Shown in pieces: positions 1-64,000 of a stretch of DNA of 64,000 bases (its first letter is position 1; each line of letters begins with the position of its first letter). The stretch comes from Hyphomicrobium sp. (GTDB taxonomy: Bacteria > Pseudomonadota > Alphaproteobacteria > Rhizobiales > Hyphomicrobiaceae): assembly GCA_002928515.1 (NCBI GenBank), contig PERI01000001.1, positions 372,001 through 436,000 on the forward strand. Reading direction: 5' to 3'. The notes under the pieces were generated by a model that was given only the letters and a program-made list of their open reading frames with translations, did no database searches and was not told the origin of the DNA. Both the position numbers and the translations under genes were made by a program.

Positions 1-546
1 GGCATGACTGCTAATGTGCAAATCGAAGTGGCGACGAAAGAGAATGCGCTACGTGTGCCTAACGATGCTTTGCGCTTTAGACCACGGGGAGATTTGTCGA
101 ATGCTAGTGCGGCGCGCGGCGATGGCGGCAATCGCGGTGAGCGGCAATTGTCGCGTTTGAAGTCCGAGTTGGAATTGGATGACGCGCAGGAAAAAGCGCT
201 GCGCGATGAAATGGCGAAGATGTTTGCGGCGCGCTCGGGTACGCCCGGGGGTGGAGGCGACGCCGGTGCTGCTGATCCCTCAGCCATGCGTCAGCGTATG
301 CAGAGCATCATCGAACGCACCTTGCAGCCTCTTTTGACCGAAGCGCAAAAACCTCTGTTTGAAAAATGGAAGCGCGGGCGTGAAGCGAGCAAATCCGGCG
401 GCGTGCATGTGCAGAATGAAACGGGAGCGATCGAGCGGCGCTATGTGCGCTTGGGCATTTCCGACGATCAGTTTACCGAAATATCTGGCGGTCAGTTGGC
501 GGAAGGCGAGCGTGTTATTATCCGCGCGCGCGATGCGAAAAAATGA
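1..546 (+). CDS. macA: MacA-like periplasmic adaptor of an ABC efflux pump (3' part only)
   Basis: The frame is open at the left edge, so this is the C-terminal part of a membrane-fusion adaptor that would link an inner-membrane MacB to an outer-membrane channel. The first visible residues (GMTANVQIEV, then LRVPNDALRF) match the beta-barrel strand and return hairpin typical of MacA, and the last 50 residues form the membrane-proximal domain (LGISDDQFTEI, GERVIIRA). Between them lie about 100 residues that ordinary MacA lacks: basic and Gly-rich, with two LTxxQ-like elements (LELDDAQ and LLTEAQ). The stop overlaps the next ATG (ATGA), so it is translationally coupled to the ATPase gene. The family call is firm; the substrate is unknown. 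Confidence 0.85.
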   Translation, partial: GMTANVQIEVATKENALRVPNDALRFRPRGDLSNASAARGDGGNRGERQLSRLKSELELDDAQEKALRDEMAKMFAARSGTPGGGGDAGAADPSAMRQRMQSIIERTLQPLLTEAQKPLFEKWKRGREASKSGGVHVQNETGAIERRYVRLGISDDQFTEISGGQLAEGERVIIRARDAKK

Positions 547-1319
547 ACGTGCATGATCGGGCAAAGGTCGATGAGGCTAGCGTTTTACGCAATCGAGACG
601 CCGGCAGTCTTTTGATCCGCGCAACGGACGTTTCTAAAATCTATGAGATGGGTGAGCAGACGGTGCGCGCGCTGGATGGCGTGTCGTTGGATATCGCCGA
701 AGGTGAGTTCGTCGCCATCATGGGCGCATCTGGCTCCGGCAAATCGACGATGATGAACCTGATCGGGGCGCTCGACCGGCCGACGTCGGGCACATTGACG
801 ATTAACGGTCGCGATATCGGGGCACTGTCCTCGGACGACCTGGCGGACTTGCGCAATAAGACCATCGGTTTTGTGTTCCAGCAGTTCAATTTGTTGGCGC
901 GCACGCCAGCGTTGCGACAGGTCATGCTGCCGTTGCTGTATGCTCAGCCGCGTCCTCCTGATATCGAAGCATTGGCACGGCATCGGCTGGATCAAGTCGG
1001 ATTGATCTCGCGTCTTGATCATCATCCGCGGCAGTTGTCGGGCGGGCAACAGCAACGTGTCGCCATCGCGCGTGCCCTCGTCAACAATCCGAAAATATTG
1101 CTGGCTGATGAGCCGACCGGCGCGCTCGACAGCAAAACATCCGAAGATATCATGGCGCTGTTCACTGATCTTAATAAGGACGGCATCACGGTGATTTTGG
1201 TGACGCACGAGGCTGAAATAGCCGCGTTTGCACAGCGACGCATTCATTTTCGCGACGGGCGCATCACCGAAGACGAAGGTCGTGGCCCTGCAAGTGTGCT
1301 TGCTGGAGGTGCGCGATGA
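543..1319 (+). CDS. MacB-type ABC transporter ATP-binding protein
   Basis: 258 residues. The nucleotide-binding domain drives the adjacent FtsX-type permease. Visible motifs in order: Walker A GASGSGKST near residue 60, Q-loop FVFQQFN, signature LSGGQQQRVAIARAL, Walker B ILLADEPTGALD and the switch histidine in VTHEAE. The LolD/MacB-specific GALD after Walker B supports the subfamily. The first 25 residues precede the conserved domain, so a later start is possible, but the ATGA overlap with the adaptor supports this one. Unlike classical MacB, ATPase and permease are separate polypeptides. It overlaps the permease gene by ATGA, making a three-gene efflux operon. Confidence 0.93.
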   Translation: MNVHDRAKVDEASVLRNRDAGSLLIRATDVSKIYEMGEQTVRALDGVSLDIAEGEFVAIMGASGSGKSTMMNLIGALDRPTSGTLTINGRDIGALSSDDLADLRNKTIGFVFQQFNLLARTPALRQVMLPLLYAQPRPPDIEALARHRLDQVGLISRLDHHPRQLSGGQQQRVAIARALVNNPKILLADEPTGALDSKTSEDIMALFTDLNKDGITVILVTHEAEIAAFAQRRIHFRDGRITEDEGRGPASVLAGGAR

Positions 1320-2548
1320 CATTGCTGGATAGCCTTGCGATAGCGTGGACGGCGCTGCGATCAAATCTTCTGCGGTCTATTCTCACAACGCTGGGTATCG
1401 TGATCGGTGTCGCGTCGGTCATTGTTCTGGTCGCTGTTGGCTCTGGCGCGCGCAGTGAAGTCGAGCGTCAGATCGCGGCGCTCGGCTCGAATATGCTTGT
1501 AGTCTTTTCAGGATCGAGCCGGGTTATGGGTCGCGCGGCGGGAGCTGGCACTGATTTACCATTGGCTGAATCAGATATGGCGGCCATTCGTGATAAAGTC
1601 CCAGGTGTGGTCGCCATTTCAGGCCAGCTTAACGGTTCAGGGCCGGTCGTTTTTGGCAATAACAATTGGACGACTACAATCAGCGGAATACACGCCGATT
1701 TTGCCACCGTTCGCGATTGGCCGATCGTGTCGGGGCGCGATTTCACGCCGCAAGATATTCGCGGCACGGCAAAAGTTGCCTTGATCGGCGAGACGGTTGT
1801 GAAACAATTGTTTCCTGGCGAAGAGCCAGTTGGAGCGACGATCAGGGTCAAGAACGCGCCGTTTCAGGTGGTGGGTGTTCTTGGCACCAAGGGCCCGTCG
1901 AGTTTCGGGCGCGATCAGGACGATTTGATATTACTGCCGATGACAACTGCGCGCGGACAGATCATTGGCAAAAGCCAAGTGCAAACCGATCAGGTCGGGC
2001 AGATTTATATCAAATTCAGTGATGGTACGGATTTGAAGGAAGCCGGTGAAGATATCGAAACTCTTCTGCGCCAGCGACGCCGAATTCAGCCAGGTGCGGA
2101 AGATTCTTTTAGCGTGCGCAATCTTGCCGAATTCATGAAAGCGCGTACCGAAGTTTTGAGTACCATGACCTATTTGTTGGCCGCGACATCGATCATCTCT
2201 CTGATCGTCGGCGGCATTGGCATTATGAATATCATGCTGGTGTCGGTGACTGAACGAACGCGGGAAATTGGTTTGCGGATGGCCGTTGGTGGTCGCAGTG
2301 GCGATATCATGCGACAATTTTTGGTCGAAGCCGTTACGCTGTGCTTAATTGGCGGCATATTCGGAACGGTGCTTGGAGCAGCCGCTGCTGCGATTGTCGC
2401 AAATGCAGCCCAATGGCCGGTTCTTATTTCGCCATCGGTTATTGGATTGGCTCTTGGCTCAGCAGCAATAACTGGAATAGTATTTGGATATTTTCCGGCA
2501 CGACGCGCTGCATCGCTCAATCCAATTGATGCATTGCGAAGCGAATAA
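1316..2548 (+). CDS. MacB/FtsX-type ABC transporter permease
   Basis: 410 residues. The fold is that of MacB permeases: an N-terminal membrane segment (TLGIVIGVASVIVLVAVG), a large periplasmic MacB_PCD domain at about residues 50-260, then the FtsX domain with three membrane segments near residues 280-400, carrying SLIVGGIGIMNIMLVSVTER and TREIGLRMAVG. The C-terminus FPARRAASLNPIDALRSE is the usual end of this family. It starts by ATGA overlap on the ATPase gene and closes the operon. These pumps export peptides, lipids or macrolides; nothing here indicates which. Confidence 0.93.
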   Translation: MTLLDSLAIAWTALRSNLLRSILTTLGIVIGVASVIVLVAVGSGARSEVERQIAALGSNMLVVFSGSSRVMGRAAGAGTDLPLAESDMAAIRDKVPGVVAISGQLNGSGPVVFGNNNWTTTISGIHADFATVRDWPIVSGRDFTPQDIRGTAKVALIGETVVKQLFPGEEPVGATIRVKNAPFQVVGVLGTKGPSSFGRDQDDLILLPMTTARGQIIGKSQVQTDQVGQIYIKFSDGTDLKEAGEDIETLLRQRRRIQPGAEDSFSVRNLAEFMKARTEVLSTMTYLLAATSIISLIVGGIGIMNIMLVSVTERTREIGLRMAVGGRSGDIMRQFLVEAVTLCLIGGIFGTVLGAAAAAIVANAAQWPVLISPSVIGLALGSAAITGIVFGYFPARRAASLNPIDALRSE

Positions 2549-2701
2549 TCCTATATCCTTTATTCAAACTCGAATTTAACAATATTGTCGGCAATTTGCC
2601 ACAGCACGAGAAATTGTGCGTGCAAGAATGAGTATTCTCGGTTAGGCAGTTTGAATATCGTTCAATAGGGGTCAAGGCACGTGGCGCAAAAGGTCAAGAA
2701 A

Positions 2702-3034
2702 ATGGCGAGTATCAATGTTGATAAGCTGTCTTTGAAAGAGCTTGTTGATCTTGAATCAAAAGTTCAAAAAGCTATTGCCGCAGCACGCGATCGCGATCGC
2801 AATGATTTGAAAAAGAAAATGGCCGAAATGGCTGAAACGCACGGCTTTTCAGTTGGCGAGCTATTTGGCGGGTTGCGCGCCGGACGTGGCGCTGGAAAAG
2901 GTAAATCGGTCGGCGTGGCCAAATACGCTAATCCGGAGAATAAATCTGATACTTGGACCGGTCGTGGCCGTAAACCGAATTGGCTCGTCGATCGCCTCAA
3001 GAAAGGTGCCAAGCTTTCGGATTTCTCTCTCTGA
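2702..3034 (+). CDS. H-NS family nucleoid-associated protein
   Basis: 110 residues from the ATG, which has AAAAGG eight bases upstream; a GTG 21 bases earlier is the alternative start. The N-terminal half is a helical oligomerisation region (LSLKELVDLESKVQKAI). The C-terminal half carries the H-NS/HvrA DNA-binding signature, with YANPENKSDTWTGRGRKPNW near residues 70-92. Proteins of this type bind AT-rich DNA and act as xenogeneic silencers or regulators, for example HvrA of photosynthetic alphaproteobacteria. The gene is monocistronic and ends at a strong hairpin. Confidence 0.88.
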   Translation: MASINVDKLSLKELVDLESKVQKAIAAARDRDRNDLKKKMAEMAETHGFSVGELFGGLRAGRGAGKGKSVGVAKYANPENKSDTWTGRGRKPNWLVDRLKKGAKLSDFSL

Positions 3035-3062
3035 GATTAGGCACAAGCTTTTATAATATATA

Positions 3063-3091
3063 ACGCCCGCTGAAGACATTTCAGCGGGCGT
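3063..3091. terminator. Bidirectional hairpin between convergent genes
   Basis: A perfect 12-bp inverted repeat (ACGCCCGCTGAA, loop GACAT, then its complement) lies between the H-NS gene and the convergent small gene. The flanks are A/T rich (tataatata on the left, catcatttct on the right) but there is no clean T run. Confidence 0.7.
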
Positions 3092-3110
3092 CATCATTTC
3101 TATATTCCGT

Positions 3111-3371
3111 TCAATATCCGTATCGGCAGTTTTCAAAACGGTGCCACCAATAGCGGCTGCCCGTTCTCATGGCCTTGCGATACAGGTGGCGGCAACCATA
3201 GCCAAAACGATCACGTCGATAGCCATATCCGTGGCCGTAACTATCACCAATTGTAATGTGGATGTCGCCACGAAATGGGCGGGCCTCCGCGTTGGTGGTG
3301 GCTGCAAACGAGAGCGCGCTTAGTGCTATGGCGGCGGCAAAAGCGGCTTTTGTGGACGCGATACGGTTCAT
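3111..3371 (-). CDS. Small secreted Gly/Tyr/Arg-rich protein
   Basis: 86 residues. A signal peptide (MNRIASTKAAF, then a hydrophobic Ala/Leu core ending near NAEA) is followed by a mature part of about 55 residues rich in Gly, Tyr, Arg and His, with patterns such as GHGYGYRRDRFGYG. Two cysteines (YGCRHLY and ENCRYGY) could form a disulphide. The ATG has AAGGA ten bases upstream; a TTG nine bases earlier is less likely. I recognise no functional family. Small exported proteins of this composition are common in Hyphomicrobiales. It is convergent with the H-NS gene across a shared hairpin. Confidence 0.65.
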   Translation of the reverse strand: MNRIASTKAAFAAAIALSALSFAATTNAEARPFRGDIHITIGDSYGHGYGYRRDRFGYGCRHLYRKAMRTGSRYWWHRFENCRYGY

Positions 3372-3565
3372 GATGAGCAAGTCCTTAGTTTCAATGATGG
3401 CGGGTTGCGCCGAGGCAGCGTGATTGCCGCCTTCTAAGGGTTCGTCGCGCGCTCAACGAAAAAGGTTCGAGAAAAAGAATTCAATTTTTGATCTTCTTCA
3501 GATGGTTAATGGATTTTTATAAGTCTGCGATACCGCATTCTCGAAGTGGCTCAATAGAACATGAT

Positions 3566-3592
3566 TTGGCACTCTCTACTTGACACTGCTAG
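3566..3592 (+). promoter_or_regulatory. CIRCE-like HrcA operator before groESL, right half degenerate
   Basis: TTGGCACTC, nine bases, then CACTGCTAG. The left half matches the alphaproteobacterial CIRCE half-site at 8 or 9 of 9 positions. The right half matches GAGTGCTAA at only 6 of 9. TTGACA at 3580-3585 lies inside the element and could be the -35 box of the groESL promoter, with a weak -10 (CATACA, 3603-3608) 17 bases on. It lies 150 bases upstream of groES in an otherwise gene-free 370-base stretch. Position and spacing support the call; the degenerate half limits it. Confidence 0.55.
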
Positions 3593-3741
3593 CAAGTGGG
3601 GACATACACGTCACGCGTGCTCATGAGGCTCGGCCGATTGTCTGTCGGCCCGGGTACGTTCAGGACTTCTGTATCAAGCAGGAGGCCTATTTATCATTTC
3701 GAAAAACTTGAAATCACCAACTCAATCATGAGGTTGAACCC

Positions 3742-4053
3742 ATGAAGTTCCGTCCGCTCCACGACCGCGTTGTCGTCAAGCGTCTCGAAGAAGAAACCAA
3801 AACCGCAGGTGGGATCATCATTCCTGATACGGTCAAGGAAAAGCCGCAGCAGGGCGAAATCGTCGCCGTCGGTGCCGGTGGCCGCGATGAATCCGGTAAG
3901 ATCATTACGCCTGACGTCAAGGTTGGCGACATCGTTCTGTTTGGCAAATGGTCAGGCACTGAAGTCAAAATCGACGGCAAGGATCTGCTGATCATGAAGG
4001 AAAGCGACATCCTCGGCGTGCTCGAAGGTTTCGCCAAGGCCAAGGCCGCTTAA
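3742..4053 (+). CDS. groES: Co-chaperonin GroES
   Basis: 103 residues, full length. The lid of the GroEL folding chamber. It begins with the family hallmark [14 protein letters not shown], contains the mobile-loop region [21 protein letters not shown] (split: [11 protein letters not shown] then [10 protein letters not shown]) and ends with the conserved [18 protein letters not shown] lies eight bases before the ATG. It is followed after 58 bases by groEL, the usual bicistronic stress operon, controlled here presumably by the CIRCE-like site upstream. Confidence 0.97.
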
Positions 4054-4090
4054 TAGCCGATTACTTCCCCCGAACTTTCGTCATTCATGA

Positions 4091-5755
<1,665 letters not shown>

Positions 5756-5789
5756 GTCCGTCGCTCACTCATACGCGCTAGACAAATCA

Positions 5790-5820
5790 GGTCGTCGCAC
5801 GCAGGTGCGGCGGCCTTTTT
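5790..5820 (+). terminator. Rho-independent terminator of groESL
   Basis: An 11-bp stem with two G-T pairs (GGTCGTCGCAC / GTGCGGCGGCC), loop GCAG, directly followed by five Ts. It starts 35 bases after the groEL stop. Confidence 0.88.
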
Positions 5821-6117
5821 GTATGTTCAGTTGAGTCAGGATGTGCGCATCGCGCGCTAACGAATAGATGCGTCTCGCATATCGCAATCTCCGCAAGCGA
5901 GGTGTCGCGTCGTGAAGATCGTTCGATGCATCACGTGCAATGCTCAAAAAAATTAAATGCTGTGCACAGACGCGAACGCGCGTCCGATTGCCGCAAATCA
6001 ATGTACATTTCTACTTACGCAATACTGCTGAAAGCAAGAATTGAGGTCCGCGTGAGCAGTCATGCGTGGATGAGGGCGATGCTTTGTCTTGGCCAGTATT
6101 AGGGAAAAGGACAGTTC
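5821..6117. other. Gene-free stretch between groEL and the acidic-protein gene
   Basis: About 300 bases with no coding-like reading frame, no tRNA-like fold and no convincing palindrome. It must carry the promoter of the gene at 6118, but I cannot place -35 and -10 boxes with any confidence. Confidence 0.4.
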
Positions 6118-6717
6118 ATGTCAGAAGATGTTTTCGGAAAACTCAAGGAGTTAAGCGAGGAAGTTCGCGCGCGCATTGAAGCGTCTGCGGATTGGAAAGC
6201 GTTGGTGGCGGTCGAAAAGGCGATGGCAGAAGTGAAGTCGCTTTTGTCGGTGACTGAGTCGGCGGTCGAAGACGAGTCGCCTGCGATGGTCGCCGAGGCA
6301 GCAGCCGAAGAGGTAGCGTCAGAGCCGGTGGAAGAAGCGGCGGCGGAGGTCGTCGCTGAAGAAACTGGCGGAGAAACCGAGGACGTTGTAGCGGAGGCGG
6401 CGGCAGAGAATTCTGAGGTTGTGGAAGCCGCCGAAGCTGAAGCTGGCGATGCGGTCGTCGAGGCAGTCTCAGCAGAAGCTGTTGCCGAAGAGGTGACTGC
6501 ACAAGCCGAAGTGGAGGCTGACAGCGCCGAGGGAGAAGCAACCTCAGAAGCTCCACCTGAAGCCGTGGCGGAAACTTCTGCTTCTGACACAGCAAGTGAG
6601 ACTGTCGAAGCTGCCACCGCCGACGTCATTCCAACGGACGAGAAAGACATGGTTGCCGATATTGTCGCGACGGTTCCCGACACGCCGATTGCGCCAGGAA
6701 CCACGACTGTTCAGTAG
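6118..6717 (+). CDS. Acidic Ala/Glu/Val-rich low-complexity protein of unknown function
   Basis: 199 residues. The ATG has AAGGA six bases upstream. Only the first 45 residues look ordered, as an amphipathic helix (FGKLKELSEEVRARIE ... VEKAMAEVKSLL). The remainder is almost entirely Ala, Glu, Val, Ser and Thr, strongly acidic and probably disordered. There is no signal peptide or membrane segment. The + frame is likely real because it has a good ribosome-binding site and a consistent codon pattern, while the long antisense frames are what such GC-rich repeats produce by chance. It stands alone between groEL and the betaine-lipid genes, facing the latter. Confidence 0.6.
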   Translation: MSEDVFGKLKELSEEVRARIEASADWKALVAVEKAMAEVKSLLSVTESAVEDESPAMVAEAAAEEVASEPVEEAAAEVVAEETGGETEDVVAEAAAENSEVVEAAEAEAGDAVVEAVSAEAVAEEVTAQAEVEADSAEGEATSEAPPEAVAETSASDTASETVEAATADVIPTDEKDMVADIVATVPDTPIAPGTTTVQ

Positions 6718-6792
6718 CCGTGATTTAATGATCAAATGATGCTTGAGAAGCCTTGGCGTCCGCCCGGGCTTTTCGGGTGTGAGAGTTCGGTA

Positions 6793-7473
6793 CTAGGCTT
6801 TGCGCAGAATGGCGGATGCCCAATAGCCAAACGCGCTGCTGCGGAATTCAACCTGCAAACCCTTTTGCTGCGCTATGTCACGAACGACGGCTTCGAGTTC
6901 GCGTCGCGGCGTGACGCTGAAGCGCGCCAGCCATGCCAGCATCGCGCGGCGTGCTAAGCCCGGCATCGTGTCCATGCAACCGAAATCGACGATATGCAGT
7001 TCGCCGCCCGGCGTGAGATGGTCGCTGGCACGTGCAACGATGACCTGCCAATCGGGGATCATCGACAGCGCGTACGAAATAAAAATTCGGTCGAAGGATG
7101 CCCGGTCGAACATTTGCTTGGTGTCGAAGTTCGTCGCGTCGCCTTGAGCCAGTGCGATGCGATGGCTGTGGTTTGTCTTTGCAACCGAGCGCGCGGCTGT
7201 CTTCAACATTTCCGATGATATATCGAAGCCATAGAGCGAGACATTGCTAAAAGTGTTTGCGGCCTGGATCAAATTGCGGGCTGTGCCGCAGCCGATTTCA
7301 AGGATCGTTCCATCGCGTGGCGGTGACAAACCCGCGATCATATCGTTGCGGCCGAGCAGATAGTAGCGCCGCGTTACGTCATAGATATAGCGCTGATAGC
7401 GATAGATGTGGTCCATCGCGGCGGCGTGTTGGGTATCGCCGTGCGATGTTGCTTCATCGCTGTGACCTGACAT
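6793..7473 (-). CDS. btaB: Diacylglycerylhomoserine N-methyltransferase (BtaB-like)
   Basis: 226 residues. A class I SAM methyltransferase that should methylate diacylglyceryl-homoserine three times to give the betaine lipid DGTS. The N-terminus (MDHIYRYQRYIYDVTRRYYLLGRN, split: MDHIYRYQRYIYDVT then RRYYLLGRN) is the BtaB signature, followed by SAM motif I ILEIGCGTARNL and the acidic loop YGFDISSEML. The chosen ATG lies seven bases after the btaA stop; the open frame extends 50 codons upstream but only into btaA. It is the last gene of a plcP-like / btaA / btaB series on the minus strand. Family known; role here inferred from homology and order. Confidence 0.85.
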   Translation of the reverse strand: MSGHSDEATSHGDTQHAAAMDHIYRYQRYIYDVTRRYYLLGRNDMIAGLSPPRDGTILEIGCGTARNLIQAANTFSNVSLYGFDISSEMLKTAARSVAKTNHSHRIALAQGDATNFDTKQMFDRASFDRIFISYALSMIPDWQVIVARASDHLTPGGELHIVDFGCMDTMPGLARRAMLAWLARFSVTPRRELEAVVRDIAQQKGLQVEFRSSAFGYWASAILRKA

Positions 7474-7480
7474 GGGGTTC

Positions 7481-8725
7481 TTAAGCCGTCTTTGTGTAGA
7501 GGTGGAAGCCGCCATAAATCGCCGAGCGATCTTTGGCATAAATCTCAGCAGAGCGCTCTGCTTTGTAATCCCACTGTTCGAGGATCGCCTCTGAAACGCG
7601 ACCTGGGAGGATCGTTGCTGCACCCGCGGTGCGGAAAATCACTCTCGCGCCAGGACGTGCTGTGCGCGTAATTTCGCGCCACAATGCATTGAGTGTGGCG
7701 TCGTCCATCCAATCCTGTGCATCGAGCAATGTATAGCAGTCGAGACTTTCAGTGGGTTCGGCGGCCAAAAAGTGGATCATATTTTGCTGCAAGACTGTGA
7801 CGCGATTGACGCGTGCTTTCACGGCCATGAAGCCATCGCGCTGCAAGTAGGGTGGGCATGGTGCAGCATCGTTGGACGCGTAGCTTCGGCCGAAAGCTTG
7901 GCTGGCGAAATAGTTATCCTTGAGATCGAAGCTTGTGGCCAAGCGCTGTACGCGTTCACGTAGCACATCGACCATGGGACGCGCGCCGTAGTCGCACAGC
8001 GCATCGTATTGTGCGGGCGGGATGCCAAGTCCGAACAGTGACGCGCGCCGTGATGTGACCCACTTTACGATGGGACGGTCGAACAATGGTGCCAGTTCGC
8101 GGTCGAAAATCTCGCGTTGCTCGTCATGGGATTTTGCTGCGAGCATACGTGAGGGGTTGCCACCGAGTGCGCGCGCGGCCAAGTGGCCGGCTCCAATAAA
8201 GCGGCCGAGCATCCCATAGCGATAGAAGTTGCGCGCAAATCTCGTGATACGGCGGCGGCCGGTGTGATCGCGACCTTCCCAATAGGCGCGCGTCTGGCGG
8301 TCGAGATGCTGGGCGATCAGATCGTCGTAGAGACGCACGTTCCGCTTATCGCTGGCCGTGCCAAAAAATCGGAAGTAGGTTGCATGGTTTGGCAAATGCG
8401 TTGCGGCCGCCAATTTCAGACGCAATAGAGCAATGTGTGTGGCGTTGAGATCGACTGCGTAAACGTGCGAAGGGTTGGCGGTCAAATAACTCAAGGCATT
8501 GCAACCGCCTGACGCTATCACCATCACGCGGCTCGATGGAGTGATCTCAAGCGCTTCCATATCGGCGCGCGGATCTTCCCAAATCTGGGGATAAACCATC
8601 GAGCGGAAGGCAAACGTGAACGCACGCTCTAGCAATCCTTGTGAGCTCATGGCGCCGCTTTGATGAACGGCTTCGCGCAACAGGTCGGCAGTGCTTGGTG
8701 CAACGGCTCTAGCGGCGATTGTCAC
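7481..8725 (-). CDS. btaA: S-adenosylmethionine:diacylglycerol 3-amino-3-carboxypropyl transferase (BtaA, DUF3419)
   Basis: 414 residues from a GTG with GGAG about seven bases upstream; this avoids overlap with the preceding gene, unlike the longer open frame. BtaA transfers the aminocarboxypropyl group of SAM to diacylglycerol, the first step of betaine-lipid synthesis. DUF3419 features seen: FRSMVYPQIWEDPRADMEAL near residue 40, the SAM-binding VIASGGCNALSYL with VYAVDLNATHIALLRLK, and the C-terminal second half (ARVIFRTAG, IYGGFHLY). It sits 23 bases after the phosphoesterase gene and 7 before btaB, which suggests one operon. Confidence 0.88.
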   Translation of the reverse strand: MTIAARAVAPSTADLLREAVHQSGAMSSQGLLERAFTFAFRSMVYPQIWEDPRADMEALEITPSSRVMVIASGGCNALSYLTANPSHVYAVDLNATHIALLRLKLAAATHLPNHATYFRFFGTASDKRNVRLYDDLIAQHLDRQTRAYWEGRDHTGRRRITRFARNFYRYGMLGRFIGAGHLAARALGGNPSRMLAAKSHDEQREIFDRELAPLFDRPIVKWVTSRRASLFGLGIPPAQYDALCDYGARPMVDVLRERVQRLATSFDLKDNYFASQAFGRSYASNDAAPCPPYLQRDGFMAVKARVNRVTVLQQNMIHFLAAEPTESLDCYTLLDAQDWMDDATLNALWREITRTARPGARVIFRTAGAATILPGRVSEAILEQWDYKAERSAEIYAKDRSAIYGGFHLYTKTA

Positions 8726-8748
8726 GGGCGTCTCCAATGCTTGAATTG

Positions 8749-9555
8749 TTATGCGGCGTGAACCAATTGGCGTTGCGCTGGAACAGGTGCTGAGCGTGCT
8801 GCCATGATCTCTTTCCAGCGAATGATCTCGAAAACGCCATCGAAACGTTCGCCGATGGCGGTGCAGCTCTCGACCCAGTCGCCGCAGTTCAAGTAGTGGA
8901 TGTCGTCGATCATGCGGTCGTTGGCATGGTGGATGTGTCCACAAATCAGACCCTCAGCTTCGCGTCGGCGTGCTTCATGCGAGAGGGCGTCTTCGAATTC
9001 ACCGATGAAGTTGACCGCGCCTTTGACTTTCAGTTTGAGAAAGTTGGCGAGCGACCAGTGACCGAGGCCAAACATGCGGCGGCAAAAATTTAATGGGATA
9101 TTGAGGGCCAGGGCGACGTCATATGAGCGATCTCCGAGGAATGCGAGCCAGCGGGCATAACGCACAACGACGTCGAATTCGTCGCCGTGGAGAACCAAAT
9201 ACCGTTTGCCGTTTGCCGCTTCGTGGATTTCGTCGCGCCGGACTTCGATGCCGCCGAAGTTCATGCCGCAATAGTCACGCAAGCCATCGTCGTGATTGCC
9301 GGGAATAAACACGACGCGCGTGCCTTTGCGGACTTTGCGCAATATCTTCTGTAGGACGTCGTTGTGCGATTGCGGCCAATAAGGACCGCGCTTTACTTTC
9401 CAGAAATCGACGATATCGCCCACCAAATAGAGCGTTTCAGATTCCACGCTCTTCAGGAAATCCAACAGCGCTGGGGCTTGCGCGTTGCGCATGCCGAGGT
9501 GGATATCCGAGATGAACACCGTGCGATATTGAATGTCCGCGTCAGTCGTCGTCAC
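8749..9555 (-). CDS. plcP: Metallophosphoesterase, PlcP / UDP-2,3-diacylglucosamine pyrophosphatase-like
   Basis: About 268 residues from a GTG with GGAGGGG just upstream; an ATG 51 bases earlier is the alternative. Calcineurin-type two-metal phosphoesterase motifs appear in order: FISDIHLG, GDIVDFWK, IPGNHDD, LHGDEFD and CGHIHHA. The family includes LpxH and the phosphate-starvation phospholipase C PlcP of Sinorhizobium, which releases diacylglycerol from phosphatidylcholine. Placement directly before btaA, whose substrate is diacylglycerol, favours the PlcP role over lipid A synthesis, but that is inference. A related gene lies 5 kb away at 13911. Confidence 0.75.
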   Translation of the reverse strand: MTTTDADIQYRTVFISDIHLGMRNAQAPALLDFLKSVESETLYLVGDIVDFWKVKRGPYWPQSHNDVLQKILRKVRKGTRVVFIPGNHDDGLRDYCGMNFGGIEVRRDEIHEAANGKRYLVLHGDEFDVVVRYARWLAFLGDRSYDVALALNIPLNFCRRMFGLGHWSLANFLKLKVKGAVNFIGEFEDALSHEARRREAEGLICGHIHHANDRMIDDIHYLNCGDWVESCTAIGERFDGVFEIIRWKEIMAARSAPVPAQRQLVHAA

Positions 9556-9806
9556 ATGCCCCTCCGCAATGCTCATAGGAGACTGAGCCTGAGGGACCGG
9601 ATTCATATTGCAGGCGTGTGACGAAGCCGTGCGGCTCTGTGGCGGGTGTGCCGCAGCCCGGGGATAAGCGGATTTAAACTCCGTCGCGCTGGTTAATTTC
9701 TAGGATTGGCGGTTGAAAATTGAGCGTGGTGTGAGGCTCGCGCGTGCGCAATACGGCATCGTGCAATGTCGGGACACGGCGCATTCTGGAGTGACTATGG
9801 GATGGC

Positions 9807-10040
9807 TCAGGTCTCGATGCGTTGGAAAATGCGTTCCCAAAGAAAGAGCAGAACCGTATCGGCAATACCGACTAAGAGGAATGCCAATGCGATGGTCTGG
9901 GTCGAGCCTTCTGGGAGACCCATATCTTCACCGCGGATGCCAACGGCCATGGCAGCGATCAAACTCGACAAGCCGAGAACGGCGAACATAACTTGCACAA
10001 ACTTCAACGAACGCGCCCGTTCGCGAGCAACTTGGTCCAT
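9807..10040 (-). CDS. Small membrane protein, two predicted membrane segments
   Basis: 77 residues. The ATG (MDQVARERARSLKF) has AGGTGGG a few bases upstream; the open frame begins 32 codons earlier without support. Two hydrophobic segments, VQVMFAVLGLSSLIAAMAVG and TIALAFLLVGIADTVLLFLW, are joined by a short polar loop (IRGEDMGLPEGS). I recognise no family. It follows the CCA enzyme gene on the same strand after 92 bases. Confidence 0.6.
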   Translation of the reverse strand: MDQVARERARSLKFVQVMFAVLGLSSLIAAMAVGIRGEDMGLPEGSTQTIALAFLLVGIADTVLLFLWERIFQRIET

Positions 10041-10132
10041 TACACCCACCTCAACGCACACACATTTGAACCCAGCGGCGGGATCATATCGTGCGAAGAC
10101 GACATCGTGAAGAAACTTTTTAAGAATTATTA

Positions 10133-11392
10133 TCATTCAAAATTTGTTGACTTACTGAGCAGTGTTAAGCGTTCTTTTTGGGCATTGATGTCAGTTGGAA
10201 AGTCTGAATCGATCCACCATTGCTCGAATGCTTTCAAGATTTGTCCAACGACTGGCCCAGGTGTGATGCCGAGCGCCAGAATATCGGCGCCTGAAACTGG
10301 AAGTAACGGTGGCGTCCAACTTTGCTCTAATGTTGCAAGCTGTGTCCAATGCGGATCGCGCGCGGGCGTATTCGTATTTGCCCATGAGACGCGAACCGCG
10401 CGGCGATACGATTGAGGTTTGAGACGATAGAGTGCTGTGCGGGCCGTATGCGCATCGGTCGATGCGGTGAAGGTGCGGTGGTGCGAGGTCGCTGCTTCGA
10501 GTGCGGATGCGTCGGCGTTCGATAGCCGTAAACGGCGAGCAATATCGGCTGCCGGTGCTTGGCTTGTCAGGGCCGCCAATCGTGTGATGGCATCGGTACT
10601 TTCGCCGAGCGCGTGTTCGATGGCTTGTAATCGGATCAAATTCAACGGCTGCGTCGCATGTCCAAAAATGCACTTTGAGATGCCGCTGACATCCATGATC
10701 ACGCTGATCTCGCCAGCGCGCGGTGCGACGAGGAATTTCATGACTTCTGCGCCGATGCGCTCGCCTGATAACGATGCGATACCATCCTTCAGCGCCATTG
10801 AGGCTGAGACGCCATCGTTGTCTGGGGCGGAATGTGAGATTTGGGCGGTGAAGCGGAAGAACCTTAGAATTCGCAAATAATCTTCGCGGATACGGTCGGC
10901 AGCAGCTCCGATAAAGCGGACGCGGCGCGCTGAGATGTCATCTCGTCCACTCGCATAGTCGAAGACGTCGCCATGTGCGTTGGCCGACATGGCGTTGATC
11001 GTGAAATCGCGCCGATAAGCATCCTCGGCCCAATCGGTTGTGAAAGCGACGACCGCGTGACGACCGTCTGTTTCTACGTCGCGGCGCAGGGTTGTGATTT
11101 CGAATTTCTGATCAGAGGAAATGAGCGTCACGGTGCCGTGGTCGATGCCAGTTGGGTAGACTCCGAAGCCTGCTGCACGGCCGATTTCCATGACCCGCTC
11201 TGGCAGCGTTGGCGTTGCCAGATCGATATCTGTGATCGGCTCGTTAAGCAGCGCATTGCGGACGGCACCGCCGACAACGCGCACTTCACTGCCCGCTTTG
11301 GCAAACGTGTCAAAGATTGCTTTCAGGGGAGGGGCAGACAGCCATGGCGCTGAGATCGTCATTGGCTTCGCCGTATATTTTGGATCGGCCAT
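10133..11392 (-). CDS. cca: CCA tRNA nucleotidyltransferase / poly(A) polymerase family
   Basis: 419 residues. Adds or repairs the 3' CCA of tRNAs. The class II nucleotidyltransferase head is clear: VRVVGGAVRNALL with catalytic carboxylates in DIDLATP, then DFTINAMS and the RNA-binding RIREDYLRILRFFRF. The C-terminal half is helical and divergent, as is usual in alphaproteobacteria. GGAG lies eight bases before the ATG. It is the third gene of NUDIX - DUF6111 - cca, with 13 bases between it and DUF6111. No other CCA enzyme is visible in the window. Confidence 0.92.
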   Translation of the reverse strand: MADPKYTAKPMTISAPWLSAPPLKAIFDTFAKAGSEVRVVGGAVRNALLNEPITDIDLATPTLPERVMEIGRAAGFGVYPTGIDHGTVTLISSDQKFEITTLRRDVETDGRHAVVAFTTDWAEDAYRRDFTINAMSANAHGDVFDYASGRDDISARRVRFIGAAADRIREDYLRILRFFRFTAQISHSAPDNDGVSASMALKDGIASLSGERIGAEVMKFLVAPRAGEISVIMDVSGISKCIFGHATQPLNLIRLQAIEHALGESTDAITRLAALTSQAPAADIARRLRLSNADASALEAATSHHRTFTASTDAHTARTALYRLKPQSYRRAVRVSWANTNTPARDPHWTQLATLEQSWTPPLLPVSGADILALGITPGPVVGQILKAFEQWWIDSDFPTDINAQKERLTLLSKSTNFE

Positions 11393-11405
11393 ACGGTCCG
11401 CTCCT

Positions 11406-11678
11406 TTATGGCTTGCGTGCTTCGCCAGGTTGCAGCTGACCGTCCTTGAATATTTTAGGCTGATAACTTTCGCCTGGCGCGTGGCCTGTGCGCGATGAGA
11501 AAATTGCGAGTGTGAGCAACATCAGTACAGCGCCAGATGCTAGCAGCTTGACCAGGGGTGCATCGCGCAAAACTGACCAGAGGCCCGGCCAATCATTTTT
11601 CTTGAAGGCGACCCAAGTGATGTAAGCGAGTGTCGGCAGCAGAAACACGAATACGTTTTCGACGACAATGCGTATCAT
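11406..11678 (-). CDS. DUF6111 family small membrane protein
   Basis: 90 residues. Two membrane segments (VFVFLLPTLAYITWVAF and LASGAVLMLLTLAIF) followed by a short soluble tail with a conserved-looking GESYQPKIFKDGQLQPGEA. The pattern and the location between a NUDIX hydrolase and cca match DUF6111 of Hyphomicrobiales. Its start overlaps the NUDIX stop (ATGA). Function unknown. Confidence 0.75.
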   Translation of the reverse strand: MIRIVVENVFVFLLPTLAYITWVAFKKNDWPGLWSVLRDAPLVKLLASGAVLMLLTLAIFSSRTGHAPGESYQPKIFKDGQLQPGEARKP

Positions 11679-12340
11679 ACTTCAAACAGTCTCCGTTGCA
11701 GAGACCGGATCATCCCTGCCGTTGCACCCCAGATATAGCGGTGTTCGTAAGGCATCGCATAGAAATGTCTTTCGCGCCCGCGCCATATGCGACTATCGAT
11801 GCGATGGTTATTGACATCCATCAAAAACGCGACCGGCACTTCAAACGTGTCGGCCACCTCCGTTGGATCTGGATTGAGTACGAAGTCAGGTTTTACGAGT
11901 GCGACGACCGGCGTGATGTGAAAGCCCGTACCCGTGCTGTAGGGAGGCAAAAAGCCAAGGACTTCGATGTATGAGGCCGACAGTCCGATTTCCTCATGCA
12001 TTTCGCGCAGCGCGGCATCAAGTGGATTGGCGTCGTCTAATTCGATTTTGCCGCCAGGAAATGCGATTTGTCCGGCATGCGCCGTCAAGTGAGCCGTCCG
12101 CTCCGTCAACAAAACTGTCAGCGTTTCGCGGGCAATGATGGGGATCAGAACGGCGGCTCTGGTTAGTGGTGTGTTGGTCTGCGCTTCGAGCGCATCAGGA
12201 ATGCTGTCGGGGTTCAGATCGAAATCACTTGCAGCATCTAAATGGGCAGGATCATCGAGCGGGATTTGCAGCAGTCGCTGCACGGCCAATTGGCGAAAAG
12301 TGTTGGCATCAATGAATGTTCTACAATCTGCCTCAAGCAT
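11675..12340 (-). CDS. CoA pyrophosphatase-type NUDIX hydrolase
   Basis: 221 residues from the ATG of MLEADCRTF; a GTG 33 bases upstream is possible and neither has a strong ribosome-binding site. The NUDIX box is intact (GGKIELDD ... REMHEEIGL, near residues 110-130), and the preceding LTERTAHLTAHAGQIAFPGG is the extra signature of CoA-cleaving members. Products would be 4'-phosphopantetheine and 3',5'-ADP. It is the first gene of a coupled three-gene unit ending in cca. Confidence 0.85.
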   Translation of the reverse strand: MLEADCRTFIDANTFRQLAVQRLLQIPLDDPAHLDAASDFDLNPDSIPDALEAQTNTPLTRAAVLIPIIARETLTVLLTERTAHLTAHAGQIAFPGGKIELDDANPLDAALREMHEEIGLSASYIEVLGFLPPYSTGTGFHITPVVALVKPDFVLNPDPTEVADTFEVPVAFLMDVNNHRIDSRIWRGRERHFYAMPYEHRYIWGATAGMIRSLQRRLFEV

Positions 12341-12503
12341 ATTTCTTACATAGCGCTTGAAGACCTCAAACACTAGCTCTGCTGGGGCATGCGGCTCAGA
12401 TTGGCAGCAAATGATCCGGTTAATGGCCTGGAATCATGATGCGGTCAAAGTCTAGGGTCAGAAGCACTTTTTGATTCACTGCAATTTGCGAGGCCAAATC
12501 TTG

Positions 12504-13709
12504 ATGATGCAAAGACCTATGGCGGCGATGAAGGCTGTCGTCCTTTCTTTTGCAGTCATGCTGGTCATGTCGATGCCTGCCAGTGTCGCGCAAACGACTG
12601 TCGATTTTTTGACTTCACTTTCGGATGCAGAGGTTGGCGCATTTCAAGAGTGGCGCACAAGCCGCCGCGCATACGAGCAAAAATTAGATGCCTATTGGGA
12701 GAAGGTGGACGGCAAGCGGGCCGGGCGTAGAAAAAAGCGTGCCGCTCAAGTGCCATTTGATACAAGCGATTACGTGATGACTTTGCCGCCGACCTATGAC
12801 GGGCCTAAGTTGTCGCCTGCATTGGCGAAAAAGTATGAGAAGTTTTTAGCGGCACAAGATAGGTCAGATCCTAAGCCGACCAAAGATATGGCGACGGTTG
12901 CCGATTATCTGGCAACGGCTAAGCGCGTTTATAATTTTACGCCTGAGCGCGTGAGTGAAAAAGAATTCAAGCGCAGGTACGCGCGTGAAGCGATGCGTTT
13001 GGGGCTGAGTAAGGATCAAGTCGTGCGCATATATGCGCTCGAAACCGGCGGCATTGGCACATTCGATATGCAAGCAGGAATTCATCCTATCAAGAAAACG
13101 GGACGGCCTATTTCGAGTGCGTTGGGCTATGCGCAACTGCTCGACGCTAATTCGGTCAATGAATTGTATAAGGCCGGTCCGGATTTCGTGCGCCGACTTG
13201 AGGCAATGGCTGCAAATCCCAATGTCACGGCGCAACGGCGTGCTCAACTCAAAGGCAAAATCTCGGCGATCAAGCGGATGTATGCCAATGTTCGGAAAAT
13301 TCCTTACGAGTGGAGCCGTCAGCAAGCGTATGCCAAGACGCCGGAAGGCATGGGTGTTCATGCGTTGAATATCGACGGCGACATTGGACCTCTGTTGCAG
13401 GCCATCAAACTCAAAGGATTAAAAGACACAGCAGACAAAGTCGGGCGTACGAATTTGTCGGGTGCTGAAATGGAGCTGATGAATTTGTCGGGGCCTGCGA
13501 CCGGGTTGGAAATGATGCAGCCAGCAGGACGAAAGGCGCCGACGACAAACTTTTTCGCGCGTCGAGCTTATTACGTGAATAAAATGGTGATTGGTTTGGA
13601 TGGCGCAGGGCTTTTGGCTGAACTCGACCGGCGGATGGATAGTGCCGTCAAAACGCCGGGGTCCGTTGAGTTTGCCAGCGCGTTCGATGCGGTATTAGCT
13701 GAAAGGTAG
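12504..13709 (+). CDS. Exported protein, possible lysozyme-like fold
   Basis: About 401 residues. Several ATGs compete (12504, 12507, 12519, 12528); the first has AGG nearby. A signal peptide (MKAVVLSFAVMLVMSMPASVAQ) precedes the mature protein. Around residue 170-205 the stretch VRIYALETGG, followed by HPIKKTGRPISSALGYAQLL, resembles the catalytic Glu region and the helix after it in SLT-type transglycosylases. The rest is basic and helical with no recognised domain. The lysozyme-like reading is tentative. It is divergent from the NUDIX operon and monocistronic. Confidence 0.7.
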   Translation: MMQRPMAAMKAVVLSFAVMLVMSMPASVAQTTVDFLTSLSDAEVGAFQEWRTSRRAYEQKLDAYWEKVDGKRAGRRKKRAAQVPFDTSDYVMTLPPTYDGPKLSPALAKKYEKFLAAQDRSDPKPTKDMATVADYLATAKRVYNFTPERVSEKEFKRRYAREAMRLGLSKDQVVRIYALETGGIGTFDMQAGIHPIKKTGRPISSALGYAQLLDANSVNELYKAGPDFVRRLEAMAANPNVTAQRRAQLKGKISAIKRMYANVRKIPYEWSRQQAYAKTPEGMGVHALNIDGDIGPLLQAIKLKGLKDTADKVGRTNLSGAEMELMNLSGPATGLEMMQPAGRKAPTTNFFARRAYYVNKMVIGLDGAGLLAELDRRMDSAVKTPGSVEFASAFDAVLAER

Positions 13710-13853
13710 GCACATTCGCTGTACCCAATTGGCTGCGACGAGCGTCACGGCTTCTTCATAGTTTTGAAATGAAAGCGTCACGTCTGCGCATAGTCGCGCA
13801 ACCCTATCGCTAAATGCGCCACATTCGCTCAACTGATCGCGCTTCTGACTGGT

Positions 13854-13871
13854 CAGTCATCAGTTTGATAT
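13854..13871 (+). promoter_or_regulatory. Weak Pho-box-like repeat before the second phosphoesterase gene
   Basis: CAGTCAT, four bases, TTGATAT: two seven-base units with the 11-base period of PhoB sites, matching CTGTCAT at 6 and 4 of 7 positions. It lies 40 bases before the GTG start. Ten matches of fourteen is not far above chance, so this is a suggestion only. Confidence 0.2.
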
Positions 13872-13910
13872 CCGAATCCGATTTGTTGTGCTGCAAATCG
13901 GGGGGCTTTC

Positions 13911-14747
13911 GTGACCCAGGCTTTGGCGCAGAAAACCTATCGGACGCTGCTGCTTTCGGACCTTCATATCGGATCGTTCCGGTGCAAGGCCGACCGGCTT
14001 GCAGAGTTCTTGAGCCGCTGTCAGGCTGAGACAATCATTCTTGTTGGAGACGTGTTCGACTTCTGGAGTTTTCGCGGCGGCGGAACCTGGTCGTCCGATC
14101 ATGCTAAGCTGGTTGCATGGTTCCACGTTGCTGTGTGCAACGGATCTCGTCTCATCATCATTCCGGGCAACCATGATGCGGTGCTTGCCTCATTCTCTAG
14201 CCTCGACATTCCCGGTCTCGAATTTCATCATGAGTTCATTCATGAGACGGCCAACGGCGAACGGTTTCTTGTTGTTCACGGTCACGAGCACGATGACTTT
14301 TTAAATCAGTCCGAGCGCATTGCGCCGCTGCTGTGTTCGCTGTCCGAACGGATGTTCGGTGTTGTGAACTCAATCAAGCTGACTGAGCGTCGCTCACAAC
14401 ATGTCCGCCAGCGGTTTCGTGCGTCGTGGGTCTGGATGCGTCGCTCCATTGGCGGGGTCAACCGATCTGAACTCAGACTGATCTATGAAGCACGGCAGCG
14501 CCGCCTCGATGGTGTGATCTGCGGGCATACGCACCTGCCGGGCGATTTTGTTTTAGACGGCACGCGCTATCTGAACTGTGGCGATTGGGTCGGCAACTGC
14601 ACGGCGATTACGGAGTCGTGGTCAGGTGAGCTGGAGTTGCAGACGTGGCGCGATCAGCGCGATTGTTGTTCCACCGAAGCTGGACAGCACGTGCGTGCAA
14701 AGTTTTGGGACTGGCCTGAGGCTGCGTCAGCAAAGGCCACAACATGA
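13911..14747 (+). CDS. Metallophosphoesterase, second PlcP/LpxH-like paralogue
   Basis: 278 residues. The start is a GTG with a run of six Gs about four bases upstream. The two-metal phosphoesterase motifs are complete: LSDLHIG, GDVFDFW, IPGNHDA, VHGHEHD and CGHTHLPG. It resembles the gene at 8749 in motif pattern (NCGDWV, SCTAI / NCTAI near the end) but has a different insertion between VHGHEHD and CGHTHL. Its stop overlaps the start of an acyltransferase gene (ATGA), and that gene overlaps an N-acyltransferase gene, so its substrate is probably a lipid phosphoester. Whether it acts as phospholipase C or on another lipid cannot be told from sequence alone. Confidence 0.8.
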   Translation: MTQALAQKTYRTLLLSDLHIGSFRCKADRLAEFLSRCQAETIILVGDVFDFWSFRGGGTWSSDHAKLVAWFHVAVCNGSRLIIIPGNHDAVLASFSSLDIPGLEFHHEFIHETANGERFLVVHGHEHDDFLNQSERIAPLLCSLSERMFGVVNSIKLTERRSQHVRQRFRASWVWMRRSIGGVNRSELRLIYEARQRRLDGVICGHTHLPGDFVLDGTRYLNCGDWVGNCTAITESWSGELELQTWRDQRDCCSTEAGQHVRAKFWDWPEAASAKATT

Positions 14748-15550
14748 TGATTGCCCCCAATCAACTAGCGCTTGACTGTAACAATGAGCGTGACGCGCTT
14801 GCGACGGCGCCGTTTCTCAATACGCACGCGCTTCTGTCCTTGCCTCTTCCGGAACTCCATTTTGGAGACAGATGTTTACTCCGCAGCGTTGGCTTTACGT
14901 TATGTCGCAACGTGCGCACTGTGCGCGGTCTGGAGCACGTTGGGATCGATCGCGATCCGTTTATACTCGCGATCAACCACAGCACGCGGCTAGAGGCGTT
15001 AGTATTACCAGCGCTCCTGATGTTGTTGCGCGGCGGACGTCGGGTTCATTTCCTGGCCGATTGGAATTTTCGGATCATTCCGGGTGTCGGGCTGCTCTAC
15101 AGCCGTTCAGGCGCGATTACTGTTATGCGCAAATCGGCCAAGCCACGTTTTCTCAATCTGCTGAAACCGTTATTTTCTTCGCCGACCTCGTCGGCGGAGC
15201 AAGCACGGCAACACCTTATTAGCGGTCGCTCCATCGGCATATTTCCCGAAGGCACAGTCAATCGTGATCCTAACCGATTGTTGCGCGGCAGACTTGGTGC
15301 AGCGCGGCTCTCTTTAGAAACCGGAATTGCCGTTGTGCCCGCCGGACTGCGATTTCCGGATATGGCTCGCGGCGAAGTCATTCCTGAGGCCAGCCCCATG
15401 GACATCTCGTTTGGGCCGCCGCTGGAACCGTCGTCTGCCATGACGCTTCCAGCGTGGCATGCGGCGATCATGACGGCGATCAGCGCTGTGTCTGGAAAGT
15501 CCTGGAACCATCAAAGGCTGGACCCTTCAAGGGGAGGAGACGTGCTGTGA
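14744..15550 (+). CDS. PlsC-like lysophospholipid/1-acylglycerol-phosphate acyltransferase family protein
   Basis: 268 residues. The acyltransferase block I is NHSTRLE at residues 78-84: the catalytic His is present, but the usual HX4D aspartate is Glu. Block III FPEGT is intact at 167-171. The core region AINHS ... ADWNFRIIPGVGLLYSRSG is typical of the PlsC fold. There is no clear membrane helix; a hydrophobic stretch lies near 84-96. It overlaps both neighbours by 4 bases. O-acylation of a lipid or acyl-amino acid is likely; the acceptor is unknown. Confidence 0.82.
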   Translation: MMIAPNQLALDCNNERDALATAPFLNTHALLSLPLPELHFGDRCLLRSVGFTLCRNVRTVRGLEHVGIDRDPFILAINHSTRLEALVLPALLMLLRGGRRVHFLADWNFRIIPGVGLLYSRSGAITVMRKSAKPRFLNLLKPLFSSPTSSAEQARQHLISGRSIGIFPEGTVNRDPNRLLRGRLGAARLSLETGIAVVPAGLRFPDMARGEVIPEASPMDISFGPPLEPSSAMTLPAWHAAIMTAISAVSGKSWNHQRLDPSRGGDVL

Positions 15551-16203
15551 AAATTTTAAATCTGACACGTGCGCGCCGCGTTGAAACCGAGACCGATCGG
15601 CAAAAAGCACTTTCGGTTTTGAAAGAAACTTACCAGCATGAAAAAGCATGGGTTCTCGACGTCGAGCCCATGTTTCCAGCGAGCGATTTACAGCGGGGTG
15701 ACGTGTCTTGGTTTCTCGCCATGAGCCGCGACAAGCCTGTGGGTGTTTTACGCGTACTCTACAATCCACCTTTGGAACAGTATGCCAGCTATGGATTGAA
15801 ACCGATCAGTGACGACGTCGATCTCGATGAGCTTATCAAGAGCAAGGACGTCGCTGAGATTGGCCGTTTTGCCATTGTACCAGAGCGGCGCAAGGGCATA
15901 GGTGTCGTGACTAGTTTGATGCGCGCGACCATGCGCGAAGTGATCGAACGTGGGTATGCGCAGCTCGTCACGGATGTGTTCGAGAATGATCCACACAGTC
16001 CCTATGGTTTCCACACGCGTATCGTCGGTTTCCGCCCTGTCGCCACTCACGAAGTTGGTGAATTGCGCTATATCGGGCGACGCATCACGCTCGTGCTCGA
16101 TATCAAGAAGGCGTACCAAACTTTGAAAGCCAGCGGGAACATGTTCTTCCGCAGTATCACCAAGGGCTGGTCAGCGGGCATGCATAAGCGCTTGGCCGCT
16201 TGA
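15547..16203 (+). CDS. GNAT-fold N-acyltransferase, FeeM / N-acyl amino acid synthase-like
   Basis: 218 residues from a GTG overlapping the previous stop (GTGA), with GGGGAGGAG about eight bases upstream. The layout matches long-chain N-acyl amino acid synthases and autoinducer-synthase-like GNATs: an N-terminal region (YQHEKAWVLD), VSWFLAMSRDKPVGVLRVL, then EIGRFAIVPERRKGIGVVTSL, which carries the acyl-CoA/ACP-binding RRKGIG, and FENDPHSPYGFHTRIVGF. Such enzymes acylate the amino group of an amino acid or small amine. With a PlsC-like enzyme beside it, the pair parallels OlsB/OlsA of ornithine lipid synthesis, but this protein is not OlsB by its motifs. Product unknown. Confidence 0.72.
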   Translation: MKILNLTRARRVETETDRQKALSVLKETYQHEKAWVLDVEPMFPASDLQRGDVSWFLAMSRDKPVGVLRVLYNPPLEQYASYGLKPISDDVDLDELIKSKDVAEIGRFAIVPERRKGIGVVTSLMRATMREVIERGYAQLVTDVFENDPHSPYGFHTRIVGFRPVATHEVGELRYIGRRITLVLDIKKAYQTLKASGNMFFRSITKGWSAGMHKRLAA

Positions 16204-16223
16204 TGTAGGATTAGTTTTCAATA

Positions 16224-16284
16224 GCGGGTGACCGGGGACAACGAGACGAGATGTTTGGTTTTGTGCGTGTCTCCGGTCAGCCGC
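16224..16284. repeat. Long inverted repeat between convergent genes
   Basis: 17-base arms at 16224-16240 and 16268-16284 pair at 15 positions plus one G-T pair, enclosing a 27-base loop. The right arm ends three bases before the stop of the dedA gene. It may serve as a bidirectional terminator; there is no T run. Confidence 0.6.
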
Positions 16285-16287
16285 AAG

Positions 16288-16812
16288 TTAGCTCGCAGAA
16301 AGCCACTGGCCGAGCCATTGCGATGGTCCCAGAACGACTGCTGACCATGCAAACGCCGATGCGATGTTGGCAAACTGGAAATGCACATGTGGGACTGCAA
16401 GCGACCCTGCAACGACGGGGACGAACGCCCGTGCGGGTCCGAAAAAGTGCCCGGCAAAAATCGCGAACAGTCCGTATCGATTAAAAAATGTACGACTGTT
16501 GTCGAGTAAATGAGGGTATGAGCGAAATGGCCATGCTAAGTGCACGCTGTCTTTGAAGTAACGACCGATGACATACGAAACCGTTGCTCCAATCGTTGCG
16601 CCAAGACCGGCAGCTATCCATACCGGCCAAAAGCTCAGACCACTGCCGCCGAGTGCGGCGCCGACCACAATCAATATCGAGGTTGCAGGAATAAAAAGAG
16701 ATAGCAGCGCGAGCGTTTCTGCGAACGCAAGGGCAAACACGATGGGGGGGTGATAGGCTTCGTTATCGCGAATGAATGACAGGAGCGCGTCTAAACTGAG
16801 AGAGATGTCCAT
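16288..16812 (-). CDS. DedA family membrane protein
   Basis: 174 residues from the ATG of MDISLSLDALLSF; upstream in-frame codons lack support. The DedA/SNARE-associated domain is visible: FALAFAETLALLSLFIPA, then GATIGATVSYVIGRYFKD, FFNRYGLFAIFAGHFFGPARAF (split: FFNRYGLFAIF, GHFFGPARAF) and VPVVAGSLAVP. The re-entrant segment acidic residue and the FGPARAF arginine are present. DedA proteins move lipid carriers such as undecaprenyl phosphate or phosphatidylethanolamine across the inner membrane. It is shorter than the usual 200 residues at the C-terminus. Convergent with the acyltransferase operon. Confidence 0.85.
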   Translation of the reverse strand: MDISLSLDALLSFIRDNEAYHPPIVFALAFAETLALLSLFIPATSILIVVGAALGGSGLSFWPVWIAAGLGATIGATVSYVIGRYFKDSVHLAWPFRSYPHLLDNSRTFFNRYGLFAIFAGHFFGPARAFVPVVAGSLAVPHVHFQFANIASAFAWSAVVLGPSQWLGQWLSAS

Positions 16813-17100
16813 GTGAAATGTGCGCTGAGCCCCAGAAGCGATGCGGATTTTGGTCTTTTGTACCCTCGCATTTGCTAGCAGTGCACACCTTTCACGTCGG
16901 AACAATGACAGTGATTTGTGTGCGTTCGCTTTCGGGCGCATGCGGTTCATAAATGATTCTCGAACTCATTTGGATGAAGGATTTGGCTCGTTCATTATGA
17001 CTATAGGAATATTGGTCGTGACATTGGAATGGTGTTGGATTTGGATTTGGCTATAATTCGTTTAACGCGCTCAACTGACAACGTTCTCGTGAGAGACACC

Positions 17101-17694
17101 ATGCGTTCCAAATTTCATTACACGTTTATTGCATTAGCCATTTGCTTTGGGTTCGGTCCGTTTGGCGCTGCTTTGGCACAAGACGATGCGGCCGCTCGTG
17201 TCGGGCTGTTTGATCGTCATTGTTATTCTAGGCTGCCCGATCTTGCCGGTCTCGAAGCTCACGCCACCGAAAACAAATGGGTTGCGTTGACTGGCTCGAA
17301 GCTTGACGCCTTTCGTCCAGCGGTTGAACCAAAAGTCTTCAAAGCTTGGACGTTTGCGGAGGCCAGCAACACATACACGGTTACCGTGACCGCTAGCGAC
17401 ATGGACGAGAAATCGAAATCTGATTTTCCAAATTTTGCCGATGCTACCAATTATGCGTGCAGTTTGCTTTTACCAGGCGACAAAATCAAATCGCCTGAAA
17501 TTGGCATTGCCATGGAAAAGTTGATCGAACGCAAAGCGGATGAGACTTACGATGAGGGGCCGTGGAAAGTCAGTGCGTGGAGCGGTCAAACGGATGAGCT
17601 TTTAGTGCTCATCTATCATTATGCTCCCAAATCGGGTGCTGCGGGCGGTTTGCTGTCGATGACTTTGTTTCAGAAGCCAGCGACGCAGCCTTAA
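17101..17694 (+). CDS. Exported protein of unknown function
   Basis: 197 residues. The ATG of MRSKFHYTF begins a clear signal peptide (hydrophobic [17 protein letters not shown], cleavage near AQDD). The mature part is about 170 residues, with Cys in HCYSR and NYACS that could form a disulphide. No recognised domain; it resembles small periplasmic proteins annotated as hypothetical. Its stop codon overlaps that of hemF on the other strand (TTAA). Confidence 0.72.
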
Positions 17695-18599
17695 GGCCAT
17701 TTCACGACGGGTGGCATCGACGACAAAATACTGTCGACGTTGCCACCGGTTTTGAGGCCGAACATCGTGCCGCGGTCATAGAGAAGATTGTATTCGACGT
17801 ATCTGCCGCGGCGTACGAGTTGTTCGTCGCGTTGAGCGTCAGTGTAGGCCATCGTATAGTTGCCGCGCACGAGCATTGGATAGACGCTGGCAAAGGCGCG
17901 GCCAACGTCTTGCGTAAATGCAAGGGCTGCGTCGAAGCCGCCCTGTTCGGGTGTGGGCGTCAGATAATCGTAAAAAATGCCGCCGATGCCGCGCATTTCT
18001 TTGCGATGCGGCAAATAGAAATATTCATCGCACCAGGTTTTGTAGCGTGGGTAGTCTGCGATTTTGTGTTGTGCGCAGGCGCCGTACATGGCGGCGTGAA
18101 AAGCCAGTGTATCGGCATCGGTCTGCGTGCGGCGCTTGTCCAGGACAGGTGTTAAGTCCGCACCACCGCCGAACCACCATTTGTTGGTCACGACCATGCG
18201 CGTGTTCATATGCACGGCCGGTACGTTGGGATTATTTGGGTGCGCAATGAGCGAAATTCCCGATGCCCAGAAGTTTGGGTTTTCTTCGCCGCCTGGAATC
18301 TGCTTGCGAAACTCCGGGGCGAATTCGCCATAGACGGTCGATGTGTGGACACCGACCTTCTCGAATACGCGACCGTGCATCATGCTCATGACGCCGCCGC
18401 CCCCTTTGGCGCCGGTGTGGTCGGTGCGCTCCCAAGGCGTGCGCGTGAAGGTGCCTGGTGGTGCATCGCCATGCGGGGCGCTCGCTGGCAAATCTGTTTC
18501 GAGTTTTTCCAGCGCGCGGCAGATATCATCGCGAAGGGTTTCGAACCAAGCGCGAGCAGAGGCTTTATATTGGTCCAAAGGCGCGTCGGGTGCGTTCAT
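17691..18599 (-). CDS. hemF: Aerobic (oxygen-dependent) coproporphyrinogen III oxidase
   Basis: 302 residues, full length. Converts coproporphyrinogen III to protoporphyrinogen IX in haem synthesis using O2. Family blocks present: [48 protein letters not shown] (shown in part: [14 protein letters not shown]) and the C-terminal [20 protein letters not shown]. Cytoplasmic homodimer. The presence of this oxygen-dependent form with petABC and catalase fits an aerobic lifestyle. Transcribed towards the preceding gene with overlapping stops. Confidence 0.96.
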
Positions 18600-18748
18600 G
18601 AATAAGGGCTCATCTGCTTGTCTTGTTTTTGACCGAAAAGACCCTTAGCCCTAAGTGCGATCCACGATCAATAGAAAGCCGCCATCGCTTTCCGAGAGGC
18701 TTAAGCCTTAGGATGCGCGCGTCACGTGTTGGGAAGTTAGATTTTAGC

Positions 18749-20626
18749 ATGTTGTCTAGGATTTATAGCTGGTTTGAAGGGCGCATCGATCCGTTTGCGC
18801 GGCCGGGCATCGTGCGGCCGCCGACGACGCTGGGTGCCTTTTATTGGCATTACGTGCAGCCCGTCTGGCCCGCGTTCGCGGTGTTGCTGGTGGTTGGGTT
18901 TCTCGGCTCCATTACAGAGGTGATGCTGTTTGCCTTCATCGGCAAGCTGGTCGATCTGATGCGGCTGTCGGCCGATCCTAAAACGTTTATCACCGACAAT
19001 GGCACTATCCTGTTGGCTATGGCGTTTCTGGCGCTGGTGGCAAGGCCGATCATTTTTCTTCTGCATGATCTCATTAAAAGTCAGGTGGTGGCGACGACGT
19101 TCACCAATCGCGTGCGCTGGCAGACACACAGCTATGTCCTGCGCCAGTCGATGGGTTTTTTCCAAAACGATTTTGCCGGTCGCATCGCCAATAAGATCGT
19201 ACAGACGGCCCCAGCATTACGCGAAAGCGTCGTGCAGGCGATTGATGCGATCTGGTATGCGGCGGTGCAGTTTTTCGGCGCGGTCGTATTATTTGCGACG
19301 GCCGATATCCGACTCATCATTCCACTGATGATTTGGTTCACGATTTATATCTTGGCGATCACCTATTTCGTGCCGCGCATCAAAAAGCTTTCGACCGATA
19401 CGTCGGAAGCGCGCTCGATGCTGGTCGGGCGGATCGTCGATAGCTACACGAATATTCTAACAGTGAAGCTGTTCGCGCATGCTGACCGCGAGGATGGCTA
19501 CGCGCGTGTTGCATTTCTTGAGCAGATGCAAAAATGGCAGGCGTCGCTGCGTTTGATCACGACGATGGAGCTGGCGCTGTCATGCCTCAACGGCTTGATG
19601 ATCGTTGCGACCAGCGGCTTGGCGCTGTGGCTATGGAGTGAAGGCCAAGTTTCAACAGGCGCGATTGCGGTTGTCATTGCGTTGGTGGTGCGCATCGACA
19701 CGATGTCGGGTTGGGTGATGTGGACCATCTCGGGCATATTTGAAAACATCGGCGTTGTTCACGAGGGGATGGAGACGATTTCCAGGCCGCAGACTGTGCT
19801 CGATGCGCCCGATGCCAACCCACTGACTGTTCCAAAAGGCGAAATTCGCTTTGATGCGATCCGATTCCACTACGGTATTGCCAAAGGCACGCCGGGTGGT
19901 GAGCCTGATCGTGTGATCGACAACTTGTCTTTGACCATCAAGCCGGGCGAAAAAGTCGGGTTGGTCGGTCGCTCGGGTGCGGGTAAATCGACGCTCGTGA
20001 ATTTGTTGTTGCGCTTCTACGATCTGGAAGGTGGGCGCATCCTGATTGACGGTCAGGATATCGCGCACGCGACGCAAGATAGTCTGCGCGCCAATATCGG
20101 TGTCGTGACGCAGGATACGTCGCTGCTGCATAGATCTGTGCGCGACAACATTCTTTATGGTCGCCCGCAAGCAAGCGAGGCCGACGTGCTTGCGGCGGCA
20201 CAGCGAGCGGAAGCACATGCGTTTATTCCTGGCCTGGAGGACATGCGCGGGCGTAAAGGTTTTGACGCACATGTGGGTGAGCGCGGGGTTAAGCTGTCGG
20301 GCGGTCAACGTCAGCGCATCGCGATTGCGCGTGTGCTGCTTAAAAATGCGCCGATCCTGATTTTGGACGAAGCGACCAGTGCGCTCGATAGCGAGGCGGA
20401 AGCCGCCATTCAGGAGAGCCTGAAAGTTTTGATGGCGAGTAAGACCGTGATTGCGATTGCGCATCGACTTTCGACGATTGCGGCTATGGATCGGCTCGTC
20501 ATCATGGACGAGGGCCGGATTGTGGAGGAAGGATCGCACAGCGAACTGCTCAAGCGCGGCGGAATTTATTCTGGGCTGTGGCAGCGGCAATCTGGCGGGT
20601 TTTTGGCGCGAGAGGCGGCCGAATAA
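18749..20626 (+). CDS. ABC transporter, fused permease and ATPase (MsbA/exporter type)
   Basis: 625 residues from the ATG of MLSRIYSWFEG. Six membrane helices span about residues 30-330 (for example FAVLLVVGFLGSITEVMLFA). The C-terminal ATPase has Walker A GRSGAGKST near 410, Q-loop GVVTQDTSLL, signature LSGGQRQRIAIARV, Walker B ILILDEATSALD and H-loop IAHRLST. A single-gene half-transporter that should work as a homodimer. Exported substrate unknown; lipids are common for this class. There is no adjacent partner gene. Confidence 0.92.
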   Translation: MLSRIYSWFEGRIDPFARPGIVRPPTTLGAFYWHYVQPVWPAFAVLLVVGFLGSITEVMLFAFIGKLVDLMRLSADPKTFITDNGTILLAMAFLALVARPIIFLLHDLIKSQVVATTFTNRVRWQTHSYVLRQSMGFFQNDFAGRIANKIVQTAPALRESVVQAIDAIWYAAVQFFGAVVLFATADIRLIIPLMIWFTIYILAITYFVPRIKKLSTDTSEARSMLVGRIVDSYTNILTVKLFAHADREDGYARVAFLEQMQKWQASLRLITTMELALSCLNGLMIVATSGLALWLWSEGQVSTGAIAVVIALVVRIDTMSGWVMWTISGIFENIGVVHEGMETISRPQTVLDAPDANPLTVPKGEIRFDAIRFHYGIAKGTPGGEPDRVIDNLSLTIKPGEKVGLVGRSGAGKSTLVNLLLRFYDLEGGRILIDGQDIAHATQDSLRANIGVVTQDTSLLHRSVRDNILYGRPQASEADVLAAAQRAEAHAFIPGLEDMRGRKGFDAHVGERGVKLSGGQRQRIAIARVLLKNAPILILDEATSALDSEAEAAIQESLKVLMASKTVIAIAHRLSTIAAMDRLVIMDEGRIVEEGSHSELLKRGGIYSGLWQRQSGGFLAREAAE

Positions 20627-20643
20627 TTCGCCACGCTGAAGCG

Positions 20644-21270
20644 TTACTGCTTGGCTTGGCTAACAACGTTATCGATATGGGGTCGCAACACTCTGATGAC
20701 GTGGCCGAGGCTGAAAAAGCGCGGTACTTCGGCGGCATAATCGATATAGGACTGACCGTATCGTTGCAGTAACCAGGGTTCTTCAGCCATGGCCATCAAC
20801 ACATAAACGGTGATGAGGGCGGTAGCTAAGGCGAGCATAGGTAACGTGCCAACACCGGCTGCTAGCAAGCCAATTGCGGCAATCGCCGTGGTGTATTGCG
20901 GATTACGTGTCCATTGATAGATGCCGCCGGTCTCTAGGCCGCTGGCTTGGCAGTAGGTCGCTTTGCGCCCGAGGGCGATCAGCGAAGATACATAGACGAT
21001 GCCCAATATCGCCGACGCAATGAGTAAGCTGGCTTGCCAGAGTGGCATGCGATCATCGTAGCTTTTGGATGCAAGCGTTATCATCGCTAGTGCGAACACC
21101 GATGCGTTGAGTGTTCGAAAAAGCGTCCATAACAGAAAGCTTTTGACAGATCCTTGCGGCGGTGCGGGCCAGATTTGCCAGCTAGGTCTGGATCGCGCGG
21201 CCAATAGCGCTGCGATCAGGCCAATGGCTGCGGTAGAACCTATTGCGATAAGACTGTCAGAGATCAGCAT
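20644..21270 (-). CDS. Isoprenylcysteine carboxyl methyltransferase / PEMT-like membrane methyltransferase
   Basis: 208 residues from the ATG; a TTG directly before it is possible. Five or so membrane segments, then the ICMT/PEMT family signature: GGIYQWTRNPQYTTAI (corresponding to the R-H/N-P-x-Y motif) and AEEPWLLQRYGQSYIDYAAEVPRF (shown in part: AEEPWLLQRYGQSY). These enzymes use SAM at the membrane on lipids or prenylated substrates; phosphatidylethanolamine methylation is one possibility but cannot be assigned here. Convergent with the ABC exporter, 17 bases apart. Confidence 0.78.
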   Translation of the reverse strand: MLISDSLIAIGSTAAIGLIAALLAARSRPSWQIWPAPPQGSVKSFLLWTLFRTLNASVFALAMITLASKSYDDRMPLWQASLLIASAILGIVYVSSLIALGRKATYCQASGLETGGIYQWTRNPQYTTAIAAIGLLAAGVGTLPMLALATALITVYVLMAMAEEPWLLQRYGQSYIDYAAEVPRFFSLGHVIRVLRPHIDNVVSQAKQ

Positions 21271-21393
21271 CAAGATCGCCCGCTCGGAATTGATCCGGCG
21301 GCTGATGCCCTAATCAGATGTCACTGAGACGACAGATGCGAACAGCGTTGGAGCGTGGCGCATGCAACGTGAGGCGTAGCGTTGGGCAAGAGT

Positions 21394-21422
21394 GGGTGGC
21401 GGACGCGCGAACGCCGCCACCC
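21394..21422 (-). terminator. GC-rich hairpin after the small secreted-protein gene
   Basis: A perfect 9-bp inverted repeat (GGGTGGCGG / CCGCCACCC) with an 11-base loop, eight bases downstream of the minus-strand stop at 21430. No T run follows, so it may stabilise the RNA end rather than terminate on its own. Confidence 0.5.
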
Positions 21423-21429
21423 GACAAGA

Positions 21430-21795
21430 TCAAGTTTTGCAGTCGGTCAATTGGTCGGCTTCGATTGAGAAAGAATAAGGACCGGAATCTTTCACTTCCA
21501 CATTCTTGACGAGGCACGTGCGTCCATCTTTGTCTTTGATGCGCACATCGTAGGTGCCGGCTGTCACGTCGGTGAGCGGGAGACGCTCGTCGGCCTCGGC
21601 CTGATTGTTGTCATCGTTCTTGGTCTGGTTGTCGCCGAATTTGTCGGTGCCGGCAGGTGCCAGCGAAATCTCTGTGAGATCGACGCCCGTCAAGTTCCAG
21701 AATTTCATTTTCGATTTTTTTTCGTCATCGTCATCAGCCAGCGCTGTGCCCGTCAGGGCCATTATCATGAAGCAAGCGGCCATCGTGCTACGCAT
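21430..21795 (-). CDS. Small secreted protein of unknown function
   Basis: 121 residues. GAGGAG lies ten bases before the ATG. A signal peptide (MRSTMAACFMIMALTGTALA) is followed by an acidic-basic linker (DDDDEKKSK) and a beta-rich domain with FWNLTGVDLTEISLAPAG and YDVRIKDKDGRTCLV. The N-L-T-G ... Y-D-V-R-I-K pattern resembles a group of short exported beta-sandwich proteins of alphaproteobacteria. Two Cys in the mature part (RTCLV and TDCKT) may pair. No function known. Confidence 0.7.
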   Translation of the reverse strand: MRSTMAACFMIMALTGTALADDDDEKKSKMKFWNLTGVDLTEISLAPAGTDKFGDNQTKNDDNNQAEADERLPLTDVTAGTYDVRIKDKDGRTCLVKNVEVKDSGPYSFSIEADQLTDCKT

Positions 21796-21988
21796 TGCGG
21801 GCAATCTCCTCGGCTAGATCGTGAGCACCAATTTGGGGCTACAACTCGTTTTTCGGACGTGTCATTGGCGTGTGGTCGGCACGGTTGGTCTCGTGCAAGG
21901 CCACGGCGCATTCGGCGATGTAACATAGTTTCGCTTCGGCGCTGCTCAAACTTCCGTTAGCGCATCCATTATTTGCTTGCAAACGGGG

Positions 21989-22477
21989 TTAATGCGTAGG
22001 TTTTACCTCAGGAAGCTTACCCGTCTGGCGCAGGGCCTCTCCAAGGGCCATAGCGGCCGCTACAGCCAGATTTAATGAACGCAGCCCGTGAGTTATGGGG
22101 ATCCTCACCCGGGCGTCAGCGAGGCCATGAACGGCTTCTGGCACGCCTGCCGATTCTCGACCCAAAAGCAAAGTGTCGGTGGGTCTGAAAGCAAAATTAT
22201 AGAGCGACGTTTCGGCATGGGCGGTGAGCAGGACGAGGCGCCCAGGCAAATCTAATTTCTGTGCCTGAGATCTTGCAGCGCAAAACGCAGTGAAGCTTTC
22301 GTGGCGTGTCAGATCGACATGATCGAGGTAATCGAGACCTGCGCGGCGCAACGCGCGGTCCGTCATATCGAAGCCGGTCGGGCCGATCACATCGACCGGG
22401 GTCGCAAGGCAGGCCGCGAGCCGAAGGATGGTCCCGGTGTTTTGCGCAATGTCGGGTTGATACAGAGCGAGCCGCAT
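21989..22477 (-). CDS. trmL: tRNA (cytidine(34)-2'-O)-methyltransferase
   Basis: 162 residues, family length. A SPOUT methyltransferase that modifies the wobble base of certain leucine tRNAs. Motifs: ALYQPDIAQNTGTILRLAAC at the N-terminus with the conserved Asn-Thr-Gly-x-I-x-R, LLLGRESAGVP in the middle and the trefoil-knot IPITHGLRSLNLAVAAA at the end. Position just before petABC, divergent from it, is common in Hyphomicrobiales. Confidence 0.95.
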   Translation of the reverse strand: MRLALYQPDIAQNTGTILRLAACLATPVDVIGPTGFDMTDRALRRAGLDYLDHVDLTRHESFTAFCAARSQAQKLDLPGRLVLLTAHAETSLYNFAFRPTDTLLLGRESAGVPEAVHGLADARVRIPITHGLRSLNLAVAAAMALGEALRQTGKLPEVKPTH

Positions 22478-22538
22478 CGTTTGACCGTCATGATCGCTGC
22501 CGCGTTTGTCTAGCGGCGCTCATGCGCCAAATTGCCTC

Positions 22539-22667
22539 TTAGCCCGCGACTTCGCCGACCTTGAGAGCAATGGCAAACGCTGTCAGAAGAACGATAAGCG
22601 CCAAAATCAAGATACGCAGCCTATTGCGGGCCTGATGTAGAAGTGGTCTGCGTCGGCCATGTGTCAC
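22539..22667 (-). CDS. Possible very small single-pass membrane protein
   Basis: 42 residues from a GTG (VTHGRRRPLLHQ), with a basic N-terminus and one hydrophobic helix (LRILILALIVLLTAFAIALK). It lies between trmL and petA. There is no clear ribosome-binding site, but the arginine-rich start followed by a clean helix is unlike random sequence. Could be a chance frame. Confidence 0.35.
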   Translation of the reverse strand: MTHGRRRPLLHQARNRLRILILALIVLLTAFAIALKVGEVAG

Positions 22668-22753
22668 GTATCTTCGGCCTAGGAAACGACCAACGACACA
22701 AAACAAAACGAACCACGTCGATCGAACCTTCATCGATGCATTCGGAGGCCTCC

Positions 22754-23326
22754 GTGACTGACCACGTCGAAGACGCGAACCGCCGGGATTTCCTCGTCAT
22801 AGCGGGGAACGCATTTGCGGCCGTCGGTGCCGCTTCGTTGATCTGGCCATTTGTCCAGCAAATGAATCCGGATGCGAGTGCCAAAGCGCTGGCGACCACT
22901 GAGATCGACCTCGCGCCCGTGAAGGAAGGCCAGGCCATTACTGTGATGTGGCGTGGCAAGCCGGTGTTCATTCGCAATCGCACCAAGGATGAAATCGAAG
23001 CTGCCGCGAAAGTCGATCCGAGCGAGTTGCCAGATCCAGAAGCACGCAATGCGGCTTTGCCATCTAACGATCCGGCAGTGGATGCCAACCGCGTCAAGGC
23101 AGGTCACGAAAATTGGCTGGTGATGGTCGGCATCTGTACCCACTTGGGATGCATCCCTAAAGGGCAGACGATGAGCGACGTAAAAGGCGACTTTGGCGGC
23201 TGGTTCTGCCCTTGCCACGGCTCGCACTACGATACGTCAGGACGTATTCGCAAGGGCCCCGCGCCGCGCAATCTCGACGTGCCGCCTTATGAATTCGTTT
23301 CCGCTACAAAAATCAAAATCGGCTAA
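22754..23326 (+). CDS. petA: Ubiquinol-cytochrome c reductase Rieske iron-sulfur subunit
   Basis: 190 residues from the GTG, which has GGAGG five bases upstream; an ATG at 22736 would add six residues. Rieske protein of the cytochrome bc1 complex, carrying the 2Fe-2S cluster. Tat-type N-terminus [17 protein letters not shown] serves as signal anchor. Cluster ligands are in CTHLGC near residue 136 and CPCHGSHYD near 155. First gene of petABC. Confidence 0.96.
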
Positions 23327-23337
23327 GGAGCGCAGCG

Positions 23338-24654
23338 ATGAGTGGCCACACATCGAGCTATGAGCCGACATCACGTTGGGGCAAATGGTGGGACGAGCGC
23401 CTGCCGATTGCACGCATGATGCACGGACAGTTCGTGGATTTTCCAACACCGCGAAACCTGAATTATATGTGGACGTTCGGCGGCATCTTGATGTTCTGCC
23501 TCGTGGCGCAGATCGTCACCGGTATCGTGCTGGCGATGCATTATCAGCCGAGCGATACCGCAGCGTTCAATTCGATCGAGCATATTCGTCGCGACGTCAA
23601 CTACGGTTGGATGATCCGCAGCATGCATGCGGTCGGCGCGTCGATGTTCTTTGTTGCCGTCTATATCCATATGTTCCGTGGTCTCTATTACGGATCATAT
23701 AAGGCGCCGCGCGAAGTGCTTTGGATTCTCGGTGTTCTGATCCTTCTGATCATGATGGCCACCGCATTCCTCGGCTACACGCTTCCCTGGGGCCAAATGA
23801 GCTTCTGGGGCGTGACCGTCATCACCAACCTGTTTTCGGCTTTAGATACGATTTGGGATGGCCTAGGCACCGGCATCGTCGAGTGGTTGTGGGGCGGGTA
23901 TTCGGTTTCCGGCGTGACGCTGAACCGGTTCTTCTCGCTACATTATTTGCTGCCGTTCGTATTGACGGGTGTCGTCATTCTGCACATCTGGGCCCTGCAT
24001 GTGGCAGGACAGAACAACCCGACCGGTCTCGATATCAAAGCACCGTCGGAAACCGTGCCGATGCATCCTTATGCGACGTCGAAAGATATCGTTGGGCTGT
24101 TCGTGTTCATCATGCTGTTTGCATGGATCGTGTTCTTTGCGCCGGACTATCTGGGCCATGCCGATAATTACATTGAGGCCAACCCGCTGGTGACACCACC
24201 ACACATCGTGCCTGAGTGGTACTTCTTGCCGTTTTACGCGATCTTGCGCGCGTTCACCGGTTCATTCCTGGGTATTCCACTCGGATCGTATGCCAAGTTG
24301 CTCGGCGTCCTCGCGATGTTTGCCTCGGTGTTCATTTTGGCATTCACACCGTGGCTCGATACCAGTCGCGTGCGTTCGGCCAAGTATCGTCCATGGTACA
24401 AAATTGCGTTCTGGGGCTTTGTGTTCACCTGCTTGGCGCTGGGCTATCTTGGATCTAAGCCAGCTGAAGGCAGCTACGTGATGTGGGCGCAGATCTTCAC
24501 GGTTCTGTATTTCGCGTTCTTCTTCCCGATCCTGCCGCTGCTTGGTTTGTATGAGACGCCGAAGCCTTTGCCGCGCTCGATATCGGAATCGGTTTTAGGT
24601 GAAGGCGGTCACGCAATGCCAGCAGGCGCGGCTGCTGCACCAGAGAAACGTTGA
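23338..24654 (+). CDS. petB: Cytochrome b subunit of the bc1 complex
   Basis: 438 residues. AAGGAG lies seven bases before the ATG. Eight membrane helices; haem-ligand His pairs occur in helices B and D ([21 protein letters not shown], shown in part, and [21 protein letters not shown], shown in part). The PEWY quinol-site motif is present ([10 protein letters not shown]), as is [13 protein letters not shown]. Oxidises ubiquinol at the Qo site. Eleven bases after petA. Confidence 0.97.
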
Positions 24655-24668
24655 GGCGAGAGAAACCC

Positions 24669-25529
24669 ATGACACGACATTTTCTCAAGGCCTCCGTACT
24701 CAGTGCTTGTGTTTTAGCGTGCACATCGGTTGGCACATTCGCTGCGGGCCCCGCGGTTGAAATCGAAAAGGTCCAGTGGCCGTTCTCGGGCATTAGAGGG
24801 CAATTCGACAAGGCGCAGTTGCAGCGCGGCTTCCAGGTTTACAAAGAGGTTTGTGCGGCCTGTCACGGGCTCAATCGCGTGTATTTCCGTAACCTGACAC
24901 AGCCAGGCGGCCCAGAATTTCCAGAAGAAGCCGTGAAGACGTTGGCTGCTGAATGGCCAAACCAAATTACCGATGGGCCGAACGACGAAGGCGCCATGTT
25001 CGAGCGACCTGCGCGATTGACTGATCCGATCCGCGGTCCCTACAAGAATGAAAAAGAAGCTCGCTCCGTTCAGAACGGCGCTTACCCGCCGGATCTCTCG
25101 CTGATCACCAAAGCGCGCTCCGTCGAGCGGCATGCGCATTGGACGGTGCATCCGTTCCTGATGCTTGGCGATATCGCGAAAGGCTATCAGGAAGGCGGCG
25201 CGGACTACATGCATGCGCTGCTTACGGGCTATGTCGATGCGCCAGCCGATGTGACCGTTGGCGAGGGCATGTACTACAACAAAGCGTTTCCTGGTCATCA
25301 GTTGGCAATGCCGTCACCGCTTGCCGATGGGGCAGTGACGTATCAGGATGGTACGCCTGAGACAGTGGAAAATTATTCGCGTGATGTTACGGCGTTCTTG
25401 AGCTGGGCGGCTGATCCGGCTCACGATCAGCGCAAGCGCATCGGCTGGCAAGTGCTCTTGTATCTGCTGGTGACGACCGTGCTGCTGTATCTCGGCAAGA
25501 AGCGCATCTGGGCCAACGTTAAGCATTAG
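24669..25529 (+). CDS. petC: Cytochrome c1 of the bc1 complex
   Basis: 286 residues from the ATG of MTRHFLKAS. Signal peptide, then the haem-binding CAACH near residue 62, the axial-ligand region LAMPSPLADG near 216 and a C-terminal membrane anchor (VLLYLLVTTVLLYLGKKR). Transfers electrons from the Rieske protein to soluble cytochrome c. Last gene of the operon, ending at a strong terminator. Confidence 0.96.
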   Translation: MTRHFLKASVLSACVLACTSVGTFAAGPAVEIEKVQWPFSGIRGQFDKAQLQRGFQVYKEVCAACHGLNRVYFRNLTQPGGPEFPEEAVKTLAAEWPNQITDGPNDEGAMFERPARLTDPIRGPYKNEKEARSVQNGAYPPDLSLITKARSVERHAHWTVHPFLMLGDIAKGYQEGGADYMHALLTGYVDAPADVTVGEGMYYNKAFPGHQLAMPSPLADGAVTYQDGTPETVENYSRDVTAFLSWAADPAHDQRKRIGWQVLLYLLVTTVLLYLGKKRIWANVKH

Positions 25530-25572
25530 GCTGAATTACGTTGCGCCTGTCTGCCAGTTTAAATCGAATGTG

Positions 25573-25600
25573 AAAAAGGCCCCAGACGGGGCCTTTTTTT
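25573..25600. terminator. Rho-independent terminator after petABC
   Basis: AAAAAGGCCCC, loop AGAC, GGGGCCTTTTTTT: an 11-bp stem ending in seven Ts. The A run on the left arm makes it work in both directions, as suits the convergent DUF937 gene. Confidence 0.92.
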
Positions 25601-25625
25601 ATGCCTTTAATTTGTGTGACGTAGT

Positions 25626-28076
25626 TTAGCTTTTCGACATGGCGTCGAGATTGACGAACATCGGATCAAGCACAGGTTTGATGATGTCATTGACCGAAGA
25701 TGACGTTTGCGACGCTGTGTCTATCGACTTCATCAGTTTGGGAAGCGTTTCAGTAATCAGCGCGGATAACGGGTGACGTTGCTCTGGCGTCAGAGCATCG
25801 GCGGATGTCTTCAAAGCTTCTATTTCGCGCGCGTTGGCTTCGAGCGATGGCAGTGCGGCGGTGGCGGATGCATCGTCGGTGATGCCAGCGAGGGTAGCGG
25901 ACAAACTGTCGAGCAGTGAGGTTGCAGTCGTTACAACCTCATTGTCGGCTGCCGTGGGAGCGCTTGCCTCCGGTTCCGATGCTGGTGCCGTGGCCGGCTC
26001 TGCTGCCGGTGCCGAACTATCGGTCGGTGTTGTTGGCTCCGTCGCCGCGGGTTCGCTGGGCGAAGCGGGAACTGGGTCGCTTGATGGTGCCGGTGCGTCA
26101 GTTGATGCTTCCGGGGCGGCAGATTCCGGTGCCGCCGACGGCGTCTCCGGAACTGCGGGCTGCGAAGCAGCAGCATCTGGTGCTGCTGGCTCGGCGGCAG
26201 CAGGTGCAGGCGCTGCTTCCGGCGTCGCTGTTGATTCCGCTGGCTGGGCCTCTGGTTGCGGTTCAGGTGACGGTGGTGTTGCTGAGGGTTCCGCGGCAGC
26301 ATCAGTTGATGGGGTGGATGGTGCATCCGCTGGTGCCGGTGTCGCCTCCGGTGATGGTTCTGGTGCAGGTGCCGCTACGGGCGCTGGCTCTGCTGGTGCT
26401 GTGGCTTCCGCAGGTGCAGTTGGCGCGCTGCTCTGTGTGGCTTGTAGTTTCGTGACGTGGTCGTGGAGGGCATAACCTCCAAGGCCGATGGCGCCCAAAA
26501 CAGTGCTCGCGACGACAAAGCGTTTCATAACGCCAAGTGTGCGTGATGGGCGCGTTTCTTCGGGCCAGACAGGGGACACTTTGCGAGGTGCCTGCGCAGG
26601 CTTTTCATGGCCATCAGGTGTCGCGCTTGCTGTCTGCGCGACTTGGCTGACTGGAGGAAGGTTTGGAGGCGTTTCAGGCTTAGGTGCGGGGATGGGCGGC
26701 ACGGACGAGGTCACTGGCGGAGCGACGGGCTGCGCGGGCTCAGGTGTCGTTTCAGGATGTGGTTCCGGAGTGACCGCGCGCTGCGGCGCAGGCGGTGCTG
26801 TATCCTCTGGTTCTGCACGCGACGTGGCGATGGGTTCTGGTTCTGGTGTTGAAGTGCGCGATGGTGCTGTCTCAAGCAACGTTGCTTCCACCGAAGGCTT
26901 GGAAATCGTTGTCGGTGTGATGACGAGCGGCTCGCTGTTTTCCTTCGGTAGTGGGGTTGCAGGGCCAGCATCGACGTGACCTGTTGGCGATGCGCTGACT
27001 GATTCAATGACTGTCGGATTGTAGTCTATGCCTTCCGGTTGAACTGTCGTTTCGACCGAGGGTAAAACTTCCGGCGACCAGCCATAGGGCTCGGCGAATG
27101 GCTGTTTGGCCTCTGACGGCGAGGGCGAAGATTTCAATTCTGTGCCAGGCAGCAACGTCGCAGCGATTGAAGGTTCTGTCACTGTTTCCTCCTCGGCCAT
27201 CGTCTCTTCATTGGAGATGATTGGCTCTCTTACGCCTGGCTCTTCGGCCAGTGGTCTTTCTTCGATTGGGGCTTTGTCATCGGTCAGTTCGATCCGGTCT
27301 TCGTCATGGCCTGCGAGCGCACCGATCGGGAGCGCTGGGCGTGGTGGGATCAGTTCCGAAGTGTCTAAAATGGGGGCATGGACAGGCTGTGATTCATATG
27401 TTGGTGCTGGTTCAATGATTACTGTGGGCTCAACATCTTCTTGAATGTCTTCGACCAAGTCAGAAACCGGCAGCTCTTCGGCCGGTAACTCCAACTCGGG
27501 GACAATGGGTGCGGCTTCGGCAGTATCCTTTGCGATTGGCTCAATGAGGCCGGTTGTTTCCAACAATTTTGCAAAGCCATTGGGGATTGCTGCGGTAATT
27601 GTTTCCTTCTGGGCGTCGATCAACTGAGCGAGCCCTTCCGTATCGACGCCTTCTGACTTTTGCGTTTGTGCCAGTTGCCCCAAAACGACGGGCGCGATCA
27701 TGCCGAGCAGGCTTTCGCTCTGATTGAAATTGAGGCCGGTATATTTGCCGATGGCGCTCGTGAGTGCCGATGTCGAGGTCGAGCCAAAGACTGCACCGAG
27801 CGCGTTGATGCCGCCTTCGATCAGCGGCTGCTGACTGGAGCTGCCAATGACGCTCGAATAATTGCGCAGCAAACTGCTGTCTTGGCGGGCCAATACGCGG
27901 GCGAGCTGATTGACGACGATCGGCTTGGATGAGCCGCGCGCTAGCCCTGCGAGAATGGCTGGCACTGCGACTTGGATGGCTTTCGTGGCGAGACCCTGTC
28001 CCAGTCCTAGGCTAGCGGCCATGCGATTGACGAGTGCGGGAGCGAGAAATTGCTGAATGGACGAGACAAAATTCAT
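25626..28076 (-). CDS. DUF937 domain protein with long disordered Pro/Ala/Glu linkers and a membrane helix
   Basis: 816 residues from the ATG of MNFVSSIQQFLAPAL (GAAGGG about nine bases upstream); the frame stays open 36 codons further. Residues 1-150 form a DUF937 domain (LVNRMAASLGLGQG, VPAILAGLARGSS, GGINALGAVFG). From about 170 to 510 the sequence is Pro/Glu/Thr-rich and probably disordered. One membrane helix lies near 518-540 (FVVASTVLGAIGLGGYAL). A second Ala/Pro/Ser/Glu-rich linker of about 190 residues follows, and the last 100 residues are helical (LEANAREIEALKTS, LSALITETLPKLMKSI). No signal peptide. DUF937 proteins are poorly understood. The long + frame opposite the linker is a composition artefact. 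Confidence 0.82.
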   Translation of the reverse strand: MNFVSSIQQFLAPALVNRMAASLGLGQGLATKAIQVAVPAILAGLARGSSKPIVVNQLARVLARQDSSLLRNYSSVIGSSSQQPLIEGGINALGAVFGSTSTSALTSAIGKYTGLNFNQSESLLGMIAPVVLGQLAQTQKSEGVDTEGLAQLIDAQKETITAAIPNGFAKLLETTGLIEPIAKDTAEAAPIVPELELPAEELPVSDLVEDIQEDVEPTVIIEPAPTYESQPVHAPILDTSELIPPRPALPIGALAGHDEDRIELTDDKAPIEERPLAEEPGVREPIISNEETMAEEETVTEPSIAATLLPGTELKSSPSPSEAKQPFAEPYGWSPEVLPSVETTVQPEGIDYNPTVIESVSASPTGHVDAGPATPLPKENSEPLVITPTTISKPSVEATLLETAPSRTSTPEPEPIATSRAEPEDTAPPAPQRAVTPEPHPETTPEPAQPVAPPVTSSVPPIPAPKPETPPNLPPVSQVAQTASATPDGHEKPAQAPRKVSPVWPEETRPSRTLGVMKRFVVASTVLGAIGLGGYALHDHVTKLQATQSSAPTAPAEATAPAEPAPVAAPAPEPSPEATPAPADAPSTPSTDAAAEPSATPPSPEPQPEAQPAESTATPEAAPAPAAAEPAAPDAAASQPAVPETPSAAPESAAPEASTDAPAPSSDPVPASPSEPAATEPTTPTDSSAPAAEPATAPASEPEASAPTAADNEVVTTATSLLDSLSATLAGITDDASATAALPSLEANAREIEALKTSADALTPEQRHPLSALITETLPKLMKSIDTASQTSSSVNDIIKPVLDPMFVNLDAMSKS

Positions 28077-28216
28077 CAGGACGTGCCCTTCGAGACGACT
28101 AACAGCGATCGGACGTTGGCATCCAACACAGGTGAACGTAATCGGCAACTTGGCAGTGGCATACTCGTGTAACGGTCTTTCCATACAGATCGAAATGGAC
28201 TGAGACTTTTTTGCCT

Positions 28217-28233
28217 ACAAAAGAAACTTTTGT
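28217..28233. promoter_or_regulatory. Perfect palindrome in the divergent DUF937 / mtnP promoter region
   Basis: ACAAAAG, AAA, CTTTTGT: a perfect 7-base inverted repeat, placed about 140 bases from each divergent start. It looks like an operator for a dimeric regulator. A second small hairpin (GGCGG TTTG CCGCC) lies at 28244-28257. Neither matches a site I can name. Confidence 0.35.
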
Positions 28234-28353
28234 GACTGTGGCGGGCGGTTTGCCGCCAAGTTAGGCTGATGTCAGATAGTTCGCTCCCGCTCCTCCCCTT
28301 CCGTCCGATAGGGGTTTTCATCGACGATTGGCAATAAGCAAAAGGAATGAGTT

Positions 28354-29235
28354 ATGGCGCAATCGGTTTTGGGCATTGTCGGCGGCAGCGGTTTCTACAA
28401 TCTGCCGGGACTAGAAAACCCGCGCTGGGAGCGGATCGAGAGTCCGTGGGGAAGTCCTTCTGATGATGTGCTTTTTGCCGAGGTCGATGGTTTGCCGATG
28501 CGGTTTCTGCCGCGCCACGGCCGGGGCCATAAGCTGTCTCCCACCGATATTAACTATCGCGCCAACATTGATGTTTTGAAGCGTGTCGGTGTCACCGATC
28601 TGGTTTCAATCTCGGCGTGTGGGTCTTTGAAGAAGAAGTATCCGCCGGGCGACTTCGTGCTGCCCGACCAGTTCATCGATCGCACGTTTGCGCGCGAGAA
28701 ATCTTTTTTCGGCGCGGGCTGTGTTGCGCATGTGGCGTTAGGCGATCCGGTTAGCCCACTTCTGTTCAAGGCCGTTAAGCACGCTGCGAAAGCCGAGGAC
28801 ATTACTTGCCACGCAGGTGGCACATATCTGGCAATGGAAGGTCCGCAGTTTTCAACGCGCGCTGAAAGCAATCTCTATCGCTCGTGGGATTGTGACGTGA
28901 TCGGCATGACCAACATGCCGGAAGCGAAATTGGCGCGTGAAGCCGAGCTTTGCTATGCGACCGTCGCAATGGTGACCGATTACGATTGCTGGCACGAGGA
29001 CCACGCGCACGTCGATGTGGCAGCGATCATCGCAGTGATGACGCAGAACACGGAAAAAGCGCAGCGCTTGGTTCTACGGCTTGCCAAAGATTTTCCGCGT
29101 GAGCATCCCAAATGTCCGATCGGTTCGGATCGCGCACTAGATGTGGCGCTGATTACAGCGCCGGATGCGCGCGATCCTGTCCTGTTGAAAAAACTCGACG
29201 CGGTGGCAGGCCGCGTGCTTGGTTCATCGGTTTAG
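28354..29235 (+). CDS. mtnP: S-methyl-5'-thioadenosine phosphorylase
   Basis: 293 residues. Cleaves methylthioadenosine with phosphate to adenine and methylthioribose-1-phosphate. AAGGA lies seven bases before the ATG. Family motifs: GIVGGSGFYNLPGLE, RHGRGHKLSPTDINYRAN (phosphate and base sites), SACGSLKKKYPPGD, YLAMEGPQFSTRAESN and IGMTNMPEAKLAREAE. The products feed apt and mtnA, both downstream in this window. Confidence 0.95.
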   Translation: MAQSVLGIVGGSGFYNLPGLENPRWERIESPWGSPSDDVLFAEVDGLPMRFLPRHGRGHKLSPTDINYRANIDVLKRVGVTDLVSISACGSLKKKYPPGDFVLPDQFIDRTFAREKSFFGAGCVAHVALGDPVSPLLFKAVKHAAKAEDITCHAGGTYLAMEGPQFSTRAESNLYRSWDCDVIGMTNMPEAKLAREAELCYATVAMVTDYDCWHEDHAHVDVAAIIAVMTQNTEKAQRLVLRLAKDFPREHPKCPIGSDRALDVALITAPDARDPVLLKKLDAVAGRVLGSSV

Positions 29236-29243
29236 ATGCGAGA

Positions 29244-29576
29244 TTATTTGCAGGCGCGCGCATTGATGTCGGCATTCCAGCCTGTCGATGTTTTGGTATA
29301 GGAAATCTGTTTACCGGCGGCCTTTTTAAAGCTCGCCCAGGTCGATCCATACTCGAATGCTGTGAATGATGCCCAGCTTTGTACTGCGGCTGCAAGAGCA
29401 GCTTGCTTGGTTTTGCCTGCGCCATTGCCGTAGTGATAGTGGTCGATCATGCATATTCTTCCAGCTTCGCGACGCTGAGCATGCATCGCGTCGAAGCCGG
29501 TTTCATCGGCCAATGTAGGCGCTGGGATTGCGATGAGGGTCGTTAGTACTGCCAATATTAATCGATGCCCGCGCAT
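29244..29576 (-). CDS. Small secreted protein of unknown function
   Basis: 110 residues. AGGGAG lies eight bases before the ATG. Signal peptide MRGHRLILAVLTTLIAIPAPTLA (shown in part: LILAVLTTLIAIPAPTLA). The mature part has GRICMIDHYHYGNGAGKTK and a Trp/Phe-rich helix (AVQSWASFTAFEYGSTWASF) and one further Cys near the C-terminus (NARAC). Similar short proteins are widespread in Hyphomicrobiales without known function. Convergent with mtnP, eight bases apart. Confidence 0.7.
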   Translation of the reverse strand: MRGHRLILAVLTTLIAIPAPTLADETGFDAMHAQRREAGRICMIDHYHYGNGAGKTKQAALAAAVQSWASFTAFEYGSTWASFKKAAGKQISYTKTSTGWNADINARACK

Positions 29577-29732
29577 GCACACTTCTCCCTCAAATCCATG
29601 AATCAGCTACGCAAACCTAACGAGCGCGGTTTCGTCCATCAACCATAGGCGACACATTCAACGAGAAAGCTGTGGCTTTCGTTCCACAATCTTGTGCCGT
29701 GGCGAAGGGTGGGTCGAAATCAGCTGCCAATA

Positions 29733-30155
29733 TTAGCTGCCAATGCCTATCAGGATTTTCATGCGGGCGAGATCAGGGAAGGTCATTTGTAGGGCTGCGC
29801 CAAGCAACCAGAGAATGACGCCGAGCAGAATGATGGCTGGGATCGCGGCAACGACGGCTTTGAGAAAGAAGCCGACGAGATGGAAAAACGGCACGTCGAA
29901 GCGGCGCACGGACGCTGGAAAAGGCATGTCAGCCAACACGGGGTGCATGTCAGCGGATGATTTTATTTGTGGCGCAGGCCCAGGGTAGCTGTCGGTAAAC
30001 GTATCGGGCTTGGTGGAAAGCGTCGGTGCTGCCGCGCGCTCTTGGGCTTCGCGCTCACGCGCTTCCCGTTGCCGGGCCTCACGTTCGCGTCGGAATGTGC
30101 GCGGCAGGTCATCGCCCGCATCATCGCTGAGTGGCGGAAAGTCGTGGTCTGCCAT
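29733..30155 (-). CDS. Single-pass membrane protein with charged N-terminal region
   Basis: 140 residues from the ATG of MADHDFPPLSDD (AAGGG nine bases upstream); two other in-frame ATGs lie 6 and 21 bases earlier. The N-terminal third is a charged coil (REREARQREAREREAQERAA), then a Pro-rich linker and near the C-terminus a hydrophobic helix (AVVAAIPAIILLGVILWLLG). No family recognised. Divergent from apt. Confidence 0.55.
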   Translation of the reverse strand: MADHDFPPLSDDAGDDLPRTFRREREARQREAREREAQERAAAPTLSTKPDTFTDSYPGPAPQIKSSADMHPVLADMPFPASVRRFDVPFFHLVGFFLKAVVAAIPAIILLGVILWLLGAALQMTFPDLARMKILIGIGS

Positions 30156-30303
30156 TGCCATCGGCCCTTGAACCATCACCGCAATCCCTGTGTCACATTC
30201 TGTCTTAAACGAATCACATAGCGAACGAGTAGGCGCGCGCACTTGTAGCGTGCTACGAGCCATATTGCTATTTTACGCCGCGATTTTGACCGGAGTGCAG
30301 CCG

Positions 30304-30834
30304 TTGAAGAGCCTTGAAAAACTCATTCGCACCATCCCCGACTATCCCAAGCCAGGCATTCTGTTTCGTGACATCACGACATTGCTGGCCGACGCTAAGG
30401 GCTTGAAAAAGGCCATCAAGACGCTCGCTAAACGCTATGACGACGACGATGTTGATGCGGTAGCCGGTATCGAAGCGCGTGGTTTTATTCTCGGCGGTGC
30501 GATCGCGGACCGACTGGAATGTGGCTTCATTCCGATCCGCAAGAAAGGCAAACTTCCCGGCAAAACCATCGGTCAGGAGTACACGCTGGAGTATGGTGTG
30601 GATGTGATCGAGATCCATGAGGATGCCATTGCCGAAGGCTCGCGCATCTTGATCGTCGATGATTTGATCGCGACGGGCGGCACGGCCGAGGCGGCTGCGA
30701 AACTTATTCAGCGTTCTGGTGGGATCGTCGTTGGCGCTGCTTTCGTGATCGATCTGCCGGATCTGGGCGGTATGAAGCGCTTGGAAGCGATGGGCATTGA
30801 TGGCCGAGCGCTGGTGTCATTCGAGGGGCATTGA
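30304..30834 (+). CDS. apt: Adenine phosphoribosyltransferase
   Basis: 176 residues from a TTG with GGAG eight bases upstream; a GTG at 30295 is the alternative. The longer open frame is out of family length. Salvages adenine to AMP with PRPP. Motifs: IRTIPDYPKPGILFRDIT at the N-terminus, GIEARGFILG, and the PRPP loop ILIVDDLIATGGTAEAA near residue 120. It would recycle the adenine released by MtnP. The PRPP synthase gene lies at 39739. Confidence 0.94.
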   Translation: MKSLEKLIRTIPDYPKPGILFRDITTLLADAKGLKKAIKTLAKRYDDDDVDAVAGIEARGFILGGAIADRLECGFIPIRKKGKLPGKTIGQEYTLEYGVDVIEIHEDAIAEGSRILIVDDLIATGGTAEAAAKLIQRSGGIVVGAAFVIDLPDLGGMKRLEAMGIDGRALVSFEGH

Positions 30835-30836
30835 GT

Positions 30837-31073
30837 TTGTCGGATGCGCTGACCGCTGACGGTTTGAAGATTGCGATGGCAACGATCGCTCAGTGGCGTT
30901 TGACGTCGGACGCGGTCGTTCAATGTCCGACGTGCGGGTCAGATGGCCTTGGTATCATCGACCGATCTACGCGGCCCTATGCTGAGTGGTATGCCCTGTC
31001 GTGTGGGGCGTGCGGGCTCGATCAGACCATCCACATTCCCATGGGGCCGCCGGTCATGGGTGGGCTCGATTAA
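30837..31073 (+). CDS. Small zinc-ribbon protein between apt and mtnA
   Basis: About 78 residues from a TTG with AGGGG eight bases upstream; another in-frame TTG six bases earlier overlaps the apt stop. Two Cys pairs, CPTCGSDG and SCGACGLD, 25 residues apart, make a plausible zinc ribbon. No recognised family. Its place inside the apt-mtnA series suggests co-transcription. Confidence 0.6.
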   Translation: MSDALTADGLKIAMATIAQWRLTSDAVVQCPTCGSDGLGIIDRSTRPYAEWYALSCGACGLDQTIHIPMGPPVMGGLD

Positions 31074-31096
31074 ATGCTAGAGGATGCACAGACGGC

Positions 31097-32197
31097 ATGA
31101 AGCTTCATGGTCAAGCCGCGCGGACGATATGGTTGAACGCCGATGGCTGGTCCGTCGGTGTCATCGATCAGACGCGCCTGCCGCACGAGCTTGTGAAAGT
31201 GACGCTCACATCGATGGCGGATGCTGCGCACGCGATCAAATCTATGCAGGTGCGGGGTGCGCCGTTGATCGGAGCGACGGCGGCTTATGGATTGGCTTTG
31301 GCGTTGCGTGACGATGCGTCTGATACAGCATTGGCTGATGCAATTGCCCATCTCGCCGAACAACGCCCGACAGCGGTCAATTTGCGTTGGGCGTTGGAAG
31401 ATGTGCGGCAGGTGGTTCAGCCGTTGGCGCAAGAGGCGCGCGCGGCGGCGGCCTATTCTCGTGCACTGATGATTTGCGACGAGGACGCGGAGATGTGTCG
31501 CCGGATTGGCTTACACGGGTTGGAACTGATCCGCGCGATATCCGCACGCAAGTCCGGTGCGCCGGTCAACATTCTCACGCACTGCAATGCCGGATGGCTC
31601 GCGTGTGTCGATTGGGGAACGGCCACGTCGCCGATCTATCATGCGCATGATGCGGGCATCGCGGTGCATGTTTTCGTCGATGAAACGCGCCCGCGCAATC
31701 AGGGTGCGTCGCTCACGGCATTCGAGCTTTTGCAGCATGGCGTGCCACACACTCTGATCGTCGATAATGCCGGTGGACATTTGATGCAGACCGGAGAGGT
31801 CGATTTGGTCATTGTTGGCACGGATCGGGTTACGGCCTGCGGTGATGTGGCCAATAAAATTGGCACGTATTTGAAAGCTCTGGCAGCGCACGATAACGGC
31901 GTTCCGTTTTACGTGGCGATGCCGCATACGACAATTGATTGGTCGATCGATAACGGCGCGGATATTCCGATTGAGGAGCGTAGTGGCGATGAAGTTTTGC
32001 GCATGCAGGGCCGATCGGCTGACGGTAGCATCGCAGCGTTCGATATCGCGGCACCCGGAACGCGTGCTCGCAATCCGGGATTTGACGTGACGCCTGCACG
32101 TCTCGTAACCGGTTTCATTACAGAGCGCGGTGTTTGTCGCGCCACACGAGACGGATTGCTGTCGCTTTATCCCGAACGACGCGAGGCAGCGGCGTGA
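31097..32197 (+). CDS. mtnA: S-methyl-5-thioribose-1-phosphate isomerase
   Basis: 366 residues. Isomerises methylthioribose-1-phosphate to methylthioribulose-1-phosphate. The eIF2B-like fold shows MQVRGAPLIGATAAYGLAL, ILTHCNAGWLACVDWGTA with the catalytic Cys, DETRPRNQGA, VDLVIVGTDRVTACGDVANKIGTY (shown in part: GTDRVTACGDVANKIGTY) with the catalytic Asp, and PFYVAMPHTTID. The ATG is in family position; upstream in-frame codons belong to the preceding gene's region. It overlaps the aldolase gene by GTGA. Confidence 0.94.
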   Translation: MKLHGQAARTIWLNADGWSVGVIDQTRLPHELVKVTLTSMADAAHAIKSMQVRGAPLIGATAAYGLALALRDDASDTALADAIAHLAEQRPTAVNLRWALEDVRQVVQPLAQEARAAAAYSRALMICDEDAEMCRRIGLHGLELIRAISARKSGAPVNILTHCNAGWLACVDWGTATSPIYHAHDAGIAVHVFVDETRPRNQGASLTAFELLQHGVPHTLIVDNAGGHLMQTGEVDLVIVGTDRVTACGDVANKIGTYLKALAAHDNGVPFYVAMPHTTIDWSIDNGADIPIEERSGDEVLRMQGRSADGSIAAFDIAAPGTRARNPGFDVTPARLVTGFITERGVCRATRDGLLSLYPERREAAA

Positions 32198-32886
32198 CGA
32201 AGTCGAAAACAAAATCTAAGTCAGGAAAATCGAAGGGCACGAGTGAGGCTTCGCTGCGTAAAGCCGTCGTCATGGCGGCACGCACGATGAGTGCGCGTGG
32301 CTTATCTCCGGGCCGATCCGGTAACGTCTCGGTGCGTTGGCGTGATGGGATGCTGATTACACCGACGGCGCTCGCTTATGATGCGATGAAGGCGGACGAC
32401 ATTGTGTTTGTCGCCGACGATGGCACTTGGTCGAAATCGGTACGCGCGCCGTCTAGCGAATGGCGCTTTCATCAGGCCGCGTATCGGCAAAGGCCGGATC
32501 GACACGGTGTCGTGCACACACACTCTTTACATGCGACGGCTTTAGCATGCGCGCACAAGCCCATTCCTGCATTCCACTATATGGTGGCGGTTGCGGGCGG
32601 TCGCGATATTCCGTGCGTGCCTTATGCAACCTTCGGCACTGAAGATTTAGCGCGTCACGTGGCACAAGGTTTGTCTGAGCGCGATGCGTGCCTGATGGCG
32701 AACCATGGGCAGATTGCGATAGGTTCCACTTTGGACGCAGCGCTTGAACTCGCGTTCGAGGTCGAGACACTGGCGACGCAATATGTGGCGGTGCTCGGTC
32801 TTGATGCTGTGCTCATTCTGTCAGACGAAGAAATGGCCGACATGGTCGAGCGCTTTAAAAGCTACGGTAAAAATCGCGACGGCTGA
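32194..32886 (+). CDS. Class II aldolase, probable methylthioribulose-1-phosphate aldolase (Ald2-like)
   Basis: 230 residues from a GTG with GAGG eight bases upstream, overlapping the mtnA stop. The fuculose-1-phosphate aldolase fold is clear: GNVSVRW, the zinc/catalytic region SSEWRFHQAAY, VVHTHSLHATALAC, VPYATFGTEDLA and ANHGQIAIG. In the MTA-DHAP shunt of Rhodospirillum such an aldolase splits the mtnA product into DHAP and methylthio-acetaldehyde. The alternative, the dehydratase MtnB, is less likely because motifs follow FucA and no mtnC/mtnD is nearby. The basic Lys/Ser-rich first 20 residues are unusual. Confidence 0.8.
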   Translation: MTKSKTKSKSGKSKGTSEASLRKAVVMAARTMSARGLSPGRSGNVSVRWRDGMLITPTALAYDAMKADDIVFVADDGTWSKSVRAPSSEWRFHQAAYRQRPDRHGVVHTHSLHATALACAHKPIPAFHYMVAVAGGRDIPCVPYATFGTEDLARHVAQGLSERDACLMANHGQIAIGSTLDAALELAFEVETLATQYVAVLGLDAVLILSDEEMADMVERFKSYGKNRDG

Positions 32887-33053
32887 CGAATTTATGCTTT
32901 CATGACGGGTATAATTCCCATCGTGACGCATGACAGGTCGTCGCGTGTAGCTTAGGTTTGTGAGGCATTTCACATTTAAACTCACGAAAGCCCAGTATTT
33001 GTGGCCAATTTGCAAAGCGGATATCCGCGTCAATCATAACTTCTGCTGATGCA

Positions 33054-33068
33054 ATTAGAAAAACTAAT
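33054..33068 (+). promoter_or_regulatory. T-N11-A palindrome upstream of the catalase gene
   Basis: ATTAG, five As, CTAAT: an inverted repeat containing the T-N11-A core of LysR-type regulators, 86 bases before the catalase ATG. OxyR is a natural candidate for a catalase promoter, but one half-pair in AT-rich DNA is thin evidence. Confidence 0.3.
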
Positions 33069-33153
33069 AAGAATTGCTAGGGCAAACGATTAGAATAGTT
33101 CAAGGCTTCGATGCTGACCCACCGTCAGTCATCACTACAGAGGACAACATAGC

Positions 33154-34659
33154 ATGACGACAAAGACGCCACCGCTCACAACTACGGCCGGCGCGCCTGT
33201 TCCAGACAATCAAAATTCACTGTCTGCCGGCGAGCGCGGGCCGCTGCTGTTGCAGGACTATCAATTGCTTGAAAAGCTCGCGCATCAAAACCGCGAACGC
33301 ATACCGGAGCGCGTCGTGCATGCCAAGGGCTGGGGCGCGCATGGCATGCTGAAAATTACCGGTGACATTTCGAAATACACCAAGGCGAAAGTTTTGCAGC
33401 CCGGCGCTGAAACGCCGATGCTGTTGCGTGTATCGACTGTCGCTGGGGAATCGGGTGCTGCCGACGCCGAGCGCGACGTGCGTGGTTTTGCGCTGAAGTT
33501 TTATACCAGCGAAGGCAACTGGGATCTCGTGGGCAACAACACGCCGGTGTTCTTCGTGCGCGATCCTATCAAGTTCCCCGATTTCATCCACACGCAAAAG
33601 CGTCATCCTAAAACCAATATGCGCTCGCCAACAGCGATGTGGGATTTCTGGTCGCTCTCGCCGGAGAGCTTGCATCAGGTGACGATCCTGATGTCGGATC
33701 GTGGTCTGCCTATCGACCCGATGCACATCAACGGTTACGGTTCGCACACGTTCTCGCTGTGGAACGATGCCGGTGAACGCTACTGGGTCAAGTTCCACTT
33801 CAAGACGATGCAGGGCCATAAGCACTTCACGAATGAGGAAGCCGAGAAGGTGATCGGCCGCAATCGCGAGAGCTATCAGGAAGCGCTGTTTGGCGCGATC
33901 GAGAAGGGCAATTTCCCGAAGTGGAAGGTGCAGGTTCAAATCATGCCGGAGATGGATGCTGACAAGACGTCCTACAATCCGTTCGATTTGACCAAGGTTT
34001 GGCCACACGCCGAGTATCCGCCTATCGACATTGGTGTGATGGAACTCAATCGTAATCCTGAAAACTATTTTGCAGAGATCGAGAACGCGGCGTTCTCGCC
34101 CTCGAACGTGGTGCCGGGCATTTCGTTCTCACCCGACAAGATGTTGCAGGCGCGCGTATTCGCTTATGCAGATGCGCATCGGCATCGTCTGGGTACGCAC
34201 TATGAAAACATTCCAGTCAACCAGCCGAAAGTCGCCGTGAGCCATTACCATCGCGATGGGCAGATGAATACGTATGGTGGCGTGCGCCATCATCCGGATG
34301 CCTATTACGAGCCGAACTCATTTGGAGGTCCGACAGAAGTGGCTTCGGCAAAAGAGCCGCCGTTGCGCATCAAGGGCGATGCCGACCGTTACAATCATCG
34401 CATCGGCAACGACGACTATTCGCAGCCGCGTGCCTTGTTCAATCTGTTCAATGCGGAACAGAAAGAGCGCTTGTTCTCGAATATCGCGGCTGCTATGGGC
34501 GGCATCCCGAAAGATATCGAGGCACGTCAGTTGGCGCACTTCGATCGCGTGCATGCTGACTACGGCAATGGTGTGCGTCGCGCGCTGTCGAAGGCTGACG
34601 GCAGCGAGCGTCCGGCGATTTCAGTGACGCAAGAAACGCCACAGCAGGCGGCGGAATAG
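33154..34659 (+). CDS. katA: Haem catalase, small-subunit monofunctional type
   Basis: 501 residues. Degrades hydrogen peroxide. The distal His sits in [12 protein letters not shown] near residue 55, the distal Asn in [12 protein letters not shown] near 190, and the proximal haem Tyr in [14 protein letters not shown] near 335. The Trp in KGWGAHG replaces the usual Ala or Ser. Length fits clade 3 catalases. GAGGA lies about ten bases upstream of the ATG. Monocistronic, ending in a strong terminator. Confidence 0.95.
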
Positions 34660-34688
34660 GCCGCGGCGAAATCAAACGCTAAGCATTC

Positions 34689-34717
34689 AAAAGGCCCCGT
34701 TTGCGCGGGGCCTTTTT
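34689..34717 (+). terminator. Rho-independent terminator after katA
   Basis: AAAAGGCCCCG, loop TTTGCG, CGGGGCCTTTTT: a GC-rich stem followed by five Ts, 30 bases after the stop. The left-arm A run allows use from the other strand too. Confidence 0.9.
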
Positions 34718-34751
34718 GCATCTCAATTTGTCTAGTTTGGCTTGGAATTAC

Positions 34752-35051
34752 TCAAGCTTTGCTGCCGCAGCATCCGCAACAGCAACCACCAGCCTTCTTG
34801 GTGCCAGCACCGCTATCAGTTCCTGTGCCACTGCCCATTCCAGCGTGCGAGCCAGCTTGTGGGGCAGTACTCTGTGGCGCGGATCCACTCCCGTCTTTCG
34901 GGGCCATGCCGCTTGCATTGTTCATGCATTGCATGCCGCCTGCGGATTTATCGGCAGTGCCGTCTTTGGCTGCGCCGCCGCAACACATCGCGAAGGCGGT
35001 GCCTGAGGAGAGCATCAACATGGCGGCGGTCAGCATTATCGTTCTGCGCAT
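34752..35051 (-). CDS. Cys-rich secreted mini-protein
   Basis: 99 residues. A clear signal peptide (MRRTIMLTAAMLMLSSGTAFA) is followed by MCCGGAAKDG, a Gly/Ser/Ala/Thr-rich middle and a C-terminal GGCCCGCCGSKA. Eight cysteines, all but one paired or clustered, suggest metal binding or disulphide cross-linking in the periplasm. No family recognised. The two overlapping + frames have no signal peptide or ribosome-binding site and are rejected. Convergent with katA across its terminator. Confidence 0.65.
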   Translation of the reverse strand: MRRTIMLTAAMLMLSSGTAFAMCCGGAAKDGTADKSAGGMQCMNNASGMAPKDGSGSAPQSTAPQAGSHAGMGSGTGTDSGAGTKKAGGCCCGCCGSKA

Positions 35052-35150
35052 TTCGCTGGCTCCATGGTTATTTTGCTAAGTCTGAAATGAAAGGCTAGTG
35101 CCCGAGCTACAGGCTCGCAAGTTAAACCTTCGTATGCGATTGGCGCGCTT

Positions 35151-35402
35151 TTACGCGGTCTCGGGGGTTTCTTTAAAGAACGCCTCCACCTTGCCCTTTA
35201 GCTTGATCGTGATGGGATTGCCGTTGCGGTCTTTGCTGTTGCCAGCGGCGACGCGGATCCAGCCCTCACTGATGCAGTATTCCTCGACGTTGGTTTTTTC
35301 GACGCCATTGAACAGTATGCCAACTTCGCGCTCTAGTACTGTCGCGTCGAAGTAAGGGCTTTTGGCATTGACCGACAAGCGGTCGGGAAGTGTGTCTGAC
35401 AT
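35151..35402 (-). CDS. DUF3297 family protein
   Basis: 83 residues. AAGG lies eight bases before the ATG. The sequence MSDTLPDRLSVNAKSP ... ILFNGVEKTNVEEYCISEGW ... ITIKLKGKVEAFF matches DUF3297 along its full length. Small cytoplasmic protein of unknown function, ten bases after ychF and probably co-transcribed. Confidence 0.88.
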   Translation of the reverse strand: MSDTLPDRLSVNAKSPYFDATVLEREVGILFNGVEKTNVEEYCISEGWIRVAAGNSKDRNGNPITIKLKGKVEAFFKETPETA

Positions 35403-35412
35403 TGAAGATACC

Positions 35413-36510
35413 TTAGTTTGCGAACCGGAAGTGCATCACGTCGCCGTCAAGCACGACATACTCTTTGCCTTCGAGGCGCATTTTTCCGGCTTCCTTTGCG
35501 CCGCCTTCGCCGCCCAGGGCTGCGTAGTCGGCATAGGCAATCGTTTCAGCGCGGATAAAGCCTTTCTCGAAATCGGTATGAATGACGCCTGCGGCGGCTG
35601 GGGCTTTCGTCCCGCGCGTGATGGTCCAAGCGCGCGCTTCCTTCGGGCCGACGGTGAAGTAGGTGACGAGATCGAGCAGTTCATAACCGGCGCGGATCAG
35701 GCGGTTGAGGCCCGGCTCCTCTAAACCCATTTCGGCTAAGAACGCATCGCGATCTTCAACGCCAAGGCCCGCGAACTCGCTTTCGATTTTGGCTGAGATG
35801 ACGACAGCGACAGCGCCTTCTGCTTTGGCGCGGGCTTCGACGACTTTGGAATATTCATTGCCGGTTGCGGCTGAGGTTTCTTCGACGTTGCACACGTAAA
35901 CGATCGGTTTTGAGGTCAGCAATTGCAGGGCGCGGAACGCTGGCATTTCTTCGGCTGTGATTTGTGCGAGACGCGCAGGCCTGCCTTCACGCAGCAGCAC
36001 GAGTGCTTTCTCGATGACGACGAATTGGGCTTTGGCCTCTTTATCGCCAGCCTTGGCTTTTTTCTCGATGGGGCCTGCGCGCTTTTCCAAGCTATCGAGA
36101 TCGGCGAGCATCAATTCGGTTTCGACCACTTCGGCGTCGGCCAAAGGATCAATGCGATTTTCGACGTGCGTAATGTCTTCATCGACAAAGCAGCGCAGCA
36201 CATAGGCCACGGCATCGACTTCTCGAATGTGAGACAAAAATTTATTGCCGAGGCCTTCGCCTTTCGATGCGCCGCGCACGAGGCCGGCGATATCGACAAA
36301 CGTCAAGCGCGTGGGAATGATCTCGGCGCTTTTTGCAATGCTCGCGAGCTTATCAAGGCGCGGATCAGGCACGCCGACTTCGCCGACGTTGGGTTCAATC
36401 GTACAGAATGGATAGTTGGCGGCCTCCGCCGCCGCCGTTTGCGTCAGCGCATTGAAGAGGGTCGATTTGCCGACATTAGGCAAGCCGACGATGCCGCATT
36501 TGAAACCCAT
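35413..36510 (-). CDS. ychF: Redox-regulated P-loop ATPase YchF
   Basis: 365 residues, full length. Obg-like translation-associated ATPase. G1 GLPNVGKSTLFNALT at the N-terminus, switch/G3 FVDIAGLVRGASKGEGLGN (shown in part: DIAGLVRGASKGEG), the atypical G4 NVEE that switches specificity from GTP to ATP, and the C-terminal TGS-like domain (FTVGPKEARAWTI, GVIHTDFEKGFIRAE). Followed by DUF3297. Confidence 0.96.
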   Translation of the reverse strand: MGFKCGIVGLPNVGKSTLFNALTQTAAAEAANYPFCTIEPNVGEVGVPDPRLDKLASIAKSAEIIPTRLTFVDIAGLVRGASKGEGLGNKFLSHIREVDAVAYVLRCFVDEDITHVENRIDPLADAEVVETELMLADLDSLEKRAGPIEKKAKAGDKEAKAQFVVIEKALVLLREGRPARLAQITAEEMPAFRALQLLTSKPIVYVCNVEETSAATGNEYSKVVEARAKAEGAVAVVISAKIESEFAGLGVEDRDAFLAEMGLEEPGLNRLIRAGYELLDLVTYFTVGPKEARAWTITRGTKAPAAAGVIHTDFEKGFIRAETIAYADYAALGGEGGAKEAGKMRLEGKEYVVLDGDVMHFRFAN

Positions 36511-36604
36511 GGTGTCTTGATATCCGAAGCTGATCCAGCCTCGTGCACTAAGCTAAGGCGATGGCGTTGTGAAGCTGCATGACGGTGCGCTGCGGCTGTT
36601 TAGC

Positions 36605-37420
36605 TCATTTGAGATACTTGGCGAGCGCAAAGGTCGAATAGCGCGATGGGCTCGGTAAATTGGTTTTTTCCGACATGGCCGAATTGAGTGCTTCACCGAT
36701 GTTGGTGCCAGGCTCTGATTTGCGCACCGCAATCACAATGAATGGGCGCTGCCAGCTCGTGTCTGCGGTTTCGCAGTCGGCGCACGGCTCTGTGTAGCGA
36801 CCAAGGTTGAGCGTCCACATGGGCATGTCGGCACCCACGGCGCTGCGCACCCATTCGGCGATGCGCGCGGCGCGCAATCCGCCGCGTTGGACTTCGCGTT
36901 CGATTTCGCCTTCCTGGCTTGCTAGGCCGACCGCGATGAGTTCGCGTGCCGACGATAAGCCTTGACGCAGTTGCGGGGCGAGCACGTCGCTCTCGATGTC
37001 TTCGGCTGTAAGGCGTCGTTCGCCGCGTTCGAGTTCGGTGGTCGATCCGCGCACCCAGCCGTAGTCGCGCGTCAGTACGACGACATCGAATAGGGCCGAG
37101 CGGCCTGCTGCATCGGTTCCTTCGACGGGAAATACGAGTGTGCGGTCATTCCATTTTTTGACGGCGACCGTTTTCAATCCGGACTTGTCTTTACTGTCCG
37201 AGAGGATCGCATCGTTGATGACGAAGCCAGCTACGGTCGCTACAAAAATGAGTGCTGTGATGCCGATGATAGTATCTATCCAGCCGCCAAAAAAACCGTG
37301 TTTGCGTTTGGACGTTACCATGCGCTGTGGCGCGGCTTGAGTTGTTACCATCGGCAATTGTTCGCGTCGGCCGTTGCGCGGGGGTTGATCTGCGACTGCG
37401 GGATTGTAGGGTTTGGCCAT
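36605..37420 (-). CDS. Membrane-anchored protein of unknown function
   Basis: 271 residues. The N-terminal 40 residues are polar and basic, then one membrane helix (TIIGITALIFVATVAGFVIND) and a soluble domain of about 200 residues. Noticeable segments are RTLVFPVEGTDAAGR, VVLTRDYGWVRG and the cysteine pair in TEPCADCETAD. I recognise no family. It lies between pth and ychF on the same strand. Confidence 0.7.
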   Translation of the reverse strand: MAKPYNPAVADQPPRNGRREQLPMVTTQAAPQRMVTSKRKHGFFGGWIDTIIGITALIFVATVAGFVINDAILSDSKDKSGLKTVAVKKWNDRTLVFPVEGTDAAGRSALFDVVVLTRDYGWVRGSTTELERGERRLTAEDIESDVLAPQLRQGLSSARELIAVGLASQEGEIEREVQRGGLRAARIAEWVRSAVGADMPMWTLNLGRYTEPCADCETADTSWQRPFIVIAVRKSEPGTNIGEALNSAMSEKTNLPSPSRYSTFALAKYLK

Positions 37421-37452
37421 TAGATCATCCTCGCGCGGCTAACCGGGTGTCA

Positions 37453-38190
37453 TCACGGCTGGTCATTACCGGATTTTCGTCCGCTGAGCCATTTTTTCAA
37501 GTTTTCGGCCAGGGCGGACTGGCGTTTGTTGGCGCGTTCGCCCGCAGGGTGGCGGTTTGGCTTTGGCGCTTCGGGAGCGCTGGTAGATGCTGCCGTTTCG
37601 CCTTTTGCCATAGCAGCATCGGCATTTTGTGTCAGTCGTGCGACCTCGGTCAGGAAACGGGCGTCGTCGCCTTTGGCAAGATACGGTGCGGCGGTTGCCA
37701 CGGCTTCGAGCAACTGAGAGAGCCACTGGCGTTCTGATTTGGCGAAATCGTTGAGCACGTAATGCGACACCGCATCTTTCGAACCGGGATGACCGATGCC
37801 AAGACGCACGCGTGGATAGTCGTTTTCCAAATGGGCGCTGATCGAGCGCAAGCCATTGTGGCCTGCATTGCCGCCGCCCGTTTTGACTCTGATTTTACCG
37901 GGAAGCAGGTCCAGTTCGTCGTGAAAAACGAGGACATCTTTGAGGGGAATTTTTAGAAAACGTTGCGCTTCGCCGACGGAGCGCCCGCTATCGTTCATAA
38001 AGGTTTCCGGCTTCAGAAGCGTGACGCGGATATCTCCAATCGTGCCTTCGCTGACGAGACCATGAAATTTTTTACGCCATGGGCCAAAGCTATGCGCGTC
38101 TGCGATGCGCTCTAACGCCAAGAAGCCAATGTTGTGGCGGTTGGCGCGATATTTTTCGCCTGGATTGCCGAGGCCGACGAACAGCTTCAT
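37453..38190 (-). CDS. pth: Peptidyl-tRNA hydrolase
   Basis: 245 residues. Releases peptides from stalled peptidyl-tRNA. Motifs: LFVGLGNPGEKYRANRHNIGF with catalytic His, LLKPETFMNDSGRSV, LVFHDELDLLPGKIRVKTGGG and GHNGLRSI with the catalytic-site residues. After about residue 190 there is an extra tail of 50 residues rich in Ala, Pro, Lys and Arg, longer than in most bacteria but usual for alphaproteobacteria. Follows rplY on the same strand, a conserved pair. Confidence 0.95.
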   Translation of the reverse strand: MKLFVGLGNPGEKYRANRHNIGFLALERIADAHSFGPWRKKFHGLVSEGTIGDIRVTLLKPETFMNDSGRSVGEAQRFLKIPLKDVLVFHDELDLLPGKIRVKTGGGNAGHNGLRSISAHLENDYPRVRLGIGHPGSKDAVSHYVLNDFAKSERQWLSQLLEAVATAAPYLAKGDDARFLTEVARLTQNADAAMAKGETAASTSAPEAPKPNRHPAGERANKRQSALAENLKKWLSGRKSGNDQP

Positions 38191-38242
38191 CGGTTATTCT
38201 CCAGGATGAGCGGAATTGCTTAAGTTCAAAGTACGAGCGAAA

Positions 38243-38273
38243 GTCCGGCGCAAACTTGATGTTCGCGCCGGAC
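38243..38273 (-). terminator. Hairpin between rplY and pth
   Basis: A perfect 9-bp inverted repeat (GTCCGGCGC / GCGCCGGAC) with a 13-base loop, eleven bases after the rplY stop. On the minus strand it is followed by CTTTCG, a short T run, so partial termination between rplY and pth is likely. Confidence 0.6.
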
Positions 38274-38283
38274 GTTTTGGTGA

Positions 38284-39039
38284 CTATTTCTTTGCTGCCG
38301 GCTTGGCGGCCGGCTTTGCAGCGGCTGCTGGGGCCGCTTTGCCGCCAGCGGGTGGTGCTGCGGCTTTGCCGCCTGCTGCTGCGGCCGGTGCGGCCTTGCC
38401 GCCTGCTGCTGCGGCTGCTGCCGGTGCTGCGGCGTCGCCCGCTGCTGCTGTTGTTGTTTCTTCGTCGCTGCCTTTGAGTGCGCCTGCAATCGTCGCGATG
38501 GTAAAGTCGCGATTTTTAATCACCGGCGTCACGCCTTCTGGCAACGTGACGAACGAGATGTGAATCGATTTGCCGATTTCGAGACCAGTGAGATCGATTT
38601 CGAACTTCTCAGGAATCTTGTCGTAGGGCGTAAAGACTTCGACTTCGTGGCGCACGATGTTGAGAACGCCGCCGCGCTTCAAACCAGGTGATAAGAGCTC
38701 GTTGACGAACTTGACCGGGATTGCAACGCGAATGACGCCATCCTTGCCAACGCGCAGAAAGTCCACGTGGAGGGGCGTGTCGCGTACCGGGCAAACCTGA
38801 ACGTCACGAGCCAGCACGATGTGCTTTTTGCCTTCGACGTTGAGTTCGAATGCGGTCGAGGTGAAGTGGCCTTTGAGATATTGCTTCCACAGCTCGTTGT
38901 ATTCGAGGCTGATTGTTTCGGGCGTTTTATTGTCGCCGTAGATGACGGCTGGTACGTTTCCTTCGCGGCGAGCTTGGCGTGCGGCCCCCTTGCCTGCACG
39001 CGGGCGCGCCGTAGCCGTGAGCGGGATGAGCTCAGACAT
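38284..39039 (-). CDS. rplY: 50S ribosomal protein L25/general stress protein Ctc
   Basis: 251 residues from the ATG of MSELIPLTATARPRAGKGAAR (shown in part: MSELIPLTATARPRAG). Binds 5S rRNA. The L25 domain covers residues 5-95 (VPAVIYGDNKTPETISLEY, LARDVQVCPVRDTPLHVDFL) and the TL5 beta domain follows to 190. The last 60 residues are Ala/Pro/Gly/Lys repeats, a low-complexity tail of uncertain role. Confidence 0.95.
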   Translation of the reverse strand: MSELIPLTATARPRAGKGAARQARREGNVPAVIYGDNKTPETISLEYNELWKQYLKGHFTSTAFELNVEGKKHIVLARDVQVCPVRDTPLHVDFLRVGKDGVIRVAIPVKFVNELLSPGLKRGGVLNIVRHEVEVFTPYDKIPEKFEIDLTGLEIGKSIHISFVTLPEGVTPVIKNRDFTIATIAGALKGSDEETTTAAAGDAAAPAAAAAAGGKAAPAAAAGGKAAAPPAGGKAAPAAAAKPAAKPAAKK

Positions 39040-39316
39040 GGCATCGTCTCCGTGTGTTAGGGCTCTTTCCGACAATCAGAAGAGCCAAATAGCCGCAAAT
39101 CGGCCTCCAAGGGTGCCGGGCGGCGTCTCAGGATCAATCATGAGATGGCGGGCTTATAGCGGGTGAGATTAGGCCATGCAACTGCTCGGCTCGTGAAAAT
39201 GGCTGAGTTAGCCGTTAACCCGCTGACGCCGCGGCGATTCTGCCGTAGTGTCGCCGCGACCAGACGGCATTAGAGCCATCGATGTCATGTTTGGTGCTCA
39301 GGAGCAGATTTGTCTC

Positions 39317-39742
39317 ATGCCGCATAAGCCGACCAAACGCCGCTCCGCCGCCGATCAGGACAAGATCATTGTCGATGCCCTTCGCGGTCTCGGCCGGCCC
39401 GTCAGCGCCTATGAGTTGATCGAGGAAGTGCGCGGCCATGGCGTGACAGCACCGCCAACTGTGTATCGGGCCCTGCAACGCCTTATCGACGATGGTTTGG
39501 CGCATCGGTTGGAAAGTCTCAACGCGTTCGTTGCCTGCAACCATCCCCACCACGCAGGCAAAGCCGTGTTTGCCATTTGCGATACCTGCGGGACGGTTGC
39601 TGAGTTCGACAGCTCAGCTGCGATCAAGAATTTGCAGTCATGGGCGAAGGGTGCAGAATTCCAAGTCCGGTCCATGACGCTGGAATTACGTGGGCGTTGC
39701 AAGTCGTGTGTTGCCGCCGATGCGGTGCAAACGAGAGCCTAA
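39317..39742 (+). CDS. zur: Fur family regulator, Zur-like
   Basis: 141 residues from the ATG of [10 protein letters not shown] (AGGAG 12 bases upstream); ATG 39287 is an alternative. Winged helix [11 protein letters not shown] ... [17 protein letters not shown], then the Zur-like hinge [17 protein letters not shown] and two structural-zinc pairs CDTCG and CKSC. The wording [12 protein letters not shown] and AICDTCG matches alphaproteobacterial Zur rather than Fur or Irr. It likely represses zinc uptake, but no znu genes are here. Its stop overlaps that of prs on the other strand. Confidence 0.85.
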
Positions 39743-40749
39743 TAAAACAGGCTCGATACGCTTTCTTCGCGACTGGTGCGTAGGATGGCTTCGCCGATCA
39801 GCGGAGCAATCGACATGACGCGAATATTTTTTGCGGCTTTGATCGCTTCGGTCGGTTGGATCGAATCTGTAATGACCAGCGACTTCAGGCGCGAATTTTG
39901 GATGCGGTTGACCGCACCGCCTGAGAGCACACCGTGGGTAATGTAAGCACTGGCTTCGGATGCGCCACTTTTCAGCAAGGCTTCGGCGGCGTTCACAAGC
40001 GTGCCACCACTGTCCACGATATCGTCGATCAAGATGCAGCGCTTGCCATCGACGTCGCCGATGACGTTCATGACTTCACTTTCGCCAGGGCGCTCGCGAC
40101 GCTTATCGCAAATGGCGATCGGGGCGTTAATGCGCTTGGCAAGAGCACGGGCGCGAACCACGCCACCCACGTCTGGCGAGACGACAACCACGTCCTCGGT
40201 GCTGCCGTAGAATTCTTCGATGTCGCGCGTGATGACCGGCGCTGCAAACAGGTTGTCGGTCGGGATATCGAAGAAGCCTTGAATTTGACCGGCGTGCAGA
40301 TCGAGGGTGAGAACCCGATCGGCGCCCGAGCGTTCGATCAAGTTCGCCACGAGCTTTGCGGAAATGGGCGTGCGCGGTCCGGGTTTGCGATCTTGGCGGG
40401 CATAACCGAAGTAGGGGACCACGGCTGTGACGCGGCGCGCGGATGATCGTTTCAGTGCGTCGATCAGGATCAGCAGTTCCATCATGTTGTCGTTGGCGGG
40501 AAACGACGTCGATTGGATGATGAAGACGTCCTGGCCGCGGACGTTTTCTTGAATTTCGACGAAGATTTCTAAATCGGCAAAGCGCTTCACCTGTCCCTTG
40601 GTCATGGGAATTTTCAGGTATGCGCTGATCGCATCTGCAAGCGGACGGTTGCTGTTTCCGGCGACGATCTTCACGTCGAGCTTTCCTCGCCCATCGGCGC
40701 TTTTTGCCTCGACACCTCGGGCTTTGTCGCCTGTGGCATCAAAAGGCAT
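39739..40749 (-). CDS. prs: Ribose-phosphate pyrophosphokinase
   Basis: 336 residues from an ATG with GGAG five bases upstream. Makes PRPP from ribose-5-phosphate and ATP. Class I motifs: [35 protein letters not shown] (shown in part: [14 protein letters not shown]), [24 protein letters not shown] and the PRPP-binding [17 protein letters not shown]. The 25-residue N-terminal extension before VKIVAGN is longer than in the family. Supplies PRPP for apt. Confidence 0.95.
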
Positions 40750-40877
40750 GATGGCTCCGTTTGCATCCGTCGATGTGCGGGCTTGTAGCAATTGGGCCCG
40801 GGGGTTTCAACCGCCCGAGCCCAAAGCTGTGGATGTTGATTGCGCGACACGTCGCCCAATACCGACTGTTGCTTAAT

Positions 40878-41942
40878 TTATAGCCTTTGCGATGGCAAAA
40901 GCTTGACGATGCCTTGAGCGGCTGCGGCTGCGGCTTGATCCGCCGTTTTGCCCCAGGTGCCGTCTAGCGACCCTTGTGCCACTTCATTCTTTTGAGAAAC
41001 GGTACCGACCTTTTTGCCCGTTGGATCGATCACGTTCCAATCGATTTGGATCGGCTGCTTGCCGTCTTTGGCTAGGCCCATCGCGACTTTGCCTTCAACT
41101 TTATAAGTTTTTGGGCTTGGCGCATTTGTCAGGCTGACACCGCTTTTGCTGAGTTCACGTTGGATGGCCGTGGTTAAAGACGCGCTGCCATCACCGGGAG
41201 CCCCGGTCACGGTTGGTACGATGGTGTTGATCGGACCTGTCTGTTCGATACTACCCGTAGTGGCTGCAGCCGGTGTCGTTGCAGCGGTCGTCAGCGGAGC
41301 AGTTGATGAAGACAGACCGCCAATTTGACTTGGGCTACCACTTGCTGGCGGAGCGGCTGCGATCGGGATATTGGAGGCGCTCGACGTTCCGGCCGGAATT
41401 GCTGTGGCAATCTGTGAGGCCGCTTTGTCTGCAATGCGCTGGACCACTTGCGGCGTGACAGATGACCATGGGTCTTTGCCAGCGCCGGGAGCCAATTCCT
41501 CGCCTTCCAAGCGCTTGATGCGTTTGCCAGCCGGATCGGTTATGTCCCAGATATAGGAAATCTTCGAACCGGTTTTCTCGCGCGATGCAACGATGTAGCC
41601 GCGTAGGGTGTATTCAGCAGTGACGTTGGGTGCTTTGGCGACCGTCAAGCGATTGCGCTCGATGGCGGTTGTCAATTGAGCAGCCAAATCACGCGCCACG
41701 TTGTCGGGTGAGCCGATGATCGGAGCGATTTGAATTTTGGCCACTTGCGATGATGTGGCCGCTGGTGGCGGTAGAGCCAAATTCGTCTGCGGAGCGTTGG
41801 CGCCACCACCCAGTACACTCGAACCGGATTCGCACCCGGCTAGTGCAATAGACAACAAGCCGAAAAGTGCAGCGGAGTGGCGCGGCAGTTTTCGCAATGT
41901 CGTCTTGCGAATTGTCGTCGAAGCAGAGTTTAAGGTCGTCAC
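40878..41942 (-). CDS. Lipoprotein with two related domains
   Basis: 354 residues from a GTG with GGGGGG eight bases upstream. The lipobox LAGC near residue 36 follows a hydrophobic stretch (AALFGLLSIALAGC). Two copies of a roughly 110-residue domain flank a Ser/Thr/Pro/Ala-rich linker: the first has LTTAIERNRLTV, YTLRGYIV and WDITDPAGKRI; the second LTTAIQRELSKSGV, YKVEGKV and WNVIDPTGKKV. An outer-membrane or periplasm-facing role is likely; I recognise no known function. Alone between prs and pgeF. Confidence 0.8.
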   Translation of the reverse strand: MTTLNSASTTIRKTTLRKLPRHSAALFGLLSIALAGCESGSSVLGGGANAPQTNLALPPPAATSSQVAKIQIAPIIGSPDNVARDLAAQLTTAIERNRLTVAKAPNVTAEYTLRGYIVASREKTGSKISYIWDITDPAGKRIKRLEGEELAPGAGKDPWSSVTPQVVQRIADKAASQIATAIPAGTSSASNIPIAAAPPASGSPSQIGGLSSSTAPLTTAATTPAAATTGSIEQTGPINTIVPTVTGAPGDGSASLTTAIQRELSKSGVSLTNAPSPKTYKVEGKVAMGLAKDGKQPIQIDWNVIDPTGKKVGTVSQKNEVAQGSLDGTWGKTADQAAAAAAQGIVKLLPSQRL

Positions 41943-42146
41943 GTTGACGTCCCCCCGTTGATCTAACCGCACACGTCCGGCGGCCAGCATACGCACGCTG
42001 CGGCCAAACTCCCTACAAAACTCCGGAACCCAAGTTAAAAGCAGTAGAGCACCCCGCGCACGCACGTCCAGATGGCAGCCAACCTTAAGTGTGGTCAGCC
42101 TGGACATTACCGCGTCCTTATCAACACATCCCTGTGGATTGTGCAG

Positions 42147-42932
42147 TTAAGCCACGACAATGGCAGAGATTTGACGGCCGTAATCAGGCTCTTTTTGGTG
42201 TGTCGTGCGGCGAAAACTGAAAAATTGCGATTCGTTTGTGTAAGTGCAGGCCGCTGATGCCTCGACGGCGCCGAGGCCAATAAGGTTAAGGCGGCTCAGA
42301 ACATAACCGGGCAAATCGAATTTTGCTTTGGTGGGTGAGCCTGCTTTTTCATTGGCTTGGGTGAAAAATCGGCCGTTTGAGGGGTTGAGGGCGAGAAGCT
42401 GGGCTTCGAATTCGGGACCGACTTCGTAAGCGGGCTGGTTGATACATGGCCCAAGCGCCGCTGTGATGCGGGAGCGCTGTGCACCCATCCGCTCCATCTC
42501 GATGACGGTCGCTTCCAGGATGCCCGCGGCTGCTCCGCGCCACCCTGCGTGTGCGGCTGCAACAATGCCAGCGACGGGGTCGGCGAACAGGACAGGAGCG
42601 CAATCAGCCGTCAAAATGCCAATCACAAGACCGGGCGTGGCGGTGACAACGGCGTCAGCTCGGGGCAGATCGGTGCGCGGCAAAGCTGCTGTGACGGTCA
42701 GCGCGCGCGTTCCGTGCTCTTGGTAGAGAGTGACGACTTGGTCATGGCGGCCATCTAGGTGCTCCGACACGCGGCGACGGTTTTCTAATACGCTGTCACT
42801 TTTGTCTTGCGAGCCAAGCCCGCAATTGAGCGACGTGTAAATGCCGTTCGAGACGCCACCTTCGCGCGTGAAAAATCCATGACGGATATTGACGAGCGAT
42901 GACAGTTTGGGTGTTTGGATCGGCGTCAGCAT
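42147..42932 (-). CDS. pgeF: Peptidoglycan editing factor / purine nucleoside phosphorylase-laccase family (YfiH)
   Basis: 261 residues. The Cu-oxidase_4 family domain shows RHGFFTREGGVSNGIYTSLN (shown in part: RHGFFTREGGVSNG), LYQEHGTRAL, ILTADCAPVLFAD with the metal-site residues, AAAHAGWRGAAAGI and LGPCINQPAYEVGPE. Members remove mis-incorporated L-serine from UDP-MurNAc precursors or act on purine nucleosides. Sixteen bases after midA in the lgt-midA-pgeF unit. Confidence 0.92.
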   Translation of the reverse strand: MLTPIQTPKLSSLVNIRHGFFTREGGVSNGIYTSLNCGLGSQDKSDSVLENRRRVSEHLDGRHDQVVTLYQEHGTRALTVTAALPRTDLPRADAVVTATPGLVIGILTADCAPVLFADPVAGIVAAAHAGWRGAAAGILEATVIEMERMGAQRSRITAALGPCINQPAYEVGPEFEAQLLALNPSNGRFFTQANEKAGSPTKAKFDLPGYVLSRLNLIGLGAVEASAACTYTNESQFFSFRRTTHQKEPDYGRQISAIVVA

Positions 42933-42948
42933 GATGATGTCGTCACCG

Positions 42949-44061
42949 TTATGTCGCTGCGATAAATCCGGGAAGTGCTGGCAAGTCTGCACTGCGCACG
43001 CCGAGCACTTTGAAGCGCGTGCCCATGCCGTTGGGTGCCAATAGCCGCGCAACGCCAGCTTCGATTTCTCCCGAACGCGCGGGGTTGGCTGCCATCAAGC
43101 GCGAGGCGCGTTCGATAATGCCAAGCGAGCCTAAGAATTCGGTTTGCGTCACGGGTCCATCAAGCGCTAGGCCGACGCCGTGTAGCGCCGTGGCGAGCGC
43201 GAAAAAATTCACGTGTGTCGTGAGATCGGCTTCGCCGGGGGAGGCGAGCGGTGACTCGTAAGCATGCCCGCGCAGAGCTTGTAACGTGTCGCCCGACGAT
43301 CCGAGCGTGTGGCCGTAGTCAATAATGAGGGCGGCGAGCGGGCCTTGGTTGGCGACGGCACGGAGGGCGCGTGCAAAGCGCGCATAGTCCAACATTTCGA
43401 CGACGGCACCAGGTTGAGCGTCGGGATAATCGCGATCAATATTGGCGTTTTGCGATACGCTATTGAGGATCGTGAACGTCAAGTCGCCGTTGGCATCAAG
43501 TCCGATGGCGCGTTCTCCCCAACCTTGTGGGGTTTTAATCCATTGCGATGCGGGCCACGAGTCCAGGAACTCATTGGCGATGATAATGGCGGGTGCTGCA
43601 AACCCTGCAAGACTTTGGCCCCAAGTGATCGGCACCCCCGCGTTGGCCAGTAGTGCGGTTTGAGCTTCGCGAAATGTTTCGCTCATTTCGACGAGGTGAA
43701 CGCGGGTCGCCGCTTGGAAGCCAGGCACCACGCGCGTGGCGCGTAGCGCGTCACGCATCAACGTTCCGCGACCCGGACCATATTCGACAAGTGTCAGGGT
43801 GCTGGGAGCTGCGAGTACCTGTTGCCAGACGACGGCTGACCATAAGCCGATCAGTTCCCCGAAGGTCTGACTTATTTCGCTCGCTGTGATGAAGTCACCG
43901 TCACGGCCAATGACGGACTTGCTGGCGTAGTAGCCGTGTTCGGGGTCCCAGTGACAGTGAGACATGTAGGTCGCAATCGGCATGGCGCCATCGCGTTGGA
44001 TGATGTCTTTCAAGGTGCGCGCTAGCGGCGTGTCGCGCATGAGGCTCGCTCCGTCGCTCAC
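42949..44061 (-). CDS. SAM-dependent methyltransferase, NDUFAF7/MidA family
   Basis: 370 residues from a GTG overlapping the lgt stop (GTGA), with AAAGG seven bases upstream. The DUF185/MidA fold: ATYMSHCHWDPEHGYYASK, DFITASEISQTFGELIGLW, SAM motif LVEYGPGRGTLMRD and IIIANEFLDSWP. The mitochondrial homologue methylates an arginine of complex I subunit NDUFS2. The bacterial role is inferred from that. Confidence 0.9.
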   Translation of the reverse strand: MSDGASLMRDTPLARTLKDIIQRDGAMPIATYMSHCHWDPEHGYYASKSVIGRDGDFITASEISQTFGELIGLWSAVVWQQVLAAPSTLTLVEYGPGRGTLMRDALRATRVVPGFQAATRVHLVEMSETFREAQTALLANAGVPITWGQSLAGFAAPAIIIANEFLDSWPASQWIKTPQGWGERAIGLDANGDLTFTILNSVSQNANIDRDYPDAQPGAVVEMLDYARFARALRAVANQGPLAALIIDYGHTLGSSGDTLQALRGHAYESPLASPGEADLTTHVNFFALATALHGVGLALDGPVTQTEFLGSLGIIERASRLMAANPARSGEIEAGVARLLAPNGMGTRFKVLGVRSADLPALPGFIAAT

Positions 44062-44918
44062 GCGTTGACCTTTGATTGGGATGCCGATCGACGCGCGTAA
44101 ATAATCAGAGCTATGCCAATCGCGATCATCGGCAGCGAATAGAATTGACCTGCGGTGAAGGGCTCGATGTTCAATGGATGTCCCGCGTGCGGCTCCCGGT
44201 AGAATTCCGAAATCGACCGCGCCAAACCATAACCTAGGAGAAAAACGCCCGATATGAGACCAGGCTTTTTTAATGCATCGAAATGATGTGTCAGGATGCG
44301 TAGCACGATGAACAGCGCTAAGCCTTCCAATGCCGCTTCATAAAGCTGGCTGGGGTGGCGCGTTGCGGGCTCGACTTCGGGATGAAATTTAGCCGCGTCG
44401 GGAAAGACCATCGCCCACGGCACGTCACTGACGCGGCCAAACAGTTCACCGTTTATGAAGTTGGCAACGCGGCCAAAGAACAAGCCGATTGGATTGGCAG
44501 CGGTACAGATGTCCATAGTGGAGAGTGCGCTGTAGCCGTTGCGTTTTGCAAAAATGACGATGGCGATCGCGGATCCGAGTAACGCGCCATGGAAACTCAT
44601 GCCGCCTTTCCAGACGGCGGGAATATCGGAGAGGTTTGCGAAGTAGTAGCCAGGTTCATAAAACAGAACGAAACCAAGTCGGCCACCGAGTATGACGCCT
44701 GCGGTGATGTAAAGCAGAAGGTCATCGACTCGTTCGACAGGAAAGGGGGCCTTGCCGTTGGTCCATAAACTTGGCGCCGTTAAAAGGCGCCGCACATAGA
44801 GCCAACCCAGCAGAAGGCCTGCCATGTAGGAGAGCCCGTACCATTTGACGGCAAATGGGCCAATCTCCAGGGCGACAGGGTCAATGTGCGGAAATGCCAG
44901 GGCGGCGAGTGAGATCAT
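44058..44918 (-). CDS. lgt: Prolipoprotein diacylglyceryl transferase
   Basis: 286 residues with seven membrane helices. Adds diacylglyceryl from phosphatidylglycerol to lipobox Cys. Motifs: KWYGLSYMAGLLLGW, HGALLGSAIAI with the conserved His, GRVANFINGELFGRV and RSISEFYREPHAGH (the Lgt signature region). Starts the lgt-midA-pgeF unit. Substrates visible in this window include the lipoproteins at 40878 and 59102. Confidence 0.96.
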   Translation of the reverse strand: MISLAALAFPHIDPVALEIGPFAVKWYGLSYMAGLLLGWLYVRRLLTAPSLWTNGKAPFPVERVDDLLLYITAGVILGGRLGFVLFYEPGYYFANLSDIPAVWKGGMSFHGALLGSAIAIVIFAKRNGYSALSTMDICTAANPIGLFFGRVANFINGELFGRVSDVPWAMVFPDAAKFHPEVEPATRHPSQLYEAALEGLALFIVLRILTHHFDALKKPGLISGVFLLGYGLARSISEFYREPHAGHPLNIEPFTAGQFYSLPMIAIGIALIIYARRSASQSKVNA

Positions 44919-45146
44919 GCGTCTTGTCCTGGCTACTGATTATTCCATCATTAAACGCCTTAGCGCTGGCGTATGACAGCGGTTCTTTGGGATCGCTTTT
45001 ATAAAGTCAAGGCCAACCGTTTTGCCTCTTTAACCCAAATTTGGGATGGCACGGCGTGTAACTGGAGTATGATTGTAGGGGTGTCGCCTTGCTGGCATCT
45101 CATTTGTCTGCCATTTGTATTTATCATTCCCCATTCGAGACAAGTC

Positions 45147-45410
45147 ATGACCCAAACGACCAATCGTATCTTCGACGACTTTGCCAAGTTGATGACAGAT
45201 GCGGCAGGTGCCGCGGACGGGATGAAACGCGAAGCCGAGACGATGATTAAAGGTCAAGCAGAGCGGTTCCTTCGGGAGATGGATGTTGTGTCCCGCGAAG
45301 ACTTTGAAGCGGTCAAAGCTATGGCGCAGAAGGCACGCGAAGAAAACGAGGCATTGTCCAAACGCATTGCCGATCTCGAAGCGAAGTTATCGGGAACCAC
45401 ACCCGCTTAA
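45147..45410 (+). CDS. BMFP/UbiK-type accessory protein
   Basis: 87 residues from the ATG of MTQTTNRIFDDF. Helical throughout, with an amphipathic N-terminal region (LMTDAAGAADGMKREAETM) and a C-terminal coiled coil (VSREDFEAVKAMAQKAREEN, ALSKRIADLEAKL). The family helps ubiquinone synthesis under aerobic conditions and binds fatty acids or membranes. Divergent from lgt. Confidence 0.85.
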   Translation: MTQTTNRIFDDFAKLMTDAAGAADGMKREAETMIKGQAERFLREMDVVSREDFEAVKAMAQKAREENEALSKRIADLEAKLSGTTPA

Positions 45411-45751
45411 ACTTGCCACGATCATTTTTGCGCTCGATGTTTAGCTCTACAACTTATTGGGTTTGATCGAGTGGACTGGCGATATCCTCATTCGCCTGTT
45501 TATAGGTGCGCAACAACCGCCAAGTTCTCACCAGAAATCGCTGATATTTAAGCGCCCTGCGCGCGAATGCCCGTGGATAGAGACTTTGGCCGTGGACAAG
45601 GTTCAACCGTGTCCTCGCTTGCCTTGCGACTCGTCACTCGCTCTGTTTTCGTCCTGCGCATATTGCTGCGTTCATCTCGTGTTGGTTCGCGTCATAGGTC
45701 GCAAACGAGCAATTCGGCTCTGACGCGCACTGGCATAAGGAATGATCTTTC
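45411..45751. other. Gene-free stretch before the YbjN-domain gene
   Basis: 340 bases with no coding-like frame. It is pyrimidine-rich towards its right half (several ctcg/tcgc runs) and must hold the promoter of the YbjN gene. I see no hairpin or repeat that I would defend. Confidence 0.4.
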
Positions 45752-46249
45752 ATGGCATCCACGGAACGCAGCTATCAGCGGATTCACAATCCCATCGATC
45801 TGATCGAGCAGATTGCGCAAAGCCACGACTGGCCCTGCGATCGCTCTAGCGATGATGAGATGACGTTGATCGTGGCCGGAACGTGGGCCGACTATCATGT
45901 GTCGCTCAATTGGCGCGATGACTTGGAAGCTTTGCATTTGGCGTGCGCGTTCGATTTCCGTGTGCCTGACAATCGCCTGTCGGAAATGTATCGCCTGATT
46001 GCGCAGATCAACGAACAGCTATGGTTGGGGCACTTCGATTTATGGACACACGAAGGGCTCGTGATGTTCCGCCATGCGCTTTTGCTGAACGGGGCGGTTG
46101 CCACCACACATCAGTGCGAAGCGATGTTAAAGGCCGCCCTTGAAGGCTGTGAGCGCTATTATCAGGCCTTCCAGTTCGTCGTTTGGGCGGGTAAGGAAAG
46201 CCGTGAGGCATTGGTGTCCACGATGTTTGAGACCCACGGCCAGGCTTAA
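45752..46249 (+). CDS. YbjN domain-containing protein
   Basis: 165 residues, AAGGA ten bases before the ATG. The YbjN fold shows NPIDLIEQIAQSHDWPCDR, LIVAGTWADYHVSLNWRDDL (shown in part), LACAFDFRVP, LIAQINEQLWLGHFDLW and FRHALLLNG. YbjN-type proteins act in sensory or chaperone-like roles that are poorly defined. Followed closely by proC; the UbiK-YbjN-proC order is conserved in Hyphomicrobiales. Confidence 0.88.
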   Translation: MASTERSYQRIHNPIDLIEQIAQSHDWPCDRSSDDEMTLIVAGTWADYHVSLNWRDDLEALHLACAFDFRVPDNRLSEMYRLIAQINEQLWLGHFDLWTHEGLVMFRHALLLNGAVATTHQCEAMLKAALEGCERYYQAFQFVVWAGKESREALVSTMFETHGQA

Positions 46250-46285
46250 ATCGGGCGTGCCGAAGCTCTGGTGCCGTCCAATTTA

Positions 46286-47131
46286 ATGAGCGGACACAGT
46301 GCTATGGCTTTGCAAGTTAAAGGTCCTGTTATTCTGGCTGGGGCCGGGCATATGGGCGCTGCCATGTTGGCTGGTTGGCTCGCCCGTGGTCTCGATCCAC
46401 GACAGGTCATCATCCAAGATCCAGTCGTTCGCGGTGCTGCAGCCCTTCTCCAGCGTACCCACGGGTTGCGGGTTGAAACGTCGATTGCCAAGCTCGATGT
46501 GGCTCCGGCTGTGATCGTCGTCGCTGTTAAACCGCAGATGATGGATGACGTTTTTCCAGCACTCGCCAAGCTGGCAGGGCCGGCCACCGTTGTGCTTTCG
46601 ATTGCAGCGGGCAAGTCGATGGCCAGTTTTGAAAAATTCCTTCCGGCTCACGCGGCGGTGGTGCGCGCGATGCCGAATACTCCGGCTGCGATCGGTCGCG
46701 GTGTGACGGGTGCTGTTGCCAACGCCCATGTCTCGGCCGATCAGAGAGGGCTGTGCGATGAGTTGTTGCGCGCTGTTGGTGAAGTCGTCTGGTTGAACGA
46801 TGAGTCGCTGATCGATGCTGTGACGGCGGTGTCCGGGTCGGGTCCGGCCTATGTTTTTTTGCTGACCGAAGCCCTGGCTCAAGCTGGTCGTGCCGCGGGT
46901 CTCGATCATGATACCGCACTCCGTCTTGCGCGTGCGACGGTGTCAGGGGCCGGTGAGCTTATGAATCGGTCGGATGTCGATCCCGCAACGCTACGGCAGA
47001 ACGTAACCTCGCCAGGTGGGACCACCGCAGCCGCACTTGCCGTTTTGATGCGGTCAAACCATGGGCTTCAAGATTTGCTGACAGAAGCGGTCTTGGCTGC
47101 GAAACAGCGAGGCCGCGAACTTGGACGCTGA
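46286..47131 (+). CDS. proC: Pyrroline-5-carboxylate reductase
   Basis: 281 residues from ATG 46286; GTG 46271 and ATG 46304 are possible, none with a strong ribosome-binding site. Last step of proline synthesis. NAD(P)-binding AGAGHMGAAMLAGWL at the N-terminus, VVAVKPQMMDDV, VVRAMPNTPAAIGRGVTG and the C-terminal signature DAVTAVSGSGPAYVF and LRQNVTSPGGTTAAAL. Confidence 0.94.
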   Translation: MSGHSAMALQVKGPVILAGAGHMGAAMLAGWLARGLDPRQVIIQDPVVRGAAALLQRTHGLRVETSIAKLDVAPAVIVVAVKPQMMDDVFPALAKLAGPATVVLSIAAGKSMASFEKFLPAHAAVVRAMPNTPAAIGRGVTGAVANAHVSADQRGLCDELLRAVGEVVWLNDESLIDAVTAVSGSGPAYVFLLTEALAQAGRAAGLDHDTALRLARATVSGAGELMNRSDVDPATLRQNVTSPGGTTAAALAVLMRSNHGLQDLLTEAVLAAKQRGRELGR

Positions 47132-47418
47132 TCCCGGCTGGGGAAAGGGGCGTCCAGGCTCACGGCCCGCATGTGCGATACAACCATCCTTGAATGAACT
47201 AACCGACGTATCGGCCGAAGCTCACGGCGCTCAAGGACAACGAATAAACCGGATAAAGCCTTAGTTCTGGGAGGACACACAGAGCCATGGCGAAAGAGAA
47301 CGTTGGTCAATTCGTTAAACTGATACTGTAACTTCATAACATAACATTCAAATCACGAACGCGTGTAGACTGAAAAAAATTTCAGCGTCAGTGGATTTAT
47401 TTGTTATTTGTCAATCTC
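47132..47418. other. Intergenic region after proC, with a tiny possible ORF
   Basis: 287 bases between convergent proC and the histidine kinase gene. It contains GGGAGG (47269-47274), then at 47287-47331 a 14-codon frame reading MAKENVGQFVKLIL; spacing of 12 bases is long. At 47370-47385 CTGAAA / TTTCAG forms a small AT-rich hairpin near the kinase stop. Nothing else seen. Confidence 0.3.
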
Positions 47419-48858
47419 TTACATTGGCAAAGAGATGATAGCTCGCAGCCCACCCATCGAACTTTCGCCGAGTGCAATCTCCCCACCGTGGCTTTTGGCA
47501 ATGTCGCGAGCGATGGCTAACCCTAAGCCGCTATTGCCTTCGTCCTGATTGCGAGAATGGTCGAGGCGGTAGAAGGGGCGGAAAACGTTTTCTCGTTCGG
47601 ATGCGGGAATACCCGGACCGTTATCATCGACTTCAATGCGGACCCACTGACCTTCCGTTGCAGCCCGGATGACGATCTGATCGCCAAAGCGCGCGGCATT
47701 GCTGACGAGGTTTGTGATCGCGCGCTTCAAGGCTTGGCGTTTGAGAGGTAGGACGATATCGCCGCGACGTTTGCGGATTTTAAGATCGATGTTGGCGCCG
47801 AATATCTGGCTGTCTTCGTAAATCTCAGTGAGCAATTCGCGCAAGTTGGTCGGCTTGGCTTCCTCGCCGCCGTCGCCTTTGGCGAAGGCCAGATAGTCCT
47901 CCAGCATGTGCTGCATTTCATCGACGTCGGACGAGAGAGCGCGCGCCTCCGGCGTGTCACCCAACAGTGCAAGTTCGAGTTTGAAGCGCGTCAAAACCGT
48001 TCGCAGGTCATGACTGACGCCGGCTAACATGGTCGTGCGCTGTTCGACATGCGTTGTAATGCGGTCGCGCATCTGAAGAAACGCTTGCGCGGCTTGGCGT
48101 ACTTCACGGGCACCCCGCGCGCGAAAATCATCAGGGATTGCGCGTCCTTTTCCGAACGCGTCAGCCGCATCGGCAAGGCGTAAAATTGGTCTGATCTGGT
48201 TGCGTAGAAATAGAATTGCGACGGTCAAGAGGATGACCGAAGTGCCGACCATCCAAAGCAGAAAAATATGCGAGTTGGATGCATAGGTCTGGCTGCGTGT
48301 CGCAACGAAACGCAAAATCGCATCGTCGTGTTTCACGCGAATTTCGACATTGCGGGTTTCGCCAACGGTGTCGATCCAAAACGGCAATTGTACGTGTCGG
48401 CGCAATTCGTTCGACAGGGCACGATCGAGGAGCGCGAAGAACGGCTTTGGACCAGGCGGCGGTAGGTCGCCAGATGGCAAGATTTCGAGACGGAGTGCTA
48501 AACGATCGCGAGCTAAATCGATGATCTTTTGCGCATTTGCATCTTTTGCAGCGCGATCCGGGTTGGTGTTGTTGTTGTTGTAAATGTCGATCAACGCTGC
48601 GATGTCGCGCGCGGTGGCTTCCGATAGGCGTCGCGTCACGGCTTGCCAATGGCGTTCCATGAAGGCGAACGCGATGACTCCTTCGAGGACGACAATTGGC
48701 GTGATGATGATGAGGAGGGCGCGCGCATAAAGGCCTTTGGGCAAGAACTCGGATAGGATGAGACCGGCCTGTGTTACGCCAGGATGAGCGCGCAAGCGTT
48801 TGTACCAGGCCTTCACCCGTGTCGGCACGTCAGAGCTTGTGTCGCGCACGAGGACCAT
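47419..48858 (-). CDS. Sensor histidine kinase, EnvZ-like
   Basis: 479 residues from an ATG with AAGG five bases upstream. Membrane helix near residues 47-70 (ALLIIITPIVVLEGVIAFAF), a periplasmic domain of about 130 residues, a second helix (WMVGTSVILLTVAILFL), HAMP, then the H-box SHDLRTVLTRF, the N-box NLVSNAARFG, G1 DDNGPGIP and G2 GNSGLGLAIA. The H-box has Val where nearly all kinases have Pro after the Arg-Thr. Partner of the regulator at 48909, on the same strand. Confidence 0.92.
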   Translation of the reverse strand: MVLVRDTSSDVPTRVKAWYKRLRAHPGVTQAGLILSEFLPKGLYARALLIIITPIVVLEGVIAFAFMERHWQAVTRRLSEATARDIAALIDIYNNNNTNPDRAAKDANAQKIIDLARDRLALRLEILPSGDLPPPGPKPFFALLDRALSNELRRHVQLPFWIDTVGETRNVEIRVKHDDAILRFVATRSQTYASNSHIFLLWMVGTSVILLTVAILFLRNQIRPILRLADAADAFGKGRAIPDDFRARGAREVRQAAQAFLQMRDRITTHVEQRTTMLAGVSHDLRTVLTRFKLELALLGDTPEARALSSDVDEMQHMLEDYLAFAKGDGGEEAKPTNLRELLTEIYEDSQIFGANIDLKIRKRRGDIVLPLKRQALKRAITNLVSNAARFGDQIVIRAATEGQWVRIEVDDNGPGIPASERENVFRPFYRLDHSRNQDEGNSGLGLAIARDIAKSHGGEIALGESSMGGLRAIISLPM

Positions 48859-48908
48859 AAAAACCTTATGTACGCTGTTGGGAGCGCAGTTGAATGCGCT
48901 CAGCAATC

Positions 48909-49652
48909 CTAATCGGTGTAGAGGATGTAGCCTTTACCGCGGACCGTTTGAAGATAAATTGGATTGGAAGGGTCGCTTTCAATCTTGCGGCGCAATCGAT
49001 TGATTTGCACGTCAATGGCCCGCTCACTGCCGGTATTCTCATCGTTAGCGAGTTCATGGCGTGGCACAGGCACGCCAATGCGCTGGGCAAAATGGCGCAT
49101 CATGTCTCGTTCACGTTCGGTCAATTTGATCGATTCTTCATCGCGCTTGAGTTCACCTCGAGTGAGATTGAATACGCACGGCCCCATACGAATGTCATCG
49201 CGAACTCCGGCTGGAGCTTGTCCGCGCCGTAATATATTGCGGATGCGCAATAACAACTCGCGCGGTTCGAATGGCTTTGACACGTAATCGTCAACGCCCG
49301 CTTCTAGCCCCAGTATGCGATCTTCTGTTTCAGTCAAAGCCGTCAGCATGCAGATTGGGACGGGGCGCGTCGCTTTCAGATCGCGCGCCAGTGTCAACCC
49401 GGATTCGCCCGGCATCATGACATCGAGGAGTACGAGGTCGAACGCGAGGCCACGCATCGCAGAACGCGCAGCAGCGGCATCGGCTGCGGTCGTCACGCGG
49501 AAACCGTTGCCGGTTAAAAAGCGAGCTAGCAGAGTTCGGATTTTTTGGTCGTCATCAACGATCAGAATATGGGGCGCGTTGTCAGGCAACGGTTCGCATT
49601 TTGCAGGTGTCGAATTATTCATTGTTGGCGTTATGACAGGTTGCGTTTTCAT
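48909..49652 (-). CDS. petR: OmpR-family response regulator, PetR-like
   Basis: 247 residues; the ATG overlaps the preceding stop (ATGA). Receiver domain with the acidic pair DDD near residue 34, phospho-acceptor Asp in LVLLDVMMPGESG, TALTETEDR and the Lys in YVSKPFEP. C-terminal winged helix with SERAIDVQINRLRRKIE and TVRGKGYIL. The MarR - OmpR - kinase order beside ilvE is that of petP-petR, whose PetR is needed for petABC expression in Rhodobacter capsulatus. Function here inferred. Confidence 0.85.
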   Translation of the reverse strand: MKTQPVITPTMNNSTPAKCEPLPDNAPHILIVDDDQKIRTLLARFLTGNGFRVTTAADAAAARSAMRGLAFDLVLLDVMMPGESGLTLARDLKATRPVPICMLTALTETEDRILGLEAGVDDYVSKPFEPRELLLRIRNILRRGQAPAGVRDDIRMGPCVFNLTRGELKRDEESIKLTERERDMMRHFAQRIGVPVPRHELANDENTGSERAIDVQINRLRRKIESDPSNPIYLQTVRGKGYILYTD

Positions 49653-50275
49653 TCGCTATTTCCAAGTCCGCCGCGCGCGGCGTGATGACCTGCCCCCATT
49701 AATAGAGCTTCAACGCTTGGACGATCTTCATCGGCAATCATGGCAAACAGAAATTTCTGTGTCAGGATTTCTGCGCCAGCGCCTGCATCAATCAGCGCCA
49801 TTTCTAGCCGCTTAACCTGAATGTTTGTCAACTTGTCGGTTAATCGTGATCCTTTTGCGGATACATAAAGGCGTCTTTCTCGGCGATCTTCGCTGCCAGC
49901 ACGTTGAATAATAAAGCCTTCGTCTATTAATTGCTTCAGAACGCGTGCCAAGCTTTGTTTTGTGATTTTCAAGATGTCGAGAAGTTCGGCAACTTTGAGG
50001 CCTGGATTGCGATGTACGAAATGCAATACGCGGTGATGGGCGCGGCCAAATCCATATTGTGAAAGTATCGTATCAGGATCGCAGGTGAAATCGCGATAGG
50101 CGAAATAGAAAAGTTCAGCAAACGCGACGAGATCGAAGCGTGGCAGTGCCTCAGTGCCATGACTGGGCTTTGCGATTTTCCCGCTGCCATTGGACGGAAT
50201 TACCGGCCCTGACTGGGGGGACGTTTGCCGTGCCGATTGGGGCCGTGATGGGCGATTGGAAATTATGTCAGCCAT
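49649..50275 (-). CDS. petP: MarR family regulator, PetP-like
   Basis: 208 residues. The first 45 residues are Ser/Pro/Gln-rich and probably disordered. The winged helix follows: FGRAHHRVLHFVHRNPGLKV, LLDILKITKQSLARVLKQL (recognition helix) and the wing GSEDRRERRLYVSAKG. Position directly before the response regulator with overlapping codons matches petP. In the Rhodobacter pair, PetP acts with PetR; here the targets are unknown. Confidence 0.85.
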   Translation of the reverse strand: MADIISNRPSRPQSARQTSPQSGPVIPSNGSGKIAKPSHGTEALPRFDLVAFAELFYFAYRDFTCDPDTILSQYGFGRAHHRVLHFVHRNPGLKVAELLDILKITKQSLARVLKQLIDEGFIIQRAGSEDRRERRLYVSAKGSRLTDKLTNIQVKRLEMALIDAGAGAEILTQKFLFAMIADEDRPSVEALLMGAGHHAARGGLGNSE

Positions 50276-50488
50276 GTTGACTTATTGGCCTTGATTGTTA
50301 CAGGTTTCAAGTCAAATCAATTAAGAAATCGCGCTCGCGAACGTCTTGCCGTCGCTCCATTGTGCGTCTATGGCTCTGCGAAGCAAGTTTTAGTTTAGCC
50401 AAATGTGCGGCCATGAAAATAGCCTGTGTACATTGGTAAAGACTGCGGATTAGTCGTTGGCGATCTTTTTTTAGGGACAATGGACGGC

Positions 50489-51382
50489 ATGGCAGACTTG
50501 GTTCCTTATCACGATCGCGACGGCTTGATTTGGTTTGATGGTGATTTGCTGCCTTGGCGGGATGCAAAGGTGCATGTCCTTACGCACGCCCTGCACTATG
50601 CCAGCGCCGTGTTCGAAGGCGAGCGCGCGTACGACGGCGAAATTTTTAAATTGAGCGAGCACTCGCAGCGCCTCATCGACGGGGCCAAGATTATGGATTT
50701 CGAGATACCATACACGGTTGATCAAATTGATCAGGCTTGTCGCGACGTTGTTAAGGCAAATCATTTGTCCGACTGCTACGTGCGCCCGCTCGCATGGCGT
50801 GGAAGCGAGCAGATGGGTGTTTCGGCGCAAATGTCGAAAGTACATCTGGCCGTCGCGGCTTGGAATTGGGGATCTTATTTTCCCATGGAGCAGCGTCTGA
50901 AAGGAATAAGGCTCACCCACGCCACATATCGGCGACCTGATCCTGCGTGTGCGCCGTGCAAGGCAAAGGCTGCCGGTCTGTATATGATCTGCACGATCGA
51001 AAAGCATCGCGCTGAACGCGCCGGATACTCCGATGCATTAATGCTCGATTATCGTGGTCGTGTCGCTGAGTGCACCGGCGCGAATGTATTTCTCATCAAA
51101 GACGGCGTGATCCACACGCCCGATCCCGATTGCTTCCTGGACGGCATCACACGGCGCACCGTGATTGCACTTGCGAAGGCGCGCGGCATTGAGGTCGTCG
51201 AGCGCGCCATCATGCCAGAAGAGCTTGGTACATTTAGCGAATGCTTTATCACCGGTACAGCTGCCGAGGTTACGCCGGTATCCGAGATCGGAACGTTCAG
51301 ATATCAACCAAGCGCGATTAGCGAAGCTTTGCTGAACGACTACATGGCGCTTGTGCGTCCCAAAGCGCGCGCGGTGGCATAA
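50489..51382 (+). CDS. ilvE: Branched-chain amino acid aminotransferase
   Basis: 297 residues from ATG 50489 (ATG 50480 possible). Fold type IV PLP enzyme. Motifs: HALHYASAVFEGERAYDG, RPLAWRGSEQMGV, the PLP-lysine region CKAKAAGLYMICTIEKHRAE (shown in part), GYSDALMLDYRGRVAECTGANVF (shown in part: DYRGRVAECTGANVF) and FITGTAAEVTPV. Divergent from petP, 210 bases apart, a conserved arrangement. Confidence 0.93.
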   Translation: MADLVPYHDRDGLIWFDGDLLPWRDAKVHVLTHALHYASAVFEGERAYDGEIFKLSEHSQRLIDGAKIMDFEIPYTVDQIDQACRDVVKANHLSDCYVRPLAWRGSEQMGVSAQMSKVHLAVAAWNWGSYFPMEQRLKGIRLTHATYRRPDPACAPCKAKAAGLYMICTIEKHRAERAGYSDALMLDYRGRVAECTGANVFLIKDGVIHTPDPDCFLDGITRRTVIALAKARGIEVVERAIMPEELGTFSECFITGTAAEVTPVSEIGTFRYQPSAISEALLNDYMALVRPKARAVA

Positions 51383-51610
51383 TAGTATGCTTTCTTCGAT
51401 GATGTCATGACGCACTTTTAATTATCGGAAGTGATGTGCGTATTATTTTATAGAAGATCAGACCAATTTGAGAGCAGCGACCGAAGGCGTCGATAAATTC
51501 TCGCATGTATGATATGGCGTGTTCTTGCGCGTGCGCTAAATCTCTAGCTATGTCGCAAGGTAATGGCTTCGTATTTTTGTTGCTGACAGGGAAACTAAAA
51601 TCAAATTCGG

Positions 51611-51853
51611 TTATTTGCGAAAGATGATTGGAGCACATGCGACGCCCGCAAATAGCGCCGTGGCAACGCCGCACAACATAAGTGCTGAGCGCTCAATGTC
51701 AGCACCCGCCAAATTGGCCATACCAGCTATAATTCCAGTCCAGAAAATAGCAGGTGTTAAGCTCGCAATCATCAGTCCAATGACGCGAGGGCGAAGATCG
51801 TAGTCATTCTGTATCTGGGCAGTTATCGTGATGCGCTCAGATCTTACAGCCAT
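51611..51853 (-). CDS. Small membrane protein, two predicted helices
   Basis: 80 residues. GAGG lies five bases before the ATG. After a polar N-terminus (MAVRSERITITAQIQNDYD) come two hydrophobic segments, VIGLMIASLTPAIFWTGIIAG and LMLCGVATALFAGVACAPIIF, and a short basic end. No recognised family. Alone between ilvE and the FAD oxidoreductase gene. Confidence 0.6.
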   Translation of the reverse strand: MAVRSERITITAQIQNDYDLRPRVIGLMIASLTPAIFWTGIIAGMANLAGADIERSALMLCGVATALFAGVACAPIIFRK

Positions 51854-52054
51854 GCCGTCCTCGCTCGCCTAACGAAGGCTTCGTTCGGTTGAATACGACG
51901 CTAGACTGACTCCATAAACGATTCGTTAAACCAACTCATTTCGTTACAATACGTTCCAATTAGGTCGAGACGTATTGCTCATGACGAGTTATCAACGCCT
52001 GCTTGTGTCAGTGCGCACATGCTATTTCGTCAGTCATTACGCGACAAGTTTGGC

Positions 52055-53671
52055 ATGAGATCAGATATCTACGATGTAGTGATTGTTGGTGGCGGCCATA
52101 ACGGATTAACCACAGCCGCGTATCTTGCGCGTGCCGGTCTGCGCACAATTGTTCTGGAGAAAAATGCTGTCGTTGGCGGGGCTGCGGTAACGGAAGAATT
52201 TGCGCCGGGCTTTCGAAATTCTGTCGCGTCCTATACGGTCAGCCTCCTCAATCCTAAGGTCATTGCAGATCTTGAATTGCAGCGATTTGGACTGGAGATC
52301 GTCGAGCGTCCGCAGGGAAATTTTTGGCCGATCGATGCGACGAACAGTGTGCAGTTGCCTTATAATTTTGCCGGTCGCGTTGCTGCCATAGCGAAGTTAT
52401 CGGCCCGAGATGCGGAAGCTTATCCGCGTTACGATGCTGCGCTTGAACGCTCGGCCAATGTTTTGCGAGATCTCATCACGAGAACGCCGCCCAACGTTGG
52501 TGGCGGGATCCTCGATCTGATCAAGGGTGGGGTGATTGGGCGACGCATGCTCGGTCTTTCTCTTGCAGATCAGCGTCAGTTGCTGGAACTCTTTACTTCG
52601 AGCGCTGCTGATTTTCTCAGTCGATGGTTTGAGAACGATACCGTCAAGGCGATGTTTGCATTCGATGGGATTGTTGGTGCGTACGCTTCTCCCAGCATGC
52701 CAGGTACGGCGTACGTCCTTCTTCATCATTGTTTCGGCGAGGTGAACGGCAAGTCAGGTGTGTGGGGGCACGCGATCGGTGGCATGGGTGCGATCACGCA
52801 GGCGATGGCCAAATCTGCGATCGCAAGCGGTGCTGAGGTGCGCACCGATGCACAGGTCGAGCGCATCGTGACCGAGAAGGGTCGTGCCACAGGCGTCGCA
52901 TTGGCGTCGGGGGAGATGATACAAGCGCGCAGTGTTGCCGCGAACGTCAGTCCCAAGTTGTTATTTCGCGATTTGATTGCTGATGGTGATATCGATGACG
53001 CGTTGCGTGAGCCTTTTATTGCAATCAAAACAGGTTCTGCAACGTTCCGTATGAATGTAGCCTTGTCAGAGCTGCCTGATTTTACGTGTCGGCCTGGAAC
53101 GCACGGCCAAAATCACCATGCAGCCGGTATCATCATCGGCGCGTCGATGGACTACCTCGAACGCGCTTATATTGACGCGCGCATGTCGGGATGGTCGAAG
53201 GCGCCGGTGATCGAAATGTTGATTCCTTCAACTTTGGACGACACTCTGGCTCCACCCGGCCAGCATGTCGCCAGTCTTTTCGTCCAACATGTTGCGCCAC
53301 ATTTGCCGGATGGTCGTAGCTGGGCGAACCCGGAAGAGAGGCAAGCGTTTGCCGATGTTGTCATTGAGACGATGAGCCTGCATGCGCCGAACTTCAGAAG
53401 CGCTGTGCTACATCGACAGATCTTATCACCGCTCGATTTGGAGCGTCGCTTTGGTTTGATCGATGGCGATATTTTTCACGGGCAACTCCATCTCGGTCAG
53501 TTGTTTTCTGCACGTCCTGTCCTAGGTCATGCCAACTATCGCATGCCGGTTTCAGGTCTCTATTTATGCGGGTCGGGTGCGCATCCTGGTGGGGGTGTGA
53601 CTGGCGTGCCGGGTATGAACGCGGCGCGCGAAATCCTGCGCGATCTAAAGCCGATGAGAAGGCTGACTTAA
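52055..53671 (+). CDS. FAD-dependent oxidoreductase, phytoene desaturase/PYROXD2-like
   Basis: 538 residues from the ATG of [12 protein letters not shown]; an ATG 36 bases upstream is also open. N-terminal dinucleotide-binding [21 protein letters not shown] with [16 protein letters not shown], the middle region [35 protein letters not shown] and the C-terminal flavin-binding [20 protein letters not shown]. Members are amine-oxidase-like desaturases; substrate unknown. Not next to carotenoid genes. Its stop abuts the arfB start (TAAATG). Confidence 0.88.
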
Positions 53672-54091
53672 ATGCGTATTGATGCGCGTATTGACATCGA
53701 TGATAGCGAATTGGAAGAGCGCTTCGTGCGCTCATCGGGGCCGGGTGGGCAAAACGTCAATAAGGTTTCGACTGCGGTTGAACTGCGGTTCAATCTAGCA
53801 GCTAACACTTCAATCCCTCCCGCGGCTAAAGCTCGGCTCATGCAATTGGCAGGACGCCGTCTCACGCTTGACGGTATACTCATCATTCAAGCGGATCAAT
53901 TTCGCACGCAGGAGATGAATCGCTCCGATGCGCGCAAGCGGTTGAAGGACTTGATTGTCGAAGCTTTGGTCGAGCCCAAGCGGCGCATCAAAACACGACC
54001 GACGCGGGCATCGAAAGAGCGCCGCATCAAAGCGAAAGCTGTGCGCAGTACCGTCAAACAGCAGCGCCGTGGGAAGCCGGATTGGGATTGA
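53672..54091 (+). CDS. arfB: Alternative ribosome-rescue factor ArfB (YaeJ)
   Basis: 139 residues. Release-factor-like peptidyl-tRNA hydrolase that frees stalled ribosomes without a stop codon. GGQ motif in SSGPGGQNVNKVSTAVELRF (shown in part: SSGPGGQNVNKVST). The C-terminal basic tail (KTRPTRASKERRIKAKA) is the mRNA-channel anchor. Starts immediately after the preceding stop. Confidence 0.95.
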   Translation: MRIDARIDIDDSELEERFVRSSGPGGQNVNKVSTAVELRFNLAANTSIPPAAKARLMQLAGRRLTLDGILIIQADQFRTQEMNRSDARKRLKDLIVEALVEPKRRIKTRPTRASKERRIKAKAVRSTVKQQRRGKPDWD

Positions 54092-54405
54092 AAATCTACG
54101 TTGCGTGCAATGACGCATTGCTATCCCGCTTTGTCGGGGCGATCGAGATCGGCGCGGTTAAAGGACGTTGATCACAGGTATTGCTAGATTGGCATTGCGC
54201 GAGGCGCTTTCGATGCCGGTTCACCTTTGTGACATGGGTTTGACGCTCATGTCGGGTTTTCTGGAAGTTCTGTAAACCATAGCGCGATATGTAATAATAT
54301 TTGGCAGCTCGGTCATGCGGACTGCTTGTAGGATGCCGTCTTCCGACGTATCCCTTTCCGACAGACCTGTTGATCACGATCCATCTTTCAATACATTCGG
54401 ATTAA
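54092..54405. other. Gene-free stretch before gmd
   Basis: 314 bases. A short palindrome CCCG / CGGG with loop CTTTGT is near its left end. It should contain the promoter of the gmd-fcl genes, but no boxes stand out. No coding-like frame. Confidence 0.4.
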
Positions 54406-55476
54406 ATGACAAAGAAAGCTTTGGTTACCGGTGTTACCGGACAAGACGGTGCTCATTTATCCCGTCTGCTTCTGGCAAAGGGATACGAGGTTCACGGCGT
54501 TAAACGTCGGTCATCATCGTTCAATACCGCCCGAGTGGACGATCTTTATTCCGATCCTCACGAGCACGAGACCAAGTTCTTTTTGCACTATGGCGATTTG
54601 ACAGATTCGACCAATCTCATTCGCTTAGTTCAAGAAGTGGAACCGGACGAGATTTACAATTTGGCGGCACAGAGCCATGTGCAAGTCAGTTTCGAGACGC
54701 CCGAATATACTGGCAACGCAGATGCCTTGGGAACGCTACGTCTTCTGGAAGCCATCCGGATATTGAAGATGGAAGATCGGGTTCGGTTTTACCAGGCATC
54801 GACGTCGGAGCTGTATGGCAACTCCAGCCAAGGGCCGCAAAACGAAACCACGCCGTTTCAGCCCCGATCGCCTTATGCGGCCGCCAAGTTGTATGCTTAT
54901 TGGATCACTGTGAATTATCGCGAAGCATACGGCATACATGCCTCGAATGGTATTCTGTTCAATCATGAAGGGCCGTTTCGCGGGGAAACATTTGTCACGC
55001 GCAAAATTACGCGCGCAGTGGCCGGAATCGAACGCGGCCTCCAGAAAGTGCTGCATCTAGGTAATTTAGATTCGTTGCGCGATTGGGGACATGCTGCGGA
55101 TTATGTCATCGGTATGTGGGCCATGTTACAACAACCGCAAGCCGACGATTACGTGCTGGCAACCGGCGAGTGCCATTCCGTGCGAGAGTTTGTCGAATTG
55201 GCATTTGCCGAAGTCGACCGCGCAATTACTTGGCAAGGTGCGGGCGTTGACGAAGTTGGGCGAGACGCAAAGACCGGTGACATTCTTGTCAAGATCGATG
55301 CTCGATACTTCCGCCCAACAGAAGTCGATAAACTGCTTGGCGATGCTACGAAAGCGCGCACCAAGCTCGGCTGGAAACATAAAACTTCGTTCCGAGAGCT
55401 TGTCAGGGAAATGGTAGCAGTCGATCTGGCGCTGATTGACCGCGAAAGTTGGCGACATGATCGCTCTGCGCGTTGA
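54406..55476 (+). CDS. gmd: GDP-mannose 4,6-dehydratase
   Basis: 356 residues. First step of GDP-L-fucose (and GDP-rhamnose) synthesis. NADP-binding [20 protein letters not shown] (shown in part: [11 protein letters not shown]), [16 protein letters not shown], the extended SDR motif with [10 protein letters not shown] and the catalytic Tyr-Lys pair, [17 protein letters not shown] and [16 protein letters not shown]. First gene of an exopolysaccharide locus that continues to the window end. Confidence 0.96.
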
Positions 55477-55518
55477 ATTCGATCACGCTTTGTGGGCGCG
55501 CACTCTCGCGAGGTAAGC

Positions 55519-56502
55519 ATGACGGAATTAGACATGAGAAATGCTTATGTGCTCAAAGGCAGACGCGTTTTCGTGGCCGGCCATAATGGCATGGTCGGTC
55601 GTGCGCTCGTTCAGCGATTGGCGCGCGAGCGGTGCGAGGTTTTGACGGTTGGGCGCAACGATGTCGATCTGCGCCGGCAGGTCGATGTGCAATCCTGGTT
55701 TGGGTGCAACAAGCCGGATGCGGTCATTCTCGCCGCTGCAAAGGTCGGCGGTATCGCTGCAAACGCGGCGAGCCCTGCCGAATTCCTTTATGACAATCTT
55801 ATGATTGAAGCTAACGTGATCAACTCGGCTTTTGCCACAGGTGTCGAGAAACTGTTGTTCCTTGGCTCGTCCTGCATTTACCCAAAATTTGCCCCCCAAC
55901 CTATTAGCGAGAACGCCCTTTTGACGGGGTCGCTTGAGCCCACTAACGAAGCTTACGCAATCGCCAAAATTGCCGGATTGAAATTGTGTGCTGCATATCG
56001 ACGCCAGTATGGCGCCGATTTCATTTCAGCTATGCCGACCAATCTTTATGGACCTTGGGACAATTTCGATATCGAGAAGAGCCACGTTGTTCCAGCCTTG
56101 TTGCGCCGGACCGACGAAGCGCGCGAACGCAACGATCCTGTTCTCACGATTTGGGGGACAGGCTCAGCGCGTCGAGAGTTTCTGCATGTGGACGATGCTG
56201 CCGATGCCATGGTGCATCTCTTGACCTATTATGCCGGCGAAGCGCCGATCAATATTGGCTGTGGTCAAGACACGACTGTTTTGGAACTGGCCCAACTCAT
56301 CGCCGAGATCGTGGGGTTTAAGGGTTCGATTCAATTGGATCCTTCCAAGCCCGACGGCACTCCTCGTAAAGTACTGGATGTCAGCAGGCTATTCGCCACC
56401 GGCTGGCGGCCGCAATACAATTTGAATTCGGGACTGCGTCATGCCTATGATTGGTATCTACAACACAAAGCGTCGCGTGAGGTACGATTGACGGTGGCTT
56501 GA
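55519..56502 (+). CDS. fcl: GDP-L-fucose synthase
   Basis: 327 residues from an ATG with GAGG five bases upstream. Epimerase/reductase that converts the GMD product to GDP-L-fucose. Motifs: [65 protein letters not shown] with the catalytic Tyr-Lys, and [10 protein letters not shown]. Forty-two bases after gmd, clearly one operon. Confidence 0.96.
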
Positions 56503-56673
56503 TTCATGCAGCTCTGATCCTGGAAGGACTAAAATTTGGTGGTAATGAAATAGACGATAATAGCGACTATAGGTCAGTTCGATTTATCGCATGCTGATTG
56601 TCGTTAGCGAATATCATTGTTTTTTCTGATAGAAGACCCTGACGAGTTCCTGCGTAGCCGGCGAATTTTGACA

Positions 56674-57216
56674 ATGCACGTGTGCGATAACCGACCAAAG
56701 ACAGCACGGCATCAGCCAAAGGCCTTGCCATGGGCGGTCATTAACACCCATCCGCATCGCGAAAAGTTTGCTATGAGCAATCTTCAGCGACAAAACTTCG
56801 TCGCCTACTGTCCCGTCGTGCGCAAAACTTTACGGCACGCTCGTCGCTCTTGTGAAGTGCTAAGACCGATGTTTCCCGGCTACATGTTCGTCGAAATCAA
56901 TCCAGACCTTTCTGAATGGCGCACATTGCTATCGACTTACGGCGTTCGCTCTTTAGTGCGCTGTGGCGAAAAATTAGCCTTTATCGATGCGTCCTTTATC
57001 GCAAGCCTGAAGGCGCGGGAAATTAACGGCGCGATTGTGCGGCCGGAACGTCCCTATCGTATTGGCCAGCAAGTGCGCATGAATAGCGGTGCATTGGAGG
57101 GTTTGGTCGCGACGATCATCGAGATGGACGAGAAAGATCGTTTGGTCGTGTTGCTCGATTTTCTCAATCGTCCATTGAAGGCACGGCTTGAAGCGCAGGC
57201 GGTGACTGCGGTTTGA
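56674..57216 (+). CDS. NusG-like specialised transcription antiterminator
   Basis: 180 residues from the ATG of MHVCDNRPK (no strong ribosome-binding site). NGN domain: WAVINTHPHREKFAMSNL, LRPMFPGYMFVEINPD, GVRSLVRCGEKLAFID. C-terminal KOW: YRIGQQVRMNSGALEGLVATI. Single-copy housekeeping NusG is elsewhere; paralogues of this kind (RfaH, UpxY, LoaP) keep RNA polymerase going through long polysaccharide operons. Position in the gmd-fcl locus supports that role. It ends at a terminator. Confidence 0.82.
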   Translation: MHVCDNRPKTARHQPKALPWAVINTHPHREKFAMSNLQRQNFVAYCPVVRKTLRHARRSCEVLRPMFPGYMFVEINPDLSEWRTLLSTYGVRSLVRCGEKLAFIDASFIASLKAREINGAIVRPERPYRIGQQVRMNSGALEGLVATIIEMDEKDRLVVLLDFLNRPLKARLEAQAVTAV

Positions 57217-57279
57217 GCGTCATCGACGAAGAAAGCAAGTTTGTATAATTATCGTCTGCGAAATTGCTCGTTTTTAAAA

Positions 57280-57311
57280 CGCCGCTTTCAGATAGCGGCT
57301 TGTTTATTTTG
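57280..57311. terminator. Terminator between the NusG-like gene and the glycosyltransferase gene
   Basis: GCCGCT, seven-base loop, AGCGGC, then TTGTTTATTTT. On the minus strand the same hairpin is followed by GTTTTAAAAA, so it can serve both convergent genes. Confidence 0.75.
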
Positions 57312-57335
57312 AACGCATGAATCCAACTCGGCAGG

Positions 57336-58634
57336 TTATGGATTGGCAACGCTCTCGATTGCTTCCAGCCATTCCTTCATTGCGCGTTGGTGATCGTAGG
57401 ACCGTTCAAATGATCGGCGTGCATTATTTCCGAGTGCCTGTATGCGCATTGGGTCGCGCGCCAACTGGAGAATATAGGTAGCTAGTTCTGCACCGTTGCC
57501 GGGCGAGACGGTATATCCGGCCTCATCATGTTTTAGTATTCGGGCTATTTCGCCATCTGGATCGCCCACGAAAATGGTAGGGCGTCCAGCGGCACAGATG
57601 CTGTAATATTTGCTTGGGACGATTAGTCCTTCCAGTTTCGGCTGGAGTGTCACGAGGTGGATGTCGGCGGCAGATAGCGACTCAGACAAATTTTCGCGCG
57701 GTTCGTAATCTTGAAATCGAACGCTTAGTAAACCAAAGTTTCGGGCTTCTTCTTGCAAACGTTTTAGGTTGATGCCGCCACCGATAAACAACCAATGTAT
57801 GTCGGGAGTGTGTTGCGGCTGGCTGGCTCCGGATGCGGCGGCCGCTGAGACTTGCGAAGCAACCTCGGTCAGGCGCATGGCCTCGAGAAAGGTGCGATAG
57901 TCGTGGGCGTGTCCAAGATTGCCCGAGTATCCAACAACAAACTTTTCAGTCAGTGCCCACGCAGCGCGTCGATGATTGTCCGCCGGTTTGATGGGAGTTA
58001 TCGCCCTTCCGTCTGCCCAGTTGTGAATGATACGGATCTTGTCGGGATGCACGCCGAGCGCGCGCACTTTCGTTGCCATGCGCTGGCCTAGCACAACGTT
58101 AAGTGCCGACGATTGCAGAGACCGTGATCGAAAGGCGGCCAAAGCGCCGTAGATTTGCCCCATCACATAGCCGTGCCCGTCGTGGCTTAGTTGCGCGACT
58201 TCTGGAAATATGTCCTGCAACCAATTGATCAGAGAGGCTCGCTTGGCGCGTGCGATCGGCGCGACGATGACCGACAGCATTGGTGGGTCCGTCTTGGCAA
58301 CGATCACGTCACCGGCCTGCGCCAATTGCCAAAGCTTGCGCGATGCTGATGCGTAGAAAGTCAGATAATCTATGGCGCGGCCGAGAATGTTTAAACGGCC
58401 AAAACGGGTGGTCGAAACGCGATAGACATCGATGCTGTTCATGGTTTCATAGTGCGCTAGGCGCGCGTCGGGATCGTCATAGCGCTGAGCGCTCGTGATA
58501 ACGGACACTCGAAAATCATTCTCAGCGAGCGCAAAGGCCAAGTCTGACAACATCTGACTGGTGGCCGAATGGTCGGGATAAAAATACCGGTTTAGAAACA
58601 CGACTCGGATTCTTACGTGATGCGATTTTAGCAA
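57336..58634 (-). CDS. Glycosyltransferase family 4 (WcaI-like)
   Basis: 432 residues from a TTG; a GTG 33 bases in could also start it. GT-B fold: N-terminal VVFLNRYFYPDHSATSQMLSDL (shown in part), LINWLQDIFPEVAQL, then the donor-binding half with VVGYSGNLGHAHDYRTFLEA, WLFIGGG, VTLQPKLEGLIVPSKYYSICAAGRP (shown in part: EGLIVPSKYYSICAAG) containing the E-x7-E-like end. Transfers a sugar from a nucleotide or lipid donor onto the growing repeat unit; sugar unknown. Confidence 0.88.
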   Translation of the reverse strand: MLKSHHVRIRVVFLNRYFYPDHSATSQMLSDLAFALAENDFRVSVITSAQRYDDPDARLAHYETMNSIDVYRVSTTRFGRLNILGRAIDYLTFYASASRKLWQLAQAGDVIVAKTDPPMLSVIVAPIARAKRASLINWLQDIFPEVAQLSHDGHGYVMGQIYGALAAFRSRSLQSSALNVVLGQRMATKVRALGVHPDKIRIIHNWADGRAITPIKPADNHRRAAWALTEKFVVGYSGNLGHAHDYRTFLEAMRLTEVASQVSAAAASGASQPQHTPDIHWLFIGGGINLKRLQEEARNFGLLSVRFQDYEPRENLSESLSAADIHLVTLQPKLEGLIVPSKYYSICAAGRPTIFVGDPDGEIARILKHDEAGYTVSPGNGAELATYILQLARDPMRIQALGNNARRSFERSYDHQRAMKEWLEAIESVANP

Positions 58635-59101
58635 GAGATGCCTGCGGTTGTCATTTTTGAGGAGATATTATCGGCGCGCAATCGCCAGATGCCGAGCTGA
58701 CGCGCGCGCTAGATCATGAAGGAAAATAGAGGCCGAGAAATTGATCAATTATCATTTAGATTAACAACGACGGAGGTGCAGAACCGGCAGTGTTTTTCGA
58801 CTTTGAGTCGTAGCCGAGCGCAACGGCAAACGATTGGGGTTATTCAGGCCGCTAGATTCGGGCAGAACTGGCGCCTTCCTGCAACAGATAATGGCACGAA
58901 TCACCTTAGGGTCCGCTACACAGTTGCAACGCGGTTCAGTGGGCATAGGCCTTCGAACATCAGTCAGCGTGAGTAAAGGCTTGCTATCCAGGGACCATTC
59001 TTGGTTTTGCACACCTCTTGTTCAGCAGCGTTTGGGAAGGTTGTTTGTCTGCGTAACGGTTCCGGAATTGGCCGTTCATGGTTCTCTCAGGTGTGGGCAG
59101 A
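58635..59101. other. Divergent promoter region between the glycosyltransferase and wza-like genes
   Basis: 467 bases without a convincing gene. An 86-codon + frame at 58716 and its antisense shadow lack a ribosome-binding site and any protein-like pattern. The region may contain a decayed gene. No repeat or palindrome stands out. Confidence 0.4.
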
Positions 59102-60334
59102 ATGCGATTAGTGTTGCGCAATGGAGTGGCTAGTGCGGCGGCATTGCTAGCTTCCGGGTGCGTTCAGTTGCCTGTCGGTGGCCCTAATCATTACGTGATT
59201 GATCGCGAAGCATCAGAGGCTATCGTTGAGAACCGTCGCGCGGTCGCTCTCGAATATGTATTGCTCGATATCAATAAGCCGGTTTTGGATAACCTCGTCG
59301 AGGTTGGACCGGAATCTTTTTTCCGCACGTTTGGAGTAGGAAAGGGGACAGCGCCTGAGCTTCGCCTCGGTGTTGGCGATGTCATTACAATCAGTATTTT
59401 CGAATCCTCTGGCGAAGGTTTGTTTGCGCCGACCGAAACGACAACCAATCGTCCCGGCAACTACATCACGTTGCCGCCACAAACGATCGACTTCAAGGGT
59501 AACATCTCGGTGCCGTTTGCCGGAGAGGTTCGTGCTGGGGGGCGCGCCATCTCTCAAGTGCAGAGGGACATAGAGCAGCGTCTTTCCAAGCGGGCCGTCG
59601 AGCCGCAAGTCGTGATCGCACTGCAAGAACAGAATGCTACGGACGTAGCTATTTTCGGTGACGCGGCGTCTGCAAGCTTCAAACAAAAAATCAAGCCAGG
59701 TGGAGAACGTATTCTCGATATCGTTGCTAAAGCGGGTTTGAAACACCCAGGATACGAAACGTTTGTGACGCTGCAGCGTGGCAACAAGCGCGCCACTGTC
59801 TTCTTCCCCAGGCTGATCAACTCATCTAACGAGAATGTTTTCGTCAAGCCGGGAGATATCATCTATTTGTATCGTCAGCAGCAGACGTTTATTGCGCTTG
59901 GCGCTCTTGGCAACGTGACGCAAACGCAAGAGTTGACGGGTAGATTTCCGTTTGAAAGCGAACGGTTGTCGCTGACTGAGGCCGTAGCACGTGCTGGCGG
60001 GCTTCTTGATACGAGAGCCAATCCAAGCCAAGTCTTTCTCTACCGCATTGAATACCGCGAAGTGCTAGAACGGCTTGGTATGAATCTCGGCGCTTTTCCG
60101 CCGGATCAAAATCTCATTCCTACGATCTATAGAGCGAATTATCGCGACCCATCGATGTTTTTCGCGTCCGATCAATTTCCTATGCGACATAAAGATATCA
60201 TTTACGTCGCAAATGCCGATGCTGTTGAGGTTGAGAAGTTCCTTGGGTATGCGCGCTTAATCACCAGCACCGTTGCCGGCGTCTCGGTCGATGCGTTGGT
60301 CACACGTGACTCTATCCGAGCCTTGGGCAATTGA
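59102..60334 (+). CDS. Wza-like polysaccharide export lipoprotein
   Basis: 410 residues from the ATG of MRLVLRNG; an ATG eight codons upstream is also possible. Lipobox LLASGC at about residue 20. Poly_export domain: LRLGVGDVITISIFESSGEG, ISVPFAGEVRAGGRAISQVQ, then SLBB-type repeats (KAGLKHPGYETFVTLQRG, VKPGDIIYLYRQQQTFIALG). Forms the outer-membrane channel of a Wzy-dependent capsule or exopolysaccharide exporter. Convergent with the chain-length gene. Confidence 0.93.
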   Translation: MRLVLRNGVASAAALLASGCVQLPVGGPNHYVIDREASEAIVENRRAVALEYVLLDINKPVLDNLVEVGPESFFRTFGVGKGTAPELRLGVGDVITISIFESSGEGLFAPTETTTNRPGNYITLPPQTIDFKGNISVPFAGEVRAGGRAISQVQRDIEQRLSKRAVEPQVVIALQEQNATDVAIFGDAASASFKQKIKPGGERILDIVAKAGLKHPGYETFVTLQRGNKRATVFFPRLINSSNENVFVKPGDIIYLYRQQQTFIALGALGNVTQTQELTGRFPFESERLSLTEAVARAGGLLDTRANPSQVFLYRIEYREVLERLGMNLGAFPPDQNLIPTIYRANYRDPSMFFASDQFPMRHKDIIYVANADAVEVEKFLGYARLITSTVAGVSVDALVTRDSIRALGN

Positions 60335-60368
60335 TACCACGCCATTGAGAAAGTGCGTCGTCTTGGGC

Positions 60369-60386
60369 CGTCGGTTCCACCCGACG
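60369..60386. terminator. Small hairpin between convergent wza-like and wzz-like genes
   Basis: CGTCGG, loop TTCCAC, CCGACG: perfect 6-bp inverted repeat without a T run, 35 bases after the wza-like stop. Confidence 0.35.
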
Positions 60387-60453
60387 CTCGGGCATTCGTC
60401 GGCACCGTGCGGTTGGCCGCGATCAGCGAACGCTTAGCGACGTACGAGTGCGT

Positions 60454-62667
60454 TCAACTGATGTGCACGTCGTTCGACTGGTAGTGGCGAAGTTTACGCA
60501 TATCCGTTTTGTTGATCACCACGCCCAGGCACTTGGCGCGTATAACGGGATCATTGCTGATTGCCTGATGCGCTATAGCTGACTGTGTGTGGCCCCAGCT
60601 TGCAACAATCAGCAGTGCGTCGAGATAGGGCGCAATAGCCTGGGCATCGAGAGCCTGAAGCATCGGCGGCAAATCTATGACCAGGTAGTCATGAACTTCT
60701 GTGGACCTATCAATCAGCGCTTTCATCGCGGTGCTAGCGAGAAAGTCTGCCGTGTAGGATGTGTCGCCGTTTGTCTCGACCGGCAAGACGTGGAGGCGGG
60801 AATCTCGTTCTTCAAACGTGACATCATGTAGGGGTGTCGAATTCGGATGGCTCGTCGCTTCGATCAGCCCACGCTTGGCGCCGGGAGCCAGCAACGTGGT
60901 CAGTTCGTGGTCTTTGATGTCCGCATCGACAAGCAGGGTTCTTGCGCCCGTGCGAGCCAGTAACGAGGCGAAGTTTTTCGCAACGGTCGTCGCGCCATCG
61001 TCGGTGTGCAGAGAAACGACACCAATCGTGCGGCAGCGCCTGTCTGGAAAAGTTTGGTCTAGGTCCAACTTGATGGCCTGCATCGCCTGCGAGAATTGCG
61101 AGTTCGTTCGGTCTAGCGTGACGCGCATTATCGTTCCAGCGTTGCGGATTTCGCGATCGGGTGCCTTGCGTGCGCTGTCGTCAGCGGTCTTCGTTCTCGT
61201 CTGGGCCAAGTCACTACTCGACAAGAGCGGTAGGATCCACGCCGATTGAAGTCCAAGTTCGGTTTGGATTTGATTTTTGGTCCGGATTGTTCGATCGCCA
61301 AACGCGCGCAGTAAGCCCAATGTGCCACCAGCTGCGCCACCGAGCAGCAGAGATAAAGCCAAAATGCGCGGCGCGGATGGTCCGTTCTTTTGGGTTGCAG
61401 CAATAGCGGGCGTTATGATGCGAGCGTTTCGCTCATCAAGTGACTGCTGTTGCAAAGCGTTTTGGTGGCGTTGAAAAAGGTCATTGTACATTTTCTTGTA
61501 TGCGTCGCTGCGGCGCTCCAGTTCGCGCAGCTCGATTTGGACTTCGGCCGATTGCGAGTTGGCTACCGTCTGCTGATCGAACTCACTGGTCAGTTTGGCT
61601 TCGCGCGCGCGCGCCAATTCCAACTCTTTGCTCAAAGTGGTCGCGATCCGTTCCAGTTCCGAGCGGATTGACTGCTCTACAGCATCCTTTTGTTTGCGCA
61701 GCCGCGCGACCACGGCATGATTTTCTCCTAGTTTGATGGAGTTTGTGCGCTCATCGGAGAGTAGGCTTACATATTTAGCGCGCAGTTGCAGTACGATCGG
61801 GTCAGCTGCGAGCTCCTGAGTGAATGCGGCATCAGTTTTATTGGAGATAATTTTTTGGACTTGCTCGTAACGCGTGGAAAAAGCCGCCACTTCCTCGCGG
61901 AGCGCCATCAACTGGCGGTTTGCTTCAGTCAATCTTCGATCTTGAACCAGCGTACCGTCGGTGGAAACTAGCCCTCGGGACGTTTTGTATTGTTGGACAG
62001 CTTCCTCGGCGTTTTTGACGAGTTCTTTAATCTCTGCGAGTTGTTCGTTGAGCCAGGTCGTTGCCCGCAGTGCTGCATCTTTATGGGCAAGCCGTTGATC
62101 CTCTATATAGGCTTCGGCGGTTGCATTCGCGATGGCGGCGGCGGCTTGCCTGTCTCCACTGGTGTAGGAAATGCTCAACGCCATCGTCTTTGGTATTCTG
62201 CGAATATCCAGACCATATTTTACAGATGATATTGCATTGGCACGCGCGTGTTGCGTTTCGGTGTTCGTCAGCGGCGTTGCTGTTGGGTCAGATGCAGGCT
62301 GTGCGAAATTGGCAAGGCCTAGTTTGTCAACGATACGTCCGACGATGGCATCAGATTTGAGCAATTCGATTTGCGATGACAAATCGGTTTCGGTCGATCC
62401 ATAATTATCGCCGGAAAATACGTATGCATCCTGCAATGCTCGAACTTTGCGAGTTTCGATGAGCAATACTGATGTCGAACTATAAGTGGGAGGCGTTGAC
62501 TGGAGAATGATGGTGCCGATAGCCAATCCTATCAAACTGGTAGCGGTTATGAGCATCGCATTACGCCGGGCAATGCGCCAAATGTCGTCCAAGTTAATAT
62601 TTGGAGTTGGACTATGAGCGTGTTGGCTATCCAGCGCGATTGATTTGGTATTGTCTAAATTACTCAT
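60454..62667 (-). CDS. Wzz/GumC-type chain-length protein fused to a BY-kinase-like domain
   Basis: 737 residues. Wzz domain: N-terminal membrane helix (LITATSLIGLAIGTIIL), a long coiled-coil periplasmic part (residues 180-400) and a second helix near 425 (ILALSLLLGGAAGGTLGLL). The C-terminal third has the BY-kinase ATPase fold: SLHTDDGATTVAKN in place of Walker A, LLVDADIKDHEL as Walker A' and YLVIDLPPML as Walker B. The P-loop lysine is missing (DGATT where GKST/GKTT is expected) and the C-terminus has one Tyr instead of a cluster, so kinase activity is doubtful. Controls polymer length and export with the Wza-like protein. Confidence 0.88.
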   Translation of the reverse strand: MSNLDNTKSIALDSQHAHSPTPNINLDDIWRIARRNAMLITATSLIGLAIGTIILQSTPPTYSSTSVLLIETRKVRALQDAYVFSGDNYGSTETDLSSQIELLKSDAIVGRIVDKLGLANFAQPASDPTATPLTNTETQHARANAISSVKYGLDIRRIPKTMALSISYTSGDRQAAAAIANATAEAYIEDQRLAHKDAALRATTWLNEQLAEIKELVKNAEEAVQQYKTSRGLVSTDGTLVQDRRLTEANRQLMALREEVAAFSTRYEQVQKIISNKTDAAFTQELAADPIVLQLRAKYVSLLSDERTNSIKLGENHAVVARLRKQKDAVEQSIRSELERIATTLSKELELARAREAKLTSEFDQQTVANSQSAEVQIELRELERRSDAYKKMYNDLFQRHQNALQQQSLDERNARIITPAIAATQKNGPSAPRILALSLLLGGAAGGTLGLLRAFGDRTIRTKNQIQTELGLQSAWILPLLSSSDLAQTRTKTADDSARKAPDREIRNAGTIMRVTLDRTNSQFSQAMQAIKLDLDQTFPDRRCRTIGVVSLHTDDGATTVAKNFASLLARTGARTLLVDADIKDHELTTLLAPGAKRGLIEATSHPNSTPLHDVTFEERDSRLHVLPVETNGDTSYTADFLASTAMKALIDRSTEVHDYLVIDLPPMLQALDAQAIAPYLDALLIVASWGHTQSAIAHQAISNDPVIRAKCLGVVINKTDMRKLRHYQSNDVHIS

Positions 62668-62994
62668 TACACGACCCAAAGTATTGAACTCACTCCGTTA
62701 CATTGCCAAAGAACTGATATTTGACGTGGAAATTTTTTGTCAACGTTGGAGAGCCTACAAAATGGATAGGACAAAGCGTGACATTTGTTGCACCAGCCGC
62801 ACGGCTCGATTTGTAGCCCTTCTATCATAAGTGCCATAGCTAAGCGTGGTTCTATCAAGTCTCGGTTAACGTATGCGCACACAGACTTTGCGACGGTCGC
62901 CACGCCGGGCAGCGCAAATTATCTACCACGACCGCCGAACCAAAAAATATTTCGCACCAGCTCCAACGAACAATAGGTCTGTATGGTGTAACGG
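62668..62994. other. Intergenic stretch upstream of the wzz-like gene
   Basis: 327 bases between the Hint-protein stop and the wzz-like start. The 78-codon minus frame here runs through poor codons and has no ribosome-binding site. AT-rich near 62720-62740 (AATTTTTTGT), a possible promoter zone for the wzz-like gene. Confidence 0.4.
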
Positions 62995-63861
62995 CTAAGC
63001 GGCTTGACCCATCGCGTCAGCTCGGTCTTCGAGACGGTCTCTGACTATATCAAGAGGCATACGAATGTCGGCAATCGGTAACACAGCGCTGCGCAGACGC
63101 GATCGCAAGATTGCGCGCCGGCCATTGTATGCTGCAATGGGTGCAACAGACGATGTTGGTTGGCTCTGATAAGCCAAGGCGCTGTCTTGCGAGGCCGACG
63201 CATCAGCGCTGATTGCGGATCGTGCGACGGTAGGCATCAGTGTTTCGCAAGCGACGCCTTCTGCCAGGATCACATCATGGGTGGCTAATTCAATATGGTG
63301 ATAGTCGATACTGGTGACGTCAATGGGCATTTCGACCGTAATTGAAACGCCATTAATCAAGCTCGAAATAGGGATTAGCAAACCATCGATGTACAAAGCG
63401 TGGTTGCGAGAAATAAATAAGTCGCGCTTGGGAGTTGCAAAGCCCAATGCACCCCTTTTAATTCTAACCGGGAGGACGCTTTCAGCCCACGTGGCATCTG
63501 TCGCGGCGAAAAATTTGGTCTGCGTTATACTTTTGATTGATCGCTCCTGACCACTCAACGTCAAAATCAGGTCGCCGGTACATAATTCACTGACATCACG
63601 CTCGCCATTTGGCGTTTGAACGAACGTCCCCGCCAGAAAACACTTATGATCTGTTGGTGGCGTTGGGGGTGTACGTGGCCGAAATCTACGGAGAAGATCG
63701 AAAATGGAAGCTTCGGCACGTGTAGGAACCATAGCTGCGCCAACGAGGGCAATTGCGGCTGCAAAATTGCGACGCGACACTGCCAGCGCCTTATTTTTCT
63801 CTGTGCCTTCACTTTGTGTAGACGGCAATTCAGGATTCTGCACGGTACAATCCCCACTCAT
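62995..63861 (-). CDS. Tat-type exported Hint-domain protein
   Basis: 288 residues from the ATG of MSGDCTVQNPELP; a TTG six bases earlier is less likely. A twin-arginine signal (SRRNFAAAIALVGAAMVP) lies at about residues 29-46. A Pro-rich linker leads to a Hint domain: CFLAGTFVQTPNGERDVSEL with the N-terminal Cys, GDLILTLSG, ISRNHALYIDGLLIPISSLI and IDYHHIELATHDVILAEG. A helical tail of about 80 residues follows. Hint domains self-cleave or ligate in hedgehog and inteins; in bacteria they process surface proteins. Role here unknown. Confidence 0.82.
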   Translation of the reverse strand: MSGDCTVQNPELPSTQSEGTEKNKALAVSRRNFAAAIALVGAAMVPTRAEASIFDLLRRFRPRTPPTPPTDHKCFLAGTFVQTPNGERDVSELCTGDLILTLSGQERSIKSITQTKFFAATDATWAESVLPVRIKRGALGFATPKRDLFISRNHALYIDGLLIPISSLINGVSITVEMPIDVTSIDYHHIELATHDVILAEGVACETLMPTVARSAISADASASQDSALAYQSQPTSSVAPIAAYNGRRAILRSRLRSAVLPIADIRMPLDIVRDRLEDRADAMGQAA

Positions 63862-64000
63862 ATGCAACTGAAGATACGATACGTATCAATTCTAATAAAG
63901 TGTTTTATTATAGCGTGTTGTGGTCTGTAGTTCAATTCATTTGGCATGTCTGAGAGTGACTGGGTCGGGATTAACCTTGGGTTGCTTCTTTCGCATTGGT
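63862..64000. other. Right edge, upstream of the Hint gene
   Basis: 139 bases, AT-rich (TTCTAATAAAGTGTTTTATTATAG nearby, quoted in part: AATAAAGTGTTTTATTATAG). AATAAAGTGTTTTATT is close to a palindrome (AATAAA / TTTTATT) and could belong to the promoter of the Hint gene. No gene start is visible. Confidence 0.4.

Follow-up and report, generated by a model that had tools for sequence, protein, structure and literature searches.

The two coding sequences at the heart of the locus described here, from a Hyphomicrobium sp., appear to form a two-enzyme module in which acylation by a FeeM-like GNAT is followed by O-acylation by a PlsC-like enzyme, giving a two-chain, phosphorus-free lipid, probably with an amine head group. 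We hold this reading with moderate confidence, on the basis of the near-constant adjacency of the two genes, one single-frame fusion, kinship in fold and family, and the loss of an arginine in most members of the PlsC-like family. The pair lies in a stretch of 64,000 nucleotides that was analysed as a whole (hereafter, the window), where it is headed by a phosphoesterase (PDE) gene:

13911..14747, plus strand: two-metal phosphoesterase (PDE) of the LpxH/PlcP-like kind, 278 aa (Pfam Metallophos)
14744..14747, plus strand: ATGA overlap of the PDE stop and the PlsC-like ATG start (sequence)
14744..15550, plus strand: PlsC-like (LPLAT) acyltransferase with HX4E and FPEGTV, 268 aa (PF01553, 7.1e-17)
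15547..15550, plus strand: GTGA overlap of the PlsC-like stop and the GNAT GTG start (sequence)
15547..16203, plus strand: FeeM-like GNAT, 218 aa, GTG start (AF2 model, PDB fold match)

The preliminary description of this trio is confirmed in its outline: the three genes are same-strand open reading frames coupled by 4-base overlaps (the ATGA and GTGA junctions), and their make-up is as given there, with Pfam matches to Metallophos, PF01553 and, weakly, GNAT/FeeM. The start of the GNAT is taken as the GTG at 15547, just 5' of which stands AGGGGAGGAG, rather than the alternative start at 15454 in the list of reading frames, which overlaps the PlsC-like gene by about 100 bases. The G+C content of the trio is ordinary (0.556 versus 0.551, sd 0.021). 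A promoter scan returned two sites in the window (1.4 in shuffles), none of them ahead of the trio, and a terminator scan returned two (3.1 in shuffles).

The GNAT and its PlsC-like partner

The top PDB fold match to the AF2 model of the window GNAT (pLDDT 91.7) is FeeM (2g0b_A; E 4.8e-9, TM 0.68 by query length and 0.78 by target length). FeeM heads a list of 542 PDB matches at E <= 0.001, many of which share the general GNAT fold, and ordinary acetyltransferases follow close behind (PaiA, 1tiq, 1.1e-8); when the GNAT was searched against the PDB by sequence, no relative came up. In Pfam, the protein matches GNAT PF00583 at 1.1e-4 and FeeM PF21926 at 1.2e-4, the latter with 22.4 bits, below the cut-off of 27. 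It is also below the cut-offs of the OlsB-type family PF13444 (13.9 bits versus 22.4) and of the PEP-CTERM/exosortase acyltransferase family TIGR03694 (11.6 versus 111.95). All 15 relatives in alignment A1 (of 27 known) match PF21926 at E <= 1, the best at 1.5e-8, while PF13444 is matched by 13 of the 15, the best at 0.0011. When profiles are compared, the GNAT matches the genome's own PF21926 protein with a probability of 95.9 (E 5.4e-9; a rough value, as the target is a single sequence) and four OlsB-type proteins with a probability of 39.1 (E 3.1e-4, also rough). The earlier claim that this GNAT is unlike OlsB is upheld by these comparisons, and we propose that it is the acyltransferase of the first step.

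The acetyl-CoA loop has the motif RxxGxG/A. Read from aligned columns, as were the arginine counts below, this motif stands at the aligned place in two of 26 GNATs, those of the window genome (G000, RRKGIG) and G741; the G066 sequence is cut there. The rarity of this loop speaks for the two-enzyme reading. The acetyl-CoA-type loop of the window GNAT itself, its position under the FeeM cut-off, the nearness of PaiA to FeeM in the fold search and the lack of PDB relatives by sequence all count against it. At E <= 0.001 the GNAT has a single match in the window genome (2.92 Mb in 20 contigs), and the closest relative (67%) is in a MAG titled Hyphomicrobium. This MAG also shares with the window genome the gene order around its OlsB-like gene.

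The proposed second-step O-acyltransferase, the PlsC-like enzyme, scores 43 bits against the PlsC family TIGR00530, below the cut-off of 102.95. Its profile matches PlsC 5KYM at 3e-7, with a Val aligned with R159. In the published account of the sulfur aminolipid O-acyltransferase SalA, R159 of PlsC is described as the probable ligand of the LPA phosphate, and Val occupies this position in SalA (PMC8319176). Among the 25 partners of our survey the residue is V in 21, I in one and R in three. HX4E is constant in all 25, and is present in the window enzyme (NHSTRLE) as first described, but it is not special: a probable housekeeping PlsC in the same genome also has it, and we rejected HX4E as a hallmark of the pair enzyme. 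SalA itself has HX5D.

The window genome encodes three other PF01553 proteins, namely the probable housekeeping PlsC (HX4E and FPEGTR), a long protein (HVSLLD and FPEGRL) and an OlsA-like protein (C2; HX4D and FAEGTS). The trio enzyme is thus distinct both from the likely housekeeping PlsC and from the OlsA-like protein. Three OlsA-type proteins (from G026, G059 and C2) have T, T and S at the R159 position; unlike the pair enzyme with its HX4E and FPEGTV, they carry HX4D with FPEGTT or FAEGTS. In a tree, the 25 pair enzymes are split from these three and the probable PlsC (97/97, with long branches and a bootstrap that had not settled). The R-bearing partners, from G747, G879 and G922, form one cluster in the PlsC tree (99/99), and the same genomes group with G746 in the GNAT tree (99/98, with a long-branch warning). 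There may be two subfamilies of the pair, the second perhaps with another acceptor.

Distribution and coupling of the pair

The GNAT was found in 27 genomes in total, of alphaproteobacteria, Chromatiales, Acidobacteriota and one MAG titled Bacillota (G746). In the host family, nine of 99 genomes had a match at E <= 0.001, one of which (G097; E 1.4e-4, 27% identity) was weak and was dropped as outside the GNAT family. The host order contributed two of 297 genomes at 1e-10, one of them new, and the host phylum one of 398 at 1e-15, which was the window genome, in a sample that overlapped at least partly with the earlier ones. Matches were present in six of 119 genomes of Chromatiales, the order of Imhoffiella (three new), in nine of 247 from the phylum of the Acidobacteria MAG (eight new), and in one of 249 from the phylum of the Bacillota MAG, that MAG itself. 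Named GTDB contigs held seven GNAT loci, under the titles Hyphomicrobium, Imhoffiella purpurea, Thiococcus pfennigii, Rhodovulum sp. PH10, Chromatiaceae, Bacillota and Acidobacteria, and no match at 1e-5 was found among 72,556 plasmid records. A distribution this scattered suggests either horizontal transfer or extensive loss. A link of the pair to phototrophy was considered and is weak.

Of the 27 genomes, 25 carry a PlsC-like gene directly beside the GNAT and in the same orientation, upstream in 24 and downstream in one (G159). Of the two remaining genomes, G866 has nothing PlsC-like better than E 0.005 within 13 kb, and G746 has no PlsC-like neighbour on a contig that starts 263 bases before the GNAT. 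Across the 25 pairs, the distance matrices of the GNAT and the PlsC-like protein correlate (r 0.77, uncorrected for species history), with none of 2000 permutations as high. In G879 both domains are found in one frame of 536 aa, with PF01553 at 65-206 and GNAT matches from 333. This chain resembles OlsF, the fused bifunctional ornithine lipid synthase, in its domain order, O-acyl before N-acyl; the two differ in that the N-terminus of OlsF belongs to PF19576 (PMC11631085), and that of G879 to PF01553. The GNAT half of G879 matches PF13444 at 7.3e-4, below the cut-off, with no FeeM match at 0.01, and this also counts against the two-enzyme reading. A Met stands before the GNAT part, and the single frame may be an assembly error.

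PF13444 proteins coexist with the pair in ten of 16 genomes tested, and G026 and G059 have adjacent OlsB–OlsA-like pairs as well; the product of the pair is therefore probably not plain ornithine lipid. The neighbours give no hint of a head group among the 40 largest clusters of reading frames from the 27 loci, which are partly annotated. Besides the GNAT and PlsC-like genes and frames antisense to genes, those recognised include a DUF218 gene in four loci, a heavy-metal ATPase in three (one checked) and genes common to close relatives.

The phosphoesterase and the alternative routes

The preliminary description had made the phosphoesterase part of the pathway, and as a conserved feature this is not supported. 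A PDE of the trio's kind stands beside the pair in two of the 27 genomes, the window genome and G042, and the GNAT and PlsC-like gene occur together without it in 23. The neighbourhood survey of homologues upholds two of the genes as companions, but all three are found together in only one other genome, and we reject the three-gene pathway as a conserved unit. The room upstream was less than 1 kb in G741, G945 and G1102, about 1.5 kb in G1086 and nil in G746, and a PDE may lie farther upstream in these five. The GNAT of the Bacillota contig is followed by a metallophosphoesterase of a different type (357 aa), whose Metallophos_2 match falls narrowly short of the cut-off. Because G000, G741 and G042 cluster in the GNAT tree (93/82, less than the tool counts as firm support), a single gain of the PDE with subsequent loss in G741 would be a simple account. 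The PDE looks like a lineage-specific neighbour, outside the conserved core.

The PDE matches Metallophos_2 at 1.7e-12 and Metallophos at 3.6e-12 in Pfam, and the motifs DxH, GD, GNHD, H and GHxH, which we take to be metal-ligand motifs, are invariant in a 13-row alignment. Its AF2 model has a mean pLDDT of 72.8 and a poor middle section. A second phosphoesterase is present elsewhere in the window, in the following set:

6793-7623, strand opposite to the trio: methyltransferase, btaB-like
7481-8944, strand opposite to the trio: DUF3419 protein, btaA-like (PF11899, 7.3e-111)
8749-9606, minus strand: second phosphoesterase, PlcP-like, next to the btaA-/btaB-like genes

The names btaA and btaB are assigned by protein family. 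This plcP-btaA-btaB-like (betaine lipid) set is 4.3 kb from the trio and went unmentioned in the first account of the locus; it resembles the betaine-lipid arrangement plcP-btaA-btaB described in an earlier paper (PMC4796936).

The trio's PDE is 35% identical to the window PlcP-like protein over 253 columns. By section, the two flanking parts of the core are 40% and 49% identical and the middle 9%, and because of this divergent middle the two proteins are likely to differ in substrate. At 1e-20 the PDE has matches in 87 of 99 genomes of the family, 82 with a single copy and five with two (G000, G042, G003, G027 and G043). A tree of 31 rows was made from the window PDE, the window PlcP-like protein and, out of 91 further listed places, the 29 that had loci. 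In it the PDE and the G042 copy stand apart from the remaining 29 rows, the PlcP-like clade (98/94), and each has a very long branch. The PDE is like PlcP, the phospholipase C of lipid remodelling, in its catalytic core and invariant motifs, and unlike it in tree position, in its middle section and in having PlsC-like and GNAT neighbours rather than btaA. As to its role, our guess is that it strips phosphate from an acceptor precursor or from competing lipids.

A Pho-box pattern, CTGTCATNNNNCTGTCAT, has eight sites in the window versus 4.0 expected when up to three mismatches are allowed. None of these sites precedes the trio or the plcP-like gene, and the suggested link to phosphate starvation is left without support from this one pattern.

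A serious rival, and the main one, would account for all three window genes. In a glycolipid route of the GlcABC kind, the GNAT would O-acylate a sugar, or a sugar phosphate, with a 3-hydroxyacyl group, a second chain would come from the PlsC-like enzyme and the PDE would remove the phosphate. In the work on Rouxiella badensis, an operon with these three kinds of gene yields a glucose dilipid in E. coli; the authors deduce that the phosphatase is absolutely required, and when glcB is absent mono-acylated forms of glucose predominate (PMC12299268). The overlap-coupled PDE of the window and the LpxH/PlcP-like gene that heads the pair in G042 agree with such a route. The components differ, however: by that paper's description GlcC is a HAD phosphatase, GlcA is a RimL-type GNAT nearest PA3944 and the gene order is another (PMC12299268), whereas the trio has a FeeM-like GNAT and a PDE that matches Metallophos, with no HAD match. 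Moreover, 25 of the 27 pair loci lack such a PDE in the stretch examined. We regard the glycolipid route as unlikely.

The PlcP-like core of the PDE, with its 35% identity to the window's own PlcP-like protein, and the btaA-/btaB-like genes 4.3 kb and more away raise the question of whether the locus serves phospholipid remodelling, with the PDE as a second PlcP, the PlsC-like enzyme re-acylating lysolipids and the GNAT unrelated or modifying something else. The PDE falls outside the PlcP-like clade with a middle section only 9% identical, the PlsC-like enzyme lacks the arginine for the LPA phosphate, and 23 genomes have the pair without a PDE, all of which make remodelling improbable. Quite improbable, too, is a diffusible N-acyl amino acid made by the GNAT as by FeeM, with the PlsC-like enzyme esterifying this signal or making an unrelated lipid. 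It would suit FeeM as the top solved fold, and GNATs of the FeeM kind in bacteria make N-acylated amino acids (PMC11631085), but adjacency in 25 of 27 genomes and one fusion favour a joint product, and no signal-receptor gene was recognised among the recurring, partly annotated neighbours. Decoration of a lipid A or other envelope amino sugar by an LpxH-like PDE, the LPLAT and the GNAT is most improbable: the best 19 PDB matches of the PDE model are all LpxH (19/19; the closest solved fold), lipid A enzymes are among the members of the LPLAT family (PMC11631085) and a family-2 glycosyltransferase stands by the pair in G059 and G034, but the PDE scores 27.5 bits against the LpxH family TIGR01854, far below its cut-off of 190.35, that glycosyltransferase is common only to these two close relatives, and one host, G746, is titled Bacillota.

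A candidate aminolipid route

In the two-enzyme module that we favour, the GNAT would transfer a fatty acyl chain to a small polar acceptor and give a single-chain product. The chain would probably be a 3-hydroxyacyl group donated by acyl-carrier protein, and the acceptor group most probably an amine, that of an amino acid or a related compound. The PlsC-like enzyme would then attach another acyl chain, by an ester bond, to the hydroxyl group of the first chain, producing a two-chain lipid without phosphorus. We infer the step order, the acyl donor and the amine head group by analogy with FeeM, OlsB–OlsA and SalA. The logic would parallel that of OlsB and then OlsA in making ornithine lipid, from another branch of GNATs. 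As in ornithine lipid and related aminolipid synthesis, a GNAT-fold gene neighbours one for a PF01553 O-acyltransferase; unlike OlsB, the GNAT here is FeeM-like and below the PF13444 cut-off. The top fold match and the weak family match link it to the FeeM/Nas N-acyl amino acid synthases, from which it differs by its adjoining PlsC-like partner in 25 of 27 genomes. According to a review, further O-acylation of FeeM/Nas products had not been reported, and the N-acyltransferase of the SalA pathway, whose O-acyltransferase shares the Val of the pair enzyme, is given as unknown (PMC11631085).

Of the idea first put forward, the pair as a unit is supported by its adjacency, fusion and correlated divergence, as are its separation from OlsB/OlsA and the loss of the arginine in 22 of 25 partners; the PDE as part of a conserved pathway is not. 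Several points still count against the module: the arginine is kept in three of 25 partners, HX4E is common to the probable PlsC, the neighbours give no hint of a head group, and PF13444 proteins are present in ten of 16 genomes. As to the amine, Rouxiella GlcA and GlcB are an example of such a pair acting on glucose as acceptor (PMC12299268). An aminolipid is therefore not the sole product to fit a gene set of this make-up.

FeeM-class GNATs are known for soluble N-acyl amino acids. We tentatively suggest, as a possibility we consider rather doubtful, that the pair is a second, separately evolved route to an acyloxyacyl aminolipid with an undescribed head group, in which GNATs of this class were recruited together with a mostly Val-type LPLAT and were once joined to it, and which is patchy in alphaproteobacteria, Chromatiales and Acidobacteriota, often beside OlsB in the same genome. 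No paper that we found describes the pair, judged by titles and abstract openings and with subscription papers outside the scope, and we class it with the two-step syntheses of acyloxyacyl lipids, as one that draws on another branch of GNATs. If true, this would add a class of membrane lipid that genome surveys based on OlsB (PF13444) could miss.

Surroundings of the three-gene unit in the window

Two features lie close to the PDE, PlsC-like and FeeM-like GNAT genes.

13878-13901, inverted repeat CCGATTTG-N8-CAAATCGG, immediately upstream of the PDE start
6793-9606, minus strand, plcP-btaA-btaB-like gene set of the betaine lipid type, 4.3 kb from the three genes

The inverted repeat is a candidate operator, or it may have arisen by chance. 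Within the second feature, the names btaA and btaB are those of the families to which we take these genes to belong. The far end of the window holds one further feature, which adjoins a run of genes that, judged by eye, are of polysaccharide type.

62995-63867, Hint-domain ORF on the minus strand (PF13403, 1.9e-36)

Variants of the PlsC-like/GNAT pair and other acyltransferases

The arrangement of the pair varies among the sampled genomes. In G879, from the Acidobacteriota sample, a single open frame of 536 aa carries both the PlsC-like and the GNAT domains (L101:5010-6620). In the nearest relative, G741, the PlsC-like gene is broken by an in-frame stop (L010:725-1534), reflecting either a pseudogene or an assembly error. 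In a MAG titled Bacillota (L015:264-2027), the GNAT gene is followed 18 bases downstream by a metallophosphoesterase of 357 aa, which is of a different type from the PDE of the window. At locus L100, a convergent DUF218 gene lies 3' of the GNAT gene (6679-7560), and ORF comparison across the pair loci found similar ORFs in L095, L096 and L099.

The window's own genome (G000:C2) also encodes a FeeM-family protein proper (L072:2339-3118; PF21926, 3.8e-30), with none of the genome's PF01553 matches nearby, as well as OlsB-like (L071:2371-3387) and OlsA-like (L106:1324-2196) genes, which are separated by approximately 15 kb instead of lying side by side.

Phototrophy and the pair

Photosynthetic reaction-centre genes are present in the window's own genome.

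G000:C2:71869-73536, two photosynthetic reaction-centre genes

The link between the pair and phototrophy is only weak. Within the window's family, phototrophy is seen in 3/8 genomes with the pair versus 4/20 hand-picked controls (p 0.31); in the Chromatiales, it is seen in five of the six with the pair versus 40 of the 113 without (p 0.028, kinship being ignored).
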